From contig NZ_JALN02000001.1 of the NCBI RefSeq assembly GCF_000559085.1, forward strand, positions 2,666,001 to 2,730,000: a stretch of 64,000 bases of DNA. Direction: 5' to 3'. Under the pieces are notes generated by a model. It was not told the DNA's origin. It ran no database searches and saw only the letters and a program-made list of their open reading frames with translations. This DNA is from Mycolicibacterium aromaticivorans JS19b1 = JCM 16368 (GTDB taxonomy: Bacteria; Actinomycetota; Actinomycetes; Mycobacteriales; Mycobacteriaceae). Position numbers and translations under genes: made by a program. Below are positions 1 to 64,000 of the stretch, one piece after another (the stretch's first letter is position 1; every line of letters begins with the position of its first letter).

Positions 1-1
1 C

Positions 2-2041
2 CAGTGGGCCGGCACCATCCTGCCGCGTTCCGAGGCCCTCTCCGAGCGGGCCCACGAGCTGGCCACCGACAACCAGGTGGAACAACACCGGATGGATCGC
101 CTCGCGGAGCGGAACCTGCTGCGCGGCAGGGTGGTCCAACTGGCCATGCTGATCTCCGCACTGATCCTCGCAGCGATTCTGCTGTGGTGGGTGTCGGCCA
201 ACGTGGTACGCCAATACCGAAGCGCCCGAAAGGCTTTCGACGACGAGCGGGAAGTGCTGCGCCAGACCGAATTTCGCCTCGATCGGGTTTCCGCGCTGGA
301 ACGCGGGCAGGCGCAGATCCTGGAACGGATCGCCACCGCGGGCCCGGTGTCATCGGTTCTGCGCCAGATCGTGCAGCTGGCCGCCGACGTCTCCGGGGCA
401 CCGGCGGTGAGAATGTCGATCGGCAGGCGCACGGTGATCTACCCGCCGGGTGCCGACGTGTCGGGAACGCCGGCTTGGACCGGTGTCGTCACCGACAATG
501 TCGACGGGTCAGGGACGCTTCAGGTGTTCGGCGACGCCGAGGCGCTCGACGAACTCGCCCACACCGCCCTGGTGCGGTGCCGTGATCTGGCGGTGCTGTC
601 ACTCGAACGCGATGCGTCCGCGCGGCGGCTGTCCTACCAAGCCAGCCACGACGCCCTCACCGGCCTGGCCAACCGCAGCCTGCTGCTCACGCGGCTGTCG
701 AAGAGTCTGCTGCTGTCCCGTCGCCGCGGAACTCCGCTGGCGCTGCTGTTCTGCGATCTGGACCGCTTCAAGATGGTCAACGACTCGATCGGGCACGCCG
801 GCGGAGACCAGCTGCTGATCGAGGCGGCGCGGCGGCTGTCGGGCACCGTGCGCGAAAGCGACACCGTCGCACGACTCGGCGGCGACGAGTTCGTGGTGCT
901 CTGCCCGGAGCTGCCGGACCGCACCCAGGCCCTCGCACTGGCCAACCGGATCCGCACCGCACTCAGCGTCCCATACACCATCGACGGCAAGGAAGCGTTC
1001 GTCGACGTCTCCATCGGCATCACCTTCGCCGACGAATCCACCGTCTCCGGTCACGAACTGATGCGCGAAGCCGACGTGGCGATGTACCGGGCCAAGCTCA
1101 CCGACGGCCACCACATCAACGTGTTCGACTCGACGCTCGAAGCCGAGGTCGCCCAGCGTCTGGATCTAGACGCCGCACTGCGGCACGCCGTGGAGCGTGG
1201 CGAGCTGCGGTGCTCCGCCCAACCGATCGTGGTGCTCGACACCGGAGTGATCACCGGCTTCGAGATGCTGCTGCAGTGGCACCGCCCAGGGCTGCCCGTC
1301 CTATATCCCGGTGCGTTCATCCCGCTGGCCGAGGACAACGGGATGATCGTCGAGATCGGCCGGTGGGTGCTGCACGAGACCATTCAGACCCTCGCGCAGT
1401 GGCGCGCCGACGGGCTGGCGCTCGACCTGACGATGTCGGTCAATGTGTCGCCCCGCCAGGTGCGGGAAACCGGCTTCGCCGAAGAGGTACTGCAGATGCT
1501 GGCCGCGGCCGGGTTGCCGCCCGAGGCGCTGATGATCGAACTCACCGAACACGCACTGGTCGACCTGAGGGTGGCCCACCCGACACTGGCGAGGCTCCGC
1601 GAGGCCGGCGTCAGCGTCTCCCTCGACGATTTCGGCACGGGATATTCGTCGCTGACCCAGCTGCGCACGCTGCCCGTCGACCAGATCAAGCTCGACCGCT
1701 CGTTCGCCGCCGCCCTCGACGAGGGCGACGACAAGCAACGCGCCGTGGTGCAGTCGGTGGTTGCCCTGGCCAGAGCGCTGTCGCTGGACCTGGTGGTGGA
1801 AGGCATCGAGACCATCGCCGAGCGCGACACCCTGCTGGATCTCGGCGCCGACAAGGGGCAGGGCTTCCTCTATCACCACCCCGTGCTGTGGGACGCCGCC
1901 CGCGCGCTGCTCGAATCGGGCGGGGTGTGCCCTGTGCCGTCGGACGGCGGCTACACCGGACTGGCGTCGTCGGAGAACCCGTCACCGTCGGAGTCGACGA
2001 CCGTGACGTCCCAGCTGCCGTCCCCGTCGGTGTCGACGTAA
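2..2041 (+). CDS. GGDEF-EAL cyclic-di-GMP signalling protein, 5' end outside window
   Basis: This is a membrane-anchored bifunctional c-di-GMP enzyme candidate. The reading frame is open from base 2, so the start lies upstream of the window. A hydrophobic segment (about bases 135-215) precedes a coiled linker, a GGDEF domain (about 640-1110) and an EAL domain (about 1190-1900). The GGDEF motif is intact (GGC GGC GAC GAG TTC at 878-892) and an RxxD inhibitory site (RESD) sits five residues before it, so a cyclase with product inhibition is plausible. In the EAL domain the signature reads E-M-L (1262-1270) instead of E-A-L. The other hallmark positions are present: NVSPRQ, ELTE, DDFGTGYSS, IKLDRSF, VEGIET and GQGF. 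Phosphodiesterase activity is therefore possible but not certain. The last 91 bases overlap the convergent gene at 1951-2463. Confidence 0.9.
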   Translation, partial: QWAGTILPRSEALSERAHELATDNQVEQHRMDRLAERNLLRGRVVQLAMLISALILAAILLWWVSANVVRQYRSARKAFDDEREVLRQTEFRLDRVSALERGQAQILERIATAGPVSSVLRQIVQLAADVSGAPAVRMSIGRRTVIYPPGADVSGTPAWTGVVTDNVDGSGTLQVFGDAEALDELAHTALVRCRDLAVLSLERDASARRLSYQASHDALTGLANRSLLLTRLSKSLLLSRRRGTPLALLFCDLDRFKMVNDSIGHAGGDQLLIEAARRLSGTVRESDTVARLGGDEFVVLCPELPDRTQALALANRIRTALSVPYTIDGKEAFVDVSIGITFADESTVSGHELMREADVAMYRAKLTDGHHINVFDSTLEAEVAQRLDLDAALRHAVERGELRCSAQPIVVLDTGVITGFEMLLQWHRPGLPVLYPGAFIPLAEDNGMIVEIGRWVLHETIQTLAQWRADGLALDLTMSVNVSPRQVRETGFAEEVLQMLAAAGLPPEALMIELTEHALVDLRVAHPTLARLREAGVSVSLDDFGTGYSSLTQLRTLPVDQIKLDRSFAAALDEGDDKQRAVVQSVVALARALSLDLVVEGIETIAERDTLLDLGADKGQGFLYHHPVLWDAARALLESGGVCPVPSDGGYTGLASSENPSPSESTTVTSQLPSPSVST

Positions 2042-2463
2042 CCGGTGTCGAACCCGCCGTCGGGCCCGCTCCGCAGCACCCGATCGGCCAGCCCGTCGCG
2101 GTCGACGTCCAGCATCCGGTCCTGGCGTCCGTCACCGTCGAAATCGATCGGCCCGTCCGCCGTGTGCTCGACGCCGTCGAGACCGAACCAGCGCAGCGGG
2201 CCAATCGGGCCGGCCGGCGTCATCGCCCACGTCCCCGACCCGTCGTCGGTGAAGACGTGCTCCGCGGACCCGTCATCGAGGTCGAACGCAGCGTGGTCGG
2301 CCAGCCCGTCGTCGTCGAAGTCGGCTAGCGCATCGTCGAAGGCGCCGTCGCCGTCGAGGTCCAGGCGCACCCCATCGAGCTCACCGTCACCGTCGACGTC
2401 CACCCCGGGGTGACCGCTGAACATCGCCGCCGTGCCGTCGCCGTGTCCCAGGCAGTAGTCCAT
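1951..2463 (-). CDS. Acidic DxDGDG-repeat (calcium-binding-like) protein, Rv3906c-type
   Basis: A 170-residue protein built almost entirely of short Asp/Gly repeats of the DxDGDGxxD kind, seen at least seven times (for example DVDGDGELD, DLDGDGAFD, DTDGDGSWD, DSDGDGFSD). Such loops resemble the calcium-binding loops of thrombospondin type 3 and dockerin modules, so calcium binding is inferred. There is no signal peptide or membrane segment, so its location is unknown. The ATG at 2463 follows a GAGGTAGGT ribosome site and lies 7 bases after the pcnA stop, so the two genes are probably cotranscribed. In M. tuberculosis the gene next to pcnA is Rv3906c, which appears equivalent by position. The 3' end overlaps the convergent GGDEF-EAL gene by 91 bases. 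Confidence 0.8.
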   Translation of the reverse strand: MDYCLGHGDGTAAMFSGHPGVDVDGDGELDGVRLDLDGDGAFDDALADFDDDGLADHAAFDLDDGSAEHVFTDDGSGTWAMTPAGPIGPLRWFGLDGVEHTADGPIDFDGDGRQDRMLDVDRDGLADRVLRSGPDGGFDTGYVDTDGDGSWDVTVVDSDGDGFSDDASPV

Positions 2464-2470
2464 ACCTACC

Positions 2471-3931
2471 TCAGACGCCGGGCTGGTCCTTCTCGTTCCG
2501 TTCGGTCCACCACGCCAACAGTGCTGCGACGGCCTCATCGTGCTCGAGCGGGCCGCGGTCCAGCCGCAGCTCCTTGAGGAATGACCAGGCCTGCCCCACC
2601 AGTGGGCCGGGCGGGATGTCGAGCAACCGCATGATCTCGTTGCCGTCCAGGTCCGGGCGCACCCGTTGCAGATCTTCTTTGGCAGCCAGCTCCGCGATAC
2701 GCGCCTCGAGCTCGTCGTAGTTGGCCTGCAGCCGCGCCGCACGCCGCTTGTTGCGGGTGGTGCAGTCCGCGCGGACCAGTTTGTGCAGCCGGGGCAGCAG
2801 CGGCCCGGCGTCGGCGACGTAGCGGCGTACCGCCGAATCCGTCCACTTGCCGTCGCCGTAGCCGTGGAACCGCAAATGCAGGTACACCAGCTGCGACACG
2901 TCGTCGACCATCTGCTTGGAGTACTTGAGCGCCCGCATCCGCTTGCGCACCATCTTGGCCCCAACCACCTCGTGGTGGTGGAAGCTCACTCCCCCATCGG
3001 ATTCATGGCGGCGGGTGGCCGGCTTGCCGATGTCGTGTAGCAACGCCGCCCAGCGCAACACCAGGTCGGGCTCGCCGGGCTCCTCGAGTTCCATGGCCTG
3101 CCGCAGCACGGTCAGCGAATGCTGGTAGACGTCCTTGTGCTGATGGTGCTCGTCGATGGCCATCTGCATGCCGCCGATCTCGGGCAGCACCACCTCGCCC
3201 ATCCCGGTGTGGACCATCAGGTCGATGCCTGCGACCGGATCCATGCCCAGCAGCATCTTGTCCAGCTCGACGGCCACCCGCTCGACCGTGATCCGTCCGA
3301 GCTGGGGCGCCATCTCCACGATCGCGCGACGCACCCGATCGGAGACGCCGAACTGTAGTTGGGAGACGAAGCGCGCCGCCCGCAGCATGCGCAGCGGGTC
3401 ATCGCCGAATGACACCTCGGGCGCCGCCGGGGTGTCCAGGATCCGCTGCCGCAACGCGGTCAGCCCGCCCAGTGGGTCGATGAAGTCGCCAGGACCGTCC
3501 GCGGTGATGCGCACCGCCATCGCGTTGACCGTGAAGTCGCGGCGCACCAGATCGTCCTCGAGCCGGTCGCCGTAGCGGACCTGGGGGTTGCGGGACACCT
3601 GGTCGTAGCTGTCGGCGCGGAAGGTGGTGATCTCCAGCCGCTCGCCGTATTTACCGACGCCGACCGTGCCGAACTCGATGCCGGTATCCCACAGCGCGTC
3701 GGCCCATGGCCGCACGATCCGCTGAACGACCTCGGGCAGCGCGTCGGTGGTGAAGTCGAGGTCCGGGTTCAGCCGGCCGAGGACGGCGTCGCGCACACTG
3801 CCGCCGACGAGGTAGAGCGAGTGGCCGGCGGCGTCGAACAGGGCACCGACTTCACGCAACAACGCACCCTGCCGATTGAGTGCGACGAGGGCCCGGGCGA
3901 GCAGTTCGACGTCGTGGGTGGCTTCGGACAC
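2471..3931 (-). CDS. pcnA: CCA tRNA nucleotidyltransferase / poly(A) polymerase family
   Basis: A 486-residue nucleotidyltransferase that adds or repairs the tRNA 3' CCA end. This is needed here because the three tRNA genes in the window do not encode CCA. The N-terminal head has the GGSVRD motif, the DLDF metal-binding aspartates and an RRDFTVNAMA motif. An HD domain follows (HQHKDVYQHS and LLHDIGKP). The GTG at 3931 (VSEATHD) is chosen because the frame upstream has no family-like sequence and runs into the divergent mutT4 promoter. It is syntenic with Rv3907c. The downstream DxDGDG gene is 7 bases away. Confidence 0.93.
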   Translation of the reverse strand: MSEATHDVELLARALVALNRQGALLREVGALFDAAGHSLYLVGGSVRDAVLGRLNPDLDFTTDALPEVVQRIVRPWADALWDTGIEFGTVGVGKYGERLEITTFRADSYDQVSRNPQVRYGDRLEDDLVRRDFTVNAMAVRITADGPGDFIDPLGGLTALRQRILDTPAAPEVSFGDDPLRMLRAARFVSQLQFGVSDRVRRAIVEMAPQLGRITVERVAVELDKMLLGMDPVAGIDLMVHTGMGEVVLPEIGGMQMAIDEHHQHKDVYQHSLTVLRQAMELEEPGEPDLVLRWAALLHDIGKPATRRHESDGGVSFHHHEVVGAKMVRKRMRALKYSKQMVDDVSQLVYLHLRFHGYGDGKWTDSAVRRYVADAGPLLPRLHKLVRADCTTRNKRRAARLQANYDELEARIAELAAKEDLQRVRPDLDGNEIMRLLDIPPGPLVGQAWSFLKELRLDRGPLEHDEAVAALLAWWTERNEKDQPGV

Positions 3932-3990
3932 GTGGCAGAAGCGTAGTCGTGTACCGGCGAGTGCGGTCGGGACGCCATCGGTGTGCCAGC

Positions 3991-4004
3991 TACTATCGCT
4001 TGGG
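3991..4004 (+). promoter_or_regulatory. Probable leaderless promoter of mutT4
   Basis: TACTAT at 3991-3996 fits the mycobacterial -10 consensus TANNNT. Seven bases later is the GTG at 4004, so transcription would begin on or next to the start codon. There is no Shine-Dalgarno sequence. No good -35 box is visible, which is common in mycobacteria. Confidence 0.55.
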
Positions 4005-4798
4005 TGTCGGACGGCGAACAGGCCAAACCACGACGGCGCCGAGGGCGTCGCCGCGGCCGTCGCGCGGCCGGTCCGGCAAATCCCAACCCGGCGGACGCCG
4101 GCGCCGCCGAAACCTCGGACACCACCACCGGATCCCCCGCCGTCAACGGCAGCAACGGTCAGCCCCGGCCGGGCAAACCCGGCCGTCCCCGCCGGGCGCC
4201 GGCGCGACTGCGCACAGTCCACGAAACCTCCGCGGGCGGACTGGTCATCGACGGCATCGACGGGCCTCCCGAAGCTCAGGTGGCCGCCCTCATCGGGCGG
4301 GTCGACCGGCGCGGGCGGATGCTGTGGTCACTGCCGAAGGGCCACATCGAACAGGGTGAAACCGCCGAGGAGACCGCGATCCGCGAGGTCGCCGAGGAAA
4401 CCGGTATCCGCGGGCAGGTCCTGGCCGCGCTCGGCAGCATCGACTACTGGTTCGTCACCGAAGGCCGGCGCGTGCACAAGACCGTTCACCACTACCTCAT
4501 GCAGTTCTCCGGCGGTGAACTGTGCGACGAGGACATCGAGGTCACCGAGGTCGCGTGGGTACCAGTCGGTGAGCTCCCCAAACGGCTGGCCTACGCCGAC
4601 GAACGTCGCCTGGCCGAGGTCGCCGGCGAATTGATCCAACTCCTGCAGTCCGACGGCGTCGCCGCGCTGCCGCCGCTGCCGCGCACCAGCCCTCGCCGGC
4701 GGCCCCAAACGCATTCCCACACCCGCAACCGTCGCTCGGACGATTCAGGACCGCGTCAATCCGGCCCGCGGACGAACGGCTGCGGACCGGGAACGTGA
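4004..4798 (+). CDS. mutT4: Nudix hydrolase MutT4
   Basis: A 264-residue Nudix hydrolase. The Nudix box is complete: G-x5-E-x7-REVAEETGI, beginning [20 protein letters not shown]. Mycobacterial MutT paralogues are thought to clean oxidised nucleotides; the substrate of this one cannot be read from sequence. An Arg/Lys-rich N-terminal tail ([13 protein letters not shown]) precedes the domain and may bind nucleic acid. The GTG at 4004 is preferred to the GTG at 3983 because of the -10 box at 3991. The stop overlaps the next GTG start (GTGA, 4795-4798), so the downstream membrane protein is translationally coupled. It is syntenic with Rv3908. Confidence 0.9.
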
Positions 4799-7125
4799 CC
4801 ACGCCGAGGCGGGTCGGCAAGCTGCCCCGGATCGTGCTGGTCCTCGGTTTCCTTGCCTTGCTCGCGATGCCAACGACCGCGCCGGCCGCCGCCGGCGAGC
4901 CCGGGTCGGCGCCCTTCCTGCAAGTGCGGGTGGACAGCGTCACCCCGGATCTGATCACCACCACCAGCGAGCCGACGGTCACCGTCACCGGCACCGTCAC
5001 CAACGTCGGCGACCGTCCGGTGCGTGACGTCGTCGCCCGCCTCGAACGCGCCTCCGCGGTGAGCTCTTCGGCCGGGCTGCGCACCAATCTCGACGGGGCC
5101 AACGACCAGTTCCAGCCCGTCGGGGAATTCACCGCGATCGCGCCCGATATGCAGCGTGGACAGGCGGTCGGGTTCACCTTCAGCTATCCGCTCCGCTCGC
5201 GCACCGCGCCGTCGCTGGGCGTCGAACAGCCCGGGGTCTACCCGCTGCTGGTCAACATCAACGGCACCCCGGACTACGGCGACGCCGCCCGACTCGACGA
5301 CGCCCGCTTCCTGCTGCCGGTCCTGGGTGTGCCGCCCGACCCGGCCAGCACCTCGGCCGATGCCCTGACCGACGTCGTCCCCCCGGACACCACCAAACCT
5401 GTTGCGGTGACCATGTTGTGGCCACTCGCCGACAAACCGAGGCTGGCTCCCGGGGTACCGGGTGGCACCACACCGGTGCGGCTGATGAACGACGACCTGG
5501 CCGTGTCGCTGGCCGCGGGTGGCCGGCTGGACTCACTGCTGTCGGCGGTCGATTTCGCCACCAGCCCACCGGTGGATCCCGGCGGCGACACCGCGCGGGC
5601 GCTGTGCCTGGCGGTCGACCCGGATCTGCTGGTCACCGTCAACGCGATGACAACCGGCTACGTCGTCTCCGACTCCCCCGACGGACTCGGCGCCGCCTCC
5701 CACCCCGGCACCGGGCAGGCCGCCGCGGTGGCCTGGCTGGACAAGTTGCGCGCCCTGGCCAAGCGGATGTGTGTCACATCCACGCCTTACGCGCAAGCCG
5801 ATCTCGGCGCACTGCAACGGGTCGGGGACGCCGGGCTCGACGCCGCGGCAACCATCAGCGCGAGCGACATCATCGATCACATCCTGGGCGTCGCCTCGTT
5901 GCGCGGCGCGACGGTCCTCGGTGACGGACCGCTGACGCCCGCCGCGGTCGACCTGCTCGGCAGCCAGGGTTCGACGGTCGCAATCGCGGCCGCCAACTGC
6001 TCCGCCCAGGACTCCGCGACCGGGGAGCCGATGACCGCCGACGTGACCCCGCGCCGGGTCGCGCCGAAAGTGGTGGTGGCGCCGTTCGACCCGGCCGTCG
6101 GCGCCGCCCTGGCCGGGGTGGGTACCGACCCCGATCTGCCCACCTATCTTGATTCGTCGCTGGACGTTCCGCTCGACCACGACTCGATGGTCGCGCGGCG
6201 TCAGGACGCCATCGCCTCCATGCTGTGGCGGGCGCTGCAGCCGAGCGCCGAGCCGCGCCAGCAGATCCTTCTTCCCCCGCTGAAGTGGAGCCCGCAGCCC
6301 AGTGACGCGCAGTCGATGCTGACCGCGCTGGCCACCACGATCCGCTCGGGACTGGCGTTCGCCCGGCCGCTCGGCGACGTCATCAGGGAGGCGGCGCAGG
6401 CCGGCCCCGGTCCCGGCCCCGATCTGCCTCGGGACACCCGAGGCGGCTTCGACGACGATGTCGTCTCCACGGTCAACGGACAGAACGGCCGGTTGTGGGG
6501 GTTGACCGCCGCGCTCACCACCGATCCGCGCACCGGGCTGACCGGCCCGCAGTACACCGCTCCGCTACGCGAGGACATGCTGCGCGCCCTGAGCCAGACC
6601 GAGCCGCCCGATGAGCGCAACGATCTTGCCCGGCGCCGGCTGGGTGTCGTCGGTGCGACGATCAACGACCTGTTCGGCGCGGTCACCATCGTCAACCCGG
6701 GCGGTTCGTACACGCTGGCGACCGAGCACAGCCCCCTGCCGTTGGCGGTGCGCAACGACCTGGCTGTCCCGATCCGGGTCCGCCTGCAGGTCGACGCCCC
6801 GCCCGGGATGACCGTCACCGACCTCGGCGAACAGGAGATCCCGCCGGGATACCTGCCACTGCGCGTCCCCATCGAGGTGCACTTCACCCAGCGAGTCGCC
6901 GTCGACGTCACACTGCGCACCCCCGACGGGCTGCAGCTCGGTGAACCGGTGCGCCTGTCGGTGCACTCCAACGCCTACGGCAAGGTGTTGTTCGCGATCA
7001 CGCTGATCGGCGGCACCGTGCTCGCGGTGCTCGTCGGACGCCGGCTCTACCACCGCTTCCGCGGCCAGCCCGACCCGGCCGACCTGGACCGCCCGCGCCG
7101 GGCCAGCGCCGAGGGCCACCGATGA
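4795..7125 (+). CDS. Exported membrane-anchored protein, DUF6049-type (Rv3909)
   Basis: A 776-residue protein with an N-terminal signal sequence (basic [12 protein letters not shown], then a hydrophobic core ending near APAAAG) and one C-terminal membrane segment ([18 protein letters not shown]) followed by a short basic tail. Most of it is therefore expected outside the cytoplasm. An immunoglobulin-like beta-rich region ([15 protein letters not shown]) follows the signal peptide. It matches the conserved Rv3909 position and the DUF6049 family, whose function I do not know. The GTG start overlaps mutT4 and the stop overlaps murJ (ATGA, 7122-7125). This operon link to the lipid II flippase suggests a role at the cell wall. 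Confidence 0.85.
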
Positions 7126-10100
7126 AGCCGCCGCCTCGCCGGCCGGTCGCCTACGTCCGGCCCGGCCCCCGCACCCGCGCGGTGCGCGCCGAACTGTCCG
7201 ACGCCGCGGTGGTGTCACGATCCTGGGGCATGGCGCTGGCCACCCTGGTCAGCCGCATCACCGGGTTCATCCGTATCGTGCTGCTGGCCGCGATCCTCGG
7301 TGCCGCACTGTCCAGTGCGTTCACCGTCGCCAACCAGTTGCCGAACCTGATCGCGGCGCTGGTGCTGGAGGCCACCTTCACCGCGATCTTCGTCCCGGTG
7401 CTGGCCCGCGCCGAGCGCGACGACGCCGACGGCGGCGAGGCGTTCGTACGCCGGCTGGTCACGCTGGCCACCACCCTGCTGCTGGTCGCCACCGTCCTGT
7501 CGGTCGCGGCGGGGCCGCTGCTCGTGCGGCTCATGCTCGGCCAGGACCCGCAAGTCAATCAGCCGTTGACCACCGCGTTCGCGTATCTGCTGCTGCCGCA
7601 GGTCATCTTCTACGGGCTGTCGTCGGTGTTCATGGCAATCCTGAACAACCGCAACGTGTTCGGCCCGCCGGCCTGGGCCCCGGTGGTCAACAACGTGGTC
7701 GCGATCGCCACTCTGGGGCTGTATCTCATTGTCCCGGGCCAGCTCTCGGTCGATCCGGTGCAGATGGGCAACACCAAGCTGCTGGTGCTCGGCATCGGAA
7801 CGACGCTGGGTGTGGTGGCTCAGACCGTGGTGCTGCTGGTTGCGATCCGCGCCGAGCGGATCAGCCTGCGCCCGCTGTGGGGCGTCGACGATCGGCTCAA
7901 ACGGTTCGGCGCGATGGCCGGCGCGATGGTGCTCTATGTGCTGATCAGCCAGATCGGTCTGGTGGTCGTCAACCAGATCGCCAGTACCGCGGCCGCCTCC
8001 GGCCCGGCGATCTACAACTACACCTGGCTTGTGCTGATGCTGCCGTTCGGCATCATCGGCGTCACCGTCCTGACGGTGGTGATGCCGCGCCTGAGCCGCA
8101 ACGCCGCCGCGGACGACACCCCTGCCGTGCTGGCAGACCTGTCGCTGGCCACTCGGCTGACGATGGTGACGCTGATCCCCATCGTCGCGTTCATGACCGT
8201 CGGCGGTCCGGCGATGGGCAGCGCACTGTTCGCCTACGGCAAGTTCGGCGAGGTCGACGCCAACTACCTCGGTGTGGCGATCAGCCTGTCGGCTTTCACC
8301 CTGATCCCCTACGCGCTGGTGCTGCTGCAGCTGCGGGTGTTCTACGCCCGCGAACAACCGTGGACACCGATCCTGATCATCGTCACGATCACGGTCGTCA
8401 AGATCGTCGCATCGCTGGTGGCCCCGCACCTGACCGGGGACAAGGAACTCGTCGCCGGCTACCTGGGCCTGGCCAACGGTCTGGGCTTCCTGGCCGGCGC
8501 CATCCTGGGTTACGTGCTGCTGCAGCGGGCGCTGAAGCCACCGCGCGGCACCCTGCTCGACCTCGCCGTGATCCGCACGATTCTGATCACCACCGCAGCA
8601 TCACTGCTGGCCGGGCTGATCGCCTACGTCATCGATCGGCTGCTCGGCCTCAAGGTGCTCACCGAAAACGGTGGCGGCGCGGGGTCGCTGCTGCGGCTGC
8701 TGATGCTCGGCGTGATCATGCTGCCGATCCTCGCGGCGGTGATGCTTGCCGCGCGGGTTCCCGATGCGGTCGCCGCGTGGGGTGCGGTCAAGCGCCGCAT
8801 CACCCGCACCCCGCCGCAGACCGGCACTTCACTCGCTGCGCTCGACCGGCCGCAGGTCCCGAGGCGGTTCCCGTACCCTGAGCACAGCAATTCGTACGGA
8901 GCCACCGGCTCGACGGGGAAAGGACCGGAGGTGAACGACCAACCCTCGGGCAATACTCCCGCTGAGCCGCTCGGAGACGCCACGACGAAGATCCCGCGCC
9001 AGGCCGCGGACGACTTCCAGCCCGATGTGGCACCCGAGGTGCACCTCGGCACGGTTCCCTCAGCCGTGCCGCCCAAGCAGCCCAACGCCGACTTCGCCGG
9101 TGACCCGACCCGCGAACCGCTCGGCTTCGACTCCCCGCGAGAACCGGCGATGGAATCCGGCGCCGCGGCCGACGAGGACACCCACCTGATTCCGGGGGCC
9201 AGCATCGCCGGCGGGCGTTACCGGCTGCTGGTCTCGCACGGCGGCCCACCCGGACTGCAATTCTGGCAGGCTCTCGACACCGCGCTGGACCGGCAGGTGG
9301 CGCTCACCTTCGTCGACCCCGATGGCACCATGCCAGATGAACAGGTGCAGGAAATCCTCTCCCGCACACTCAAACTCAGCCAGATCGAACGGCCGGGCGT
9401 CGCTCGGGTTCTCGACGTCGCCAACACCGGTGCCGGTGGTCTGGTGGTTTCGGAGTGGATTCGCGGCGGCTCACTGAAGGAAGTCGCCGACACCTCGCCC
9501 TCGCCGATCGGCGGAGCGCGCGCCGTTCAGTCGCTCGCCGCGGCGGCCGATGCAGCGCACGGCGCCGGCGTCGCGCTGTCGATCGACCATCCCAGCCGGG
9601 TGCGGGTCAGCATCGAAGGTGATGTCGCACTGGCATTCCCGGCGACGATGCCCGGAGCCACCCCCGAGGACGACATCCGCGGTATCGGCGCCGCCCTGTA
9701 CGCCCTGCTGGTCGACCGGTGGCCGTTGCCGGAGAAGGGTGTACCCAGTGGGTTGGAGCCCGCCGAGACCGACCCGACCGGTGAGCCACTCGAACCGCGT
9801 GCGATCGACGGCGCCATCCCGTTCCAGATCTCCGCAGCGGCAGCGCGCTCGGTGCAAGTCGGCGGTGGAATTCGTTCGGCTCCAACCCTTTTGAACCTGT
9901 TGCAGCAGGCCACCGCGACAGCCGACCGCACCGATCTGATCGAACCTGTCGATCCTGTCGGCGGCCCGGCCGCAGCTCTGCCCGCCGAGCCGGCGGATGC
10001 CGAAGCCCAGGCCCGCCGTAGGCGCAATCTCCTGATCGGCGTCGGAGTGGGAGCCGGAATCCTGGTGATCGCGCTGATCGTGCTGGCCTCGGTGCTCAGC

Positions 10101-10649
10101 AGTATCTTCGGCGACGTCGGTGGTGGGCTCAAGGGTGACCAACTCGGTCTGAACCCCTCGACCTCGCAGACCGCCGACACCAATGCTCCCGCCGGCGGGA
10201 GCACCGTCAAACCCGTCAAGGTGACTGTCTTTTCACCGGGCGGTGGCGCCGATAATCCGGACAAGGCCGAGCTGGCCGTCACCGGCGGACCCGGCACCGG
10301 CTGGTCCACCGATACCTATACCGACCCCAATCCGTTCCCCAACTTCAAGAACGGCGTCGGCCTGCTGCTGCAGCTGCCCCAGCCCACCACGGTCGGCAGT
10401 GTGTCTTTGACGGTGCCCAGTACCGGTACCCAGGTGCAGATCCGCTCCGCGTCGTCGGCCAACCCCACCACCTTGAACGACACCACCGTGCTGACCCAGC
10501 CCACCACATTGCAGCCGGGCGCCAACACAATTCAGGTGAATGCGAAGGCACCGACCACCTACCTGGTGGTGTGGATCTCCACGATGGGCACCACCGACGG
10601 CAAGAACAAGACCGAGATCTCCGGGCTGACGGTCAAGGCCGCTTCGTAA
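7122..10649 (+). CDS. murJ: MurJ/MviN lipid II flippase fused to a pseudokinase and extracytoplasmic domain
   Basis: A 1175-residue fusion. Residues 1 to about 550 form the multi-span MurJ/MviN flippase that moves lipid II across the membrane. After a disordered linker, a kinase-like domain begins near residue 695 (GRYRLLVSHGGPP). It lacks recognisable HRD and DFG motifs, so it is a pseudokinase. A membrane segment (about 968-996) and a Thr/Ser-rich C-terminal extracytoplasmic domain follow. In M. tuberculosis Rv3910, PknB phosphorylates this region and FhaA binds it. pknB and fhaA are both in this window (37078-38961, 45378-46826). The ATG overlaps the stop of the preceding gene. Confidence 0.95.
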   Translation: MKPPPRRPVAYVRPGPRTRAVRAELSDAAVVSRSWGMALATLVSRITGFIRIVLLAAILGAALSSAFTVANQLPNLIAALVLEATFTAIFVPVLARAERDDADGGEAFVRRLVTLATTLLLVATVLSVAAGPLLVRLMLGQDPQVNQPLTTAFAYLLLPQVIFYGLSSVFMAILNNRNVFGPPAWAPVVNNVVAIATLGLYLIVPGQLSVDPVQMGNTKLLVLGIGTTLGVVAQTVVLLVAIRAERISLRPLWGVDDRLKRFGAMAGAMVLYVLISQIGLVVVNQIASTAAASGPAIYNYTWLVLMLPFGIIGVTVLTVVMPRLSRNAAADDTPAVLADLSLATRLTMVTLIPIVAFMTVGGPAMGSALFAYGKFGEVDANYLGVAISLSAFTLIPYALVLLQLRVFYAREQPWTPILIIVTITVVKIVASLVAPHLTGDKELVAGYLGLANGLGFLAGAILGYVLLQRALKPPRGTLLDLAVIRTILITTAASLLAGLIAYVIDRLLGLKVLTENGGGAGSLLRLLMLGVIMLPILAAVMLAARVPDAVAAWGAVKRRITRTPPQTGTSLAALDRPQVPRRFPYPEHSNSYGATGSTGKGPEVNDQPSGNTPAEPLGDATTKIPRQAADDFQPDVAPEVHLGTVPSAVPPKQPNADFAGDPTREPLGFDSPREPAMESGAAADEDTHLIPGASIAGGRYRLLVSHGGPPGLQFWQALDTALDRQVALTFVDPDGTMPDEQVQEILSRTLKLSQIERPGVARVLDVANTGAGGLVVSEWIRGGSLKEVADTSPSPIGGARAVQSLAAAADAAHGAGVALSIDHPSRVRVSIEGDVALAFPATMPGATPEDDIRGIGAALYALLVDRWPLPEKGVPSGLEPAETDPTGEPLEPRAIDGAIPFQISAAAARSVQVGGGIRSAPTLLNLLQQATATADRTDLIEPVDPVGGPAAALPAEPADAEAQARRRRNLLIGVGVGAGILVIALIVLASVLSSIFGDVGGGLKGDQLGLNPSTSQTADTNAPAGGSTVKPVKVTVFSPGGGADNPDKAELAVTGGPGTGWSTDTYTDPNPFPNFKNGVGLLLQLPQPTTVGSVSLTVPSTGTQVQIRSASSANPTTLNDTTVLTQPTTLQPGANTIQVNAKAPTTYLVVWISTMGTTDGKNKTEISGLTVKAAS

Positions 10650-10720
10650 GGCTTCTCGGTCCTCCACAGCCGTCCCCCAGGTGAAGTGCCTGCGGACGGC
10701 GGGAAACCTACTGTCCGGCC

Positions 10721-11284
10721 ATGCTCAGCTTCCTCGGCCCGGCCGTCGTGCGCAGCGATGCCCAGCTGCTGGCCGCCCACGTCGCCGGCGACCGCTACGC
10801 CTTCGAGGAGCTGCTGGGCCGACACCACCGCCGGCTGTACCAGCTCGCGCGCCGGAGGACCCGCAGTCCTGAGGACGCCGCCGACGTCATCCAGGACGCG
10901 ATGCTGGCCGCGCACCGCGGTGCTCCCGCGTTTCGCCACGACGCGGCGGTCGGCAGCTGGTTGCATCGCATCGTGATCAACGCCTGCCTGGACCGGGTGC
11001 GCCGCAGTGCCGCACAGCCACCGACCGCGCCGTTGATCGACGAGCACGGAGTCGGTGACCGCACCGGCGAAGTCGACACCGCGCTACTGGTGCGGCGCGC
11101 GTTGATGCGCCTGCCGGCCGATCAGCGGGCCGCTTTGCTCGCTGTCGACATGCATGGTTACTCGGTGGCCGACGCGGCCGCGCTTCTCGGCATTGCCGAG
11201 GGCACCGTGAAGAGCCGGTGCGCGCGGGGACGAGCGCGGCTGAGTAGCCTGCTGCGCCCCGACGGCGCGGCCAGGCGCAGCTGA
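10721..11284 (+). CDS. sigM: ECF sigma factor SigM
   Basis: A 187-residue extracytoplasmic-function sigma factor. Region 2 is visible as DRYAFEELLGRHHRRLYQLA and the RTRSPEDAADVIQDAML motif. Region 4 is visible as LPADQRAALLAVDMHGYSVADAAALLGIAEGTVKSR. It directs RNA polymerase to its own promoter class. The anti-sigma gene follows 12 bases downstream. In mycobacteria SigM controls some ESX and secreted-protein genes. No clear SD precedes the ATG, so a short or absent leader is possible. Confidence 0.93.
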   Translation: MLSFLGPAVVRSDAQLLAAHVAGDRYAFEELLGRHHRRLYQLARRRTRSPEDAADVIQDAMLAAHRGAPAFRHDAAVGSWLHRIVINACLDRVRRSAAQPPTAPLIDEHGVGDRTGEVDTALLVRRALMRLPADQRAALLAVDMHGYSVADAAALLGIAEGTVKSRCARGRARLSSLLRPDGAARRS

Positions 11285-11296
11285 CACACTGGTCGG

Positions 11297-11791
11297 GTGG
11301 AGCCCACGCACACCGTTACACCGGCGTCTGACGGCCCCGCAGCCCATGCGCGGCGCCCGGCCGCGCGGACCGGCCGGCTCGTGGCCGCCGGCATCGGCGC
11401 GGCGGCCGTGCTCGCCGCAATCGGACTGGGCACCGCGGCACTGCTGACATCCGGCGGGCCCGCCGCGAGCACCGCGACCAGCGCGAGCATGATCACCGTC
11501 ACCCCGAAAATGCCGATCAGCAGCCGTGAGCTCAACTCACTGATCGCCCGCGGCCCGGACTTCGGGCCGCTGGCCGATCCCAATCGGCGGGCCGCGTGCC
11601 TGAGCGCACTCGGGTATCCCGGATCGGTGCAGGTCCTGGGTGCCGAGCAGGTGCAGGTCAACGGCAAGCCCGCCATCGTGCTGGTGCTACCCGGCGACCA
11701 GCCCGATGTGATCGTGGGCGTCGCCGTCGCCGCCTCGTGCAGCTCGGTGGACACCGGGCTGATCGCCGACACCACCGTGCGACGCCCATAG
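11297..11791 (+). CDS. rsmM: Probable anti-sigma-M factor (RsmM-like) membrane protein
   Basis: A 164-residue protein with a GTG start, a basic cytoplasmic N-terminus and one membrane segment ([23 protein letters not shown]). The C-terminal part would lie outside the membrane. Its position directly after sigM matches Rv3912, which is described as the SigM-cognate anti-sigma factor. The cytoplasmic part is short and no zinc-binding HxxxCxxC motif is visible, so it is not a ZAS-type anti-sigma factor. The assignment rests mainly on context. Confidence 0.75.
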
Positions 11792-11800
11792 TGCACGGCG

Positions 11801-11827
11801 GGGAACAGCGCGGCCTACCCTGTTGTT
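11801..11827 (+). promoter_or_regulatory. SigH-type promoter of trxB-trxC
   Basis: GGGAAC at 11801-11806, an 18-base spacer and GTT at 11825-11827 fit the mycobacterial SigH consensus GGAAC-N17-19-GTT. It lies 44 bases before the trxB start. M. tuberculosis trxB2-trxC is known to be SigH-dependent under thiol oxidation, so the same control is inferred here. Confidence 0.65.
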
Positions 11828-11870
11828 TGACCAGGTGCCCCGGAAGGGCACCCGACGCAGAAAGGCTGGT

Positions 11871-12842
11871 ATGAGCGCCAACCCAGTTCATGACGTCATC
11901 GTCATCGGATCAGGCCCCGCCGGCTACACCGCGGCCATCTACACAGCCCGCGCGCAGCTGCAGCCTCTGGTCTTCGAGGGCACGTCGTTCGGCGGCGCCT
12001 TGATGACCACCACCGAGGTGGAGAACTTTCCCGGCTTCCGTTCGGGCATCACCGGCCCGGAGCTGATGGACGAGATGCGCGAGCAGGCCCTGCGCTTCGG
12101 CGCCGACCTGCGGATGGAAGACGTCGAATCAGTCGACCTGGACGGACCCGTCAAGAAGGTGGTGACCGGCGACGGCGAAACCCACCTGGCCCGGTCGGTC
12201 ATCCTCGCGATGGGCGCCGCGGCCCGCTACCTCGGCGTCCCCGGCGAACAAGAGCTGCTCGGCCGCGGCGTCAGCGCCTGCGCCACCTGCGACGGCTTCT
12301 TCTTCAAGGAGCAGGACATCGCGGTCATCGGCGGCGGCGACTCCGCGATGGAAGAGGCGACGTTCCTGACCCGCTTCGCGCGCAGCGTCACCCTGGTGCA
12401 CCGCCGTGACGAGTTCCGCGCGTCGAAGATCATGCTCGAGCGCGCCCGCGAGAACGACAAGATCACGTTCCTGACCAACACCGCGGTCGACGCGGTCGAG
12501 GGTGACACCACCGTGTCGGGGCTGCGCGTTCACAACGTGCTGACCGGGGAGGAATCCACGCTGCCGGTGACCGGTGTGTTCGTCGCGATCGGCCACGATC
12601 CCCGCTCCGAACTGGTCCGCGGCGCGGTCGAGCTCGACCCGGAGGGCTACGTGCTGGTGCGCGGCCGCACCACCGCCACCTCGATCGACGGCGTGTTTGC
12701 CGCCGGCGACCTCGTCGACCACACCTACCGGCAGGCCATCACCGCGGCCGGGATGGGCTGTTCGGCCGCGATCGACGCCGAACGCTGGCTGGCCGATGCC
12801 GACGACACTGCAACCACCGAGATGATTGGAGCACACCAATGA
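11871..12842 (+). CDS. trxB: Thioredoxin-disulfide reductase
   Basis: A 323-residue FAD and NADPH flavoenzyme that reduces thioredoxin. Seen: the FAD site [18 protein letters not shown], the redox CATC motif ([11 protein letters not shown]), the NADPH site [12 protein letters not shown] and the C-terminal FAD motif FAAGDLVD. The ATG at 11871 is chosen over in-frame upstream codons because AAAGGCTGGT precedes it. The stop overlaps the trxC start (ATGA, 12839-12842), giving coupled production of reductase and substrate. Confidence 0.97.
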
Positions 12843-13171
12843 GCGAAGGCGGCGCGACCGTAACGGTCTCCGACGACTCCTTCTCCCAGGATGTCTTGTC
12901 CAGCAATACCCCTGTGCTGGTTGATTTTTGGGCCACCTGGTGCGGTCCGTGCCGGATGGTCGCCCCCGTCCTCGAGGAGATCGCCACCGAGAAGGCCGGC
13001 GCCCTGACGGTGGCCAAGCTCGACGTCGACGCCAACCCGGCGACGGCCCGCGACTTCCAGGTGGTCTCGATCCCGACGCTGATCCTGTTCAAGGACGGTC
13101 AGCCGGTGAAGCGGATCGTGGGCGCCAAGGGCAAGGCGGCGCTGCTGCGGGAGATCGCCGACGTCGTCTGA
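12839..13171 (+). CDS. trxC: Thioredoxin
   Basis: A 110-residue thioredoxin with the active site WCGPC, the cis-proline region VSIPTLILF and the usual length. It accepts electrons from the upstream reductase and reduces protein disulfides. It is translationally coupled to trxB by a 4-base overlap. In M. tuberculosis the equivalent pair (Rv3913-Rv3914) is the main thioredoxin system. Confidence 0.97.
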
Positions 13172-13205
13172 CCCTGACGGACCAACTTCTTGCTCCTCCC
13201 CCGTC

Positions 13206-13238
13206 CAGGCATGCGGTGACGCTGTCGCCGCATGCCTG
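13206..13238. terminator. Hairpin after trxC, possible terminator
   Basis: Two 15-base arms (13206-13220 and 13224-13238) pair with one G-T wobble around a 3-base loop. The core palindrome is CAGGCATGCGG / CCGCATGCCTG. There is no U-rich tail. It lies between trxC and cwlM and probably ends or attenuates trx transcription. Confidence 0.55.
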
Positions 13239-13373
13239 AGACGATTCCGTTATCAGCAGCCTCGCCTGCCGTTTTCCGGAATGCGGTGAGGTTCTGAGAG
13301 AATGCTTCCTAGCCTGTGTGCAATCGTCAGCCCTGGCGATACTGAGCTGACAACGGCGATCGAAGGGCCCTGT

Positions 13374-14621
13374 ATGTCGAGTCTTCGCCACGGTGCCGGG
13401 GGCGATGCCTCCTCGCACCGGAGCGGTCGTGATGACGTGTTGCGCCGCGGTGACCGCAGCAACGCCGTCGTCGAGATTCGCGAAGCGCTCTCCGCGCTCG
13501 GCCTGGTCGACAATCCTGACGCGAACCTCACCACCGGTAAGCGGGTGGCGGTCGATGTGTTCGACGCCGACCTCGACCATGCGGTGCGCGCGTTCCAGCA
13601 GCGCCGCGGCCTGCTGGTCGACGGGATCGTCGGTGAGGCCACCTATCGCGCACTGAAGGAAGCCTCCTACCGGCTGGGCGCCCGCACCCTGCTGCATCAG
13701 TTCGGTGCACCGATGTACGGCGACGACGTCGCGACGCTGCAGGCCAAACTGCAGGAACTCGGGTTCTACACCGCTTTGGTCGACGGCTACTTCGGCTTGC
13801 AGACCCACAACGGGCTGATGTCCTATCAGCGCGAGTACGGCTTGTCCGCCGACGGCATCTGCGGCCCGGAAACGTTGCGCTCCTTGGACTTTCTGGGTTC
13901 ACGCGTCACCGGCGGCTCGCTGCATGCCATCCGCGAGGAGGAGCAGGTCCGCCGCTCGGGACCGAGGCTGTCCGGCAAGCGGATCATCATCGATCCGGGC
14001 CGCGGCGGTTCCGACCACGGCCTGATCACGCAGGGCCCGGACGGCCCGATCAGCGAAGCAGACATCTTGTGGGACTTGGCAAGTCGGCTCGAGGGCCGAA
14101 TGACCGCGATCGGCATGGAGACCTTCCTGTCCCGGCCGGCCAACCGCAGCCCGCTGGACGCCGAACGAGCCGCCACCGCTAACACCGTCGGCGCCGATCT
14201 GATGATCAGCCTGCGCTGTGAGACCCAGCCCAGCCCGTCGGCCAACGGCGTGGCGTCGTTCTACTTCGGCAGCTCGCACGGTTCGGTATCGACGATCGGT
14301 CGCAACCTGGCCGACTTCATCCAGCGAGAAGTGGTGGCGCGCACGGGATTACGTGACTGCCGGACCCATGGCCGGACCTGGGATCTGCTGCGGCTCACCC
14401 GGATGCCGACGGTTCAGGTCGACGTCGGCTACATCACCAACCCGCGGGACCGGTCGATGCTGGTGACCAGTCACTCGCGCGATGCGATCGCCGAGGGAAT
14501 CTTGGCCGCCGTCAAGCGGCTCTACCTGCTGGGCAAGAACGACCGGCCCACCGGCACGTTCACGTTCGCCGAGCTACTCGCCCACGAGTTGTCGGTCGAA
14601 CAGGCCCGGCCCGCTTTCTGA
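13374..14621 (+). CDS. cwlM: CwlM, catalytically dead amidase-family regulator of MurA
   Basis: A 415-residue protein with two peptidoglycan-binding-1 repeats (about residues 20-80 and 105-165) and an amidase_3-fold domain (about 195-395). Two zinc-ligand positions of active amidases are not histidine: the usual GHGG is GRGG (IDPGRGGSDHG), and the usual SIHAN region reads SLRCET. It is therefore unlikely to cut peptidoglycan. This fits work showing mycobacterial CwlM is a cytoplasmic PknB substrate that activates MurA. A Thr-rich segment (RPTGTFTF) near the C-terminus is where phosphorylated threonines are expected. The ATG at 13374 gives a length like the M. tuberculosis protein. There is no signal peptide. 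The stop abuts the convergent gene with no spacer. Confidence 0.93.
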   Translation: MSSLRHGAGGDASSHRSGRDDVLRRGDRSNAVVEIREALSALGLVDNPDANLTTGKRVAVDVFDADLDHAVRAFQQRRGLLVDGIVGEATYRALKEASYRLGARTLLHQFGAPMYGDDVATLQAKLQELGFYTALVDGYFGLQTHNGLMSYQREYGLSADGICGPETLRSLDFLGSRVTGGSLHAIREEEQVRRSGPRLSGKRIIIDPGRGGSDHGLITQGPDGPISEADILWDLASRLEGRMTAIGMETFLSRPANRSPLDAERAATANTVGADLMISLRCETQPSPSANGVASFYFGSSHGSVSTIGRNLADFIQREVVARTGLRDCRTHGRTWDLLRLTRMPTVQVDVGYITNPRDRSMLVTSHSRDAIAEGILAAVKRLYLLGKNDRPTGTFTFAELLAHELSVEQARPAF

Positions 14622-15350
14622 CTAGCCGCGAACCTCGGCGCCGGCGCCGACCGGCTGCTGCAGCTGTGCACTTTCCAGCAGCCGTTCCAGTGCGGCCTCG
14701 ACTTCCGCTTTCCAGCCCAAGCCCTTGTCCAGCTCGAGCCGCAGCCGCGGGAAGTACCGATGCGGCGCGACGACAGTGAAGCCGACGTCGAGCAGGAAGT
14801 CGGCGCTGATCATGCACTGGTCGAAGGAGCAGTCCCCCAACACTTCGACGGCCGGACGCAACGCCGGGTCGACGGCGTCGGGGTCGAGCAGTTCCCCGGC
14901 GTCGGCGGTGCGGCCGAACGCCTCGAGGGCTCGCACGCCACGTCGAACCAGTTCGTTGACCACCTGGCTGATCAACGCGTGCGGGAGTTCATCGGCCTGC
15001 CCCGACTCGATTCCGATCGAGGTCAGCAGAACGGCGTCCGCGCTGACCGGTCCGGTCGGGAAGAGTTGCGCGCGCGGTACCGCCCGGGGCGGGGCGTACA
15101 ACACGTAGCCGAGGCACGGCTGCTCGTCATCCGACGCCGATCCGTCGGCGGGCGTCGTGCTGGCCACCTGACCACACGACCCCCACTCCAGCATGACCAT
15201 CGACAGCCACGCTTCCTTCTCGAACTCAGGATCCGGAAGGTAGTCACCGCCAAGCGTCGCGGGATCGACTTCCCAGAACACACATCTGCGCGCGTGCTTG
15301 GGTAGTTGCTCGAATCCTTCGAGCCGAAGCGGCGTGATACGGACGGACAC
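14622..15350 (-). CDS. GNAT-like conserved protein (Rv3916c)
   Basis: A 242-residue protein conserved at this place in mycobacteria (Rv3916c). It looks like a divergent GNAT acetyltransferase: there is an acceptor-binding-like first half (CLGYVLYAPPRAVPRA, LLTSIGIES) and a long helical C-terminus, but a clean acetyl-CoA loop is hard to see. The GTG at 15350 opens MSVRITPLRLEGFEQLPKHA. The stop is immediately next to the cwlM stop. Substrate unknown. Confidence 0.75.
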   Translation of the reverse strand: MSVRITPLRLEGFEQLPKHARRCVFWEVDPATLGGDYLPDPEFEKEAWLSMVMLEWGSCGQVASTTPADGSASDDEQPCLGYVLYAPPRAVPRAQLFPTGPVSADAVLLTSIGIESGQADELPHALISQVVNELVRRGVRALEAFGRTADAGELLDPDAVDPALRPAVEVLGDCSFDQCMISADFLLDVGFTVVAPHRYFPRLRLELDKGLGWKAEVEAALERLLESAQLQQPVGAGAEVRG

Positions 15351-15578
15351 TAACCTCCCCGGCTTTCTTGCGATGCGGATGCGCGCAACAGCCCCTCCAG
15401 GATAGGAGAGGCGACCAGGGCCGTGCCAGTGATGGAGTAGCTACCCGAGCCGACGGTCGGTTGGAGCGGAATTCGTTGGCACACTGCGCGATTCCTCGCT
15501 GGATACATTCGGCAGCGAACGCGGACCGAAATTGGCGTCACTGTGACGGAACTGGCTGGTGTCGTCGTACCTGGAATT

Positions 15579-16580
15579 TCAGCCTGCAGGCCGGTTCATC
15601 ATGTCCACAATGCGCTGCAAATCGTCCACCGAGCCGAACTCGACGACGATCTTGCCCTTGCGCTTACCCAGGCTCACCGTCACCCGGGTGTCGTAGGTAC
15701 TCGACAGCCGTTCGGCGACATCTTGCAGGCCGGGCATCTGGATCGGCTTGCGCCGCGGCGCGGGGGGCGTCTTGGTGTCGGACCGGTTCGCCAGGGTGAC
15801 GGCTTCCTCGGTCGCCCGCACCGACAATCCCTCGGCCACGATCCGCGCGGCCAGTTCTTCTTGGGCCTCGGCGCCCGCTTCCAGTGCGAGCAGCGCGCGT
15901 GCGTGCCCGGCCGACAGCACGCCGGCAGCCACCCGGCGCTGTACGGCGATCGGCAGGCGAAGCAACCGGATCATGTTCGTGATCACCGGACGCGACCGGC
16001 CGATCCGTGCCGCGAGTTCGTCGTGAGTGACCTCGAACTCGTCGAGCAATTGCTGGTAGGCCGCCGCCTCTTCCAGAGGATTGAGTTGGGCGCGGTGGAT
16101 GTTCTCCAGTAGCGCGTCGCGCAGGAGGTTGTCGTCCGCGGTCTCCCGGACGATCGCCGGGATGGTGGCGAGGCCGGCCTCCTGCGCTGCGCGCCAGCGC
16201 CGCTCCCCCATCACCAGCTGATAGCGCACCGGCTTAGACATTTCGCCGGTCGCTGCGCTACTGACCGCCGATCCGGCTGCGGATTGCGGCAGCGCCCGCA
16301 CCACGATCGGCTGCATGAGCCCAAACTCGCGAATCGAGTGCACCAGTTCGGCAAGAGCCTCTTCGTCGAAGACCTGGCGCGGTTGGCGTGGATTCGGCTC
16401 GATGGCCGACGGGTCGATCTCGCGGTAGACCGCCCCGACGCTGTCCACGTCCAGCGGCGCTCCCCCACCGATCACCACGTCGGCGGCCGCAGCCCCGAGA
16501 CGGGGACCACCATCGGCCGGTCCGGTCGGGATAAGCGATGCGAGACCGCGGCCGAGGCCGCCCTTGCTCTTCGATGACAT
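15579..16580 (-). CDS. parB: Chromosome-partitioning protein ParB
   Basis: A 333-residue ParB/Spo0J protein that binds parS, loads onto DNA as a CTP-dependent clamp and works with ParA to segregate origins. Seen: an N-terminal [11 protein letters not shown] segment (ParA contact), the ParB core ([22 protein letters not shown], the [18 protein letters not shown] arginine-rich box and [16 protein letters not shown]), the helix-turn-helix ([26 protein letters not shown]) and a C-terminal dimer domain. The ATG at 16580 is chosen because GGAGG lies 5 bases before it. The gene follows parA at 12 bases. Confidence 0.97.
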
Positions 16581-16592
16581 GTGCGCCTCCAC

Positions 16593-18253
<1,661 letters not shown>

Positions 18254-18276
18254 TCACGAACTACACAGATGTAACT

Positions 18277-18840
18277 TCAGCCCTTTAGGACGACGACGCG
18301 GCGCGACGGCTCCACGCCCTCGCTCTCGCTGTGCACGCCGTCCACGGCCGCCACCGCGTCGTGCACGATCTTCCGCTCGAAAGGAGTCATGGGGGCCAGT
18401 TCCTCGCGATCACCGGACTCCAGCACGCGGCGGGCGACCTTGTCGCCCAGTGCGCTGAGCTCTTCGCGGCGGCGGCGGCGCCAGTTCGCGATGTCGAGCA
18501 TCAACCGGCTGCGCTCCCCCGTCTTCTGGTGGACGGCCAGCCGGGTCAGCTCCTGCAGTGCATCGAGGATCTCGCCCTTACGGCCAACCAGCTTCGAGAG
18601 GTCCTCCCCGCCGTCGATGCTGACGATCGCGCGGTTGCCCTCGACGTCGAGGTCGATGTCGCCGTCGAAGTCCAGGAGGTCCAGCAGTTCCTCCAGATAG
18701 TCGCCGGCGATCTCGCCTTCGGCGACCAGGCGCTCCTCGAGGTCCTCGCCCTTCACTTCGCCCTCGTCCGAGGTCTGGTCAAGGTCGTTGTCGACCGCGA
18801 CGTCAGACTCGGTCACTTCAGTGGTGTCGGCATCCGCCAT
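18277..18840 (-). CDS. jag: Jag/KhpB-like R3H and KH domain RNA-binding protein
   Basis: A 187-residue protein with an acidic N-terminus, a KH-like domain (GNRAIVSIDGGEDLSKLVGRKGEILDALQ) and a C-terminal R3H domain (MTPFERKIVHDAVAAVDGVHSESEG). Homologues bind RNA and in some bacteria affect division and envelope growth. The ATG at 18840 has a GGGAGAG site before it. It lies downstream of yidC in the conserved rpmH-rnpA-yidD-yidC-jag order (Rv3920c). Confidence 0.92.
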   Translation of the reverse strand: MADADTTEVTESDVAVDNDLDQTSDEGEVKGEDLEERLVAEGEIAGDYLEELLDLLDFDGDIDLDVEGNRAIVSIDGGEDLSKLVGRKGEILDALQELTRLAVHQKTGERSRLMLDIANWRRRRREELSALGDKVARRVLESGDREELAPMTPFERKIVHDAVAAVDGVHSESEGVEPSRRVVVLKG

Positions 18841-18874
18841 GTGTCTCTCCCTCTTTCGCCGGAGCGATCTCCGG

Positions 18875-19954
18875 TCAACGCTTACGTTTCTTGGGCCGCG
18901 CTCCCGGGCGCGGTGTGCGGCTGGCCGACCCGTCGGCCGCCTTCGTCGACTCGCCGTCGGTTTCGCTCTCCGCGTCGCCGGCAGCTTCGTCGGTCGCCTC
19001 GACCGCGGCACCGTTCGTCCCGGCGGGCGCACCCTTCTTCGGCTTGGTCGGCTTCACGCCGGGCGCCGGGGCGTTGGCGGCCCGACGGGCCAGCGCCTCT
19101 TCCTTCTTGGCTTCTTCTTCCTTCTCGATCCGGCCGAACACATAGTGCTGCTGGCCGAAGGTCCAGATGTTGTTGGACACCCAGTAGATGATGATCGCGA
19201 TCGGCAGGAACGGACCGCCAACGACGACACCGAGCGGGAAGACATAGAGCGCGAGCTTGTTCATCATCGCGGTCTGCGGGTTGGCTGCCGCCTCCGGACT
19301 CTGGCGCGCGACCGACGCCCGGCTGTTGAAATAGGTGGCGATACCGGCGAGCACCATCAGCGGAATGCCGACGGCGATCACCGCGGGTCTGCTGAAGTCG
19401 AAGTTCTTGAACGCCTCCAGGCCCGAACTCTGGGTCATGCTCGCGCTGAGCGGGGCACCGAACAGATTCGCATCGAGGAAATGCCCGACGTCGGTTGCGC
19501 TGAAGAAGTAGTTGCCGGTGGCCCGGTTCTCTTCCACCGAGAGACCGAGCTGACCGAATCCGTGCTGGGTCCGGTTGAAGGAGCGCAACACGTGATAGAG
19601 ACCGAGGAACACCGGGATCTGCGCGAGCATCGGCAGACAGCCGAGAATCGGATTGAACCCGTGTTCACGCTGAAGCTTCTGCATCTCCAGCGCCATCCGC
19701 TGGCGATCCTTGCCGTACTTTTTCTGCAGCGCCTTGATCTGGGGCTGCAACTCCTGCATCTGCCGGGTGGTGCGGATCTGGCGGACGAACGGTTTGTAGA
19801 GCAGAGCACGCAGGCTGAAGACCAGGAACATCACCGACAACGCCCAGGCGAAGAAGTTCGTGGGTCCGAGGATGGCGGCAAACAGCTTGTACCAGAGCCA
19901 CATGATCCCGGACACCGGGTAATAGATGACGTCCAGGCTGAACCAATTAAACAT
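18875..19954 (-). CDS. yidC: Membrane protein insertase YidC
   Basis: A 359-residue Oxa1/YidC insertase that inserts membrane proteins alone or with SecYEG. Membrane segments are seen at the N-terminus ([18 protein letters not shown]), after a charged cytoplasmic hairpin ([21 protein letters not shown]), and around [17 protein letters not shown] and [23 protein letters not shown]. The C-terminal tail is Lys/Arg/Ala-rich. The ATG at 19954 overlaps the yidD stop by 8 bases. Confidence 0.95.
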
Positions 19955-20225
19955 GCGTGCTCCTGCGTTCGTTGCACTCGGACCCGGGCACCTGCGGGCG
20001 CCGCTCGGGTATTGGGTCCCATCCTCCCCGATGCCACGGACCACACTTCCCCAGCCGGATCACGGTCAGCCAACCACCGCGAATCAATCCGTACTCGGTC
20101 AGCGCGTCCACGGCGTACTGACTGCATGTCGGGGTGAACCGACAGGTCGGCAGTCGCAGTGGCGAGATGGTGTGTCGGTAGAGCTCGACGAGGAATATCA
20201 CGACGCGAGCCGGGAGATGGCTCAC
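19947..20225 (-). CDS. yidD: Membrane protein insertion efficiency factor YidD
   Basis: A 92-residue small protein with the family hallmarks [29 protein letters not shown] and [12 protein letters not shown]. It aids YidC-dependent insertion at the inner face of the membrane. The GTG start overlaps the rnpA stop by 4 bases and its end overlaps yidC by 8, so the three are tightly coupled. Confidence 0.93.
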
Positions 20226-20578
20226 TGCCTCTTCTCCATCAACGAGTGGGTCCGCCGGATGCTCGTTCGCAGCTGCTGTTCGAGGCGGGCCGAGATCGCG
20301 TCGCGGCTACTGGGCAACGCGCGGATCACGATGCGCTCATCTGCGGTCAGATCCGCGAGAACAGATCGAGCGACGTGCCGCAGACGGCGAGACACCTGGT
20401 GTCGCTGCACCGCGTTGCCGACCGACTTCGACACGACCAAGCCGATCCGGGGTCCGTCGACGCTGTCGACCATCCGTCGTGCGTGCACGACGAGATCCGG
20501 CTGCGCCGCTCGCACCCCGTGCTTGATGGTGGCGCCGAACTCCGCAGACCGTGTCATCCGGAACTGGGCCGGGAGCAC
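20222..20578 (-). CDS. rnpA: Ribonuclease P protein component
   Basis: A 118-residue protein subunit of RNase P, which matures the 5' ends of tRNAs. Seen: the N-terminal [16 protein letters not shown], the central [14 protein letters not shown] and a basic helix. The usual RNR motif reads [11 protein letters not shown] here, a variant also typical of mycobacterial RnpA. The GTG start at 20578 opens MLPAQFRM. It lies 18 bases after rpmH. Confidence 0.94.
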
Positions 20579-20596
20579 GCCGCGTGATCCCGTGGA

Positions 20597-20740
20597 TCAG
20601 GCAGTCAGTGACTGACGACCCTTGCGGCGCCGGCCCGACACGATCGCGCGCCCGGCGCGCGTCCGCATACGCAGACGGAAGCCGTGAACTCGCGCCCGGC
20701 GCCGGTTGTTCGGCTGGAAGGTCCGCTTGCCCTTGGCCAC
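20597..20740 (-). CDS. rpmH: 50S ribosomal protein L34
   Basis: A 47-residue basic ribosomal protein, [20 protein letters not shown] and onward, ending KGRQSLTA, the standard L34 length. GTG at 20740 with GGAG 8-10 bases upstream sets the start. It heads the operon that reads away from dnaA. Confidence 0.95.
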
Positions 20741-21035
20741 GGCTATATCTCCTCGTCGTTTGGCGGCCGCTGTCCGGAGCACACGCTTGCGCGTGTACAC
20801 CGGCGTTCGCGACCGCCGTTGGTAAGCTCTGGTCTCGCTCTAACCGGCGCGGTCCCGAATCGGTCGCAGCCGTATCGCCGACGTATGGGCGACTGTTCGA
20901 GGGTACTGACCTCACTTCCCCTGGTCAAACCGCCTTGTCGTGCCGTCGATCACCGCACTGATCCCCTGCTGCCTCAGCCGTCACCGTTCCCGCAGGGCTC
21001 CGTTATCTCGTCGTGATCCGAATGTTGCAGAACGG

Positions 21036-21064
21036 TTGGCACCCGCCCCGAAAACTGTTAGCTT
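21036..21064 (+). promoter_or_regulatory. Probable dnaA promoter
   Basis: TTGGCA (21036-21041) and TAGCTT (21059-21064), separated by 17 bases, are a good match to a housekeeping SigA promoter. Transcription would start near 21071, leaving a leader of about 230 bases that contains the DnaA boxes at 21207-21238. Confidence 0.6.
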
Positions 21065-21206
21065 CTGCCAAAGCCGTTTCAGATCGAGGCGGCGCGCAAT
21101 CACCAAGCGGGGGAACAGGTCGGCGAACGGTCCACACGAGATCAATGCGGGGATTACTGCCGACCCGCGACCCTGCGCCGATATGCTCCGAGGCGAACCG
21201 ACTGTC

Positions 21207-21238
21207 CTGTCCACACCTGTGGATAACTATGTGGACAG
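21207..21238. promoter_or_regulatory. Three DnaA boxes upstream of dnaA
   Basis: CTGTCCACA (21207-21215, plus), TTATCCACA (21218-21226, minus) and CTGTCCACA (21230-21238, minus). The middle one is the canonical bacterial DnaA box and the outer two differ from the mycobacterial TTGTCCACA by one base. They lie 61-92 bases before the dnaA start, so autoregulation by DnaA or RNAP blocking is inferred. Confidence 0.8.
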
Positions 21239-21298
21239 ATCGTTCGTCGGCTCAGCTATTGGTTTCTTGCCCGACCTTGCGACCAGGGGGATCTGTCG

Positions 21299-22801
21299 TT
21301 GACCGATGATCCCGGTTCAGCGTTCGCCACGGTGTGGAGTTCGGTTGTCGCCGAGCTCAACGGCGACGGAACTGCGGACCAGCGCCCCAGTAACGGAACT
21401 GGTGGCGATGCACCGCTGACTCCGCAGCAACGCGCGTGGCTCAAGTTGGTTCAACCACTCACGATCGCCGAGGGCTTCGCCCTGCTGTCTGTGCCGAGCA
21501 GCTTCGTGCAGAACGAGATCGAACGGCATCTGCGGACCCAGATCGTCGACGCCCTCAGCCGGCGCCTGGGTCAGCGGGTCGAACTCGGTGTCCGGATCGC
21601 TCCGCCCTCGCTGGAAGCCGACAACGAACCCGCCCCAGCGGAGCCGGCCGTCGTCGACTCCGACCTCGACGAGGTGGACGAAGACCGCGAGGCGCTCGCC
21701 AGCGCTCACGAGACCTGGCCGAGTTACTTCATCGAGCGGCCCCGCAGTAACCCGTCGGCCGAAGCGCCCGGCATCAGCCTCAACCGCCGCTACACCTTTG
21801 ACACGTTCGTCATCGGTGCTTCAAACCGGTTCGCCCACGCGGCGGCCCTGGCGATCGCCGAGGCGCCGGCTCGCGCGTACAACCCCTTGTTCATCTGGGG
21901 TGAGTCCGGACTGGGTAAGACCCACCTGCTGCACGCCGCCGGAAATTATGCGCAACGGCTGTTTCCCGGCATGCGGGTGAAGTACGTCTCCACCGAAGAG
22001 TTCACCAACGACTTCATCAACTCGCTGCGCGACGACCGTAAGGTCGCGTTCAAACGCAGCTATCGCGACATCGACGTGCTCCTGGTGGACGACATCCAGT
22101 TCATCGAAGGCAAAGAAGGTATTCAGGAAGAGTTCTTTCATACCTTCAATACGCTGCACAACGCCAACAAGCAGATCGTGATCTCGTCCGACCGGCCGCC
22201 CAAACAGCTGGCGACCCTCGAAGATCGGCTACGGACCAGGTTCGAGTGGGGACTGATCACCGACGTCCAGCCGCCCGAACTCGAAACCCGCATCGCGATC
22301 TTGCGGAAGAAGGCGCAGATGGAGCGCCTCGACGTCCCCGATGACGTCCTGGAGCTCATCGCCAGCAGCATCGAGCGCAACATTCGCGAGCTCGAGGGTG
22401 CGTTGATCCGTGTCACCGCGTTCGCCTCGCTGAACAAGACACCGATCGACAAGGCTCTCGCCGAGATCGTGTTGCGTGACCTGATCGCCGATGCCGGCAC
22501 CATGCAGATCAGCACCGCGGCCATCATGGCGGCCACCGCCGAGTATTTCGACACCACCGTCGAGGAATTGCGGGGGCCGGGCAAGACCCGGGCACTGGCT
22601 CAATCGCGGCAGATCGCCATGTATCTGTGCCGTGAGCTCACTGACTTGTCACTGCCCAAGATCGGGCAGGCGTTCGGCCGTGACCACACCACGGTCATGT
22701 ACGCGGAGAAGAAGATTCGCGGTGAAATGGCCCATCGGCGTGAGGTGTTCGATCACGTCAAGGAGCTCACCACCCGGATCCGCCAGCGTTCCAAGCGCTG
22801 A
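21299..22801 (+). CDS. dnaA: Chromosomal replication initiator DnaA
   Basis: A 500-residue AAA+ initiator that binds DnaA boxes and melts oriC. Domain I is at the N-terminus ([26 protein letters not shown]), and a disordered acidic linker follows. Domain III has Walker A (GESGLGKTH) and Walker B ([12 protein letters not shown]). Domain IV carries the DNA-binding signature [18 protein letters not shown] start at 21299, with AGGGGG upstream, opens [13 protein letters not shown]. It is intact and of usual length. Confidence 0.98.
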
Positions 22802-23312
22802 AATCTCCACTTTTTCTGTCATCGCCGCGAAAAACTTCGGCCACTGTCGTACCACCCGTCACACTCTGGGCTTGTGTACACGGTTGTGGACAACACCTCA
22901 CATCGCGGCGGAAGTATCGGAATGACAATGAACAACCACCGGCTGTGCACACCAGTCCTGTGATTCGCCCCCGGTCATGCACAACTGGTCCACATGGCGT
23001 CACACCGCCGGAGCAGGCAATCGGTCGGCTAGTCCACAGGTTGCACAGGCCCTATTACTATTACCGTTCTCTCTCTTCCATTTTCTTCTTTGAAGACAGG
23101 GTTGGGGAGCAGCCGGTTCACAGCGCATCCGGCACGGTGTCGCGGCGCTCTTGTCACCGCGATCGATTAGCTTTCAAGATGGCGCCCGACGCTCTACGGT
23201 TGTTCTTCTGACTGCCGTTCAGCGGCTGTCGCTCACAGATCGCGCCCATCCGTGCTCCGGCACGCGGTGGACTCTGGTCGGGGTTATTGGGTGATGAAGG
23301 GACTATGTAGAC
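22802..23312. other. oriC: oriC, dnaA-dnaN intergenic region
   Basis: A 511-base non-coding gap. A perfect TTGTCCACA box lies on the minus strand at 22885-22893. One-mismatch boxes are TGGTCCACA at 22986-22994 and TAGTCCACA at 23030-23038; weaker ones surround 22872 and 22943. An AT-rich, pyrimidine-rich stretch (about 23050-23095, CTATTACTATTACC then TTCTCTCTCTTCC) follows and is the likely unwinding element. Mycobacterial origins are known to lie in this gap. Confidence 0.92.
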
Positions 23313-24500
23313 GTGGCAACGACGACGGTTGGCTCCGACCTGAAGTTCCGCTTGGTGCGGGAGGACTTCGCCGACGCGGTGGCCTGGGTTGCCCGTAATC
23401 TTCCGACCCGGCCGACGGTCCCGGTGCTGGCCGGCGTGCTGCTCACCGGTACCGATGAGGGTTTGACCATCTCCGGCTTCGATTACGAGGTGTCGGCCGA
23501 GGTCCGGGTTCCCGCCGAAATCGCCTCTCCTGGAAGTGTTTTGGTGTCCGGTCGGTTGCTGTCCGACATCACCAGGGCGTTGCCGGCCAAGCCGGTGGAC
23601 GTCAGCGTCGAAGGCACCCGCGTGGCGCTGAGCTGTGGAAGCGCTCGGTTCTCGCTGCCGACCATGGCTGTCGAGGACTACCCGGCGCTGCCGGAACTGC
23701 CCGAGGAGACCGGTGTCATCTCCGCCGATCTGTTCGGTGAGGCGATCGGCCAGGTGGCCGTTGCCGCCGGTCGCGACGACACGCTGCCGATGCTGACCGG
23801 GATCCGGGTGGAGATTTCCGGTGAGACAGTGGTTTTGGCCGCGACCGACCGGTTCCGGTTGGCCGTGCGTGAACTGACCTGGTCGACCTCCTCCCCCAGC
23901 CTGGAAGCCGCGGTGCTGGTGCCGGCCAAGACGTTGGCCGAAGCGGCCAAGGCCGGGACGTCCGGCTCTGAGGTTCACCTGGCTCTGGGTGCAGGTTCGG
24001 CAGTGGGCAAGGAAGGCCTGTTGGGCATCCGTAGCGGCGGCAAGCGCAGCACCACTCGCCTGCTCGACGCCGAGTTCCCGAAGTTCCGTCAGCTGCTGCC
24101 CGCCGAGCACACCGCGGTGGCGACCATCGGAGTCGGTGAGCTCACCGAAGCGATCAAGCGTGTGGCATTGGTTGCCGATCGAGGCGCGCAGGTCCGGATG
24201 GAATTCGGCGACGGAGTCTTGCACCTGTCGGCCGGTGCCGATGACGTCGGCCGCGCCGAGGAAGACTTGGATGTCGAGTTCGCCGGCGAGCCGCTGACGA
24301 TCGCCTTCAACCCCACCTACCTGACCGACGGTCTGGGGTCGCTGCATTCCGACCGGGTGACGTTCGGATTCACCACTCCCAGCCGCCCAGCGGTGTTGCG
24401 CCCCGCGAATGCGGAAACACAGGTAGATGGCACCGGACCGTTCCCGGCTGTTCAGACCGACTACGTATACCTGTTGATGCCGGTCCGTCTGCCAGGCTGA
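23313..24500 (+). CDS. dnaN: DNA polymerase III beta sliding clamp
   Basis: A 395-residue sliding clamp; a dimer encircles DNA and tethers the polymerase and other partners. Three repeated clamp domains are visible (about 1-125, 130-250, 255-395), including [12 protein letters not shown] and the closing [12 protein letters not shown], the family C-terminus. The GTG at 23313 is chosen ([14 protein letters not shown]); GAAGGGA lies 11 bases upstream. Confidence 0.97.
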
Positions 24501-24527
24501 CCGGATCCCCGACGTAGAGAGGCAGTC

Positions 24528-25421
24528 ATGCAGCTGGGTTTGGTCGGTCTTGGCAAAATGGGCTTCAACATGCGCCAGCGGTTGCGCGAAGGCGGACACG
24601 AAGTCATCGGGTACGACCCCAGACCCGAAGTCACCGACGTTCCGACCCTGGCCGCGCTCGCCGAGGCGCTCAGCGCTCCACGGGTGATCTGGGTAATGGT
24701 GCCGTCCGGGCCGATCACCGATGACACGATCAGCTCGCTGGCGGAGGTGCTCAGCCCGGGTGACCTGGTCGTCGACGGCGGCAACTCCAAGTACACCGAA
24801 GATGGTCCGCACGCGGAATTGCTTGGCAAGAAGGGTATTTCGTTTGTCGACGCTGGTGTGTCCGGCGGCATCTGGGGTCTGGCCGAGGGCTACGGCCTGA
24901 TGGTCGGCGGTAGCGACGAGGACGTCGCGCGGGTGATGCCCATCTTCGACACGTTGCGTCCGCCTGGTGATCTGGCCGACGGTTTCGTGCATGCTGGCCC
25001 GGTCGGTGCGGGTCACTACGCCAAAATGGTCCACAACGGTATCGAGTACGGGCTCATGATGGCCTACGCCGAGGGATACGAGTTGCTGGCTGCCGAACCG
25101 CTGATCACAGACACGCAAGCGGTGATCCAGGCGTGGACCAACGGCACTGTCGTGCGGTCGTGGCTGCAGCAGCTGCTGGCCAAGGCTCTCAAGGAAGACC
25201 CCGCGTTCGACGCGATCTCGGGTTACACCGAGGATTCCGGCGAGGGCCGCTGGACGGTGGAAGAGGCCATCCGTCACCGGGTGCCGATGCCGGTGATCGC
25301 AGCGTCGCTGTTCGCACGTTTCGCATCGCGGCAAGAAGATTCGCCGACGATGAAAGCTGTTTCGGCACTGCGTAATCAGTTCGGTGGGCACGCGGTCAAG
25401 CGGGTCTCGGTGTCGGGATAA
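24528..25421 (+). CDS. gnd: 6-phosphogluconate dehydrogenase, decarboxylating (short form)
   Basis: A 297-residue enzyme of the pentose phosphate pathway that turns 6-phosphogluconate into ribulose 5-phosphate and CO2. The Rossmann motif GLVGLGKMGFNM, the VVDGGNSKYTEDG motif and the catalytic GAGHYAKMVHNGIEYG are all present. It is the shorter YqeC/Gnd type, usually NAD-linked. Its insertion between dnaN and recF is known from M. smegmatis and absent from M. tuberculosis. It is 27 bases after dnaN and 9 before recF, so it probably shares their transcript. Confidence 0.95.
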   Translation: MQLGLVGLGKMGFNMRQRLREGGHEVIGYDPRPEVTDVPTLAALAEALSAPRVIWVMVPSGPITDDTISSLAEVLSPGDLVVDGGNSKYTEDGPHAELLGKKGISFVDAGVSGGIWGLAEGYGLMVGGSDEDVARVMPIFDTLRPPGDLADGFVHAGPVGAGHYAKMVHNGIEYGLMMAYAEGYELLAAEPLITDTQAVIQAWTNGTVVRSWLQQLLAKALKEDPAFDAISGYTEDSGEGRWTVEEAIRHRVPMPVIAASLFARFASRQEDSPTMKAVSALRNQFGGHAVKRVSVSG

Positions 25422-25430
25422 CCAGCCGCA

Positions 25431-26579
25431 ATGTATGTCCGGCACCTGACACTTCGCGACTTCCGGTCGTGGGAAGGTGTTGATCTCGAATTGGCGCCGG
25501 GCCGAACGGTGTTCGTCGGACCCAACGGGTTCGGAAAAACGAATCTTGTTGAAGCGCTGTGGTATTGCGCAACGCTGGGATCGCACCGGGTCGCCACCGA
25601 CGCGCCTCTGATCCGCGCCGGCGCCGAACGCGCGGTGGTATCGACCATCGTCGTCAACGAAGGTAGGGAACTGGCGATCGATCTCGAGATCGCGGCCGGG
25701 CGAGCCAACAAGGCTCGACTGAACCGTTCCCCGGTACGCAGCACCCGCGACATCCTCGGTGCGGTGCGCGCCGTGCTGTTCGCGCCCGAGGATCTGGCTT
25801 TGGTCCGCGGCGATCCCGGCGAACGCAGGCGCTACCTCGACGAGCTTGCCTCGGTGCGGCGGCCGCGGGTCGCGGCGATCCGCGCCGACTACGACAAGGT
25901 GCTCAAACAGCGCACGGCGTTGTTGAAATCCGCTGCAGGAGCACGCTTTCGAGGTGATTCCGGGGTGCTGGAGACCCTCGACGTGTGGGATGGCCACCTG
26001 GCCGCGCACGGGGCACAGCTGATGGCGGCCCGGATCGAGCTGACGAATCTTCTGGCACCTGAGGTGGAGAAGGCTTATCAGCTGTTGGCTCCGGCGTCTC
26101 GTCCGGCGGCGATCAGTTATCGCAGCAGCGTCCTCGACGGGACGGACGACGGTCACGACGCCGAGTATCTCGAGGCCGCTCTGCTGGCGGGACTGGCGGC
26201 GCGGCGCGGCGCGGAACTAGAACGCGGGATGTGCCTGGTCGGACCACACCGCGACGACGTGGAACTGCGGCTCGGTGATCAGCCGGCCAAGGGGTTCGCC
26301 AGTCACGGCGAATCCTGGTCGATGGCATTGGCGTTGCGGCTGGCGTCCTATGAACTGTTGCGCACCGAGGGCAGCGAACCGGTGCTGATCCTCGACGACG
26401 TGTTCGCCGAGCTGGACAACGCGCGGCGGCGGGCCTTGGCCGGTGTGGCCGCCGACGCCGAGCAGGTACTCATCACCGCGGCCGTCGGGGAAGACATCCC
26501 GAGCGATTGGGACGCCACCCGGATCGGCATCAGCTTGCGTGACGACGACGGCGGCCGGATGTCGGAGGTGGTGACATGA
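25431..26579 (+). CDS. recF: Recombination protein RecF
   Basis: A 382-residue SMC-like ATPase that loads RecA at single-strand gaps. Seen: [21 protein letters not shown], Walker [16 protein letters not shown], the ABC-type signature region near [17 protein letters not shown] and Walker [13 protein letters not shown]. The stop overlaps the dciA start (ATGA, 26576-26579). Confidence 0.97.
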
Positions 26580-27139
26580 CCGAACCAGAGGACGAGCCGG
26601 CCGGTCCGCCCGAGCACCTCGCGAATCTGGCCGGGATGGATCTGGTGCGCCGCGCATTGGAGGAAGCCCGCGGTGCGGCCCGCAGCCAGGGCAAGGAAGT
26701 CGGTCGTGGCGGCCGCTCTCCCCGGGCCAGGCGAGGCGCCGAGCGGGGCAGTCGCCGGACCTGGTCGGGGCCCGGGCCGGATCGCCGTGATCCACAGACG
26801 TTCGGGACAGCCGCCAACGACCTGGCGAAATCGCGCGGTTGGACGGGCCGGGTCGCCGAGGGCGCGGTGTTCGCGCAGTGGGCGACGGTGGTCGGCGAGC
26901 AGATCGCCGAGCACGCCCAGCCGATCGCGCTGCGCGACGGTGTGTTGAGCGTGGCCGCCGAATCGACCGCGTGGGCGACCCAGTTGCGGATGGTGCAGTC
27001 GCAGCTGTTGGCCAAGATCGCCGCCGCGGTCGGCGACGGGGTGGTGAAGTCGATGAAGATCACCGGTCCGGTGGCTCCGTCGTGGCGAAAGGGTCCGCTG
27101 CACATCTCTGGGCGCGGGCCGCGCGACACCTACGGGTGA
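26576..27139 (+). CDS. dciA: DciA-type replicative helicase operator (DUF721)
   Basis: A 187-residue protein equivalent to Rv0004. The C-terminal DUF721 domain is clear: [21 protein letters not shown] then [15 protein letters not shown]. DciA is the ancestral helicase loader or operator in bacteria without DnaC/DnaI and is needed for DnaB function in mycobacteria. The N-terminal half is basic and disordered. Coupled to recF by a 4-base overlap. Confidence 0.9.
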
Positions 27140-27291
27140 GCCGCACCACCACTGTCGGCTGACAGCCACGAGACGCGCGCCGACCACAGTGTCAAGCGTC
27201 ACCACGTATGCCGATCCGCGAAATTCCGTGCACGGGTCAACTAGGTGTGTAGAAACGCGGCCGCAGAATCAGTCCGGAACGCACTTACCGG

Positions 27292-27297
27292 TAGACT
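27292..27297 (+). promoter_or_regulatory. Possible gyrB promoter -10 box
   Basis: TAGACT fits TANNNT and lies 66 bases before the gyrB start in the 223-base dciA-gyrB gap. No convincing -35 is visible. A ribosome site AAGGAG (27345-27350) lies downstream, 12 bases before the GTG. Confidence 0.4.
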
Positions 27298-27323
27298 GGA
27301 CAAGACCCGCGCGCGGCCGGTGA

Positions 27324-29375
<2,052 letters not shown>

Positions 29376-29413
29376 TGACGCACCGCCCTTCGTAGGGACA
29401 ACAGAGGAATCAC

Positions 29414-31945
<2,532 letters not shown>

Positions 31946-31974
31946 CGCGGCGGGGCGACAGGTTAGGAGTGGTG

Positions 31975-32859
31975 GTGAGCGCACCGAACGAGCCGGGCCA
32001 ACCCGGACCGAGTGAGGGCCCGGCCAACGGGCCCGGCTCGGCCGAGCGGACCGGTCCCCGACTCACCAATGGCGAGTCCGGCGAGGCCCCACCGTGGCAG
32101 CGCGGTGCTGCGCGAGCGCGGCAGGGCGGGACACCCCAGCGACCGGCCGGTGAGGGGCAACCTCGCCAGGCGCAGCCGGGAGGCCCGGGCCTCGAGCAAC
32201 GGGTGAACCGTTTCATCAGCGGCACCGCCGCACCCGATCTTGGGTCGGGCGGTCCGCAACAGTCGGAGCGAAAGCCAGAGCCCCGGGCCGAACTTCGTCC
32301 CGACGCCCGGCCCGAAGTCCGGCCGGAGCCGCGCGCCGAGGGCAACCGTCCCGAGGGCTATGTCAGCGAGCTACCGGATCTGTCGGGCGTCGCCCCGCCC
32401 AAGCCGGTTGCGCAGCAACGCAAACCGGCGCCCGAGCAGCCGGCGCGATCGGCCGGGCAGTCCACCCGCGTTCAGGTGGGTGCCAACCGCGCTCGCGGGC
32501 CGGTGCGGGCCAGCATGCAGATTCGGCGCATCGATCCATGGAGCGCACTGAAGGTGTCGCTTCTGCTGTCGGTGGCGTTGTTCTTCGTGTGGATGGTCGC
32601 GGTGGCATTCCTGTATCTGGTGCTGGGCGGTATGGGCGTGTGGAGCAAGCTGAACAGCAACGTCGGCGACTTGCTGACGGCAACCAGCGGTGGCGGCGGC
32701 GAGCTGGTGTCCAGTGGCGCGATCTTCGGGGGAGCGGCGCTCATCGGACTGGTGAACATCGTGCTGCTGACGGCGATGGCCACGGTCGGAGCGTTCATCT
32801 ACAACCTCAGCACCGACATCGTCGGCGGTATCGAGGTCACGCTGGCCGACCGGGACTAG
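31975..32859 (+). CDS. DUF3566 membrane protein (Rv0007)
   Basis: A 294-residue protein. The first two thirds are disordered and Pro/Gly/Arg-rich. The C-terminal DUF3566 domain has two membrane segments ([20 protein letters not shown] and [20 protein letters not shown]) around a short outer loop. Three successive GTG codons start the frame. The third, at 31975, has AGGA at a normal distance and is preferred. It follows gyrA at 29 bases and matches Rv0007. Function is unknown; the position suggests a growth or envelope role. Confidence 0.85.
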
Positions 32860-32874
32860 CGCCGGTGCACCGGT

Positions 32875-32904
32875 TTGGGTGCAGCACCCCCGGTGCGGTA
32901 ATCT
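32875..32904 (+). promoter_or_regulatory. Probable promoter of tRNA-Ile / tRNA-Ala
   Basis: TTGGGT (32875-32880) and TAATCT (32899-32904), spaced by 18 bases, lie just after the DUF3566 gene and 24 bases before tRNA-Ile, a good SigA-type fit. Confidence 0.5.
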
Positions 32905-32928
32905 CGGCGCTCGGTCGTATGCAAATAC

Positions 32929-33002
32929 GGGCCTATAGCTCAGGCGGTTAGAGCGCTTCGCTGATAACGAAGAGGTCGGAGGTTCGAGTCCTCCTAGGCC
33001 CA
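32929..33002 (+). tRNA. ileT: tRNA-Ile (GAT anticodon)
   Basis: A 74-base cloverleaf. Acceptor arms GGGCCTA (32929-32935) and TAGGCCC (32995-33001) pair fully, followed by discriminator A. The anticodon GAT is at 32963-32965 in loop CTGATAA, and the T loop is TTCGAGT. CCA is not encoded. Confidence 0.97.
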
Positions 33003-33004
33003 CG

Positions 33005-33124
33005 ATGTCTCGGTCATCGGGAAGGGCGCCCGTGCGGATTGCATTGCTGTTGGCAGTGTTGGTCGCGGGCGCCGCGGTCATTCGGGCCCGTCGCGGCGAG
33101 GTTTGGCACACGCTCGACGATTGA
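33005..33124 (+). CDS. 39-residue membrane micropeptide between tRNA-Ile and tRNA-Ala
   Basis: An ATG at 33005, two bases after tRNA-Ile, opens a 39-codon frame, MSRSSGRAPVRIALLLAVLV continuing to a short tail EVWHTLDD. One hydrophobic segment is followed by RARRG and an acidic end. A very small actinobacterial family of about 39 residues (DLW-39) occurs near gyrA, and this gene may belong to it, though the tail here has VW rather than LW. The stop is 7 bases before tRNA-Ala, so it would be released from the tRNA transcript during processing. Expression is unproven. Confidence 0.55.
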   Translation: MSRSSGRAPVRIALLLAVLVAGAAVIRARRGEVWHTLDD

Positions 33125-33131
33125 GACGTAC

Positions 33132-33204
33132 GGGGCCTTAGCTCAGTTGGTAGAGCGCTGCCTTTGCAAGGCAGATGTCAGGAGTTCGAATCTCCTAGGC
33201 TCCA
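33132..33204 (+). tRNA. alaT: tRNA-Ala (TGC anticodon)
   Basis: A 73-base cloverleaf. Acceptor arms GGGGCCT (33132-33138) and AGGCTCC (33197-33203) pair with one G-T wobble. The anticodon TGC is at 33165-33167 in the loop TTTGCAA, and the discriminator is A at 33204. CCA is not encoded. Probably cotranscribed with tRNA-Ile. Confidence 0.97.
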
Positions 33205-33225
33205 CAAGAATGGCGCGAGGCGCAA

Positions 33226-33372
33226 TCAGCCCCTGGCAGGTACCGCCAGGCGACGCGGAAGCGTCTTCTTGCACTGGCGACAGGTGAACGTGTCCTTGTC
33301 GATGAACAGCGTCTGCTCGTGGCTGCAGATCGCGCACTTGACCTTCTGATGCGAAAGGCTCCCCCAACCCAT
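33226..33372 (-). CDS. Small zinc-ribbon protein (48-51 residues)
   Basis: A short frame, MGWGSLSHQKVKCAICSHEQ continuing to TCRQCKKTLPRRLAVPARG. Two CxxC knuckles (CAIC and CRQC) are 17 residues apart, a compact zinc ribbon. I do not recognise the family; such mini zinc ribbons often bind nucleic acid or protein. An in-frame ATG at 33381 adds three residues (MFG). TAACGT lies five bases before that ATG and could give a leaderless transcript. It is convergent with tRNA-Ala, 21 bases away. The 190-base gap upstream, to cwsA, shows nothing else. Confidence 0.65.
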   Translation of the reverse strand: MGWGSLSHQKVKCAICSHEQTLFIDKDTFTCRQCKKTLPRRLAVPARG

Positions 33373-33572
33373 GCCGAACATAATGCACGTTAGGGCGGAC
33401 GCGGCAAAGCAAAATCGCTGACAGACCGCAACATGTAATTGAGTAGTTCAGCAAACTAAGATTCGCCGCTGTCGCGGGCAGGGCGATCGCGACCGCAAAT
33501 GTTGTTGCGCAGCAACCGGACTCAATACCCAGCGGCATACCGACGGCCGGCAACAGCCGCCTCGCTGCCGGG

Positions 33573-33983
33573 TCAAATCTTCGGCGACACCTCGACGCTC
33601 GGCGGCAGCGCGGACGGCTCGGGCGTCGACGATCGCCTCGTGATCACGAACGCCACAGCCCCGCCGACGGTTGCCAGCCCCAGGAAGCCGAACACGAACA
33701 GCCGCCGCCTGCGCCGCCGATGCTGCGCCGTGCGGACGTCGTGAAGAACCTGCGGAAGCTCGGCCACCACCTGCTTGACCGCCTCGAGTTCGGCCCCGAC
33801 TTCCTGCTGCACGGCACGGGCCTCGCGGGCGCGGCGCCTGAGCGCGACTGCGGCCGATTCCGCTGAATTCGCGGTGATGCCGACCACGCCGCGGGTGATG
33901 TCCACCGGGCCTACGGCGGTGTAGTGCAGTCCGCGGTTGAGCCGCTCGCGCGATGTGAGTTTGGCTTCATTCTTGCGACCCAT
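33573..33983 (-). CDS. cwsA: Cell wall synthesis protein CwsA
   Basis: A 136-residue protein with a basic N-terminus (MGRKNEAKLTSRERLNRG), a central helical region (SAAVALRRRAREARAVQQEV) and a C-terminal membrane segment (LFVFGFLGLATVGGAVAFVI) with a short outer tail. It matches Rv0008c, which interacts with CrgA and Wag31 and affects polar growth and division; crgA is nearby at 35260-35541. The ATG at 33983 is preferred because GGGAGG ends 6 bases before it; an ATG two codons upstream would have no spacer. Confidence 0.88.
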   Translation of the reverse strand: MGRKNEAKLTSRERLNRGLHYTAVGPVDITRGVVGITANSAESAAVALRRRAREARAVQQEVGAELEAVKQVVAELPQVLHDVRTAQHRRRRRRLFVFGFLGLATVGGAVAFVITRRSSTPEPSALPPSVEVSPKI

Positions 33984-34089
33984 GTCCATCCTCCCGACCG
34001 GTGGCGCGCTGATGCCGTCAACACTGCCACAGCGCCACGGGGGTGGCCGCGGGATCGGGCACCGGCTCCTAGTGGCACACTGAGTTCCC

Positions 34090-34617
34090 GTGACGAGCGA
34101 CATCGCAACCGCAACAGCGACCCTGCACACGAACCGCGGCGACATCAAGATCGCCCTGTTCGGTAACCACGCCCCCAAGACCGTCGCCAACTTCGTTGGT
34201 CTGGCTCAGGGCACCAAGGAGTACTCGACGGAGAACGCGTCGGGCAGCACCTCGGGCCCCTTCTACGACGGCGCCGTCTTCCACCGCGTCATCGACGGAT
34301 TCATGATCCAGGGCGGTGACCCGACGGGCACCGGCCGCGGCGGCCCGGGCTACAAGTTCGCCGACGAGTTCCACCCGGAGCTGCAGTTCGACAAGCCCTA
34401 CCTGCTGGCGATGGCCAACGCAGGGCCGGGCACCAACGGTTCCCAATTCTTCATCACTGTGGGCAAGACCCCGCACCTGAACCGTCGGCACACCATTTTC
34501 GGTGAGATCGTCGACCCCGAATCGCAGAAGGTCGTCGACGCGATCGCCACCACGGCGACCGATCGCAACGACCGGCCCACCGACGATGTGGTGATCGAGT
34601 CGATCACCATCTCCTGA
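34090..34617 (+). CDS. ppiA: Peptidyl-prolyl cis-trans isomerase, cyclophilin type
   Basis: A 175-residue cytoplasmic cyclophilin that speeds proline isomerisation in folding. Seen: [19 protein letters not shown] (catalytic Arg and Phe), GSQFFIT and HTIFGEI. A GTG start opens [14 protein letters not shown]. There is no signal peptide. It is monocistronic, ended by a strong hairpin at 34630-34673. Matches Rv0009. Confidence 0.96.
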
Positions 34618-34629
34618 CCGCATTGAGGC

Positions 34630-34673
34630 AGTACTGAGGGCGAGGATTCCGCGGAATCCTCGCCCTCAGTGCT
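34630..34673. terminator. Bidirectional hairpin terminator between ppiA and PH-domain gene
   Basis: A perfect 38-base palindrome (34633-34670) with arms starting ACTGAGGGCGAGGATTCCG, extended by three further pairs (one G-T). It has no U tract in either direction, but it separates two convergent genes and is a typical long-stem mycobacterial terminator. Confidence 0.8.
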
Positions 34674-34684
34674 CTCTCACCGGG

Positions 34685-35119
34685 CTAGCGGCGGCCGGCG
34701 AATCCCGCGTCGGTCAAGGCGTCCAGAACATCGACCGGGTCGGTTCCCAGGTCCCACCGGCTGAGCACGATCAGCCGGTCGGCGGTCGTGTCGACCTCGA
34801 GCAGTCGTGTCTTGCGGCCGATCCGGCGGAACTCGGTGATACGGATCAGCGTGATATCGGCTCGCGACAATGTTTGGGCGCGGAACCACCCGCGATACAC
34901 CAGCGCGTCACCGGTGATAGCCAGCCGGGGTCGTGCTCGCCATGATCCGACCGCGAACGCGACCAGTCCGAGCGCAGCAATCCCGGTGAGAATCCTGCCG
35001 GGCACGTCTGTGATGACGGTCACACAGACGATTGCCATCAAAAGGCCGCCGATCGCCAGAGCTGCGATGGCGGGAGTTTTCGGCGCCCACTCAGTTTGCT
35101 GCACGGCTGTCCTCGGCAC
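34685..35119 (-). CDS. Membrane PH-like domain protein (Rv0010c)
   Basis: A 144-residue protein. Two membrane segments (AIAALAIGGLLMAIVCVTVI and ILTGIAALGLVAFAVGSW) are followed by a bacterial PH-like domain (LAITGDALVYRGWFRAQTLSRADI through DRLIVLSRWDLG). It matches Rv0010c by position; function unknown. A GTG at 35119 is taken as the start; a GTG five codons later is an alternative. Confidence 0.8.
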   Translation of the reverse strand: MPRTAVQQTEWAPKTPAIAALAIGGLLMAIVCVTVITDVPGRILTGIAALGLVAFAVGSWRARPRLAITGDALVYRGWFRAQTLSRADITLIRITEFRRIGRKTRLLEVDTTADRLIVLSRWDLGTDPVDVLDALTDAGFAGRR

Positions 35120-35139
35120 CTCTACCGCGTGGTATGCAG

Positions 35140-35148
35140 TTATCCACA
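35140..35148 (+). promoter_or_regulatory. Isolated canonical DnaA box
   Basis: TTATCCACA, an exact match to the canonical box, lies 21 bases upstream of the PH-domain gene and about 12 kb from oriC. Whether DnaA binds here is unknown. Confidence 0.4.
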
Positions 35149-35170
35149 GGTGCTATCAACAATGGGGATG

Positions 35171-35188
35171 AATCACACGCGTGTGATT
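35171..35188. promoter_or_regulatory. 18-base perfect palindrome between PH-domain gene and crgA
   Basis: AATCACACGCGTGTGATT is a perfect inverted repeat with no loop, 52 bases upstream of the PH-domain gene and 72 bases after the crgA stop. The lack of a loop and the TCACAC-N2-GTGTGA layout suggest a CRP/FNR-like or GntR-like operator rather than a terminator. Confidence 0.5.
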
Positions 35189-35259
35189 GGGTGACCAGGA
35201 GGTTGCCAGCCTGGGAACGGCGTTCGCACAGCATGGGGCCGCCGGGGTGTCGCAGCCGC

Positions 35260-35541
35260 TCAGCGCCACCGCATCGTCAGCAACAACCCGGAGATCATGA
35301 AGCCGAAGGCGATCGCGTAGTTCCAGGGGCCCAACTTGGCCATCCACTGCAGCGCGCTCGGGGTGTCGTAGCCGGACGCGGCGAGCTGGAACACCAGCAG
35401 CCAGGCCAGCCCGATCAGCATCAGGCTGATGAACAGCACCACGAACCACACACTCGACGGGCCGGCCTTCACCTTGACCGGAGTGCGGCTCACCGGATTG
35501 ACCGTGAAGTCGTTTTTCTTGCGAACCTTGGACTTGGGCAT
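35260..35541 (-). CDS. crgA: Cell division protein CrgA
   Basis: A 93-residue septal protein with two membrane segments ([21 protein letters not shown] and [18 protein letters not shown]) after a basic N-terminus ([15 protein letters not shown]). CrgA recruits FtsZ, FtsQ, FtsI and CwsA at the mycobacterial septum. AAGGTACC lies before the ATG. The length equals that of M. tuberculosis CrgA. Confidence 0.95.
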
Positions 35542-35590
35542 GGGTACCTTCGGGCCGGGATCTTCTGCGACGATGGTGCGCAGATCGCTT

Positions 35591-36382
35591 ATGAGATTAA
35601 CGCAGCGGCGCCGTGACCCGACAATTCCGGCGGCAGCGACGACGGGTGCCCAGCGCTCGCCGTGGCGGTTCGGCGTCCCGGTGGTGTGCCTGCTGGCGGG
35701 CGTTCTGCTGGCCGCCACCCACGGTGTGTCCGGAGGCAGCGAGATCCGCCGCAGCGACTCACCCCGGCTCGTCGACCTGGTGCACGACGCGCAGCAGTCG
35801 GTCGACCGGCTCAGTGCCCAGCGCGACGCCCTGGCGTCCCAGATCGACTCCACGCACGGCGGGGGATCCGGCACCGCGCTCGCGGCCATGCAGGCCCGCG
35901 CCGACGAGCTGGCCGCCACTGCCGGACTGAATCCGGTACACGGGGCCGGCCTGGTGGTCACCCTCTCCGACGCCCAGCGCGACGCCAATGGGCGCTTCCC
36001 CCGCGACGCCTCCCCGGACGACCTGGTGGTCCACCAGCAGGACATCCAGGCCGTGCTCAACGCCCTGTGGAGCGCCGGCGCCGAGGCGATCCAGATGCAG
36101 GATCAGCGCATCATCGGGACGTCCGCTCCGCGGTGCGTCGGCAACACCCTGCTGCTGAACGGGCGTACGTACAGCCCGCCGTACAAAATCACGGCGATCG
36201 GGGACGCGTCCGCGATGCAGGCCGCACTGGCGTCGGCTCCCCTGGTCACGCTGTACAAGCAGTACGTCGTGCGGTTCGGCCTGGGCTACAGCGAGCAGGT
36301 CCGCGACGATGTCCAGGTCGCGGGCTACACCGAACCGGTGCGGATGCGCTACGCCCAGCCGGCGGGCCCGGTGGGCTACTGA
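35591..36382 (+). CDS. DUF881 membrane protein (Rv0012)
   Basis: A 263-residue protein with one N-terminal membrane anchor ([20 protein letters not shown]), a coiled-coil stretch ([22 protein letters not shown]) and an outer DUF881 domain ([47 protein letters not shown]). DUF881 genes cluster with division genes in actinobacteria; the precise function is unknown. The ATG at 35591 ([10 protein letters not shown]) is chosen because it matches the start and length of Rv0012. No clear SD is seen. Confidence 0.88.
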
Positions 36383-36410
36383 GCTGCACCACCCCGGGTA
36401 ACCTGGCCGG

Positions 36411-37094
36411 ATGCAGGTTTTGGTCGTCGACAATTACGACAGCTTCGTATTCAACCTCGTCCAGTATCTGGGCCAGCTCGGGGTTGACGCGCAGGTCTGG
36501 CGTAACGACGACGAGCGCCTGGCTGACGTAGCCCGCGTCGCCGCCGAATTCGACGGGATCCTGCTCAGCCCGGGACCGGGCACGCCGGAACGTGCCGGAG
36601 CCTCGATCCCATTGGTGCGCGCGTGCGCCACGGCGGGCACCCCGCTGCTGGGTGTGTGCCTCGGGCACCAGGCGATCGGTGTGGCATTCGGTGGGACGGT
36701 CGACCGGGCCCCCGAGCTGCTGCACGGCAAGACCAGCACCGTCTATCACACGAATATCGGTGTGCTGCACGGACTTCCGGACCCCTTCACGGCGACGCGC
36801 TATCACTCGCTGACGATCCTGCCGGAGACCATGCCGGCTGAACTCGAGGTGACCGCGCGCACCGAGGGAGGTGTCGTCATGGCCGTCCGCCACGTGGAGT
36901 TGCCGATCCACGGCGTGCAGTTCCACCCGGAGTCGATCCTGACCGAAGGCGGTCACCGGATGCTGGCCAACTGGCTGGGCTTCTGCGGGCACGCCCCCGA
37001 AGAGTCGCTGGTGTGCCGCCTCGAGCAAGAGGTCGCCGACACCGTGCGGCATGCCCTCGGCGGGCAGGAGCGATCGGCTACGACGCAAAGCTGA
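36411..37094 (+). CDS. pabA: Class I glutamine amidotransferase subunit (PabA/TrpG)
   Basis: A 227-residue glutaminase that supplies ammonia to aminodeoxychorismate synthase (folate) and probably anthranilate synthase (tryptophan). The catalytic triad is visible: Cys in GVCLGHQAIG, and His and Glu in VQFHPES. The oxyanion motif LLSPGPGTPERAG is present. Matches Rv0013. The last 17 bases overlap the convergent pknB gene. Confidence 0.93.
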   Translation: MQVLVVDNYDSFVFNLVQYLGQLGVDAQVWRNDDERLADVARVAAEFDGILLSPGPGTPERAGASIPLVRACATAGTPLLGVCLGHQAIGVAFGGTVDRAPELLHGKTSTVYHTNIGVLHGLPDPFTATRYHSLTILPETMPAELEVTARTEGGVVMAVRHVELPIHGVQFHPESILTEGGHRMLANWLGFCGHAPEESLVCRLEQEVADTVRHALGGQERSATTQS

Positions 37095-38961
37095 GGGTGA
37101 TCGTCGCGCCGAAGTTCACGGCGCTCTGCGGCGCCGGGCTCTGCGACACCACGGCATGGGACGGCTGACCGCTGTTCTGCACGTCACCACCCTTGTCCAG
37201 CCCACCGGTCCAGCCGAGGCCGCGCAGCCGCGGCTCGGCGTCGGTCCAGAACATGCCCCGCAGGTCGGGCATCACGAACTGATTGCCCTTCGACACCTTG
37301 ATCTGGATCACGGTGTCTTGGGGCACGGTCTGCCCGTTGGGGGGATCGGTACCGACCACCTGGCCGGACGGCTCGGTGCTGTCCGTCGGAACCGGCAGCG
37401 TCTTGGGGAACCCCGATGCCGTGAGGATCTGTTGAGCGACGTCGACCGTCTGGCCCGCGACCACCGGCACCTCGGCGGTTTGCGGGCCGTTGCCGACGAC
37501 CACCGTGATCTCGTTGGTGATCGCCGAGGTCTGGTTCGCGGGCGGAACCGTCGACAGCACCTTGTCCTTCTGGTCCGGCGTGGACGGTGAGTTCACTTGC
37601 TTGAACTTGCCGAATCCGGCGTCCCTGAGTTTCTGGACGCATTCGCCGTAGGACAGGTTGTTGGAGCAGTCCGGAACCTCTCGCTGCTCAGGCCCGGTCG
37701 AGACGTTGATCACGACTTCGTCGCCGGCGCCGGCCTGTGAGTTGGCCGCCGGATCGGTGTCGATGACCTTCTCCGGAGGCACGGTGTTGTCCGGCTTCTG
37801 CTGAGTGCGGATCTTGAAGCCCTTGTTCTGCAAGGCGGCGATCGCGTCGGCCTGGCTCTGCCCGCGGACGTCGGGCACCTGCAGATTGCGTGGATTGCCG
37901 CTGACCATGTTGATCCCGATGGTCACCACCACGGTCAAGATGGCGAGCACCGCGACCACGATCAGCCAGCGGCCGATGGACCCGCCCGCGCGGTCGTTCT
38001 CGACGAGCGCCCCGTGCCGCGGGAATTCGTCGGTCTCGTCACCGCGGGAGGGCATGGCCGGCGCCGCGTTGAGCAGCGAGGTCCGTTCGGCGGCGCTGAG
38101 CACCTTCGGCGCCTCGGGAGCCTCGCCGTTGTGCACCCGCACCAGGTCGGTACGCATCTCGGCGGCGGTCTGATAGCGGTTGTCCGGGTTCTTCGCCAGC
38201 GCCTTGAGCACCACCGCATCCAGCTCCGGCGAGATGCCCGAATGCTTCTGCGACGGTGGCACCGGGTCCTCGCGGACGTGCTGGTAGGCCACCGCCACCG
38301 GGGAATCACCGATGAACGGGGGCTCGCCGGTGAGGATCTCGTAGAGCACGCAGCCCAGCGAGTAGACGTCGGAGCGTGCGTCGACCGGTTCGCCGCGGGC
38401 CTGCTCGGGCGACAGGTATTGCGCCGTCCCGATCACAGCCGCGGTCTGGGTGACGCTGTTGCCCGCGTCGGCCAGTGCGCGCGCGATGCCGAAGTCCATG
38501 ACCTTCACCGCGCCGGTCTTGGAGATCATGATGTTCGCCGGTTTGACGTCGCGGTGGATGATGCCGTGCTGGTGGCTGAAGTTGAGCGCCTGGCAGGCGT
38601 CGGCGATGATCTCGATGGCCCGGCGGTACGGGATGGGGCCGTCGGTGTGGACGATGTCGCGCAGGGTCACGCCTTCGACGTACTCCATCACGATGTACGG
38701 CAGCGGACCGTTGGCGGTCTCGGCCTCGCCGGTGTCGTAGACGGCCACGATCGCGGGGTGGTTCAGCGCGGCGGCGTTCTGGGCCTCGCGGCGAAACCGC
38801 AGGTAAAAGCTCGGGTCGCGGGCCAGGTCGGCGCGCAGCACCTTGACCGCGACGTCGCGGTGCAGACGTGTGTCGCGGGCCATGTGCACCTCGGACATGC
38901 CGCCGAAGCCGATGATCTCGCCCAGCTCGTAGCGGTCGGAGAGGTGCTGTGGGGTGGTCAT
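37078..38961 (-). CDS. pknB: Serine/threonine protein kinase PknB
   Basis: A 627-residue transmembrane kinase that senses peptidoglycan and controls wall synthesis and growth. The kinase domain (about 1-280) has [13 protein letters not shown], catalytic Lys in [16 protein letters not shown] and DFG, and activation-loop threonines in [20 protein letters not shown] juxtamembrane linker, one membrane segment ([19 protein letters not shown]) and four PASTA repeats follow, the last ending ITLSFAS. Known substrates include MurJ, CwlM and FhaA, all encoded in this window. The ATG overlaps the pknA stop (38958-38961). Confidence 0.98.
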
Positions 38962-40238
38962 CGCGGTTTCTCGTCAGTGTGAACAGCCTCGGACAGCGAG
39001 CCGGCATCCACGCTGGCAGCGCTGAATCGGGGTACCCCGATCTGTCCTCCAGGATTACCGGCGATGTGGTGATCCGTCCAACCCGACGGCGCCGCCTGGC
39101 TGGAGGGGGTGACGGTGTCGGTGACGGTCTGTTCTACGGGCTTGTTGTCCTTGCGGTCCTTGTCGGCCAGCACGATCAGGATGGCGCTGATGATCGCCAG
39201 GGCGCCCAGTACGCCGGCCGCCCACAGCAGCGCCCGCTGACCAGAGGAGAACGTGCGCCGCGGCGGCGGCGGGCGGTGGCTGCCGGTGTTGGCCCGCGGG
39301 CGCGTACCGGTGGGCGGGGCGGCGGCAGGCATCCGCGGCGAACTGCCCGGGATCGACGCCGGGGTGGCGCGAATGGTCGGCGCCGAGTTGGGCCGCGGCG
39401 GACGCCGACCCGCCCGCACCGCGGCGGTCGCGTCGGCGAACTGCCCACCATTGCGGTAACGCATGCCCGGGTTCTTCACCAGGGTGATCTCGATCAGCTC
39501 GCGCACATTCGGCGGGAGGTCGGCAGGCAGCGGCGCCGGCGTCTCCTTGATGTGCTTCATCGCCACCGTCAGCGCGCCGTCACCGATGAACGGCCGCTTA
39601 CCCGAAACCGCTTCGTAGCCAACAACTCCCAGCGAGTACACATCACTGGCGGCGGTGGCGTCGTGACCGAGCGCCTGCTCGGGGGCGATGTACTGGGCGG
39701 TGCCCATCACCATTCCGGTCTGGGTGACCGGCGCCGCGTCGACGGCTTTGGCGATACCGAAGTCGGTGAGCTTCACCTGACCGGTGGGCGTGATCAGGAT
39801 GTTGCCCGGCTTGACGTCGCGGTGAACCAACCCGGCGGCGTGGGCCACCTGCAGCGCGCGACCGGTCTGCTCGAGCATGTCCAGGGCGTGCCGCAGCGAC
39901 AATCTGCCGGTGCGCTTGATCACCGAGTTCAGCGGCTCACCGTTGATCAGCTCCATCACCAGGTAGGCGGTGCGACCTTCGCCGTCCATATCGGTCTCGC
40001 CGTAGTCGTGCACGGCCGCGATGCCGGGGTGGTTCAGCATGGCGACGGTGCGCGCCTCGGCGCGGAAGCGTTCGACGAACTCGGGATCCGACGAGAACTC
40101 CTGCTTGAGCACCTTGACCGCGACCCGGCGCCCCAACCGGCTGTCGACCGCCTCCCACACCTGGCCCATGCCGCCGGTGGCGATCAGCCGCTGCAGCCGG
40201 TACCGGCCGGACAGCGTGACTCCTACGCGCGGGCTCAT
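38958..40238 (-). CDS. pknA: Serine/threonine protein kinase PknA
   Basis: A 426-residue transmembrane kinase acting with PknB on morphology and division. Seen: [50 protein letters not shown], and the activation loop [19 protein letters not shown] Pro-rich linker, one membrane segment ([20 protein letters not shown]) and a short outer tail follow; there are no PASTA repeats. The start ATGAGCCC at 40238 is repeated twice upstream in the tandem element at 40232-40308. Confidence 0.97.
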
Positions 40239-40308
40239 TGCTTGCCTCGCTTCGCTCGCCTGCTGAGGCTCATTGCTTGCCTCGCTTCGCTCGCCTGCGC
40301 GGGCTCAT
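40232..40308 (-). repeat. MIRU-like tandem element at the pbpA-pknA junction with two 12-codon ORFs
   Basis: A 32-base block is repeated exactly at 40232-40263 and 40267-40298 (period 35), and its first 7 bases recur at 40302-40308. On the coding (minus) strand each period carries a 12-codon ORF. The first, at 40308-40270, reads [12 protein letters not shown]; the second, at 40273-40235, reads [12 protein letters not shown]. Each stop TGA overlaps the next ATG as ATGA: pbpA to ORF1, ORF1 to ORF2, ORF2 to pknA. This is the organisation described for mycobacterial interspersed repetitive units, which insert at ATGA junctions. The units are shorter than the usual MIRU. Confidence 0.85.
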
Positions 40309-41780
40309 GACGCCCCCTGCAATGCCGCTGCGATCGTCGCCCGGCCGACCGGGGCGGCCAGCGCGCCGCCGGTGGCGTTCAACCGGTCACCACCGTTTTC
40401 GACGAGCACCGCGACCGCCACTTTGGGGCTCTGTGCTGGGGCGAAGGCGATGTACCAGGCATGGGGAGGGGTGTTGCGAGGGTCGGTACCGTGCTCCGCG
40501 GTCCCGGTTTTGGATGCGATCTGCACGCCGGGGATCGCCCCTTTCTGCTGGGTCATCTGTTCGGCGCCGATCATCAAATCCGTAAGTTTAGCGGCGACCT
40601 GCGTCGATACGGCACGCCGCTGTTGCTGAGGTGCCGCCGTGCTGATGTTCGACAGGTCCGGCCCCTTGAGACTGTCCACCAGGTAGGGCTGCATCATCAC
40701 ACCGGAGTTGGCGATCGTCGCCGCCACCAACGCGTTCTGCAAAGGTGTCACCGCCACGTCTTTCTGACCCATGCTCGACATCCCCAGCGCGGCGGCGTCG
40801 GCCATCGGGCCGATGGTCGACTCCGCTACCTCCAGCGGGATTGGCGCTGGTGGGCTGTCGAACCCGAACGCCTGCGCGGTGTTGCGCAGAGCGTCAGCAC
40901 CCACCCGGATACCCAGTTCCACGAAAGCGGTATTGCACGAGCGGGCAAACGCCTCCCGCAGAGACGCGGTGGGAGCGCTGCCGCACGGGGCGCCGCCGTA
41001 GTTCTCCAGGGTCGCGGTGCTGTTCGGGAGCTGTATCCTGGGGGCGCTGGTGAGCTGATCGTTGTCGGTCACGCCGTTCTGCAACGCCGCCGCGGTAGTG
41101 ATCACCTTGAACGTGGACCCGGGCGGGAAAGTCTCGGCGATGGCCCGGTTGGTCAGCGGCGAGGCGGGGTCGTCGCGCAGCTGCTGCCAGGCGGTGCCCT
41201 GCTCTTCGGTGTCGTGGGTGGCCAACAGGTTGGGGTCGTAGGACGGCGAGGACACCATCGCCAAAATTTTTCCGGTGGACGGCTCCAAGGCCACCACCGA
41301 GCCGCGGCAGCCACCCGTGCAGCCCCGCTGCATCGCTTCCCACGCGGCTTGCTGAACGCGCGGCACGATCGTGGTGTCGACGTTGCCGCCGCGCGGGTCG
41401 CGACCGGTGAAGAAGTCCGCCAGCCGGCGGCCGAACAAGCGCTGATCGGAGCCGTTGAGGATGCCGTCCTCGGCGCGCTCGAGACCGGTGCTGGAGTAGC
41501 GCAACGAGTAGAACCCTGTAATCGGTGCGTAGACAAGGGGATTCGGATAGACGCGCAGGAAGCGGTAGTGGCCGTTGGTGGACACCGAGTAGGCCAGCAG
41601 CTGTCCGCCCGCGGTGATCTGGCCGCGCTGGCGTGAGTACTCGTCAAGCAGCACACGCTGGTTGCGTGGGTCGGCGCGCAGACCATCGGCGCGGAAGACC
41701 TGGGTGATCGTCGCGTTGAGCAACAGCAGCACGATCAACGCCATGATCATCACCGAAATGCGGCGCAGGGAGGTGTTCAT
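40305..41780 (-). CDS. pbpA: Penicillin-binding protein PbpA (class B transpeptidase)
   Basis: A 491-residue transpeptidase that cross-links peptidoglycan, a partner of RodA. One N-terminal membrane anchor (ISVMIMALIVLLLLNATI) leads to a dimerisation domain and the transpeptidase domain with SxxK (PPGSTFKV), SxN (ARSCNTAF) and KTG (ASKTGTAEHG). The ATG at 41780 overlaps the rodA stop and gives the same length as the M. tuberculosis protein. The stop starts the MIRU-like element before pknA. Confidence 0.96.
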   Translation of the reverse strand: MNTSLRRISVMIMALIVLLLLNATITQVFRADGLRADPRNQRVLLDEYSRQRGQITAGGQLLAYSVSTNGHYRFLRVYPNPLVYAPITGFYSLRYSSTGLERAEDGILNGSDQRLFGRRLADFFTGRDPRGGNVDTTIVPRVQQAAWEAMQRGCTGGCRGSVVALEPSTGKILAMVSSPSYDPNLLATHDTEEQGTAWQQLRDDPASPLTNRAIAETFPPGSTFKVITTAAALQNGVTDNDQLTSAPRIQLPNSTATLENYGGAPCGSAPTASLREAFARSCNTAFVELGIRVGADALRNTAQAFGFDSPPAPIPLEVAESTIGPMADAAALGMSSMGQKDVAVTPLQNALVAATIANSGVMMQPYLVDSLKGPDLSNISTAAPQQQRRAVSTQVAAKLTDLMIGAEQMTQQKGAIPGVQIASKTGTAEHGTDPRNTPPHAWYIAFAPAQSPKVAVAVLVENGGDRLNATGGALAAPVGRATIAAALQGAS

Positions 41781-43180
41781 ACGCGCTCGATCACCTCGGT
41801 GCTCGACGACGCGATCGGCGCATGTGGATTGGTGATGATCGGGCGACGGGCGGCGTGCGAGATCTTCACCAGGATGGCCAGCAGCAGATAGTTGGCCACC
41901 AGGGACGAGCCGCCGTAGGACATCCACGGTGTGGTCAGGCCGGTCAGCGGGATCAACCCCGTGACACCGCCGACGACGATGAACAGCTGGATCGCCAGCG
42001 TCGAGGCCAACCCGGCGGCCAGCAGCTTGCCGAAGCTGTCGCGTACGGCGATCGCGGTACGGAGCCCGCGCACGATGACGATCGCGTAGAGCATCAGTAC
42101 CCCGGCCAAGCCGACCAGACCCAGCTCTTCACCGACCGCGGCGGTGATGAAGTCCGTCGACGCGGCGGGCACCGTGCCGGGCTGGCCGTTGCCCAGCCCG
42201 GTGCCGAAGATGCCGCCGGTTGCGAAACTGAACTGCGACTGCACCATTTGATAGCCGGTGCCTTCGGGGTCGCCGAACGGATCCAGCCAGGTCTGAACCC
42301 GCACGCGCACATGGCCGAACAAGTAGTAGGCCACCACGCTGCCTGCGGCGAACAGCGTCAGACCGATGACCACCCAGCTGAACCGCTCGGTCGCGATGTA
42401 GACCATCACCAGGAACGAGGCGTACAGCAGAAGCGAAGTGCCCAAATCCTTTTCGAATACCATGACACCGACCGAGACGATCCAGGCCACCAGCAGTGGC
42501 GCCAGGTCGCGCGGGCGAGGCACGTCGGTGCCGAGGAAATGCTTGCCGGCGGTGGTGAACAGGTCACGCTTGGCCACCAGCACCGCGGCGAAGAAGATCA
42601 ACAACAGGATCTTGGAGAACTCGGCTGGCTGAATACTGAAGCCGGGGAACCGAATCCAGATCTTCGCACCGTTGGTCTCGGAGAAGTGACTGGGCAGCAG
42701 CGCTGGGATCGCCAGCAGCACCAGCCCCACCAGACCGCAGGTGTAACCGTAGCGGGCCAAGATGCGGTGGTCTTTGAGGAAGACGACCACCAGCGCGAAG
42801 CCGAGCACGCCGACCAGCGTCCAGAGCATCTGCTGTTCTTCGCTGGGTCCGTGTTGCGGGGCGATCGCACCGCCGACCAGGTCGAGGCGGTGGATCATCA
42901 CCAGGCCAAGTCCGTTGAGCAGCGCGACAACTGGTAGCAGGACCGGGTCCGCGTAGGGCGCGAATCGCCGGATGGCCAGGTGCGCGCACACGAAAAGGGT
43001 GAGGAACGCCAGCGTCGAACTCGCCAGATCCCAGCTGATGCCCTGCTCCTGATTGGCCTCGACGATCAGCAGTGCCACGACGGTGATGAGGGTGGCGAAG
43101 CACAACAACGCCAGTTCGGCGTTGCGGCGGGTCGGTGTGGCCTGCGCCAGCGCGACGGGTGCCTGCGGTTGGGTACTCAT
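41777..43180 (-). CDS. rodA: SEDS-family peptidoglycan glycosyltransferase RodA
   Basis: A 467-residue multi-span SEDS protein that polymerises lipid II into glycan strands with PbpA. Characteristic segments are visible: KIWIRFPGFSIQPAEFSKI, RDLAPLLVAWIVSVGVMVFEKDLGTS, GIFGTGLGNGQPG and FITAAVGEELGLVG. The ATG overlaps the pstP stop (43177-43180). Confidence 0.96.
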   Translation of the reverse strand: MSTQPQAPVALAQATPTRRNAELALLCFATLITVVALLIVEANQEQGISWDLASSTLAFLTLFVCAHLAIRRFAPYADPVLLPVVALLNGLGLVMIHRLDLVGGAIAPQHGPSEEQQMLWTLVGVLGFALVVVFLKDHRILARYGYTCGLVGLVLLAIPALLPSHFSETNGAKIWIRFPGFSIQPAEFSKILLLIFFAAVLVAKRDLFTTAGKHFLGTDVPRPRDLAPLLVAWIVSVGVMVFEKDLGTSLLLYASFLVMVYIATERFSWVVIGLTLFAAGSVVAYYLFGHVRVRVQTWLDPFGDPEGTGYQMVQSQFSFATGGIFGTGLGNGQPGTVPAASTDFITAAVGEELGLVGLAGVLMLYAIVIVRGLRTAIAVRDSFGKLLAAGLASTLAIQLFIVVGGVTGLIPLTGLTTPWMSYGGSSLVANYLLLAILVKISHAARRPIITNPHAPIASSSTEVIERV

Positions 43181-44763
43181 GCTGCCGCCCGGCAGTCGGT
43201 GCCCGGCTTCTGCGGCGCTGCGGGTAGTTGGGTCACCGTCGGAGCAGGGCTCGGCGCAGGCGTCGGAGCAGCCGAAGACGTTGGGGTGACGCCACTTTCA
43301 GTGGGAGAAGGGGCGGGGCTCGACGAGGCCGCCGGTGGCGGTGGCGTGCTCGGCGACGGGGCGGGTGCCGAAGAGGAGGTCGGCGCGGGCGCCGACGGCA
43401 AAACCGATGCGGCCGTGGGAACGGGCGCCGGCCCCGGCGCGGGAGATGCGCTCGGAGCCGGAGTCGGGGTGGGGGTCGGTGTGCTGGTCGGGGGCGGCGC
43501 GCACGGGGGCAGTACCGAGCTGTGCGCCAGTTCCCGTAGCTGCCCGATCGCATCGTCGAGGGTTCCGGCCGGGAGCCCGGCCGAGACCTGTGCGCGCTCC
43601 GAGGGCCGAAGATCCTGCAGTCGCATCAGTTGGCAGCCCAGCGAGTCGGTCGGCTGGCCGTAGCTGATCTGCGACAGCTCGTTGCGGTCGTTGAGGCAGC
43701 CCAGCAGGTACGGCTCCTGAAGCTGATAGCCCAGGATCGAGCCCTGGATACCGCGCATGATCGCGACGGTGCCGTTCTCAGCGCTGACGTAGTAATTGCT
43801 GCGGATGATCTGCCTGCCGACCGCGAGCCCGGCGAGGACCACCAACAGGACCAGGGCGGCGGCGATGATCATCCGCCGCCGCGAGCGCGGCTTGGGTGGG
43901 GGCTCGGGCTCGGCCACAACGCGCTTGGCGGGCGCAGGCCGGGGGTTGAAGGCCGAGGCGCGCCCGGCCGCGGTGTTGGGCGGGGCGACGTGGTCGTCGT
44001 CCCCCGAGACCGCACCGGCCAGGATCGGCTGCGTCTGGCCGCCGTAGTCATGGTCGACCACATCGGCCACCACCACGGTGACGTTGTCCGGTCCGCCCCC
44101 GCGCAGCGCCAGTTCGATCAGCCGGTCAGCGCTCTCGGCGACGTCGTCGATCTGCAGTGCTTCCAGGATGGTCTCCTGGCTGACCGGGTCGGACAAGCCG
44201 TCGGAGCACAGCAGATAGCGGTCGCCTTCCTTGGCCTCCCGCATGATCAGCGTCGGCTCGACCTCGTGACCGGTGAGCGCGCGCATGATCAGCGAGCGCT
44301 GCGGATGGCTGTGGGCCTCCTCCGCGGTGATGCGCCCCTCGTCGACGAGGGTCTGCACGAAGGTGTCGTCCTTGGTGATCTGGGAGAGCTCGCCGTCGCG
44401 CAGCAGATAGCCGCGGGAGTCACCGATGTGGACGAGGCCAAGTCTGTTGCCTGCGAACAGGATCGCGGTCAGCGTGGTACCCATGCCCTCGAGCTCGGGC
44501 TCCAGCTCGACATGCGCGGCGATCGCGGAGTTGCCGTCGCGCACCGCGGAGTCGAGTTTGCTCAGCAGATCGCCGCCGGGCTCGTCGTCGTCGAGGTGTG
44601 CCAGCGCGGCGATCACCAGCTGGGATGCCACCTCGCCGGCCGCGTGCCCGCCCATGCCGTCGGCCAGGGCAAGCAGGCGCGCGCCCGCGTAGACGGAGTC
44701 CTCATTGTTGGCGCGCACCAGGCCCCGGTCACTGCGGGCGGCGTAGCGAAGGACAAGGGTCAC
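43177..44763 (-). CDS. pstP: Membrane PP2C-type serine/threonine phosphatase PstP
   Basis: A 528-residue phosphatase that reverses PknA/PknB signalling. The PP2C motifs are complete: SDRGLVRANNEDSV, LADGMGGHAAGE, HIGDSRGYLLRDG, LLCSDGLSD and GGPDNVTVVVADV. One membrane segment (IIAAALVLLVVLAGLAVG) and an outer domain follow. The C-terminal tail is long and rich in Pro, Ser, Thr and Ala (PTPTPTPAPSASPAPGP). A GTG start overlaps the fhaB stop (GTGA). Confidence 0.96.
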   Translation of the reverse strand: MTLVLRYAARSDRGLVRANNEDSVYAGARLLALADGMGGHAAGEVASQLVIAALAHLDDDEPGGDLLSKLDSAVRDGNSAIAAHVELEPELEGMGTTLTAILFAGNRLGLVHIGDSRGYLLRDGELSQITKDDTFVQTLVDEGRITAEEAHSHPQRSLIMRALTGHEVEPTLIMREAKEGDRYLLCSDGLSDPVSQETILEALQIDDVAESADRLIELALRGGGPDNVTVVVADVVDHDYGGQTQPILAGAVSGDDDHVAPPNTAAGRASAFNPRPAPAKRVVAEPEPPPKPRSRRRMIIAAALVLLVVLAGLAVGRQIIRSNYYVSAENGTVAIMRGIQGSILGYQLQEPYLLGCLNDRNELSQISYGQPTDSLGCQLMRLQDLRPSERAQVSAGLPAGTLDDAIGQLRELAHSSVLPPCAPPPTSTPTPTPTPAPSASPAPGPAPVPTAASVLPSAPAPTSSSAPAPSPSTPPPPAASSSPAPSPTESGVTPTSSAAPTPAPSPAPTVTQLPAAPQKPGTDCRAAA

Positions 44764-45227
44764 GGGCGCAACTCGATCACCGTCTTGCCGATATGCACCG
44801 GCGTGCCAACCGGAACGCGTACTGCCGTCGTCACCTTCGCCCTGTCGAGGTATGTGCCGTTGGTCGATCCTAGGTCTTCCACGTACCAGTCGGCACCGCG
44901 CGGCGACAGCCGGGCGTGCCGAGTCGAGGAGTAATCATCGGTCAGTACCAGCGTGGAGTCATCAGCGCGGCCGATCAGGACTGGCTGGGTGCCCAAGGTG
45001 ATCCGGGTGCCTGCCAGCGCTCCCTCGGTGACCACCAGGTAGCGGGCGGCGTGCCGTTGCTGGCGGGACGGCAACAGCGTGCCGCGCAGCGCCAGGCCCC
45101 GGCGGACCATCACCGCGCCGGTCGGCGCGTAGATGTCATTACGCAGGACGCGTAACACCGACCAGATGAACAGCCACAGCAACAGCAGGAAGCCGGCGCG
45201 CGTCAGCTGCAGAACTAACCCCTGCAT
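44760..45227 (-). CDS. fhaB: FHA-domain protein FhaB (FipA)
   Basis: A 155-residue protein with an N-terminal membrane segment (AGFLLLLWLFIWSVLRVL) and a C-terminal FHA domain (VLIGRADDSTLVLTDDYSSTRHARL, LGSTNGTYLDRAKV) that binds phosphothreonine. In M. tuberculosis it links FtsZ and FtsQ under stress. The ATG at 45227 gives exactly the family length. It lies between fhaA and pstP in the kinase operon. Confidence 0.95.
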   Translation of the reverse strand: MQGLVLQLTRAGFLLLLWLFIWSVLRVLRNDIYAPTGAVMVRRGLALRGTLLPSRQQRHAARYLVVTEGALAGTRITLGTQPVLIGRADDSTLVLTDDYSSTRHARLSPRGADWYVEDLGSTNGTYLDRAKVTTAVRVPVGTPVHIGKTVIELRP

Positions 45228-45377
45228 CTGGCGTCCTCTCCGTCCTCGTGCACCGCTCGTCGTCCCCGCGGTACCAGCAGGCACCGGGCCGACTTCGGCA
45301 CCGTCACGATACTTGGACGCCGGTGGGTACGCGGGTGAAGCCACTCCGCGTAAACCAAGCTGCGACCTTCGCCGACC

Positions 45378-46826
45378 TCAGTGAACGCGGACGATGATCT
45401 CGGAGTGGCCCAGCCGGATGACGTCGCCGTCGGCCAGCTGCCACTCCTGCACCGGGGCGTTGTTCACCGTGGTCCCGTTGGTGGAATTCAGATCGGACAG
45501 CAACGCAACCTGGCCGTCCCACCGGATTTCCAGATGCCGGCGCGAGACGCCCGTGTCGGGCAGCCGGAACTGGGCATCCTGGCCGCGGCCGATCACGTTG
45601 GCACCTTCGCGCAGCTGATAGGTGCGTCCGCTGCCGTCATCGAGCTGCAGGGTGACCGCGTGTCCCGCGGACGGGTATTCGCCCTGGGCGGGCGGCTGGG
45701 CGTACCCGCCGTATCCGCCACCGGCGGGCTGGCCGTAGTCGTAGTCCCGCCCGGCGGGTTCGGGGTAGCCGCCCTGCTCGTATCCGCGGCCGGCCGACTG
45801 ACCGTAGTCCGGCTGGCCGTACTCCTGGCGGCCGTAGCCGCCGGCCGGCTGGCCGTAGCCCTGCTGCTCATAGCCACCCTGGTCGGGGTAGGCGGGGCGA
45901 GGCTCGGGACGGCCGTAGCCGGCGTCCTCATGACGGCCCGGACCGCGGCCGTAGTCATAGTCGCTGGACGGCGGACCCTGAGGCGCGTAACCGCCACCCT
46001 GCGGCGGGCCGTAGGACGGGGCGCCGTATCCCGGCGGCGGGCCCTGCCGGTAACCCTGGTCATAGCCCTGGCCCTGGTCGTAGCCCTGGCCGCCGTAGCC
46101 GCCGGCCGGGGGACGCTGCTCGGGAGCCTGGCCGCCGGCATAACCGCCCTGGCCGTAGCCGCCCTGCTCGGGGTAGGCCGGCCGCTGGCCGTAGCCCTCG
46201 TTGGGCGGGGGCGCGTAGCCGCCCTGCTCGGGCGGGTAGGGACCGCGCTGCTCGGGGACGCCGCGCTGCTCGTCCTGTGGGCGCGGGTAGCGCTCGTCGT
46301 AGTAGTCGTCGCCGGGCCGCCCCTGACCCTGGTCGCCTCGGTAGGTGGGGTCGTTGCTCATCGCTGGTACTCCTGGTTCTGCGGTGTACGCCTGGTTCGA
46401 TTCTGGCGGGGCGGTTGTGGCGAGGGACGGGTGGGGGTCGACGTCAGGGTTGACGACGCCGCGCGCACGGTACTGGCCGGTGTGCAGATTCGGCGACTGC
46501 TCGAACCTGACGACCAGCTCACCATACGTTTGCCATCCCTGATCACGGATGTAGCCGCCCAAGTGTTTGGCAAAAGTGTCCGTGGTGAGATCGCGATCGG
46601 CGCTGACCTTCTCGAAGTCAGCTGGACTGAGCGTAATGACGTACTCATTGGGAGCCAAAAATCGTTCATGGGGAAGGGTTTGCACACCTGCAGAGGCTTC
46701 CCGCCGCAGCGCGGCTTCCACCTCCGCCGGGACGATTGATCCGCCGAAGACCCGGGCGAACGCGTCGCCCACGGTGTTCTCGAGTTTGCGCTCGATGCGT
46801 TGAACCAGACCCCTCTGGTTACTCAT
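45378..46826 (-). CDS. fhaA: FHA-domain protein FhaA with repetitive disordered linker
   Basis: A 482-residue protein. An N-terminal DUF3662 domain (about 1-125) and a C-terminal FHA domain (about 395-482, with NVIGRGQDAQFRLPDTGVSRRHLEI and LNSTNGTTV) flank about 260 residues very rich in Gly, Tyr, Gln and Pro with irregular repeats such as GGYGQ, QGYDQG and QPAGGGYGG. The FHA domain binds phosphorylated MurJ pseudokinase in M. tuberculosis. The linker is expected to be disordered, and tyrosine-rich linkers of this kind can drive phase separation. It is the first gene of the operon fhaA-fhaB-pstP-rodA-pbpA-pknA-pknB. Confidence 0.95.
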   Translation of the reverse strand: MSNQRGLVQRIERKLENTVGDAFARVFGGSIVPAEVEAALRREASAGVQTLPHERFLAPNEYVITLSPADFEKVSADRDLTTDTFAKHLGGYIRDQGWQTYGELVVRFEQSPNLHTGQYRARGVVNPDVDPHPSLATTAPPESNQAYTAEPGVPAMSNDPTYRGDQGQGRPGDDYYDERYPRPQDEQRGVPEQRGPYPPEQGGYAPPPNEGYGQRPAYPEQGGYGQGGYAGGQAPEQRPPAGGYGGQGYDQGQGYDQGYRQGPPPGYGAPSYGPPQGGGYAPQGPPSSDYDYGRGPGRHEDAGYGRPEPRPAYPDQGGYEQQGYGQPAGGYGRQEYGQPDYGQSAGRGYEQGGYPEPAGRDYDYGQPAGGGYGGYAQPPAQGEYPSAGHAVTLQLDDGSGRTYQLREGANVIGRGQDAQFRLPDTGVSRRHLEIRWDGQVALLSDLNSTNGTTVNNAPVQEWQLADGDVIRLGHSEIIVRVH

Positions 46827-46880
46827 CTCACCGCCTAGCTCGAGTACGTGTGCGTGTTGCGTCGACGCTTGTTCACCTTG

Positions 46881-46886
46881 ATGCTA
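46881..46886 (-). promoter_or_regulatory. Possible -10 box of the fhaA-pknB operon
   Basis: On the minus strand TAGCAT fits TANNNT, 54 bases before the fhaA start. No good -35 is visible. It lies in the 225-base gap between fhaA and tRNA-Leu; the rest of that gap shows only the tRNA promoter. Confidence 0.35.
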
Positions 46887-47006
46887 TCGGCCCAGGTCGA
46901 CACGCCGTCACCATGAGAATTCTGAGAATCGCGTTAGACCAGGTCAGAGCCCCCGGGATGGCACTGTGACGCAGGCCGCTAGGCTGGTCCGAGCCGCGGG
47001 CGCGAG

Positions 47007-47037
47007 TTGAGGTGCACCCCCTCGACCGTGATACGCT
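47007..47037 (+). promoter_or_regulatory. Probable promoter of tRNA-Leu
   Basis: TTGAGG (47007-47012) and TACGCT (47032-47037) are spaced by 19 bases and end 14 bases before the tRNA, as expected for a SigA promoter of a stable RNA. Confidence 0.5.
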
Positions 47038-47051
47038 CCCTCGGTTGTTTC

Positions 47052-47134
47052 GGGCGAGTGGCGGAATGGCAGACGCGCTGGCTTCAGGTGCCAGTGTCCT
47101 TCGGGACGTGGGGGTTCAAGTCCCCCTTCGCCCA
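47052..47134 (+). tRNA. leuT: tRNA-Leu (CAG anticodon)
   Basis: An 83-base class II tRNA with a variable arm. Acceptor GGGCGAG (47052-47058) pairs with TTCGCCC (47127-47133), discriminator A. Anticodon CAG at 47085-47087 in the loop TTCAGGT, stem CTGGC/GCCAG. The T arm is GGGGGTTCAAGTCCCCC. CCA is not encoded. Confidence 0.96.
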
Positions 47135-47144
47135 CACAAGTGGA

Positions 47145-47175
47145 GAAAAACCCCGGCTTCCGGCCGGGGTTTTTC
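47145..47175. terminator. Rho-independent terminator after tRNA-Leu
   Basis: A 12-base stem GAAAAACCCCGG / CCGGGGTTTTTC (47145-47156 and 47164-47175) with a 7-base loop ends in a T run. On the other strand it can also end transcription of the diguanylate cyclase gene, which stops at 47197. Confidence 0.9.
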
Positions 47176-47196
47176 TGTTGGCGGCAGGCGCTGAAC

Positions 47197-48348
47197 TCAA
47201 TCCGGGTTGCTGGCCTTGGTATTCGACTGAGTCCGTCCGCGGCGGGGTAGATGCTGGTGCTCACCGTCTCCGGGCATGTCGGCGGCGTGGCTGACCTGAT
47301 CTCCGCCGGCGCGCTTGGCCGCGTACATCGCGGCATCGGCGGCTTCGACGAGTTCGTCGAGGAGCCCCAAGTTGAATTGAGAGCCGTTCTTCAACGGCGC
47401 GCAGGCGGTGCCGATGCTCGCCGTCACCGGTACCGGCAGCTCGGCGATGGCCCGGCGCAGCCGTTCGGCAACCACCTCCGGTGGATCGGGGTGGTCGACG
47501 TCGGCGATGACGAATTCCTCGCCGCCGGACCTGCCGATGATGGCGGAGTGTCCACAGTTGTCGGCCAGCGCTGCGCTGATCCTGATCAGCGCAGCGTCGC
47601 CGGCCGCGTGGCCCGCGGTGTCGTTGAGGTTCTTGAAGCTGTCCAGATCGATGACGATGACCATCAGCCGGCTGGCCTCGGTGTCGTTGCGCATGATCAG
47701 CTCGTAGGCCGATTGGTGGAACGACCGTCTGTTGTGCAGCCCGGTCAGGGGATCGCGGCCGGAGCTACGCAGGTCGACCCGCAGTGTCTGCGCGAGCGAC
47801 AAGACCCCGAACGGTAGGCCCACGTTGAGCGTTGCCACGATCGCCACCGCCGCGGCCGTCAGATAGATGTCGCCGGTCGAGGAAACAAGCCGGGCGGCCA
47901 GGATCACCACGCAGATCGCGGCTATCGCGCCGTTGGCCACCACCTCGTGGGCGGTGTGGAAATAGGCGACGAAGCCGCCGATCACGGCGAACGTCGCGCA
48001 CCCCATCAGGCCTACGTAGTCGTTGGAATAGGACAGCGCGGCGGCGGCGATGGTCGCGGTGGAGGTGAACGAGAACGCCAGTGACTGGCGGCGGGTGGGC
48101 CAATGCAGCAGAAACGGCACCGCTGCCGCCAACGCCAGCGCCGCGGCGACGACGCAGATCGTGACCGCTACCGGGCCGTCCGGACCTTGCGGGCTCTTGA
48201 TCATCAACGCGGTCGACGATGCGAGAGCCAGGGTCGCGGTGAAGATCAGCGTCCGCCAGATCCCCTGCTGGTCGCGGTCATGCAGGTAGACGCTGATCCA
48301 GTCGTATTGGTCGGCGTGACGGGGTGGCAGCGCTCCCCACCGAAGCAT
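47197..48348 (-). CDS. Membrane diguanylate cyclase (GGDEF), copy A
   Basis: A 383-residue protein. About six hydrophobic segments (for example TLIFTATLALASSTALMI, VAVTICVVAAALALAAAVPF, YVGLMGCATFAVIGGFVAYF, AAAVAIVATLNVGLPFGVL) form an N-terminal membrane sensor of unknown type. The C-terminal GGDEF domain starts DPLTGLHNRRSFHQSAYELI and has the active GGEEF signature (GRSGGEEFVIAD). No RxxD inhibitory site is seen before it. It is a clear paralogue of the gene at 48511-49611, which lies 162 bases upstream on the same strand. Confidence 0.88.
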   Translation of the reverse strand: MLRWGALPPRHADQYDWISVYLHDRDQQGIWRTLIFTATLALASSTALMIKSPQGPDGPVAVTICVVAAALALAAAVPFLLHWPTRRQSLAFSFTSTATIAAAALSYSNDYVGLMGCATFAVIGGFVAYFHTAHEVVANGAIAAICVVILAARLVSSTGDIYLTAAAVAIVATLNVGLPFGVLSLAQTLRVDLRSSGRDPLTGLHNRRSFHQSAYELIMRNDTEASRLMVIVIDLDSFKNLNDTAGHAAGDAALIRISAALADNCGHSAIIGRSGGEEFVIADVDHPDPPEVVAERLRRAIAELPVPVTASIGTACAPLKNGSQFNLGLLDELVEAADAAMYAAKRAGGDQVSHAADMPGDGEHQHLPRRGRTQSNTKASNPD

Positions 48349-48510
48349 GTGTCATCCCCATTCCTACGGGAAGTCGTGCCGTGATTGCGGAATCGATTTT
48401 GCCAGCTGTCAGCCGAATCGCTCAGTCGTTGGTTTCTCGCCGGGTCCGGCAACGGCGTTTCGACAGTCCGAGTGCCGGATTGTCGATCCCCCGAACGCCG
48501 GGGGTCTCTG

Positions 48511-49611
48511 TCAGCGGTCGATGCGGGCGGGTCGGCTGATCCGCGTCTGGTTGCCGCCGGCCCGCTTGGCCGCGTACATGGCGGCATCGGCGGCCCGGAT
48601 CAGATCGTCCATCGCGGCGACACTGTCCCAGCGCACGATGGCCGCGCCGACGCTAGCGGTCACTGGTTGGGGCAGGGCGGCGATCGCCAGACACAGCTGG
48701 GCGGGCAATTCCTCGGCCAGCTCGGCGGGCACGGCGTCGACCACGATGAACTCCTCGCCGCCGAACCGTCCGATGATCGCCGAGCTGTTGCTGTTCTCTC
48801 GAAGCGCCCAGCCGACGGCGGTCAGAGCCTGGTCGCCGGCGATGTGGCCGTAGGCGTCGTTGAGCTTCTTGAACTTGTCGAGATCGATCATCACGACGAT
48901 CAGGTGAAGATCGTTCCCGGGCGATGTCAGCAGTAGCGTCGCCCGCTCGTAGAAGGCGCGCCGGTTCAGGACACCGGTGAGCGGGTCTTGATCAGAGCGC
49001 ACCACATCGGCGCCCATGGTGCGCATCACCGCCTGGATCGCCAACGGAAAGGCGAGGTTCAGTTCGACCACCAACCACCAGCCGGCTGCGGCGACAGCCC
49101 AGCCGTAGTTCGGGACGACGCGTATCGCGCACAGCGCGCTCACGGCCATGCCGAGGACGACGATGAACGTGATCGCTTTCGAGTTGTGGAAGAACGCGGC
49201 GTAGCCGCCGATGATGGCCATGCCGCTGCAGCCCATCAGGGCGACCATGGGATAGGACTGCATCACGCAGCCGACGGCGATGAGCGAGCTGCCGAAGCAG
49301 GCCATCCGCAACGATTGCCGCCGGTTCAGCCAGCCTCGCAGCCACAGGGTGCAGTAGGTGATCCCGGTGAGCACCGCGGCGGTGCCGAACGTCCACGCCC
49401 ATATCGGCGGCACGTTGCGCATGGTCGGGGTGGCTGCGCCCATCAACATCAAGCCCGCCGAGATCAGTGCCATCAACACCCTGGTGGGCCATGCCAGGCC
49501 GCGCGCCCTCAAATACCCGGACAGCCAATCGAACTGGTCGGGCAACCGCCACCATCGCGCGAGCGGCCCCCCGGCCTGAGTGCCCGGTCCGACGGCCCGC
49601 TGGTCGGTCAC
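48511..49611 (-). CDS. Membrane diguanylate cyclase (GGDEF), copy B
   Basis: A 366-residue paralogue of the neighbour at 47197-48348. Both start with a WxxLPDQFDWLSGYL or QYDWISVYL motif, have a similar set of membrane helices and end AADAAMYAAKRAGG(N/D)Q. The GGDEF domain begins DPLTGVLNRRAFYERATLLL and has GRFGGEEFIVVD, an active signature without an I-site. GTG at 49611 is taken as the start. The tandem arrangement points to local duplication followed by divergence. Confidence 0.88.
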   Translation of the reverse strand: MTDQRAVGPGTQAGGPLARWWRLPDQFDWLSGYLRARGLAWPTRVLMALISAGLMLMGAATPTMRNVPPIWAWTFGTAAVLTGITYCTLWLRGWLNRRQSLRMACFGSSLIAVGCVMQSYPMVALMGCSGMAIIGGYAAFFHNSKAITFIVVLGMAVSALCAIRVVPNYGWAVAAAGWWLVVELNLAFPLAIQAVMRTMGADVVRSDQDPLTGVLNRRAFYERATLLLTSPGNDLHLIVVMIDLDKFKKLNDAYGHIAGDQALTAVGWALRENSNSSAIIGRFGGEEFIVVDAVPAELAEELPAQLCLAIAALPQPVTASVGAAIVRWDSVAAMDDLIRAADAAMYAAKRAGGNQTRISRPARIDR

Positions 49612-49763
49612 CGCGCCGTCGCTCCCCGCATGGCGTCCACGGTAGCCCGAGCAAATCGGTAGCGAGGCGAAATATCGACGGCGACAGAAAATAGATCCTG
49701 CGTGAGCCGACTCGGACGGCCAGCCGCCGTCCAGGGCGGCGTTGGACTGGCTAACCTGTTTGG

Positions 49764-50033
49764 ATGGGCACGCAGACCATCCCCGGCGGAGTGGTGCACA
49801 AGCTTCCGGCGGATTTGCGGACTGCGCTGCTGGGCAACGACACCGCGCTGGCGGCCTGGAACGACATCACGCCCCTGGCGCGCAACGAGTTCATCTGCTG
49901 GATCGAGGACGCCAAACAGCAGAAGACCCGCGAGCGACGCATCCGCCGCACCCAGGAGGAGCTTGAAGAGGGTATGCGACGGCCCTGCTGCTGGCCGGGT
50001 TGCAAGCACCGCGAGCGCACCGGCAAGGCCTAG
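49764..50033 (+). CDS. YdeI/OmpD-associated family small protein
   Basis: An 89-residue protein with the C-terminal core of the YdeI/OmpD-associated family (AAWNDITPLARNEFICWIED, RERRIRRTQEELEEG) and an unusual end, RRPCCWPGCKH, with three Cys and a His that could bind metal. Its role is not known. The 3' end overlaps the convergent TetR gene by 4 bases. Confidence 0.75.
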   Translation: MGTQTIPGGVVHKLPADLRTALLGNDTALAAWNDITPLARNEFICWIEDAKQQKTRERRIRRTQEELEEGMRRPCCWPGCKHRERTGKA

Positions 50034-50635
50034 CCACCCGGTTGGAGGCCGCGCAGCAGTACCGCCAACCCGTACTCGAATGCGTCGTCGGCCCGCGCGG
50101 GCGTGGGCGCTCCGGTCGCGAGCGCGGCGGCCAGTTCGGGCCCGACCTCGGCGCCTGATTCCCACGGCTCCTCGGGCGCGGCGAGATCCAGGGCCGACCC
50201 CAGCACGAAGCAGTCCATCAGAGTGATGGCCCGCAGCGTGTCGGCGGCGTCGAACCCGGCGCGGTGCAGGGTCACCGCCAACATGTTGTACATCCGGATG
50301 GCGTGGCTGCTGTTCACGGCGTAAGCGGTCAGCAGGGGGATCAGCCGCGGATACCGGGCGTAGCTGCGGCGGTAGGACCGCAAGATGTCGGCGACCGCCT
50401 CAGCCCACGGTCGGTCCGGTTGGTCGTCGGGAAGCTGCACCTCGGACATCGCGCGCTCGCGCAGCAGCTCGACGATCTGGCCGCGGCCCGACACGTGGTT
50501 GTACAGCGATGACGGACTGACCTTTAGTTTCCGCGCAAGGTCGGGCATGGTGAATTCGCCGGTGGCACGCACCAAGTCCATGGCGGCCGACGCGATCCGG
50601 TCGGTCGACAACAGCGGTGTCGGCGGACGGCCCAT
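50030..50635 (-). CDS. TetR-family regulator of the nitrilase operon
   Basis: A 201-residue TetR regulator. The N-terminal helix-turn-helix is FTMPDLARKLKVSPSSLYNHV; the C-terminal ligand domain is of the TetR_C type (LIPLLTAYAVNSSHAIRMYNM). The ATG at 50635 is used; a TTG precedes it. It is divergent from the operon at 50712, and a 25-base inverted repeat lies between them, so it probably represses the operon and perhaps itself, with the imported substrate as the likely inducer. Confidence 0.88.
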   Translation of the reverse strand: MGRPPTPLLSTDRIASAAMDLVRATGEFTMPDLARKLKVSPSSLYNHVSGRGQIVELLRERAMSEVQLPDDQPDRPWAEAVADILRSYRRSYARYPRLIPLLTAYAVNSSHAIRMYNMLAVTLHRAGFDAADTLRAITLMDCFVLGSALDLAAPEEPWESGAEVGPELAAALATGAPTPARADDAFEYGLAVLLRGLQPGG

Positions 50636-50679
50636 CAAAGTCTCTCTTCCTCTTGCGAAGAAGTATGAGCCAGTTCACA

Positions 50680-50704
50680 CTAAAACGAAATAGATTCGTT
50701 TTAG
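50680..50704. promoter_or_regulatory. TetR operator and promoter before nitrilase operon
   Basis: A perfect 10-base inverted repeat, CTAAAACGAA and TTCGTTTTAG, separated by 5 bases. A -10-like TAGATT (50691-50696) lies in its centre, and the ribosome site AGGAG (50703-50707) overlaps its right edge, 4 bases before the ATG. Binding here would block transcription. Confidence 0.8.
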
Positions 50705-50711
50705 GAGTTCG

Positions 50712-51695
50712 ATGATCACCTTGACTGCCCGAGCGCCCGAACCGCTGTCCCGGTCGGCGCCCTCGCAGCGCCCGCCACTGCGGGTCGGCCTGGTCCAGCA
50801 CCGGTGGCGACCGGACCGCTTGGAACTCCTCGCCACGGTGCGTGCCGGGATCGACACCGCCGCGGCTGAGGGTGCATCGGTCGTCTTCCTGCCGGAGATC
50901 ACCTTGCTGCGCTATCCGGCAGATCGCCCGGCCGGGGCCAACCCCGCGGCACTTGCCGAGGATCTGGAGAACGGCCCCACCTTCGACCTGGCGGCGAGCG
51001 CGGCGCGGGCCAACGGGATCTTCGTGCACGCCTCGCTCTACGAACGCACCGCCGAGGTGAGCGACGGCCTGGGCTACAACACCGCGATCCTGGTCTCCCC
51101 CGGCGGCGAACTCGTCGGCCGGACCCGCAAGCTGCACATCCCGATCTCGGCCGGCTACTACGAGGACACCTATTTCCGGCCCGGCCCCGACGCCGACCCG
51201 TATCCCGTCTATGCGCCGGACGGGCTGGACGCTCGCATCGGTATGCCGACCTGCTGGGACGAATGGTTCCCCGAGGTCGCGCGGAACTACTCGCTCGCCG
51301 GCGCCGAGGTGGTCGTCTACCCCACCGCCATCGGATCCGAGCCGGTCTTCCCCGACTTCGACACCCGGCCGCTGTGGCAGCAGGTCATCGTGGCCAACGG
51401 CATCAACAGCGGCCTGTTCATGGTGGTGCCCAATCGGGTCGGCGACGAAGGGACCGTGACGTTCTACGGGTCCTCCTTCATCTCCGATCCGTACGGCCGG
51501 GTTCTGGTACAGGCACCGCGCGACGAGGAGGCCGTCCTTATCGCGGACCTCGACCTCGATCAGCGCCGAGATTGGTTGGAGCTCTTCCCTTTCCTGTTGA
51601 CCCGACGGCCTGACACCTACGCCGCGCTGACCCGGCCCGTGGTCGCCGACGAGCCCTACGGCGCCGGTCACGCCGCGACGGCGGTGGTCAAATGA
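50712..51695 (+). CDS. Nitrilase-superfamily amidase (N-carbamoyl amine hydrolase-like)
   Basis: A 327-residue carbon-nitrogen hydrolase. The catalytic triad is E62 (FLPEI), K140 (RTRKLHIP) and C181 (PTCWDEWFPE). The CWDEWFPE context resembles N-carbamoylputrescine amidases and beta-ureidopropionases, which cleave N-carbamoyl amines to amine, CO2 and ammonia. Substrate is inferred only. It is the first gene of a four-gene coupled operon; its stop overlaps the next start (ATGA, 51692-51695). Confidence 0.85.
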   Translation: MITLTARAPEPLSRSAPSQRPPLRVGLVQHRWRPDRLELLATVRAGIDTAAAEGASVVFLPEITLLRYPADRPAGANPAALAEDLENGPTFDLAASAARANGIFVHASLYERTAEVSDGLGYNTAILVSPGGELVGRTRKLHIPISAGYYEDTYFRPGPDADPYPVYAPDGLDARIGMPTCWDEWFPEVARNYSLAGAEVVVYPTAIGSEPVFPDFDTRPLWQQVIVANGINSGLFMVVPNRVGDEGTVTFYGSSFISDPYGRVLVQAPRDEEAVLIADLDLDQRRDWLELFPFLLTRRPDTYAALTRPVVADEPYGAGHAATAVVK

Positions 51696-53323
51696 GCTCG
51701 ACGCTCTTCACCGGCGGTGTGGTGTGGACCGGTACGGGGCAGGAGTTCGACGCCCTTCTGGTGACCGACGGGGTCGTCCGCGCGCTGGGTGGGCAAGCCC
51801 GAGACCTGGCTGCCGGTGTGGACTGTGAGCACGTCGACCTCGCCGGCGGGTTCCTCATGTCGTCCTTCGGCGACGGCCACGCACACCCGCTGTACGGCGG
51901 GCTGGAAGCAGTCGGACCGCCTGTCCGGGGCTGCGGCACCGTCGACGAAATCGTCACTGCTGTCAAGGTTTACGCCGAGGACCACCCGGACGAGGAATGG
52001 ATCGTCGGCGCCTCTTACGACGGCAGCCTGGCCGAGGGCGGACTGTTCGATGCCCGCTGGCTGGACGCTGCCGTGCCGGACCGCCCCGTGGTGCTGCGGG
52101 CCTGGGACTACCACACCGTGTGGTGCAACACCGCGGCGCTCGAGCGGGCCGGTATCACCGCCGACACACCGGATCCGGTTCTCGGGGAGATCCCCCACCG
52201 ACCGGACGGCTCCGTCTTGGGCACGTTGCGGGAGTGGGGCGCAACGGATTTGGTGATGAACGTGATGCCGGCGCGCGACGAGCGGGAGCGCATCGGCGCG
52301 CTCGGCACGGCCGCCGACTATTACCTGGCTCGCGGCGTCACCTGGGTGCAGGACGCGTGGGTCGAACCTGGTGACGTCGCCACCTATGTGGAAGCGGCCC
52401 GCCAGGGCGCACTGCGGATGCGGTTCAACCTCGCGTTGTACGCCGACCCGCGGCACTTCGATTCGCAGATCGAGCAATTCGCGGCGTCGCGGCGAGCGGT
52501 CGAGGAGGCCGGCTCGCCGCTGCTGACCGCGAACACAGTCAAATTCTTCGCCGACGGCGTCGTCGAGAACGAGACGGGTGCCTTGCTGGCACCGTATTGC
52601 TCGGGACTGCACAGCCACGGTATGCAGAACTGGGAGGGCGACTCGCTGGCCGAGGCGGCACGTCGGGTCGACGAGCTCGGACTGCAGATCCACATCCATG
52701 CCATCGGCGACGCCGCCGTCCGCCAGGCACTCGACGCGATCGAGCACACCTTGTCGCGCAACGGGACTCGCGACCGCAGGCCGGTGATCGCCCACGTACA
52801 GCTGGTGGACGACACTGATATCGGCCGGTTCGCGGAGCTGGGCGTCATCCCCAACATGCAGCCGTTGTGGGCGCAGATGGACGCGCTGATGACGGTGCTG
52901 ACCATCCCCCGGCTCGGGGTCGAACGCAGCGACCGGCAGTACCAGATGCAAACGCTGAACCGATCCGGCGCAGCGCTGGCGTTCGGCTCGGACTGGCCGG
53001 TGTCCTCGGGTGCCCCACTGGACGGCATCGCCGTGGCGACGTCCCGGCTCACCGCCGAGGGCCAGCCCGACGGCGGTTGGACACCGCACGAGATCGTGCC
53101 GATCGAACGCGCGCTGTCGTCGTACACCGGCGCCGTCGCCTACCAGGCCTATGCCGAAAACACCTGGGGAGTGGTCACTCCCGGCGCCAGCGCCGATCTG
53201 GTGTGGCTTGACCAGGACCCGCGGAACACACCGCCGCTGGATCTGCCACACGTGGGCATCCACGCCACATACTTGCGCGGTGCGCAGGCCTACCGGGCTG
53301 ACGAAGGAAAGGTACGACCATGA
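51692..53323 (+). CDS. Amidohydrolase, YtcJ-like
   Basis: A 543-residue metal-dependent amidohydrolase of the YtcJ type. Seen: the N-terminal metal motif GDGHAHPL, the domain core (ADYYLARGVTWVQDAW, NTVKFFADGVVENETG, IHIHAIGDAAVRQALDAIEH), and the late metal-binding aspartate region FGSDWPVSSGAPL. Such enzymes hydrolyse amides or related C-N bonds; the substrate is unknown. It overlaps the preceding amidase and the following permease by 4 bases each, suggesting sequential steps on one imported compound. Confidence 0.85.
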   Translation: MSSTLFTGGVVWTGTGQEFDALLVTDGVVRALGGQARDLAAGVDCEHVDLAGGFLMSSFGDGHAHPLYGGLEAVGPPVRGCGTVDEIVTAVKVYAEDHPDEEWIVGASYDGSLAEGGLFDARWLDAAVPDRPVVLRAWDYHTVWCNTAALERAGITADTPDPVLGEIPHRPDGSVLGTLREWGATDLVMNVMPARDERERIGALGTAADYYLARGVTWVQDAWVEPGDVATYVEAARQGALRMRFNLALYADPRHFDSQIEQFAASRRAVEEAGSPLLTANTVKFFADGVVENETGALLAPYCSGLHSHGMQNWEGDSLAEAARRVDELGLQIHIHAIGDAAVRQALDAIEHTLSRNGTRDRRPVIAHVQLVDDTDIGRFAELGVIPNMQPLWAQMDALMTVLTIPRLGVERSDRQYQMQTLNRSGAALAFGSDWPVSSGAPLDGIAVATSRLTAEGQPDGGWTPHEIVPIERALSSYTGAVAYQAYAENTWGVVTPGASADLVWLDQDPRNTPPLDLPHVGIHATYLRGAQAYRADEGKVRP

Positions 53324-54663
53324 CCGCGGAATTCATCGCCGACCCCCATGAGGGGCACCTGAAACGAGCGCTCGGCCTGCCGTCGCTGGTGCTGTTCGGC
53401 TTGGTCTACATGGTCCCGCTGACCGTGTTCACCACCTACGGCATCGTGACCGAAACGTCGGGCGGCCGCCTGCCGCTGGCCTACATCGTCACACTCATCA
53501 CGATGGTGTTCACCGCACTGTCCTACGCGCGGATGGCGGCGGCGATTCCGGTCGCGGGTTCGGCATACACCTATACCCAGCGCACTTTCGGCGCCCCTGT
53601 CGGCTTCCTGGCCGGGTGGTCGCTGCTGCTGGACTACTTGTTCCTGCCGATGTTGAATTATCTGGTCATCGGGCTCTATCTGAACGCGGCGCTACCGGCG
53701 CTCCCCGCGTGGGTCATCGTCCTTGTGTCGATAGCGATCGTCACGGTGCTCAACATCATCGGCATCGTGTCCGTCGCGCGAGCCAACTTCCTCATCATCG
53801 CCATCCAGGCGATCTTCATCGTGGTGTTCGTCGCCCTCGCGGTCGCCAAGACCACCGGCTACGGGAAAGTCGACCTGCTGTCGCCCTTCACCGGTGACGG
53901 CACCGCGGGCGGCATGAGCCCGATCCTGGCCGGCGCGGCGATCCTGTGCCTGTCCTTCCTCGGTTTCGACGCGGTCTCCACGCTGTCCGAGGAGGCGCGT
54001 GACGCCAAACGCACGGTGCCGCAGGCGATCATGATCGCGACGATCGTGTCGGGGATCATCTTCATCCTGCTGTCCTACGTGTCGCAGCTGGTGTTTCCGT
54101 CCAACAAGTTCGCCGACGTGGACACCGGTTCGACCGACGTGATGATGGCCGCGGGCGGGGCGTTCGTCAACACCTTCTTCACCGCGGCCTACGTGGCCGG
54201 TGCGCTTGGTTCGGCGCTGACCTCGCAGGCGTCGGTCGCCCGAATCCTGTACGCGATGGGCCGCGACGGCATCCTGCCGCGCAAGGTCTTCGGGCATGTC
54301 TCCGCCAAGTACAGCACCCCGGTGTACGCCATTCTCACGGTCAGCGTCATCTCGCTGCTCGCGATCTGGATCGATCTGACGATCCTGGCGTCGGTTGTCA
54401 GTTTCGGTGCGCTGGTGGCGTTCTCGGTGGTGAACCTGTCGGTGATCAAGCACTACTTCGTCGACATGCGGGAACGGAACATCCTGCTCAACGTGATCGC
54501 ACCGGTGATCGGCTTCCTGCTCACCGCCTGGCTGTGGACCAGCCTGTCGGGCACCGCGCTCACGATCGGATTGATCTGGCTGGCAATCGGATTCGTCTGG
54601 CTGCTGGTCGTCACTCACGGCTTCCGTCGGCCCACCCCGGTGTTGGACCTGGAATACGAGTGA
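53320..54663 (+). CDS. APC-superfamily amino acid/amine permease
   Basis: A 447-residue permease with about twelve membrane segments and the APC hallmark GLVYMVPLTVFTTYGIVTE and SYARMAAAIPVAGSAYTYTQR. The conserved segment FLGFDAVSTLSEEARDAKRTVP is typical of amino acid and polyamine importers. Its place between two hydrolases and the DUF2071 gene suggests that it brings in the substrate they act on. Its stop overlaps the next GTG. Confidence 0.88.
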   Translation: MTAEFIADPHEGHLKRALGLPSLVLFGLVYMVPLTVFTTYGIVTETSGGRLPLAYIVTLITMVFTALSYARMAAAIPVAGSAYTYTQRTFGAPVGFLAGWSLLLDYLFLPMLNYLVIGLYLNAALPALPAWVIVLVSIAIVTVLNIIGIVSVARANFLIIAIQAIFIVVFVALAVAKTTGYGKVDLLSPFTGDGTAGGMSPILAGAAILCLSFLGFDAVSTLSEEARDAKRTVPQAIMIATIVSGIIFILLSYVSQLVFPSNKFADVDTGSTDVMMAAGGAFVNTFFTAAYVAGALGSALTSQASVARILYAMGRDGILPRKVFGHVSAKYSTPVYAILTVSVISLLAIWIDLTILASVVSFGALVAFSVVNLSVIKHYFVDMRERNILLNVIAPVIGFLLTAWLWTSLSGTALTIGLIWLAIGFVWLLVVTHGFRRPTPVLDLEYE

Positions 54664-55403
54664 GCCCGCAGGGCTCGGACCCACTGGCCGGCTACCCCGT
54701 GGTCGCCCCGCCGCTGCCGGGGCGGGTGTGGTTCGACCAGAGCTGGCTGGATCTGACGTTCGTGCACTGGCCGGTGCGCCCGGCCGACATCGCGCACCTC
54801 TACCCCGCCGGCGCACGCCCGGATGTGTACGAGAGCGTGACATACGTCGGGCTGGTGCCGTTCCGGATGGGTGACACCGCAGTCGGTCCGACCCCGCCGG
54901 TGCCGTACTTCGGTTCCTTCGCCGAAACCAACGTCCGGCTCTATTCCGTGGACGACGCGGGCCGGCACGGCGTGCTGTTCCGGTCGCTGGAAGCCGCCCG
55001 GCTGGCGGTGGTTCCGGCGATCCGCATCGCCATGGGTATCCCCTACACCTGGGCCCGGATGCGGATCACCCGGACATCGGATCAGATCAGCTACGACAGT
55101 GTTCGCCGCTGGCCGCAGCGCGGGCTGCGGAGCCGGGTGACGGTGCGGCCGGGCGAACCGGTCGAACCGACAGAGTTGGAGACCTGGCTGACCGCGCGCT
55201 GGGGCGCCCACACCCGCAAGGCCGGCCGGACCTGGTGGGTGCCGAACTATCACGGCCCGTGGGCTTTGCACTCGGCGCGGGTGGTGGACCTCGACGACGA
55301 ACTTGTCGCCGCCGCCGGGGTGCGCACCGCCGGGGAACCGCTACGGGCGCTCTACTCCCCCGGCATGCGAACCCAGTTCGGCCGTCCGATCGCGGTCGGC
55401 TGA
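54660..55403 (+). CDS. DUF2071 (YqjF-like) protein
   Basis: A 247-residue protein of the DUF2071 type (FDQSWLDLTFVHWPVRPADI, YESVTYVGLVPFRMGDT, FAETNVRLYSVDDAGRHGVLF). Function is unknown. The GTG at 54660 overlaps the permease stop (GTGA), so it is the last member of the coupled operon. A role in the same pathway is inferred only from position. Confidence 0.8.
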   Translation: MSPQGSDPLAGYPVVAPPLPGRVWFDQSWLDLTFVHWPVRPADIAHLYPAGARPDVYESVTYVGLVPFRMGDTAVGPTPPVPYFGSFAETNVRLYSVDDAGRHGVLFRSLEAARLAVVPAIRIAMGIPYTWARMRITRTSDQISYDSVRRWPQRGLRSRVTVRPGEPVEPTELETWLTARWGAHTRKAGRTWWVPNYHGPWALHSARVVDLDDELVAAAGVRTAGEPLRALYSPGMRTQFGRPIAVG

Positions 55404-55430
55404 GACTCCGCTCGCAGTAAGCTCACAGCC

Positions 55431-55706
55431 ATGGCTGTGCGGGTGCGGATCTCGAGGGCGCTGATGGCCGCCGCATGCGGCGCGCTGTTCATGGCCGTGC
55501 CCGTCGGGGTCGCCGCCCCTGCCAATGCCTGCCCGACCGGGCATCTGGCCGACCCGATCACCGGACAGTGCTATGTGGCCAACGGTGTGCCGAGTGTCGG
55601 TGGCATCCCATGCATTCCGGGCAAGTCGATGGGGACCTGCCTGGGTATTCTGCAGAACCAGTCGCCGCCCGGCGGCGGGCCGCCGGTCGGCGGGCCCTGG
55701 CCGTAG
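55431..55706 (+). CDS. Small exported Cys-containing protein
   Basis: A 91-residue protein with a signal peptide (basic VRVRISR, hydrophobic AALMAAACGALFMAVPVGVA, likely cut after ANA) and a short mature part with four Cys (CPTGHLADPITGQC, GIPCIPGKSMGTC), enough for two disulfides, then a Pro/Gly-rich end (PPGGGPPVGGPWP). Function unknown; proteins of this shape are common in mycobacteria. Its stop abuts the convergent gene. Confidence 0.75.
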   Translation: MAVRVRISRALMAAACGALFMAVPVGVAAPANACPTGHLADPITGQCYVANGVPSVGGIPCIPGKSMGTCLGILQNQSPPGGGPPVGGPWP

Positions 55707-56480
55707 TCAGTCGTCGAAGATCGCGACCGCGCGGGTCCATCCCGCGGATGCGGCATGAATTTTCACCGGGAAGCAGGACACCTCAAAGCCGTTGGCCGGC
55801 AGCGACTCCAGATTGTGCAGCTTCTCGATATGCGAGTAGCCGACCGTGCGTCCGGCGCGGTGACCTTCCCAGATGATCGACGCGTCGTGGTCAACGGCGT
55901 ACCGCTGTGCGGTGTAAGAGAACGGGGCGTCCCAGCTCCAGGCGTCGGTTCCGGTGAGTCGCACCCCGCGCTCGAGGAGATAGAGGGTGGCGTCACGCCC
56001 CATACCGCACCCTGTGCCGACGTAGTCGGGCTGTCCGTATCGCGTGCCGGCACTGGTGTTGACGAGCACGATCTCCAGGGGTGCCAGGCGATGCCCGATG
56101 CGTTCCAGCTCGGCCTCCACGTCGGCGGCGGTCACCACGTAACCGTCCGGGAAGTGCCGGAAGTCGAGTTTGACCGCCGGCTGCAGGCACCACTCCAGCG
56201 GCACCTCGTCGATGGTGATCGCGCGCTTGCCACCGTCCATCGTCGACGCGTAGTGGTACGGGGCGTCCAGATGTGTGCCGTTGTGTGTGGTGATCCGCAC
56301 CCGCTCGATGGCCCAGCCTTCGCCGTCGGGGAGATCGTCGACGGTCGCGCCGGGGAAAAACGACACCACTTCGGCGGCGGTCTGCTTGTGGTCGTAGTAG
56401 TCGATCTCCGGCAGATGCCCGGGCGGATCCGAGGGGATGCCGGCCTGCAACGGGACCGAGATGTCGACGAACCTTCTCAT
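55707..56480 (-). CDS. Cyclase-family (kynurenine formamidase-like) metal hydrolase
   Basis: A 257-residue protein of the cyclase/kynurenine formamidase-like family. The metal-binding motif HNGTHLDAPYHY is intact. Members hydrolyse N-formyl or other amide bonds; substrate not predictable. It is the last gene of a minus-strand group, 9 bases after the thioesterase gene, and ends with no space to the convergent small exported gene. Confidence 0.82.
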   Translation of the reverse strand: MRRFVDISVPLQAGIPSDPPGHLPEIDYYDHKQTAAEVVSFFPGATVDDLPDGEGWAIERVRITTHNGTHLDAPYHYASTMDGGKRAITIDEVPLEWCLQPAVKLDFRHFPDGYVVTAADVEAELERIGHRLAPLEIVLVNTSAGTRYGQPDYVGTGCGMGRDATLYLLERGVRLTGTDAWSWDAPFSYTAQRYAVDHDASIIWEGHRAGRTVGYSHIEKLHNLESLPANGFEVSCFPVKIHAASAGWTRAVAIFDD

Positions 56481-56489
56481 GGCACCTTT

Positions 56490-57323
56490 CTACGCCCTGG
56501 GGTGAAACGATTCGGCGGGGTTCACCAAGCCGACGGTGATCGCGTTGCCGATCTGCCCGTGTGCGTCGAACACCGCGACAGCACCGCACGCGATCCCGTC
56601 ATTGCTGTTGTGGGATGTCGCCGCCAGGCCGATGTAGTCCCCGACCGGCTCGCGCGCCAGGGTCAACGTGTAGTCGGCGTTGATATAGCGCAAACCGCCT
56701 GTGCCCCAATGGGATGTCGCACTGGCTGCGTCGGCGGCCATCGCGACGGTGACGAACGGGGAGGTCGCCTCGCCGTCGACCAGCGCGCGGACCTGCCGGA
56801 TCCAGGCGTACTTGGGGCCGGTGGCGTCGTGCCATTCGGTGAAGGCCATCGCTCCGCCGGACTCGCCCTGTCCCCCGTAACCCCAGACGAACATCATCAG
56901 GTCGTCGGGCAGCGGACCGGGATCCGGCGGCAGTGGCGGCATCGTCACCGGCGAGGACCAGATGTCGCCGGCCGGGTGCTCGCCGCGGCGCAGGAACATC
57001 GCACTGGCCCGGGACACCACGGTGTCGTTCTGGATCAGTTCGGCGTCGACCAACCGGATGCGACGGCCGTCGCGGCGAATCGTGGTGCGCACTTCCAGGG
57101 ACGTGATCGCGGTGGGCCGCAGCAGGTCCACGGTCAGCCGGGCCGGTACGAAGCCGGGGGCGCCGCCCAGCTGCTCCAGGGCCCGCGCCAGGATGCCGCC
57201 CACGACGTGACCGCTGATCGTGGGACCCCAGGGCCCCTGCGATGCCGGGCCGGGCAGCAGCACGTCGCCGTCCGACACCAGATACGCCCGCGATGCACCC
57301 GCCGAGTCGCCCAGATCCGTCAC
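56490..57323 (-). CDS. Acyl-CoA thioesterase-like double hotdog protein
   Basis: A 277-residue thioesterase-family protein. The N-terminal half includes GPWGPTISGHVVGGILARALEQ and a beta-rich strand pattern (VPARLTVDLLRPTAITSLEVRT); the second half repeats this fold (SHWGTGGLRYINADYTLTLA, YIGLAATSHNSNDGIACG). It probably releases CoA from an acyl-CoA. GTG at 57323 opens MTDLGDSAGAS. It is 26 bases after the GNAT gene. Confidence 0.8.
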   Translation of the reverse strand: MTDLGDSAGASRAYLVSDGDVLLPGPASQGPWGPTISGHVVGGILARALEQLGGAPGFVPARLTVDLLRPTAITSLEVRTTIRRDGRRIRLVDAELIQNDTVVSRASAMFLRRGEHPAGDIWSSPVTMPPLPPDPGPLPDDLMMFVWGYGGQGESGGAMAFTEWHDATGPKYAWIRQVRALVDGEATSPFVTVAMAADAASATSHWGTGGLRYINADYTLTLAREPVGDYIGLAATSHNSNDGIACGAVAVFDAHGQIGNAITVGLVNPAESFHPRA

Positions 57324-57349
57324 GAGGTCACACGATAGCGGCGCCCAAG

Positions 57350-57691
57350 TCAGCTGCTCAGCACCCGCTGTACGTAGCGTTCGGTATCCGCGGTCGCGGG
57401 GTCCGTCACGTCGTCGAACTCCGGGTGCTTCTCGATGTACTTCGCCACCATTGGGCACGCCGGCACGATGCGCAGCCCGGCGTCGCGGGTGGCGGCCAGC
57501 GCTTCGCCGACCATGATGCTGGCCAGTCCGCGTCCTTCGAACGCGTCCTCGACCTCGGTGTGGTGGAAGATCCGTTGACCGTCGTGGTCGACGTAGTCGG
57601 CGACGCCGACCTGCTCGCCCTCGACGGCGATGGTGAATTGGTCCCCGCCGGCGGTGACGGTGGTGTCGGCGCCCGTTTTGTCTTGTGTCAT
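57350..57691 (-). CDS. GCN5-related N-acetyltransferase, YjdJ-type
   Basis: A 113-residue short GNAT protein. Seen: QFTIAVEGEQVGVADYVDH, IFHHTEVEDAFEGRGLASIM (the acetyl-CoA loop with EGRGLA) and the final CPMVAKYIEKHPEF. Such compact GNATs (PF14542) are widespread and substrates are unknown. The ATG at 57691 lies 8 bases after the pirin stop. Confidence 0.85.
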   Translation of the reverse strand: MTQDKTGADTTVTAGGDQFTIAVEGEQVGVADYVDHDGQRIFHHTEVEDAFEGRGLASIMVGEALAATRDAGLRIVPACPMVAKYIEKHPEFDDVTDPATADTERYVQRVLSS

Positions 57692-57699
57692 GGAACTCC

Positions 57700-58668
57700 T
57701 CAGGTTCGGCGGCGCGGCCGCAATCGGATGGCGGGCAGCGCGGGTGCCGGTAATCGCTGGACGGAACCCGGGTACCCACTCACGGCGCCGAAGCGATCGT
57801 CGCCGCTTTCCCATTGCCGGCGGTACTCGGCGATCTCCTCGTGGCTGCGGCCGACGAAGTTCCACCACATCAACAGTTCCTCGGTGAACGGCGTCCCGCC
57901 CAGCAGCAGCATCCGGGCGGCCAGGCCGGCCGCATTGTGCAGCCGCAGCGTCGTGGACCCGGTTCCCAGGTAGGCCAGCTGCCCTGACTCGAGCGCCCGC
58001 CCGGCCACCTCCACCTGACCGAGATCGAGCAGGACGCCGTGCTCGAAGGAGGGATCGACGTCGAGGTCGAGGGTGCAGCCGGCGGCCAGATCGACCTGGG
58101 CGCCGAGCAGCGGTGTGAAGGTGTGCACCGGAGAGCGCTGGCCGGCCAGCTCACCGAGGAACACCCGAATGGATGCCTCCCCACGGGAAAACGGCTCGGG
58201 GACATAGTGATCGAAATCCCGGGCGGCGTTGCGATCCGCATCCGGCAGCGCCACCCACAGCTGCGCGCCGTGCAGGATCGTGGTCGACGGCGTCGACACC
58301 TCCGAGTGGCAGATCCCCGCCCCGGCGGTCATCAAGTTCAGCTCGCCTGGGCGGACGGTCTGGTGTACACCGGCGCTGTCGCGGTGCTCGATCTCGCCGC
58401 GGAACAACCAGCTGACGGTCTGCAGCCCGGTGTGCGGATGCGGGGGCACGTCCATGCCGGCGTCCTCGCGTACGTCGTGCGGGCCGTAATGATCGGCGAA
58501 ACACCAGGCGCCGATCAGCGAGCGCCCACGTTGGGGCAAGGTTCGGCGCACCGGAAGCGCGCGCGGACCACCGAGCGGCACCTCGCGGGGCTCCAAAATC
58601 TCCACGCCATCGAAAATCGTTGCACGGCAGGGCACTTCACGCGGAGCGGCCTCGAGGTTGCTCACCAC
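57700..58668 (-). CDS. Pirin-family cupin protein
   Basis: A 322-residue bicupin of the pirin family. The metal-binding residues are present: His in PPHPHTGLQTV, His in EIEHRDS and Glu in GICHSE. Family members include quercetin dioxygenases and redox-sensing regulators. A GTG at 58668 is given as the start, but the next GTG (58665) is equally likely. It is 25 bases after the EVE-domain gene. Confidence 0.88.
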   Translation of the reverse strand: MVSNLEAAPREVPCRATIFDGVEILEPREVPLGGPRALPVRRTLPQRGRSLIGAWCFADHYGPHDVREDAGMDVPPHPHTGLQTVSWLFRGEIEHRDSAGVHQTVRPGELNLMTAGAGICHSEVSTPSTTILHGAQLWVALPDADRNAARDFDHYVPEPFSRGEASIRVFLGELAGQRSPVHTFTPLLGAQVDLAAGCTLDLDVDPSFEHGVLLDLGQVEVAGRALESGQLAYLGTGSTTLRLHNAAGLAARMLLLGGTPFTEELLMWWNFVGRSHEEIAEYRRQWESGDDRFGAVSGYPGSVQRLPAPALPAIRLRPRRRT

Positions 58669-58693
58669 CCCGAGCTTACCCGCGGCGCGTCGC

Positions 58694-59110
58694 TCAGGCC
58701 GCGAGCTGCTGGGTCATCGCCGAACGAATGAGCAGGAAGTCCGGCTCCTCGATGCGGAACACCCCGAACCGGAACTTGTATCCCCAGCGCTGCGGATCGA
58801 CAACGAATTCCAGCTGGTCCAGCAGCGGTCGGATGGGTGTCGCCGTGCAGGGCAGGAACTCCATGGCGCGCCGCCAGGGGTGCGACGGGTGCTCCTGGTA
58901 CGGCTCGTCGCCGGTGACCCGACCGATGGCGGTGAACGCCTGCAGCGACTCCCCGTGCTCGAGTGCGGTTTTCGGCGAATAGAAGATGTTCCAATCGCCA
59001 CGGGCCATTCTGCGCAGCATGTGCGGCTTGCCATGGTTGGCCTGAGTGAAGCCGCCGGCGACGCCGCGTTGTACGTGGTCGGCGCTGACGGTATTGATCC
59101 TGTACGGCAT
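58694..59110 (-). CDS. EVE-domain protein
   Basis: A 138-residue EVE-domain (YTH-like fold) protein: MPYRINTVSADHVQRGVAGG, MARGDWNIFYSPKT and AFTAIGRVTGDEPYQ. EVE domains often sense modified bases in DNA or RNA; its partner here is unknown. The gene is the first of the minus-strand group EVE-pirin-GNAT-thioesterase-cyclase. Confidence 0.85.
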   Translation of the reverse strand: MPYRINTVSADHVQRGVAGGFTQANHGKPHMLRRMARGDWNIFYSPKTALEHGESLQAFTAIGRVTGDEPYQEHPSHPWRRAMEFLPCTATPIRPLLDQLEFVVDPQRWGYKFRFGVFRIEEPDFLLIRSAMTQQLAA

Positions 59111-59167
59111 GGGCTCACGCTAGGTCGGGGGTCCGACAGGTCTGCGCAGCAGCTAAGCCCGTGCCCG

Positions 59168-59223
59168 CGAGCGTCACGCCAGAGTCGCATTCGGCGCCCA
59201 GCGTGACCCTGGAGTGACGCTCG
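59168..59223. repeat. 56-base palindromic intergenic element
   Basis: Arms CGAGCGTCAC (59168-59177) and GTGACGCTCG (59214-59223) pair perfectly, with further pairs CCAG/CTGG inside and a loop of about 26 bases. It lies in the 130-base gap between two minus-strand genes (59241-59552 and the EVE gene). The structure resembles dispersed palindromic repeats of mycobacteria; no second copy was seen in this window. Confidence 0.5.
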
Positions 59224-59240
59224 GCGGGCGGCTCCCGCAG

Positions 59241-59552
59241 CTAGTCGGCGCGGGCGTCGGACGACGGGCCGCGACCATCGGCCGAGATGTCCGGCGCGAA
59301 AAGCTCCGGGCTGATCGACGGGTCGACGGGCTCGTGCGGCGCCTCCGTCGACTCCCCTGCGGCGGCCCGCTTGCGATCAGCACGCCAGTCGCGCAACAAC
59401 AGCACGATGCCCACCACCGCGAGCACGACCACCGCGATGGCCGCATAGGTGCTGTCGGTCAGCACCGCCACCACCAGTGCGATCAACCCGGCCAGGGCTA
59501 CCGCGACCACGATCCGCACCCGCGCGCCTCCCAACGTCTGCTGTGTCGACAC
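59241..59552 (-). CDS. Small two-span membrane protein
   Basis: A 103-residue protein with two adjacent membrane segments (VRIVVAVALAGLIALVVAVL and AAIAVVVLAVVGIVLLL), a basic turn (RDWRADRKRAAAG) and an acidic C-terminal tail. I do not recognise the family. GTG at 59552 starts MSTQQTLGG. It lies 44 bases after the TetR gene at 59597 and may share its transcript. Confidence 0.65.
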   Translation of the reverse strand: MSTQQTLGGARVRIVVAVALAGLIALVVAVLTDSTYAAIAVVVLAVVGIVLLLRDWRADRKRAAAGESTEAPHEPVDPSISPELFAPDISADGRGPSSDARAD

Positions 59553-59596
59553 AGTTCTATCCGCATACCGACTCCCCTGCCCGGGAATTGCCGCAG

Positions 59597-60196
59597 TCAG
59601 CGAGTCGCGGGCGCCGACACCGGCGCGGCGCTCAGCATCGCGGCGAGCATCGTCACGATCTCCTCGAGACTGTCGGCGTCGGTGTCGCCGGATTCCACCC
59701 GCCGCTCGTGGTCGGCGAGCAGGGCGAACATCGCGGTCGCGACGGCACCGACTCGGTTCTCCCGGGCGCTGCGGTCCTTCAGCGGAACCAGCCTGGCCAG
59801 CGCGTCGAGGATCCGTGGCCACGCCGATTCCGCCGGGCTCTGCGGTTCTCGATTCAGTCGGATCCGCACCACCTCGAGGAACCGCGCGTAATGGGTGCCT
59901 TCACTGTGAAAGAACGGCCCGACCAGGACTCGCAGGACGGCGTGCGCGTCGGCCATCTGCTCCCCCGACATGCGGTCCAGCAGGGCTTGCCGCTCGACCT
60001 CCATCGGGGTCAGGCGTCGGGCCACCACCGCATCGATCAAGTCCTGTCTGCTGCGGAAGTAGTAGTTGACGGCGGAGTTGTTGCGTTGGCCTGCGGCCAC
60101 CGCGATCTCCCGCAGGGGCACCTCGAAGCCGTGCTCGGCGATCAGCCGTTCGGCGGCGTCGAGCAGTACTTCCCGAGATCGGGCACCGCGGTCCAC
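59597..60196 (-). CDS. TetR-family regulator divergent from Rieske oxygenase
   Basis: A 199-residue TetR regulator. The helix-turn-helix is PLREIAVAAGQRNNSAVNYYF. The GTG at 60196 is the start. It is divergent from the kshA-like gene at 60254, and a perfect 20-base palindrome lies in the 57-base gap between them, so autoregulation and control of the oxygenase are likely. It is not KstR itself as far as I can tell, because the palindrome differs from the known KstR motif. Confidence 0.88.
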   Translation of the reverse strand: MDRGARSREVLLDAAERLIAEHGFEVPLREIAVAAGQRNNSAVNYYFRSRQDLIDAVVARRLTPMEVERQALLDRMSGEQMADAHAVLRVLVGPFFHSEGTHYARFLEVVRIRLNREPQSPAESAWPRILDALARLVPLKDRSARENRVGAVATAMFALLADHERRVESGDTDADSLEEIVTMLAAMLSAAPVSAPATR

Positions 60197-60226
60197 GTCG
60201 AGCAGTCTAAATCAATGCTAGGCAGT

Positions 60227-60246
60227 TTTAAGCACATGTGCTTAAA
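60227..60246. promoter_or_regulatory. 20-base palindromic operator for TetR/kshA-like pair
   Basis: TTTAAGCACATGTGCTTAAA is a perfect inverted repeat with no spacer. It ends 8 bases before the oxygenase ATG and starts 31 bases before the TetR GTG, so one bound dimer pair could shut both promoters. Confidence 0.85.
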
Positions 60247-60253
60247 TGAGCGC

Positions 60254-61393
60254 ATGAACCAGATCCGGGAGATCGACCCCGGCACGCCGATGACGCGTTA
60301 CGCGCGCGGTTGGCACTGCCTGGGCCTGGCAGAGGATTTCCGCGATGGCAAGCCGCACGGCATCAACGCGTTCGGCGGCAAGCTGGTGGTGTACGCCGAC
60401 TCACAGGGCGACATCCATGTGCTCGACGGCTACTGCCGGCACCTGGGTGCCGACCTCGCCATGGGCACGGTCAAGGGCGACAACCTGGCCTGTGCGTTCC
60501 ATGACTGGCGCTGGAACGGCGCGACCGGCCGGTGCGTCGAAATTCCTTATGCGCGAAGAGTTCCCAAGCTCGCCCGCACCCGCAAGTACCAGACCATCGA
60601 GGTCAACGGGCAGCTGTTGATGTGGCACGACCCGGAGGGCTCGACGCCGTCGGCAGAGCTCACCCCGCCGACCATCGAGGGCTACGACGAGGGCCAGTGG
60701 TCGAAGTGGGCGTGGAACTCGATGGTCATCGAGGGTGCGCACTGCCGCGAGATCGTCGACAACAACGTCGACATGGCGCACTTCTTCTACATCCACTACG
60801 CCTACCCCACGTTCTTCAAGAACGTCTTCGAAGGCCACACCGCCAGCCAGTACATGGAATCCAAGGGGCGCCAAGACTTCACCGAGCACCCGGAACGGCT
60901 GTGGGAGGGCACCAAGCTGCGCTCGGAGGCCACCTACTTCGGGCCGTCGTACATGATCAACTGGCTGCACAATGACCTCGGACCGGACTTCACCGTGGAA
61001 TCGGTGCTGATCAACTGCCATTACCCGATCGACCAGAACTCGTTCATGCTGCAGTTCGGCGTCTCGGTGCAGAACATGCCGGGGCTGTCCGACGAGAAGG
61101 CGGCCAAACTCGCCCAGTCGTATTCGAAGATCTACGAGGTCGGCTTCCTGCAAGACGTCGAGATCTGGAAGCACAAGACGCGGATCGAGAATCCGCTGCT
61201 GTGCGAGGAGGACGGCGCGCTCTACCAGTACCGGCGGTGGTACGAACAGTTCTACGTCGACGCCGCTGATGTCACCGCGGACATGACCGACCGCTTCGAG
61301 CTCGAGGTGGACACCACCCACGCCTACGACGTATGGCAGCGTGAGGTCGACGAGAACATGCAAAAGCGTTCTGAGGCAACAACAGCGAGCTGA
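60254..61393 (+). CDS. kshA: Rieske oxygenase, 3-ketosteroid 9-alpha-hydroxylase (KshA)-like
   Basis: A 379-residue terminal oxygenase. The Rieske [2Fe-2S] ligands are C61, H63, C80 and H83 (CRHLGADLA, CAFHDW). The mononuclear iron site is visible as DNNVDMAHFFYIHY. The overall sequence, especially HYAYPTFFKNVFEGH, matches KshA, which opens the steroid nucleus with the reductase KshB; KshB is not in this window. Mycobacteria often hold several KshA paralogues for different steroids. The stop is 3 bases from the convergent whiB5 stop. Confidence 0.85.
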   Translation: MNQIREIDPGTPMTRYARGWHCLGLAEDFRDGKPHGINAFGGKLVVYADSQGDIHVLDGYCRHLGADLAMGTVKGDNLACAFHDWRWNGATGRCVEIPYARRVPKLARTRKYQTIEVNGQLLMWHDPEGSTPSAELTPPTIEGYDEGQWSKWAWNSMVIEGAHCREIVDNNVDMAHFFYIHYAYPTFFKNVFEGHTASQYMESKGRQDFTEHPERLWEGTKLRSEATYFGPSYMINWLHNDLGPDFTVESVLINCHYPIDQNSFMLQFGVSVQNMPGLSDEKAAKLAQSYSKIYEVGFLQDVEIWKHKTRIENPLLCEEDGALYQYRRWYEQFYVDAADVTADMTDRFELEVDTTHAYDVWQREVDENMQKRSEATTAS

Positions 61394-61396
61394 TGC

Positions 61397-61807
61397 TCAC
61401 GCCGCGGTGCGCGGCCGCCCCAGCGGTAGGTGTACGACGGTTGCCACCTCGGCGGGCAACGCTTCGCTGCGGGTCAGTAGTTCGGCGCTTTCCGGCAGTT
61501 CGCGCGGATTGAGCTGGCCGTCGGCGATGCGCCGCAGGACGTCGTGCGCGTGCGCCAGCTGATGGCGCTTGCGGTATTGGCCGCCGGGCAATTTGATGCC
61601 TGCCCACACCCCGTACTCCTCGCCGCTCTCGACGGCGCTTCTGGCGCAGGCGCGCTGCTGGGCCAGCGGGCACCGGCGTAGGCAGATGGTCCGGGCGCGG
61701 GTGGCGGACTGTTCGTAGACGCGGGCCTTGGCCGCACCGTCGCTGGCGTCGTCATCGGCGTAGCCGAACCAGAGATCGGGCTCGACCGAGCATGGGCGGT
61801 AGTTCAT
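61397..61807 (-). CDS. whiB5: WhiB-family iron-sulfur regulator (WhiB5-like)
   Basis: A 136-residue WhiB protein with four cysteines, C6, C42, C46 and C54, for a [4Fe-4S] cluster. The spacing between the last three is CX3CX7C, not the common CX2CX5C. The GVWAGI turn and basic tail (QYRKRHQ) follow. AAGGAGG before the ATG at 61807 fixes the start. The neighbouring order whiB5, HTH gene, NlpC/P60 gene, DUF4226 gene equals Rv0022c-Rv0025. Transcribed away from the HTH regulator. Confidence 0.88.
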   Translation of the reverse strand: MNYRPCSVEPDLWFGYADDDASDGAAKARVYEQSATRARTICLRRCPLAQQRACARSAVESGEEYGVWAGIKLPGGQYRKRHQLAHAHDVLRRIADGQLNPRELPESAELLTRSEALPAEVATVVHLPLGRPRTAA

Positions 61808-61840
61808 CGGAGCCTCCTTGGCCGGATTCAATGACGGAAG

Positions 61841-61920
61841 CGTATATGCGAGATTCCGATGACGCAAGAGGAACGTAGAAAGAAACGTATAAACCGACAG
61901 CACTGTGTACGATCCGTATA
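61841..61920. repeat. Three CGTATA motifs between whiB5 and HTH gene
   Basis: CGTATA occurs at 61841-61846, 61886-61891 and 61915-61920, each after two to four purines or mixed bases (GAAG, GAAA, GATC), within the 129-base divergent gap. A fourth, GAAACGTATATTC, lies in the HTH coding region at 62343-62348. They could be binding sites of the HTH protein or WhiB5, or overlap the promoters. Confidence 0.45.
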
Positions 61921-61936
61921 TGGCTGGAGCCGCACC

Positions 61937-62677
61937 GTGAGCCGAGAGGCGGCGGGCGCGGCCATTCGGACTCTGCGTGAGGCGAGGGACTGGTCGCTGG
62001 CCGAGCTGGCCGCCGCCACCGGGGTCAGCATCATGGGCCTGAGCTTCCTGGAGCGCGGTGTTCGCAAGCCGCACAAAGGCACAGTTCAGAAGGTTGAAAA
62101 CGGGTTGGGGCTACCGCCCGGCACCTACGCGCGGCTCGTCGTTGCCGACGATCCAGCCGCTGAGATCGCCCAATTCCTGACCGGCGGACCGGCCGAATCA
62201 GTGTCGCCGCGGACCACCACCGGCATCGTCGTCAGCCGGCACAGTGACGCCGATGTGCTCGAGGCACATGCCGAAGCGCACCTGGAGTCGCTGAACTCGT
62301 TGATAGCTCGCTTGCCGGCGGAGACGTCAAACGAATATGAAACGTATATTCAGTCCGTGATCGAGCAATGCGTGAAGGCCGAGCTGCTGGCGGCCAATTC
62401 CTGGCGCGTCGCGGTCAACGCCGGGGCCGAATCGGTGGACCGCCTGATGACCCACCTCAAGTCCCTGGAAGCGATCCGGAGCGGGCTGTTGGCCCGCATG
62501 CCGGGCAGTATCAGCGCGCGCTTCGACCAGGCGTGCGCCCGCTCGGAGCTGCCCGAACCGGTGATCGCGACACTGATCGGAGTCGACGTCGAGCAGCTGT
62601 GGGACATCCGCAACCGCGGAGCCATCCCACCCGGAGTCCTGCCGCGGGTGCGGGCGTTTGTCGAGGAGAGGTCATGA
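61937..62677 (+). CDS. XRE-type helix-turn-helix regulator (Rv0023-like)
   Basis: A 246-residue protein with an N-terminal XRE/Cro helix-turn-helix (AIRTLREARDWSLAELAAAT, SIMGLSFLERGVRKPHKGTV) and an uncharacterised alpha-helical C-terminus. GTG at 61937 (VSREAAGAAIRTL) is chosen by likeness to Rv0023; longer in-frame starts would run through the motif region. The stop overlaps the NlpC/P60 gene (ATGA, 62674-62677), linking regulator and enzyme. Confidence 0.85.
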   Translation: MSREAAGAAIRTLREARDWSLAELAAATGVSIMGLSFLERGVRKPHKGTVQKVENGLGLPPGTYARLVVADDPAAEIAQFLTGGPAESVSPRTTTGIVVSRHSDADVLEAHAEAHLESLNSLIARLPAETSNEYETYIQSVIEQCVKAELLAANSWRVAVNAGAESVDRLMTHLKSLEAIRSGLLARMPGSISARFDQACARSELPEPVIATLIGVDVEQLWDIRNRGAIPPGVLPRVRAFVEERS

Positions 62678-63462
62678 CCGCCCCCGAGGTGGAGATCCTC
62701 AGCCGGGCCCATGCGCTGTTCTCCGGCCGGCAGGCGGTGGGCGTGCTCGATACGGCACCTGCTGTGGCGTCGTCCCCGCGCGAAGGGTTGCCCACCGCCT
62801 ACCACCGTGCGGCCGACCGGCGACGCACCGAACTCGACGGCGCCCGCCGCGTCGACGCCGAGGTGTCGGCGATCCTGGCCCGTGTTCAGCGCGACCACCG
62901 GGAGGCTCAACGGCAGACCCGTGCCGTGCTCGACGCCGCCCATGCCGATGCCGCCGCCACCCCGGACAACCCGGTCGCTCAACGAGAGTTGTTGCGGCGC
63001 AGGGCCGCCCGGCTGCGCGCCCAGCACGCCCACGTCCTTGCCGCCCGCCGTAGAGCCCGGCGCCGCCTCGCGCTGTTGCGCGCGCTGGGATATCGCCGGG
63101 GGCAGCGCAGGCTGCCGGCACCGAATTCGCGGGCCGCGCTGGCGGTGCGCGCCGCGCTGTCACGGCTGGGTTGTCCGTACGTGTGGGGAGCGACCGGACC
63201 GGATCGCTTCGACTGTTCAGGCCTGGTGAAGTGGGCCTACGCCCAGGCGGGGGTGCCACTGCACCGCACCACCTACGACCAGATAAACGACGGGATTCCG
63301 GTGCCGCGTTCCCAAATCCGCCCCGGCGATCTGGTGTTCCCGCATGCCGGCCATGTCCAGATGGCGATCGGCAACGGACTGGTGGTCGAGGCGCCCTACT
63401 CCGGTGCGAACGTCCGGATCAGCCGGCTGGGTTCCGATATCGCGATCCGCCGGCCGGCGTAG
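62674..63462 (+). CDS. NlpC/P60 endopeptidase without signal peptide (Rv0024-like)
   Basis: A 262-residue protein. Residues 1-150 are helical and Ala/Arg-rich (DAEVSAILARVQRDHREAQR); residues 155-262 form an NlpC/P60 domain with catalytic C181 (RFDCSGLVKWAY) and H227 (FPHAGHVQMAIG). Such domains cut peptidoglycan stem peptides. There is no signal peptide, so export would need another route or the protein acts inside the cell. Coupled by ATGA to the HTH gene. Confidence 0.88.
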   Translation: MTAPEVEILSRAHALFSGRQAVGVLDTAPAVASSPREGLPTAYHRAADRRRTELDGARRVDAEVSAILARVQRDHREAQRQTRAVLDAAHADAAATPDNPVAQRELLRRRAARLRAQHAHVLAARRRARRRLALLRALGYRRGQRRLPAPNSRAALAVRAALSRLGCPYVWGATGPDRFDCSGLVKWAYAQAGVPLHRTTYDQINDGIPVPRSQIRPGDLVFPHAGHVQMAIGNGLVVEAPYSGANVRISRLGSDIAIRRPA

Positions 63463-63509
63463 CCGAGTGGTGAGTTGTTCGGCGAAATCTCGCTGAGTAC
63501 CGTCGACCC

Positions 63510-63869
63510 ATGGCAGAGCACGTCGGAGCGTCGGCCGAGGCCCTCGAGTCGGCCCGATCGCTGCTGGCCGCGCGGGACCGCGACCTCGCCGAGGCGGACG
63601 CCGAACTGGCCGAGGTGGTGTCGGCCGCGCATGCCGCCGCGACCGAGGCGATTCGCAAGCTCGACGCAATCAACGCCGAGATCGAGGCGGCTCTCGCGCA
63701 GAACGCTGTCACCGCGCCCCTCGAGGGCCGCGAGTTCGCGCGGTTCCTGCTCGCCAAGCAACGCGAAATCAGCGATGTGCTGATCGCCGCACGCGCCGAA
63801 GCCGACGCCAAAGCCGTGGTGCTCCAGCGACTTCTGGATCGCTATCGGGTGTCGTCCACACCTGCCTGA
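63510..63869 (+). CDS. DUF4226 protein (Rv0025-like)
   Basis: A 119-residue, almost fully alpha-helical protein (LESARSLLAARDRDLAEADAEL, FARFLLAKQREISDVLIAAR) of the DUF4226 type, equivalent to Rv0025. Function unknown; the helical-hairpin look resembles WXG100-like substrates, but no WXG motif is present. TACCGT (63498-63503) lies six bases before the ATG and could give a leaderless transcript. Confidence 0.8.
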   Translation: MAEHVGASAEALESARSLLAARDRDLAEADAELAEVVSAAHAAATEAIRKLDAINAEIEAALAQNAVTAPLEGREFARFLLAKQREISDVLIAARAEADAKAVVLQRLLDRYRVSSTPA

Positions 63870-63927
63870 CGGGTGAATTGTCACCCGAACACCGCCTGGA
63901 TACAGTCGCCGGCATGAGAGGGTACCG

Positions 63928-64000
63928 GTGGCGAGTTATCAAGACCTGCTCGACGTGATTGCGCGCGTCGGTGCGGTCACCGGTGACAGCCAGGCCTGGC
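63928..64000 (+). CDS. Start of next gene (Rv0026-like), truncated by window end
   Basis: A GTG at 63928 opens VASYQDLLDVIARVGAVTGD and runs off the window. GAGAGGG lies 5 bases upstream as ribosome site. Its place after the Rv0025-like gene suggests an Rv0026-type DUF4226-linked protein. A competing ATG at 63914 in another frame gives only 14 codons. Confidence 0.5.
   Translation, partial: MASYQDLLDVIARVGAVTGDSQAW

Follow-up and report, generated by a model that had tools for sequence, protein, structure and literature searches.

Among the described systems in which a short repeat or a short reading frame is coupled to the gene behind it, two stand closest to the locus reported here. According to the description in PMC2734929, mycobacterial interspersed repetitive units (MIRUs) have a unit length of 40-100 bp, occupy 41 sites in H37Rv, and have been proposed to give differential translation in operons. 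PMC12548453, citing Supply 1997, describes MIRUs as apparently mobile elements that go in at start codons, with their own ORF coupled at -4 nt and probably little consequence for the gene. The second system is the upstream ORF (uORF) of ppe2 in M. tuberculosis. PPE2 was reported to depend on this AUGA-coupled uORF, and evidence of termination-reinitiation at its AUGA overlap was obtained with reporter constructs (PMC11260477). Since MIRU coupling and the AUGA-coupled uORF are described in these reports (PMC12548453, PMC2734929, PMC11260477), the principle of AUGA/-4 coupling by short repeats or uORFs is already known. The ppe2 uORF resembles the pbpA-pknA locus as a short ORF whose stop overlaps the gene start and on which the gene reportedly depends; it differs in that ppe2, as reported (PMC11260477), has one native uORF and a riboswitch, whereas pbpA-pknA carries repeated, acquired units between two operon genes. 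Searches of the open-access literature brought up no account of the 35-nt unit, of the hotspot or of the chain rule at pbpA-pknA presented below. Judged from the sequence, the feature is real: a short repeat of MIRU-like kind lies between pbpA and pknA and leaves the translational-coupling architecture intact.

Anatomy of the pbpA-pknA junction

The window, which is the whole 64,000-nt stretch of Mycolicibacterium aromaticivorans DNA analysed, carries on its minus strand a growth operon in the order fhaB - pstP - rodA - pbpA - pknA - pknB. FhaB and PknB passed the NCBIfam cut-offs; PstP, RodA, PbpA and PknA were below the equivalog cut-offs and were named by Pfam domains and gene order. The pbpA gene for penicillin-binding protein A lies at 40305..41780 (minus strand; PF00905, PF21922), and the Ser/Thr protein kinase gene at 38958..40238 (minus strand; PF00069) takes the name pknA from operon order. 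Between them, the repeat search found two tandem, adjoining 35-nt units (40232-40266 and 40267-40301), 91% identical at a spacing of 35, whose plus-strand copies are identical over the first 32 nt. Read along the minus strand, the elements follow one another as pbpA - ATGA - unit 1 - ATGA - unit 2 - ATGA - pknA. Unit 1 (40274..40308) starts at the ATGA that terminates pbpA, and unit 2 (40239..40273) stops directly ahead of the pknA start. Each holds a predicted 12-codon mini-ORF: the stop of mini-ORF 1 (40270..40308) overlaps the start of mini-ORF 2 (40235..40273), whose stop in turn overlaps the pknA start, so that pbpA, both mini-ORFs and pknA are chained by three four-base stop-start overlaps, all of them ATGA. 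Two exact 32-base repeats of period 35, an ATGA overlap at every junction and the peptides of two 12-codon mini-ORFs had all been given in a preliminary description of this DNA, and the repeat search, the sequence and the translations agree with it on these points.

Each start in the chain is preceded on the minus strand by a Shine-Dalgarno-like motif. GAGG lies 6 nt 5' of the pknA start (40245..40248) and again 6 nt 5' of the mini-ORF 2 start (40280..40283), the duplex of the 20-nt region with the 16S tail being -8.9 kcal/mol in both cases, while AGGGGG at the end of pbpA (40313..40318) may serve mini-ORF 1, with -9.4 kcal/mol. In addition, unit 1 and pknA begin with the same 12 nt (40297-40308 and 40227-40238, respectively), which makes 40297..40308 on the minus strand a candidate target-site duplication.

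We consider it likely that the insert is a short MIRU-like repeat which is tolerated since it rebuilds both the stop-start coupling and the ribosome site. The mobile repeat would consist of a core of about 27 nt and about 8 nt apparently copied from the target; it would have entered at the pknA start codon and then been duplicated in tandem. Each unit would supply a start (its landing ATGA), 12 codons of open frame and, 6 nt ahead of the following ATGA, a GAGG. By terminating and reinitiating at each overlap, ribosomes finishing PbpA could travel through both mini-ORFs and so reach pknA, and the insert would be tolerated for this reason. The mini-ORFs are thus presumed to be translated, with their peptides probably by-products.

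That insertion copies its target is suggested by the insert starts, which match the pknA start of their own genome at 5.09 of 8 nt versus 4.71 for the others, a difference reached in 0/2000 shuffles. For the control positions, nt 13-18, the corresponding figure was 554/2000 shuffles. The target-copy signal is small, with only 10/92 inserts matching their own pknA over nt 2-12.

Copies of the core and the relation to MIRUs

In its own genome the unit stands alone. The 14-mer GCGAGCGAAGCGAG occurs twice in the 6.3-Mb genome, both times as the tandem units, and the exact core (19-mer) is absent from the rest of it. With up to three mismatches, the core 18-mer had two matches in the window, where shuffles averaged 0.22 and 2/100 reached two; a looser core pattern had five matches in the genome, namely the two units and three others at three mismatches, with one in the backward control. 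The preliminary description had held that a unique, invariant sequence would speak against a MIRU-like coupled element. The exact core is indeed unique in this genome, but it is not invariant, as it varies widely among relatives.

Across 297 genomes the core, allowing one mismatch, gave 65 matches in 41 genomes, and the backward control gave four. Fifty-eight of the 65 were placed at pbpA-pknA, and 28 of the 30 loci fetched have both genes; G032, also counted there, has a contig ending inside the unit so that pknA alone is visible. The other seven matches lie elsewhere (two in G267 and one each in G166, G288, G285, G292 and G014), and strict confinement of the unit to pbpA-pknA was dropped as a description on account of such copies. 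G267 and G166 share one intergenic site, with two core copies in the former (L376) and one, with one mismatch, in the latter (L371); the genes flanking it look SDR-like and HAD-like by eye. G288 and G285 have the core at one shared site within orthologous genes (L375:1139-2056, minus strand, and also L372), the homologues of which bear the name PaaI family thioesterase; there it accounts for 11 residues. Among the 120 homologues listed of 1034, at least six have the full motif, which adds 11-12 residues, or 22 in the one of these six (P0007) that has two motif copies; another (P0017) has a shorter piece of the motif, and 103 have a plain 21-residue segment. The whole-codon length of these insertions is partly a matter of detectability, because genes with a disrupted frame escape a protein search. 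In 111 genomes of other genera there was a single one-mismatch core match, which was taken as chance.

These copies bear on whether a mobile element is needed at all. If the pknA start had simply been duplicated in place together with some filler, the tandem arrangement, the 12-nt match to the pknA start and the concentration of core matches at one junction would all follow, whereas the core at the intergenic site of G267 and G166 and inside the thioesterase genes would be left without explanation; we regard plain local duplication as quite unlikely and keep to a mobile repeat.

The unit was then compared with MIRUs. Like them it sits at an NTGA stop-start overlap between genes, at a start codon, is present in tandem copies, and has an ORF that would be coupled at -4 to the downstream gene through a four-base overlap; its ends also bear some resemblance to MIRU-like ends. 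Unlike them it measures 35 nt against the 40-100 bp given in PMC2734929, its core is without the MIRU-like middle, and it is not interspersed: the two tandem exact-core copies are the only ones in 6.3 Mb, and most copies in the genus are at one junction. For profile searches we used 15 elements, three of them from this same junction and none a M. tuberculosis reference sequence, which we take to be MIRU-like from what is generally described for MIRUs and from their placement. The unit matched this profile weakly, with E 0.027 in the window and 4.28 genome-wide, and no match in the genome was better than E 0.29 among the 150 of 7497 candidates scored. A DNA search for the 77-nt element in G000 found none among the best 6 of 23 candidates scored. 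As a query in relatives, the 77-nt insert of L022 gave matches in 52/148 genomes (best six candidates per genome scored). Among 30 MIRU-like loci inspected, the downstream start is at the element end in 23, and six are the pbpA-pknA junction itself; in several elements the first bases repeat those of the downstream gene, as seen by eye. Two further elements were noticed: in one genome (L132) a MIRU-like element stands where, by eye, the operon seems to have its pstP-rodA junction, and in L148 a MIRU-like element is bounded on both sides, exactly or almost, by TAGACCCATGA rather than by a plain ATGA site.

The unit may descend from MIRU-like ends. Aligned with the ends of the 77-nt element of L022 it agrees at 21/27 nt with one deletion, a score reached in 0/300 shuffles; over 16 unit-element-gap combinations the end match needs one or two deletions, and up to 17/300 shuffles reach the score. 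It is possible, though we lean somewhat against it, that the unit is a true MIRU deleted internally, since both of its ends resemble MIRU-like ends and 77-nt MIRU-like elements share the junction in L022, L038 and L082; its size, its lack of interspersion and its weak profile score point the other way. Because the unit is shorter, has no other exact core and lies in a genome where no convincing MIRU was found among the candidates scored, we do not file it as one: in architecture it would work like a MIRU, and membership is not claimed. The preliminary description was right about the MIRU-like layout and the shorter period, while membership in the family is not established given the length, the missing interspersion and the profile score.

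Inserts at the junction in relatives

For comparison, two sets of junctions were used, which share genomes. In the named set (80 named loci and the window), distances were measured at 76 rodA|pbpA, 79 pbpA|pknA and 80 pknA|pknB junctions. An insert of more than 10 nt was present at 34/79 pbpA|pknA junctions, the window included, at 0/76 rodA|pbpA and at 0/80 pknA|pknB; by this comparison, which covers three junctions of one operon, the pbpA-pknA junction is an insertion hotspot across mycobacteria. For the second set, PbpA was matched in 196/198 genomes of the genus and the best 150 of these 196 were used, giving 149 junctions besides the window's, and 11 extra places picked for matching the unit pattern were added. 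Six loci were dropped for want of a pknA match, two at contig ends (L184, L202) and four placed elsewhere in their genomes (L322, L325, L327, L328), which leaves 155 junctions with the window. Two loci (L017, L020) show mycobacterium-like pbpA-pknA sequence under Bifidobacterium breve titles and are probably mislabelled bins.

Inserts are present at 72 of the 155 junctions. Among the 147 that were not picked for the unit, 64 have an insert, 80 a direct ATGA overlap, and in three the overlap is of one base or absent. In the named set, three insert-free junctions (one overlapping by one base, two abutting) are without the four-base overlap, so tight coupling cannot be an absolute requirement. 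The direct ATGA overlap is the commonest state in relatives (45/78 named junctions), in keeping with the view of the preliminary description that the units are a gain; that description takes pbpA and pknA of M. tuberculosis to overlap directly. Taken together, the two sets hold 105 inserts at 92 distinct junctions, with 91 distinct insert sequences in 27 lengths from 20 to 197 nt. Classified by motif, the 155 junctions comprise 83 with no insert, 30 of the 35-nt class, 10 MIRU-like, nine with GCCGGAGGC units, seven and five of two further types, and 11 others. The GCCGGAGGC units of 26/27 nt, the 50-nt inserts and the 65/86-nt inserts occupy the same place as the 35-nt unit with an unbroken chain, and their sequences are unrelated or hardly related to it; some of the arrays other than 35-nt form one in-frame ORF and not a chain of ORFs. 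With up to two mismatches, matches to the GCCGGAGGC unit exceeded the backward control in 12/12 genomes, and of four places viewed two were this junction and two lay in open frames elsewhere. Two genomes named M. peregrinum differ in their junction insert, L041 having the 26-nt GCCGGAGGC type and L045 a different insert, of 35 nt, which suggests that turnover is rapid.

The copy number of the 35-nt unit is 0, 1, 2 or 3 according to species, and 6 in one assembly with N in the array; G266 has six core copies. In species that share 90-98% PbpA identity with the window, there are none in G004, G009 and G166 (direct overlap), one in G024, G053 and G093, and three in G183, and G175 has the same two-unit layout with a second unit the same as the window's. 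Copy number thus differs between species, one genome having been taken per species; the preliminary description had suggested that it may vary between strains. On a protein tree of 75 named rows (4/79 were left out as incomplete) there were 15 changes in all, two for the 35-nt class and four for the MIRU-like class. The DNA tree of the 155 junctions is weakly supported, with 22/152 inner branches starred, and no gain count was drawn from it for this reason. Of the five third codon positions compared in 33 distinct units, four are invariant and the fifth varies once; the idea of a core without synonymous change was dropped on account of this one position, and nucleotide conservation of the core is weak evidence because the motif defining the class itself fixes most of these positions.

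The stop-start chain and its significance

In the chain test, each insert was read from the NTG overlapping the pbpA stop and the stop-start overlaps were followed to pknA. The chain reached the pknA ATGA exactly in 72/72 inserts of the 155-junction set and 33/33 of the 78 named junctions, and was intact at 5/5 further unit-bearing loci, among them L098 with N in its array. Counted by distinct junction, 92/92 keep an NTGA-overlapping ORF chain up to the pknA start; the coupling architecture of the preliminary description, read from sequence, therefore held in every insert checked. Shuffles passed at 26% when the length was changed by -1, 0 or +1 and at 66% at equal length, and no p-value is given because these nulls ignore kinship and whole-unit duplication keeps the chain automatically. 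In L177 and L176 the first unit is 36 nt long, yet pknA is reached, as the first frame runs on into the next unit; since such arrays still arrive at pknA, it appears that the chain rather than the unit is what is conserved, and stop-start coupling is presumably what selection keeps. Two other candidates for the conserved signal were rejected: an RNA structure, as the junction RNA folded no better than shuffles (z -0.83) and no Rfam family matched 39800-40800 at E 1, and a conserved peptide product, because the peptides differ between inserts.

An open frame through every insert would serve equally well if the need were simply to keep the transcript covered by ribosomes, guarding it perhaps from Rho-dependent termination ahead of pknA-pknB, with reinitiation playing no part. 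However, ribosome retention does not of itself call for a four-base overlap at pknA, which is present in all 72 inserts of the second set, and for the ppe2 uORF the authors, as reported in PMC11260477, argued that Rho was not responsible for the loss of expression. We find such a constraint improbable and hold to relay by reinitiation as the preferred reading.

In the named set the mean Shine-Dalgarno duplex was -10.6 kcal/mol for direct pknA, -9.4 for pknA behind inserts and -10.1 for the first mini-ORF, compared with -4.9 for coding background. Behind the 35-nt class it was weaker (-8.8 kcal/mol, n=34) than at direct junctions (-10.2, n=76). This difference, together with a copy number of 0-3 among species so close in PbpA, is what one might see if the inserts were tuned regulators whose relay steps set the PknA:PbpA ratio, copy number being selected and not tolerated. 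That reading seems unlikely to us: the genus shows a wide variety of inserts side by side with numerous direct overlaps, a pattern that reads like tolerance, and any effect on the level of PknA is expected to be modest.

A broader proposal, which we regard as doubtful, would treat the junction as a preferred landing site where unrelated short repeats build mini-ORF relays. The 35-nt unit would then be a separate class of mobile repeat of about 27 nt, persisting where the reading of the host is kept (ATGA-ending chains here, whole codons in the thioesterase), and the PknA kinase would be under a heritable control set by the length of the relay.

This locus offers a natural experiment on translational coupling, in which one operon has several ATGA junctions and, of the three measured, a single one has many different inserts, every one of which keeps the stop-start chain. 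Natural variants that range from no unit to several ahead of a kinase gene make the old proposal that MIRU-type repeats act via translation within operons directly testable.
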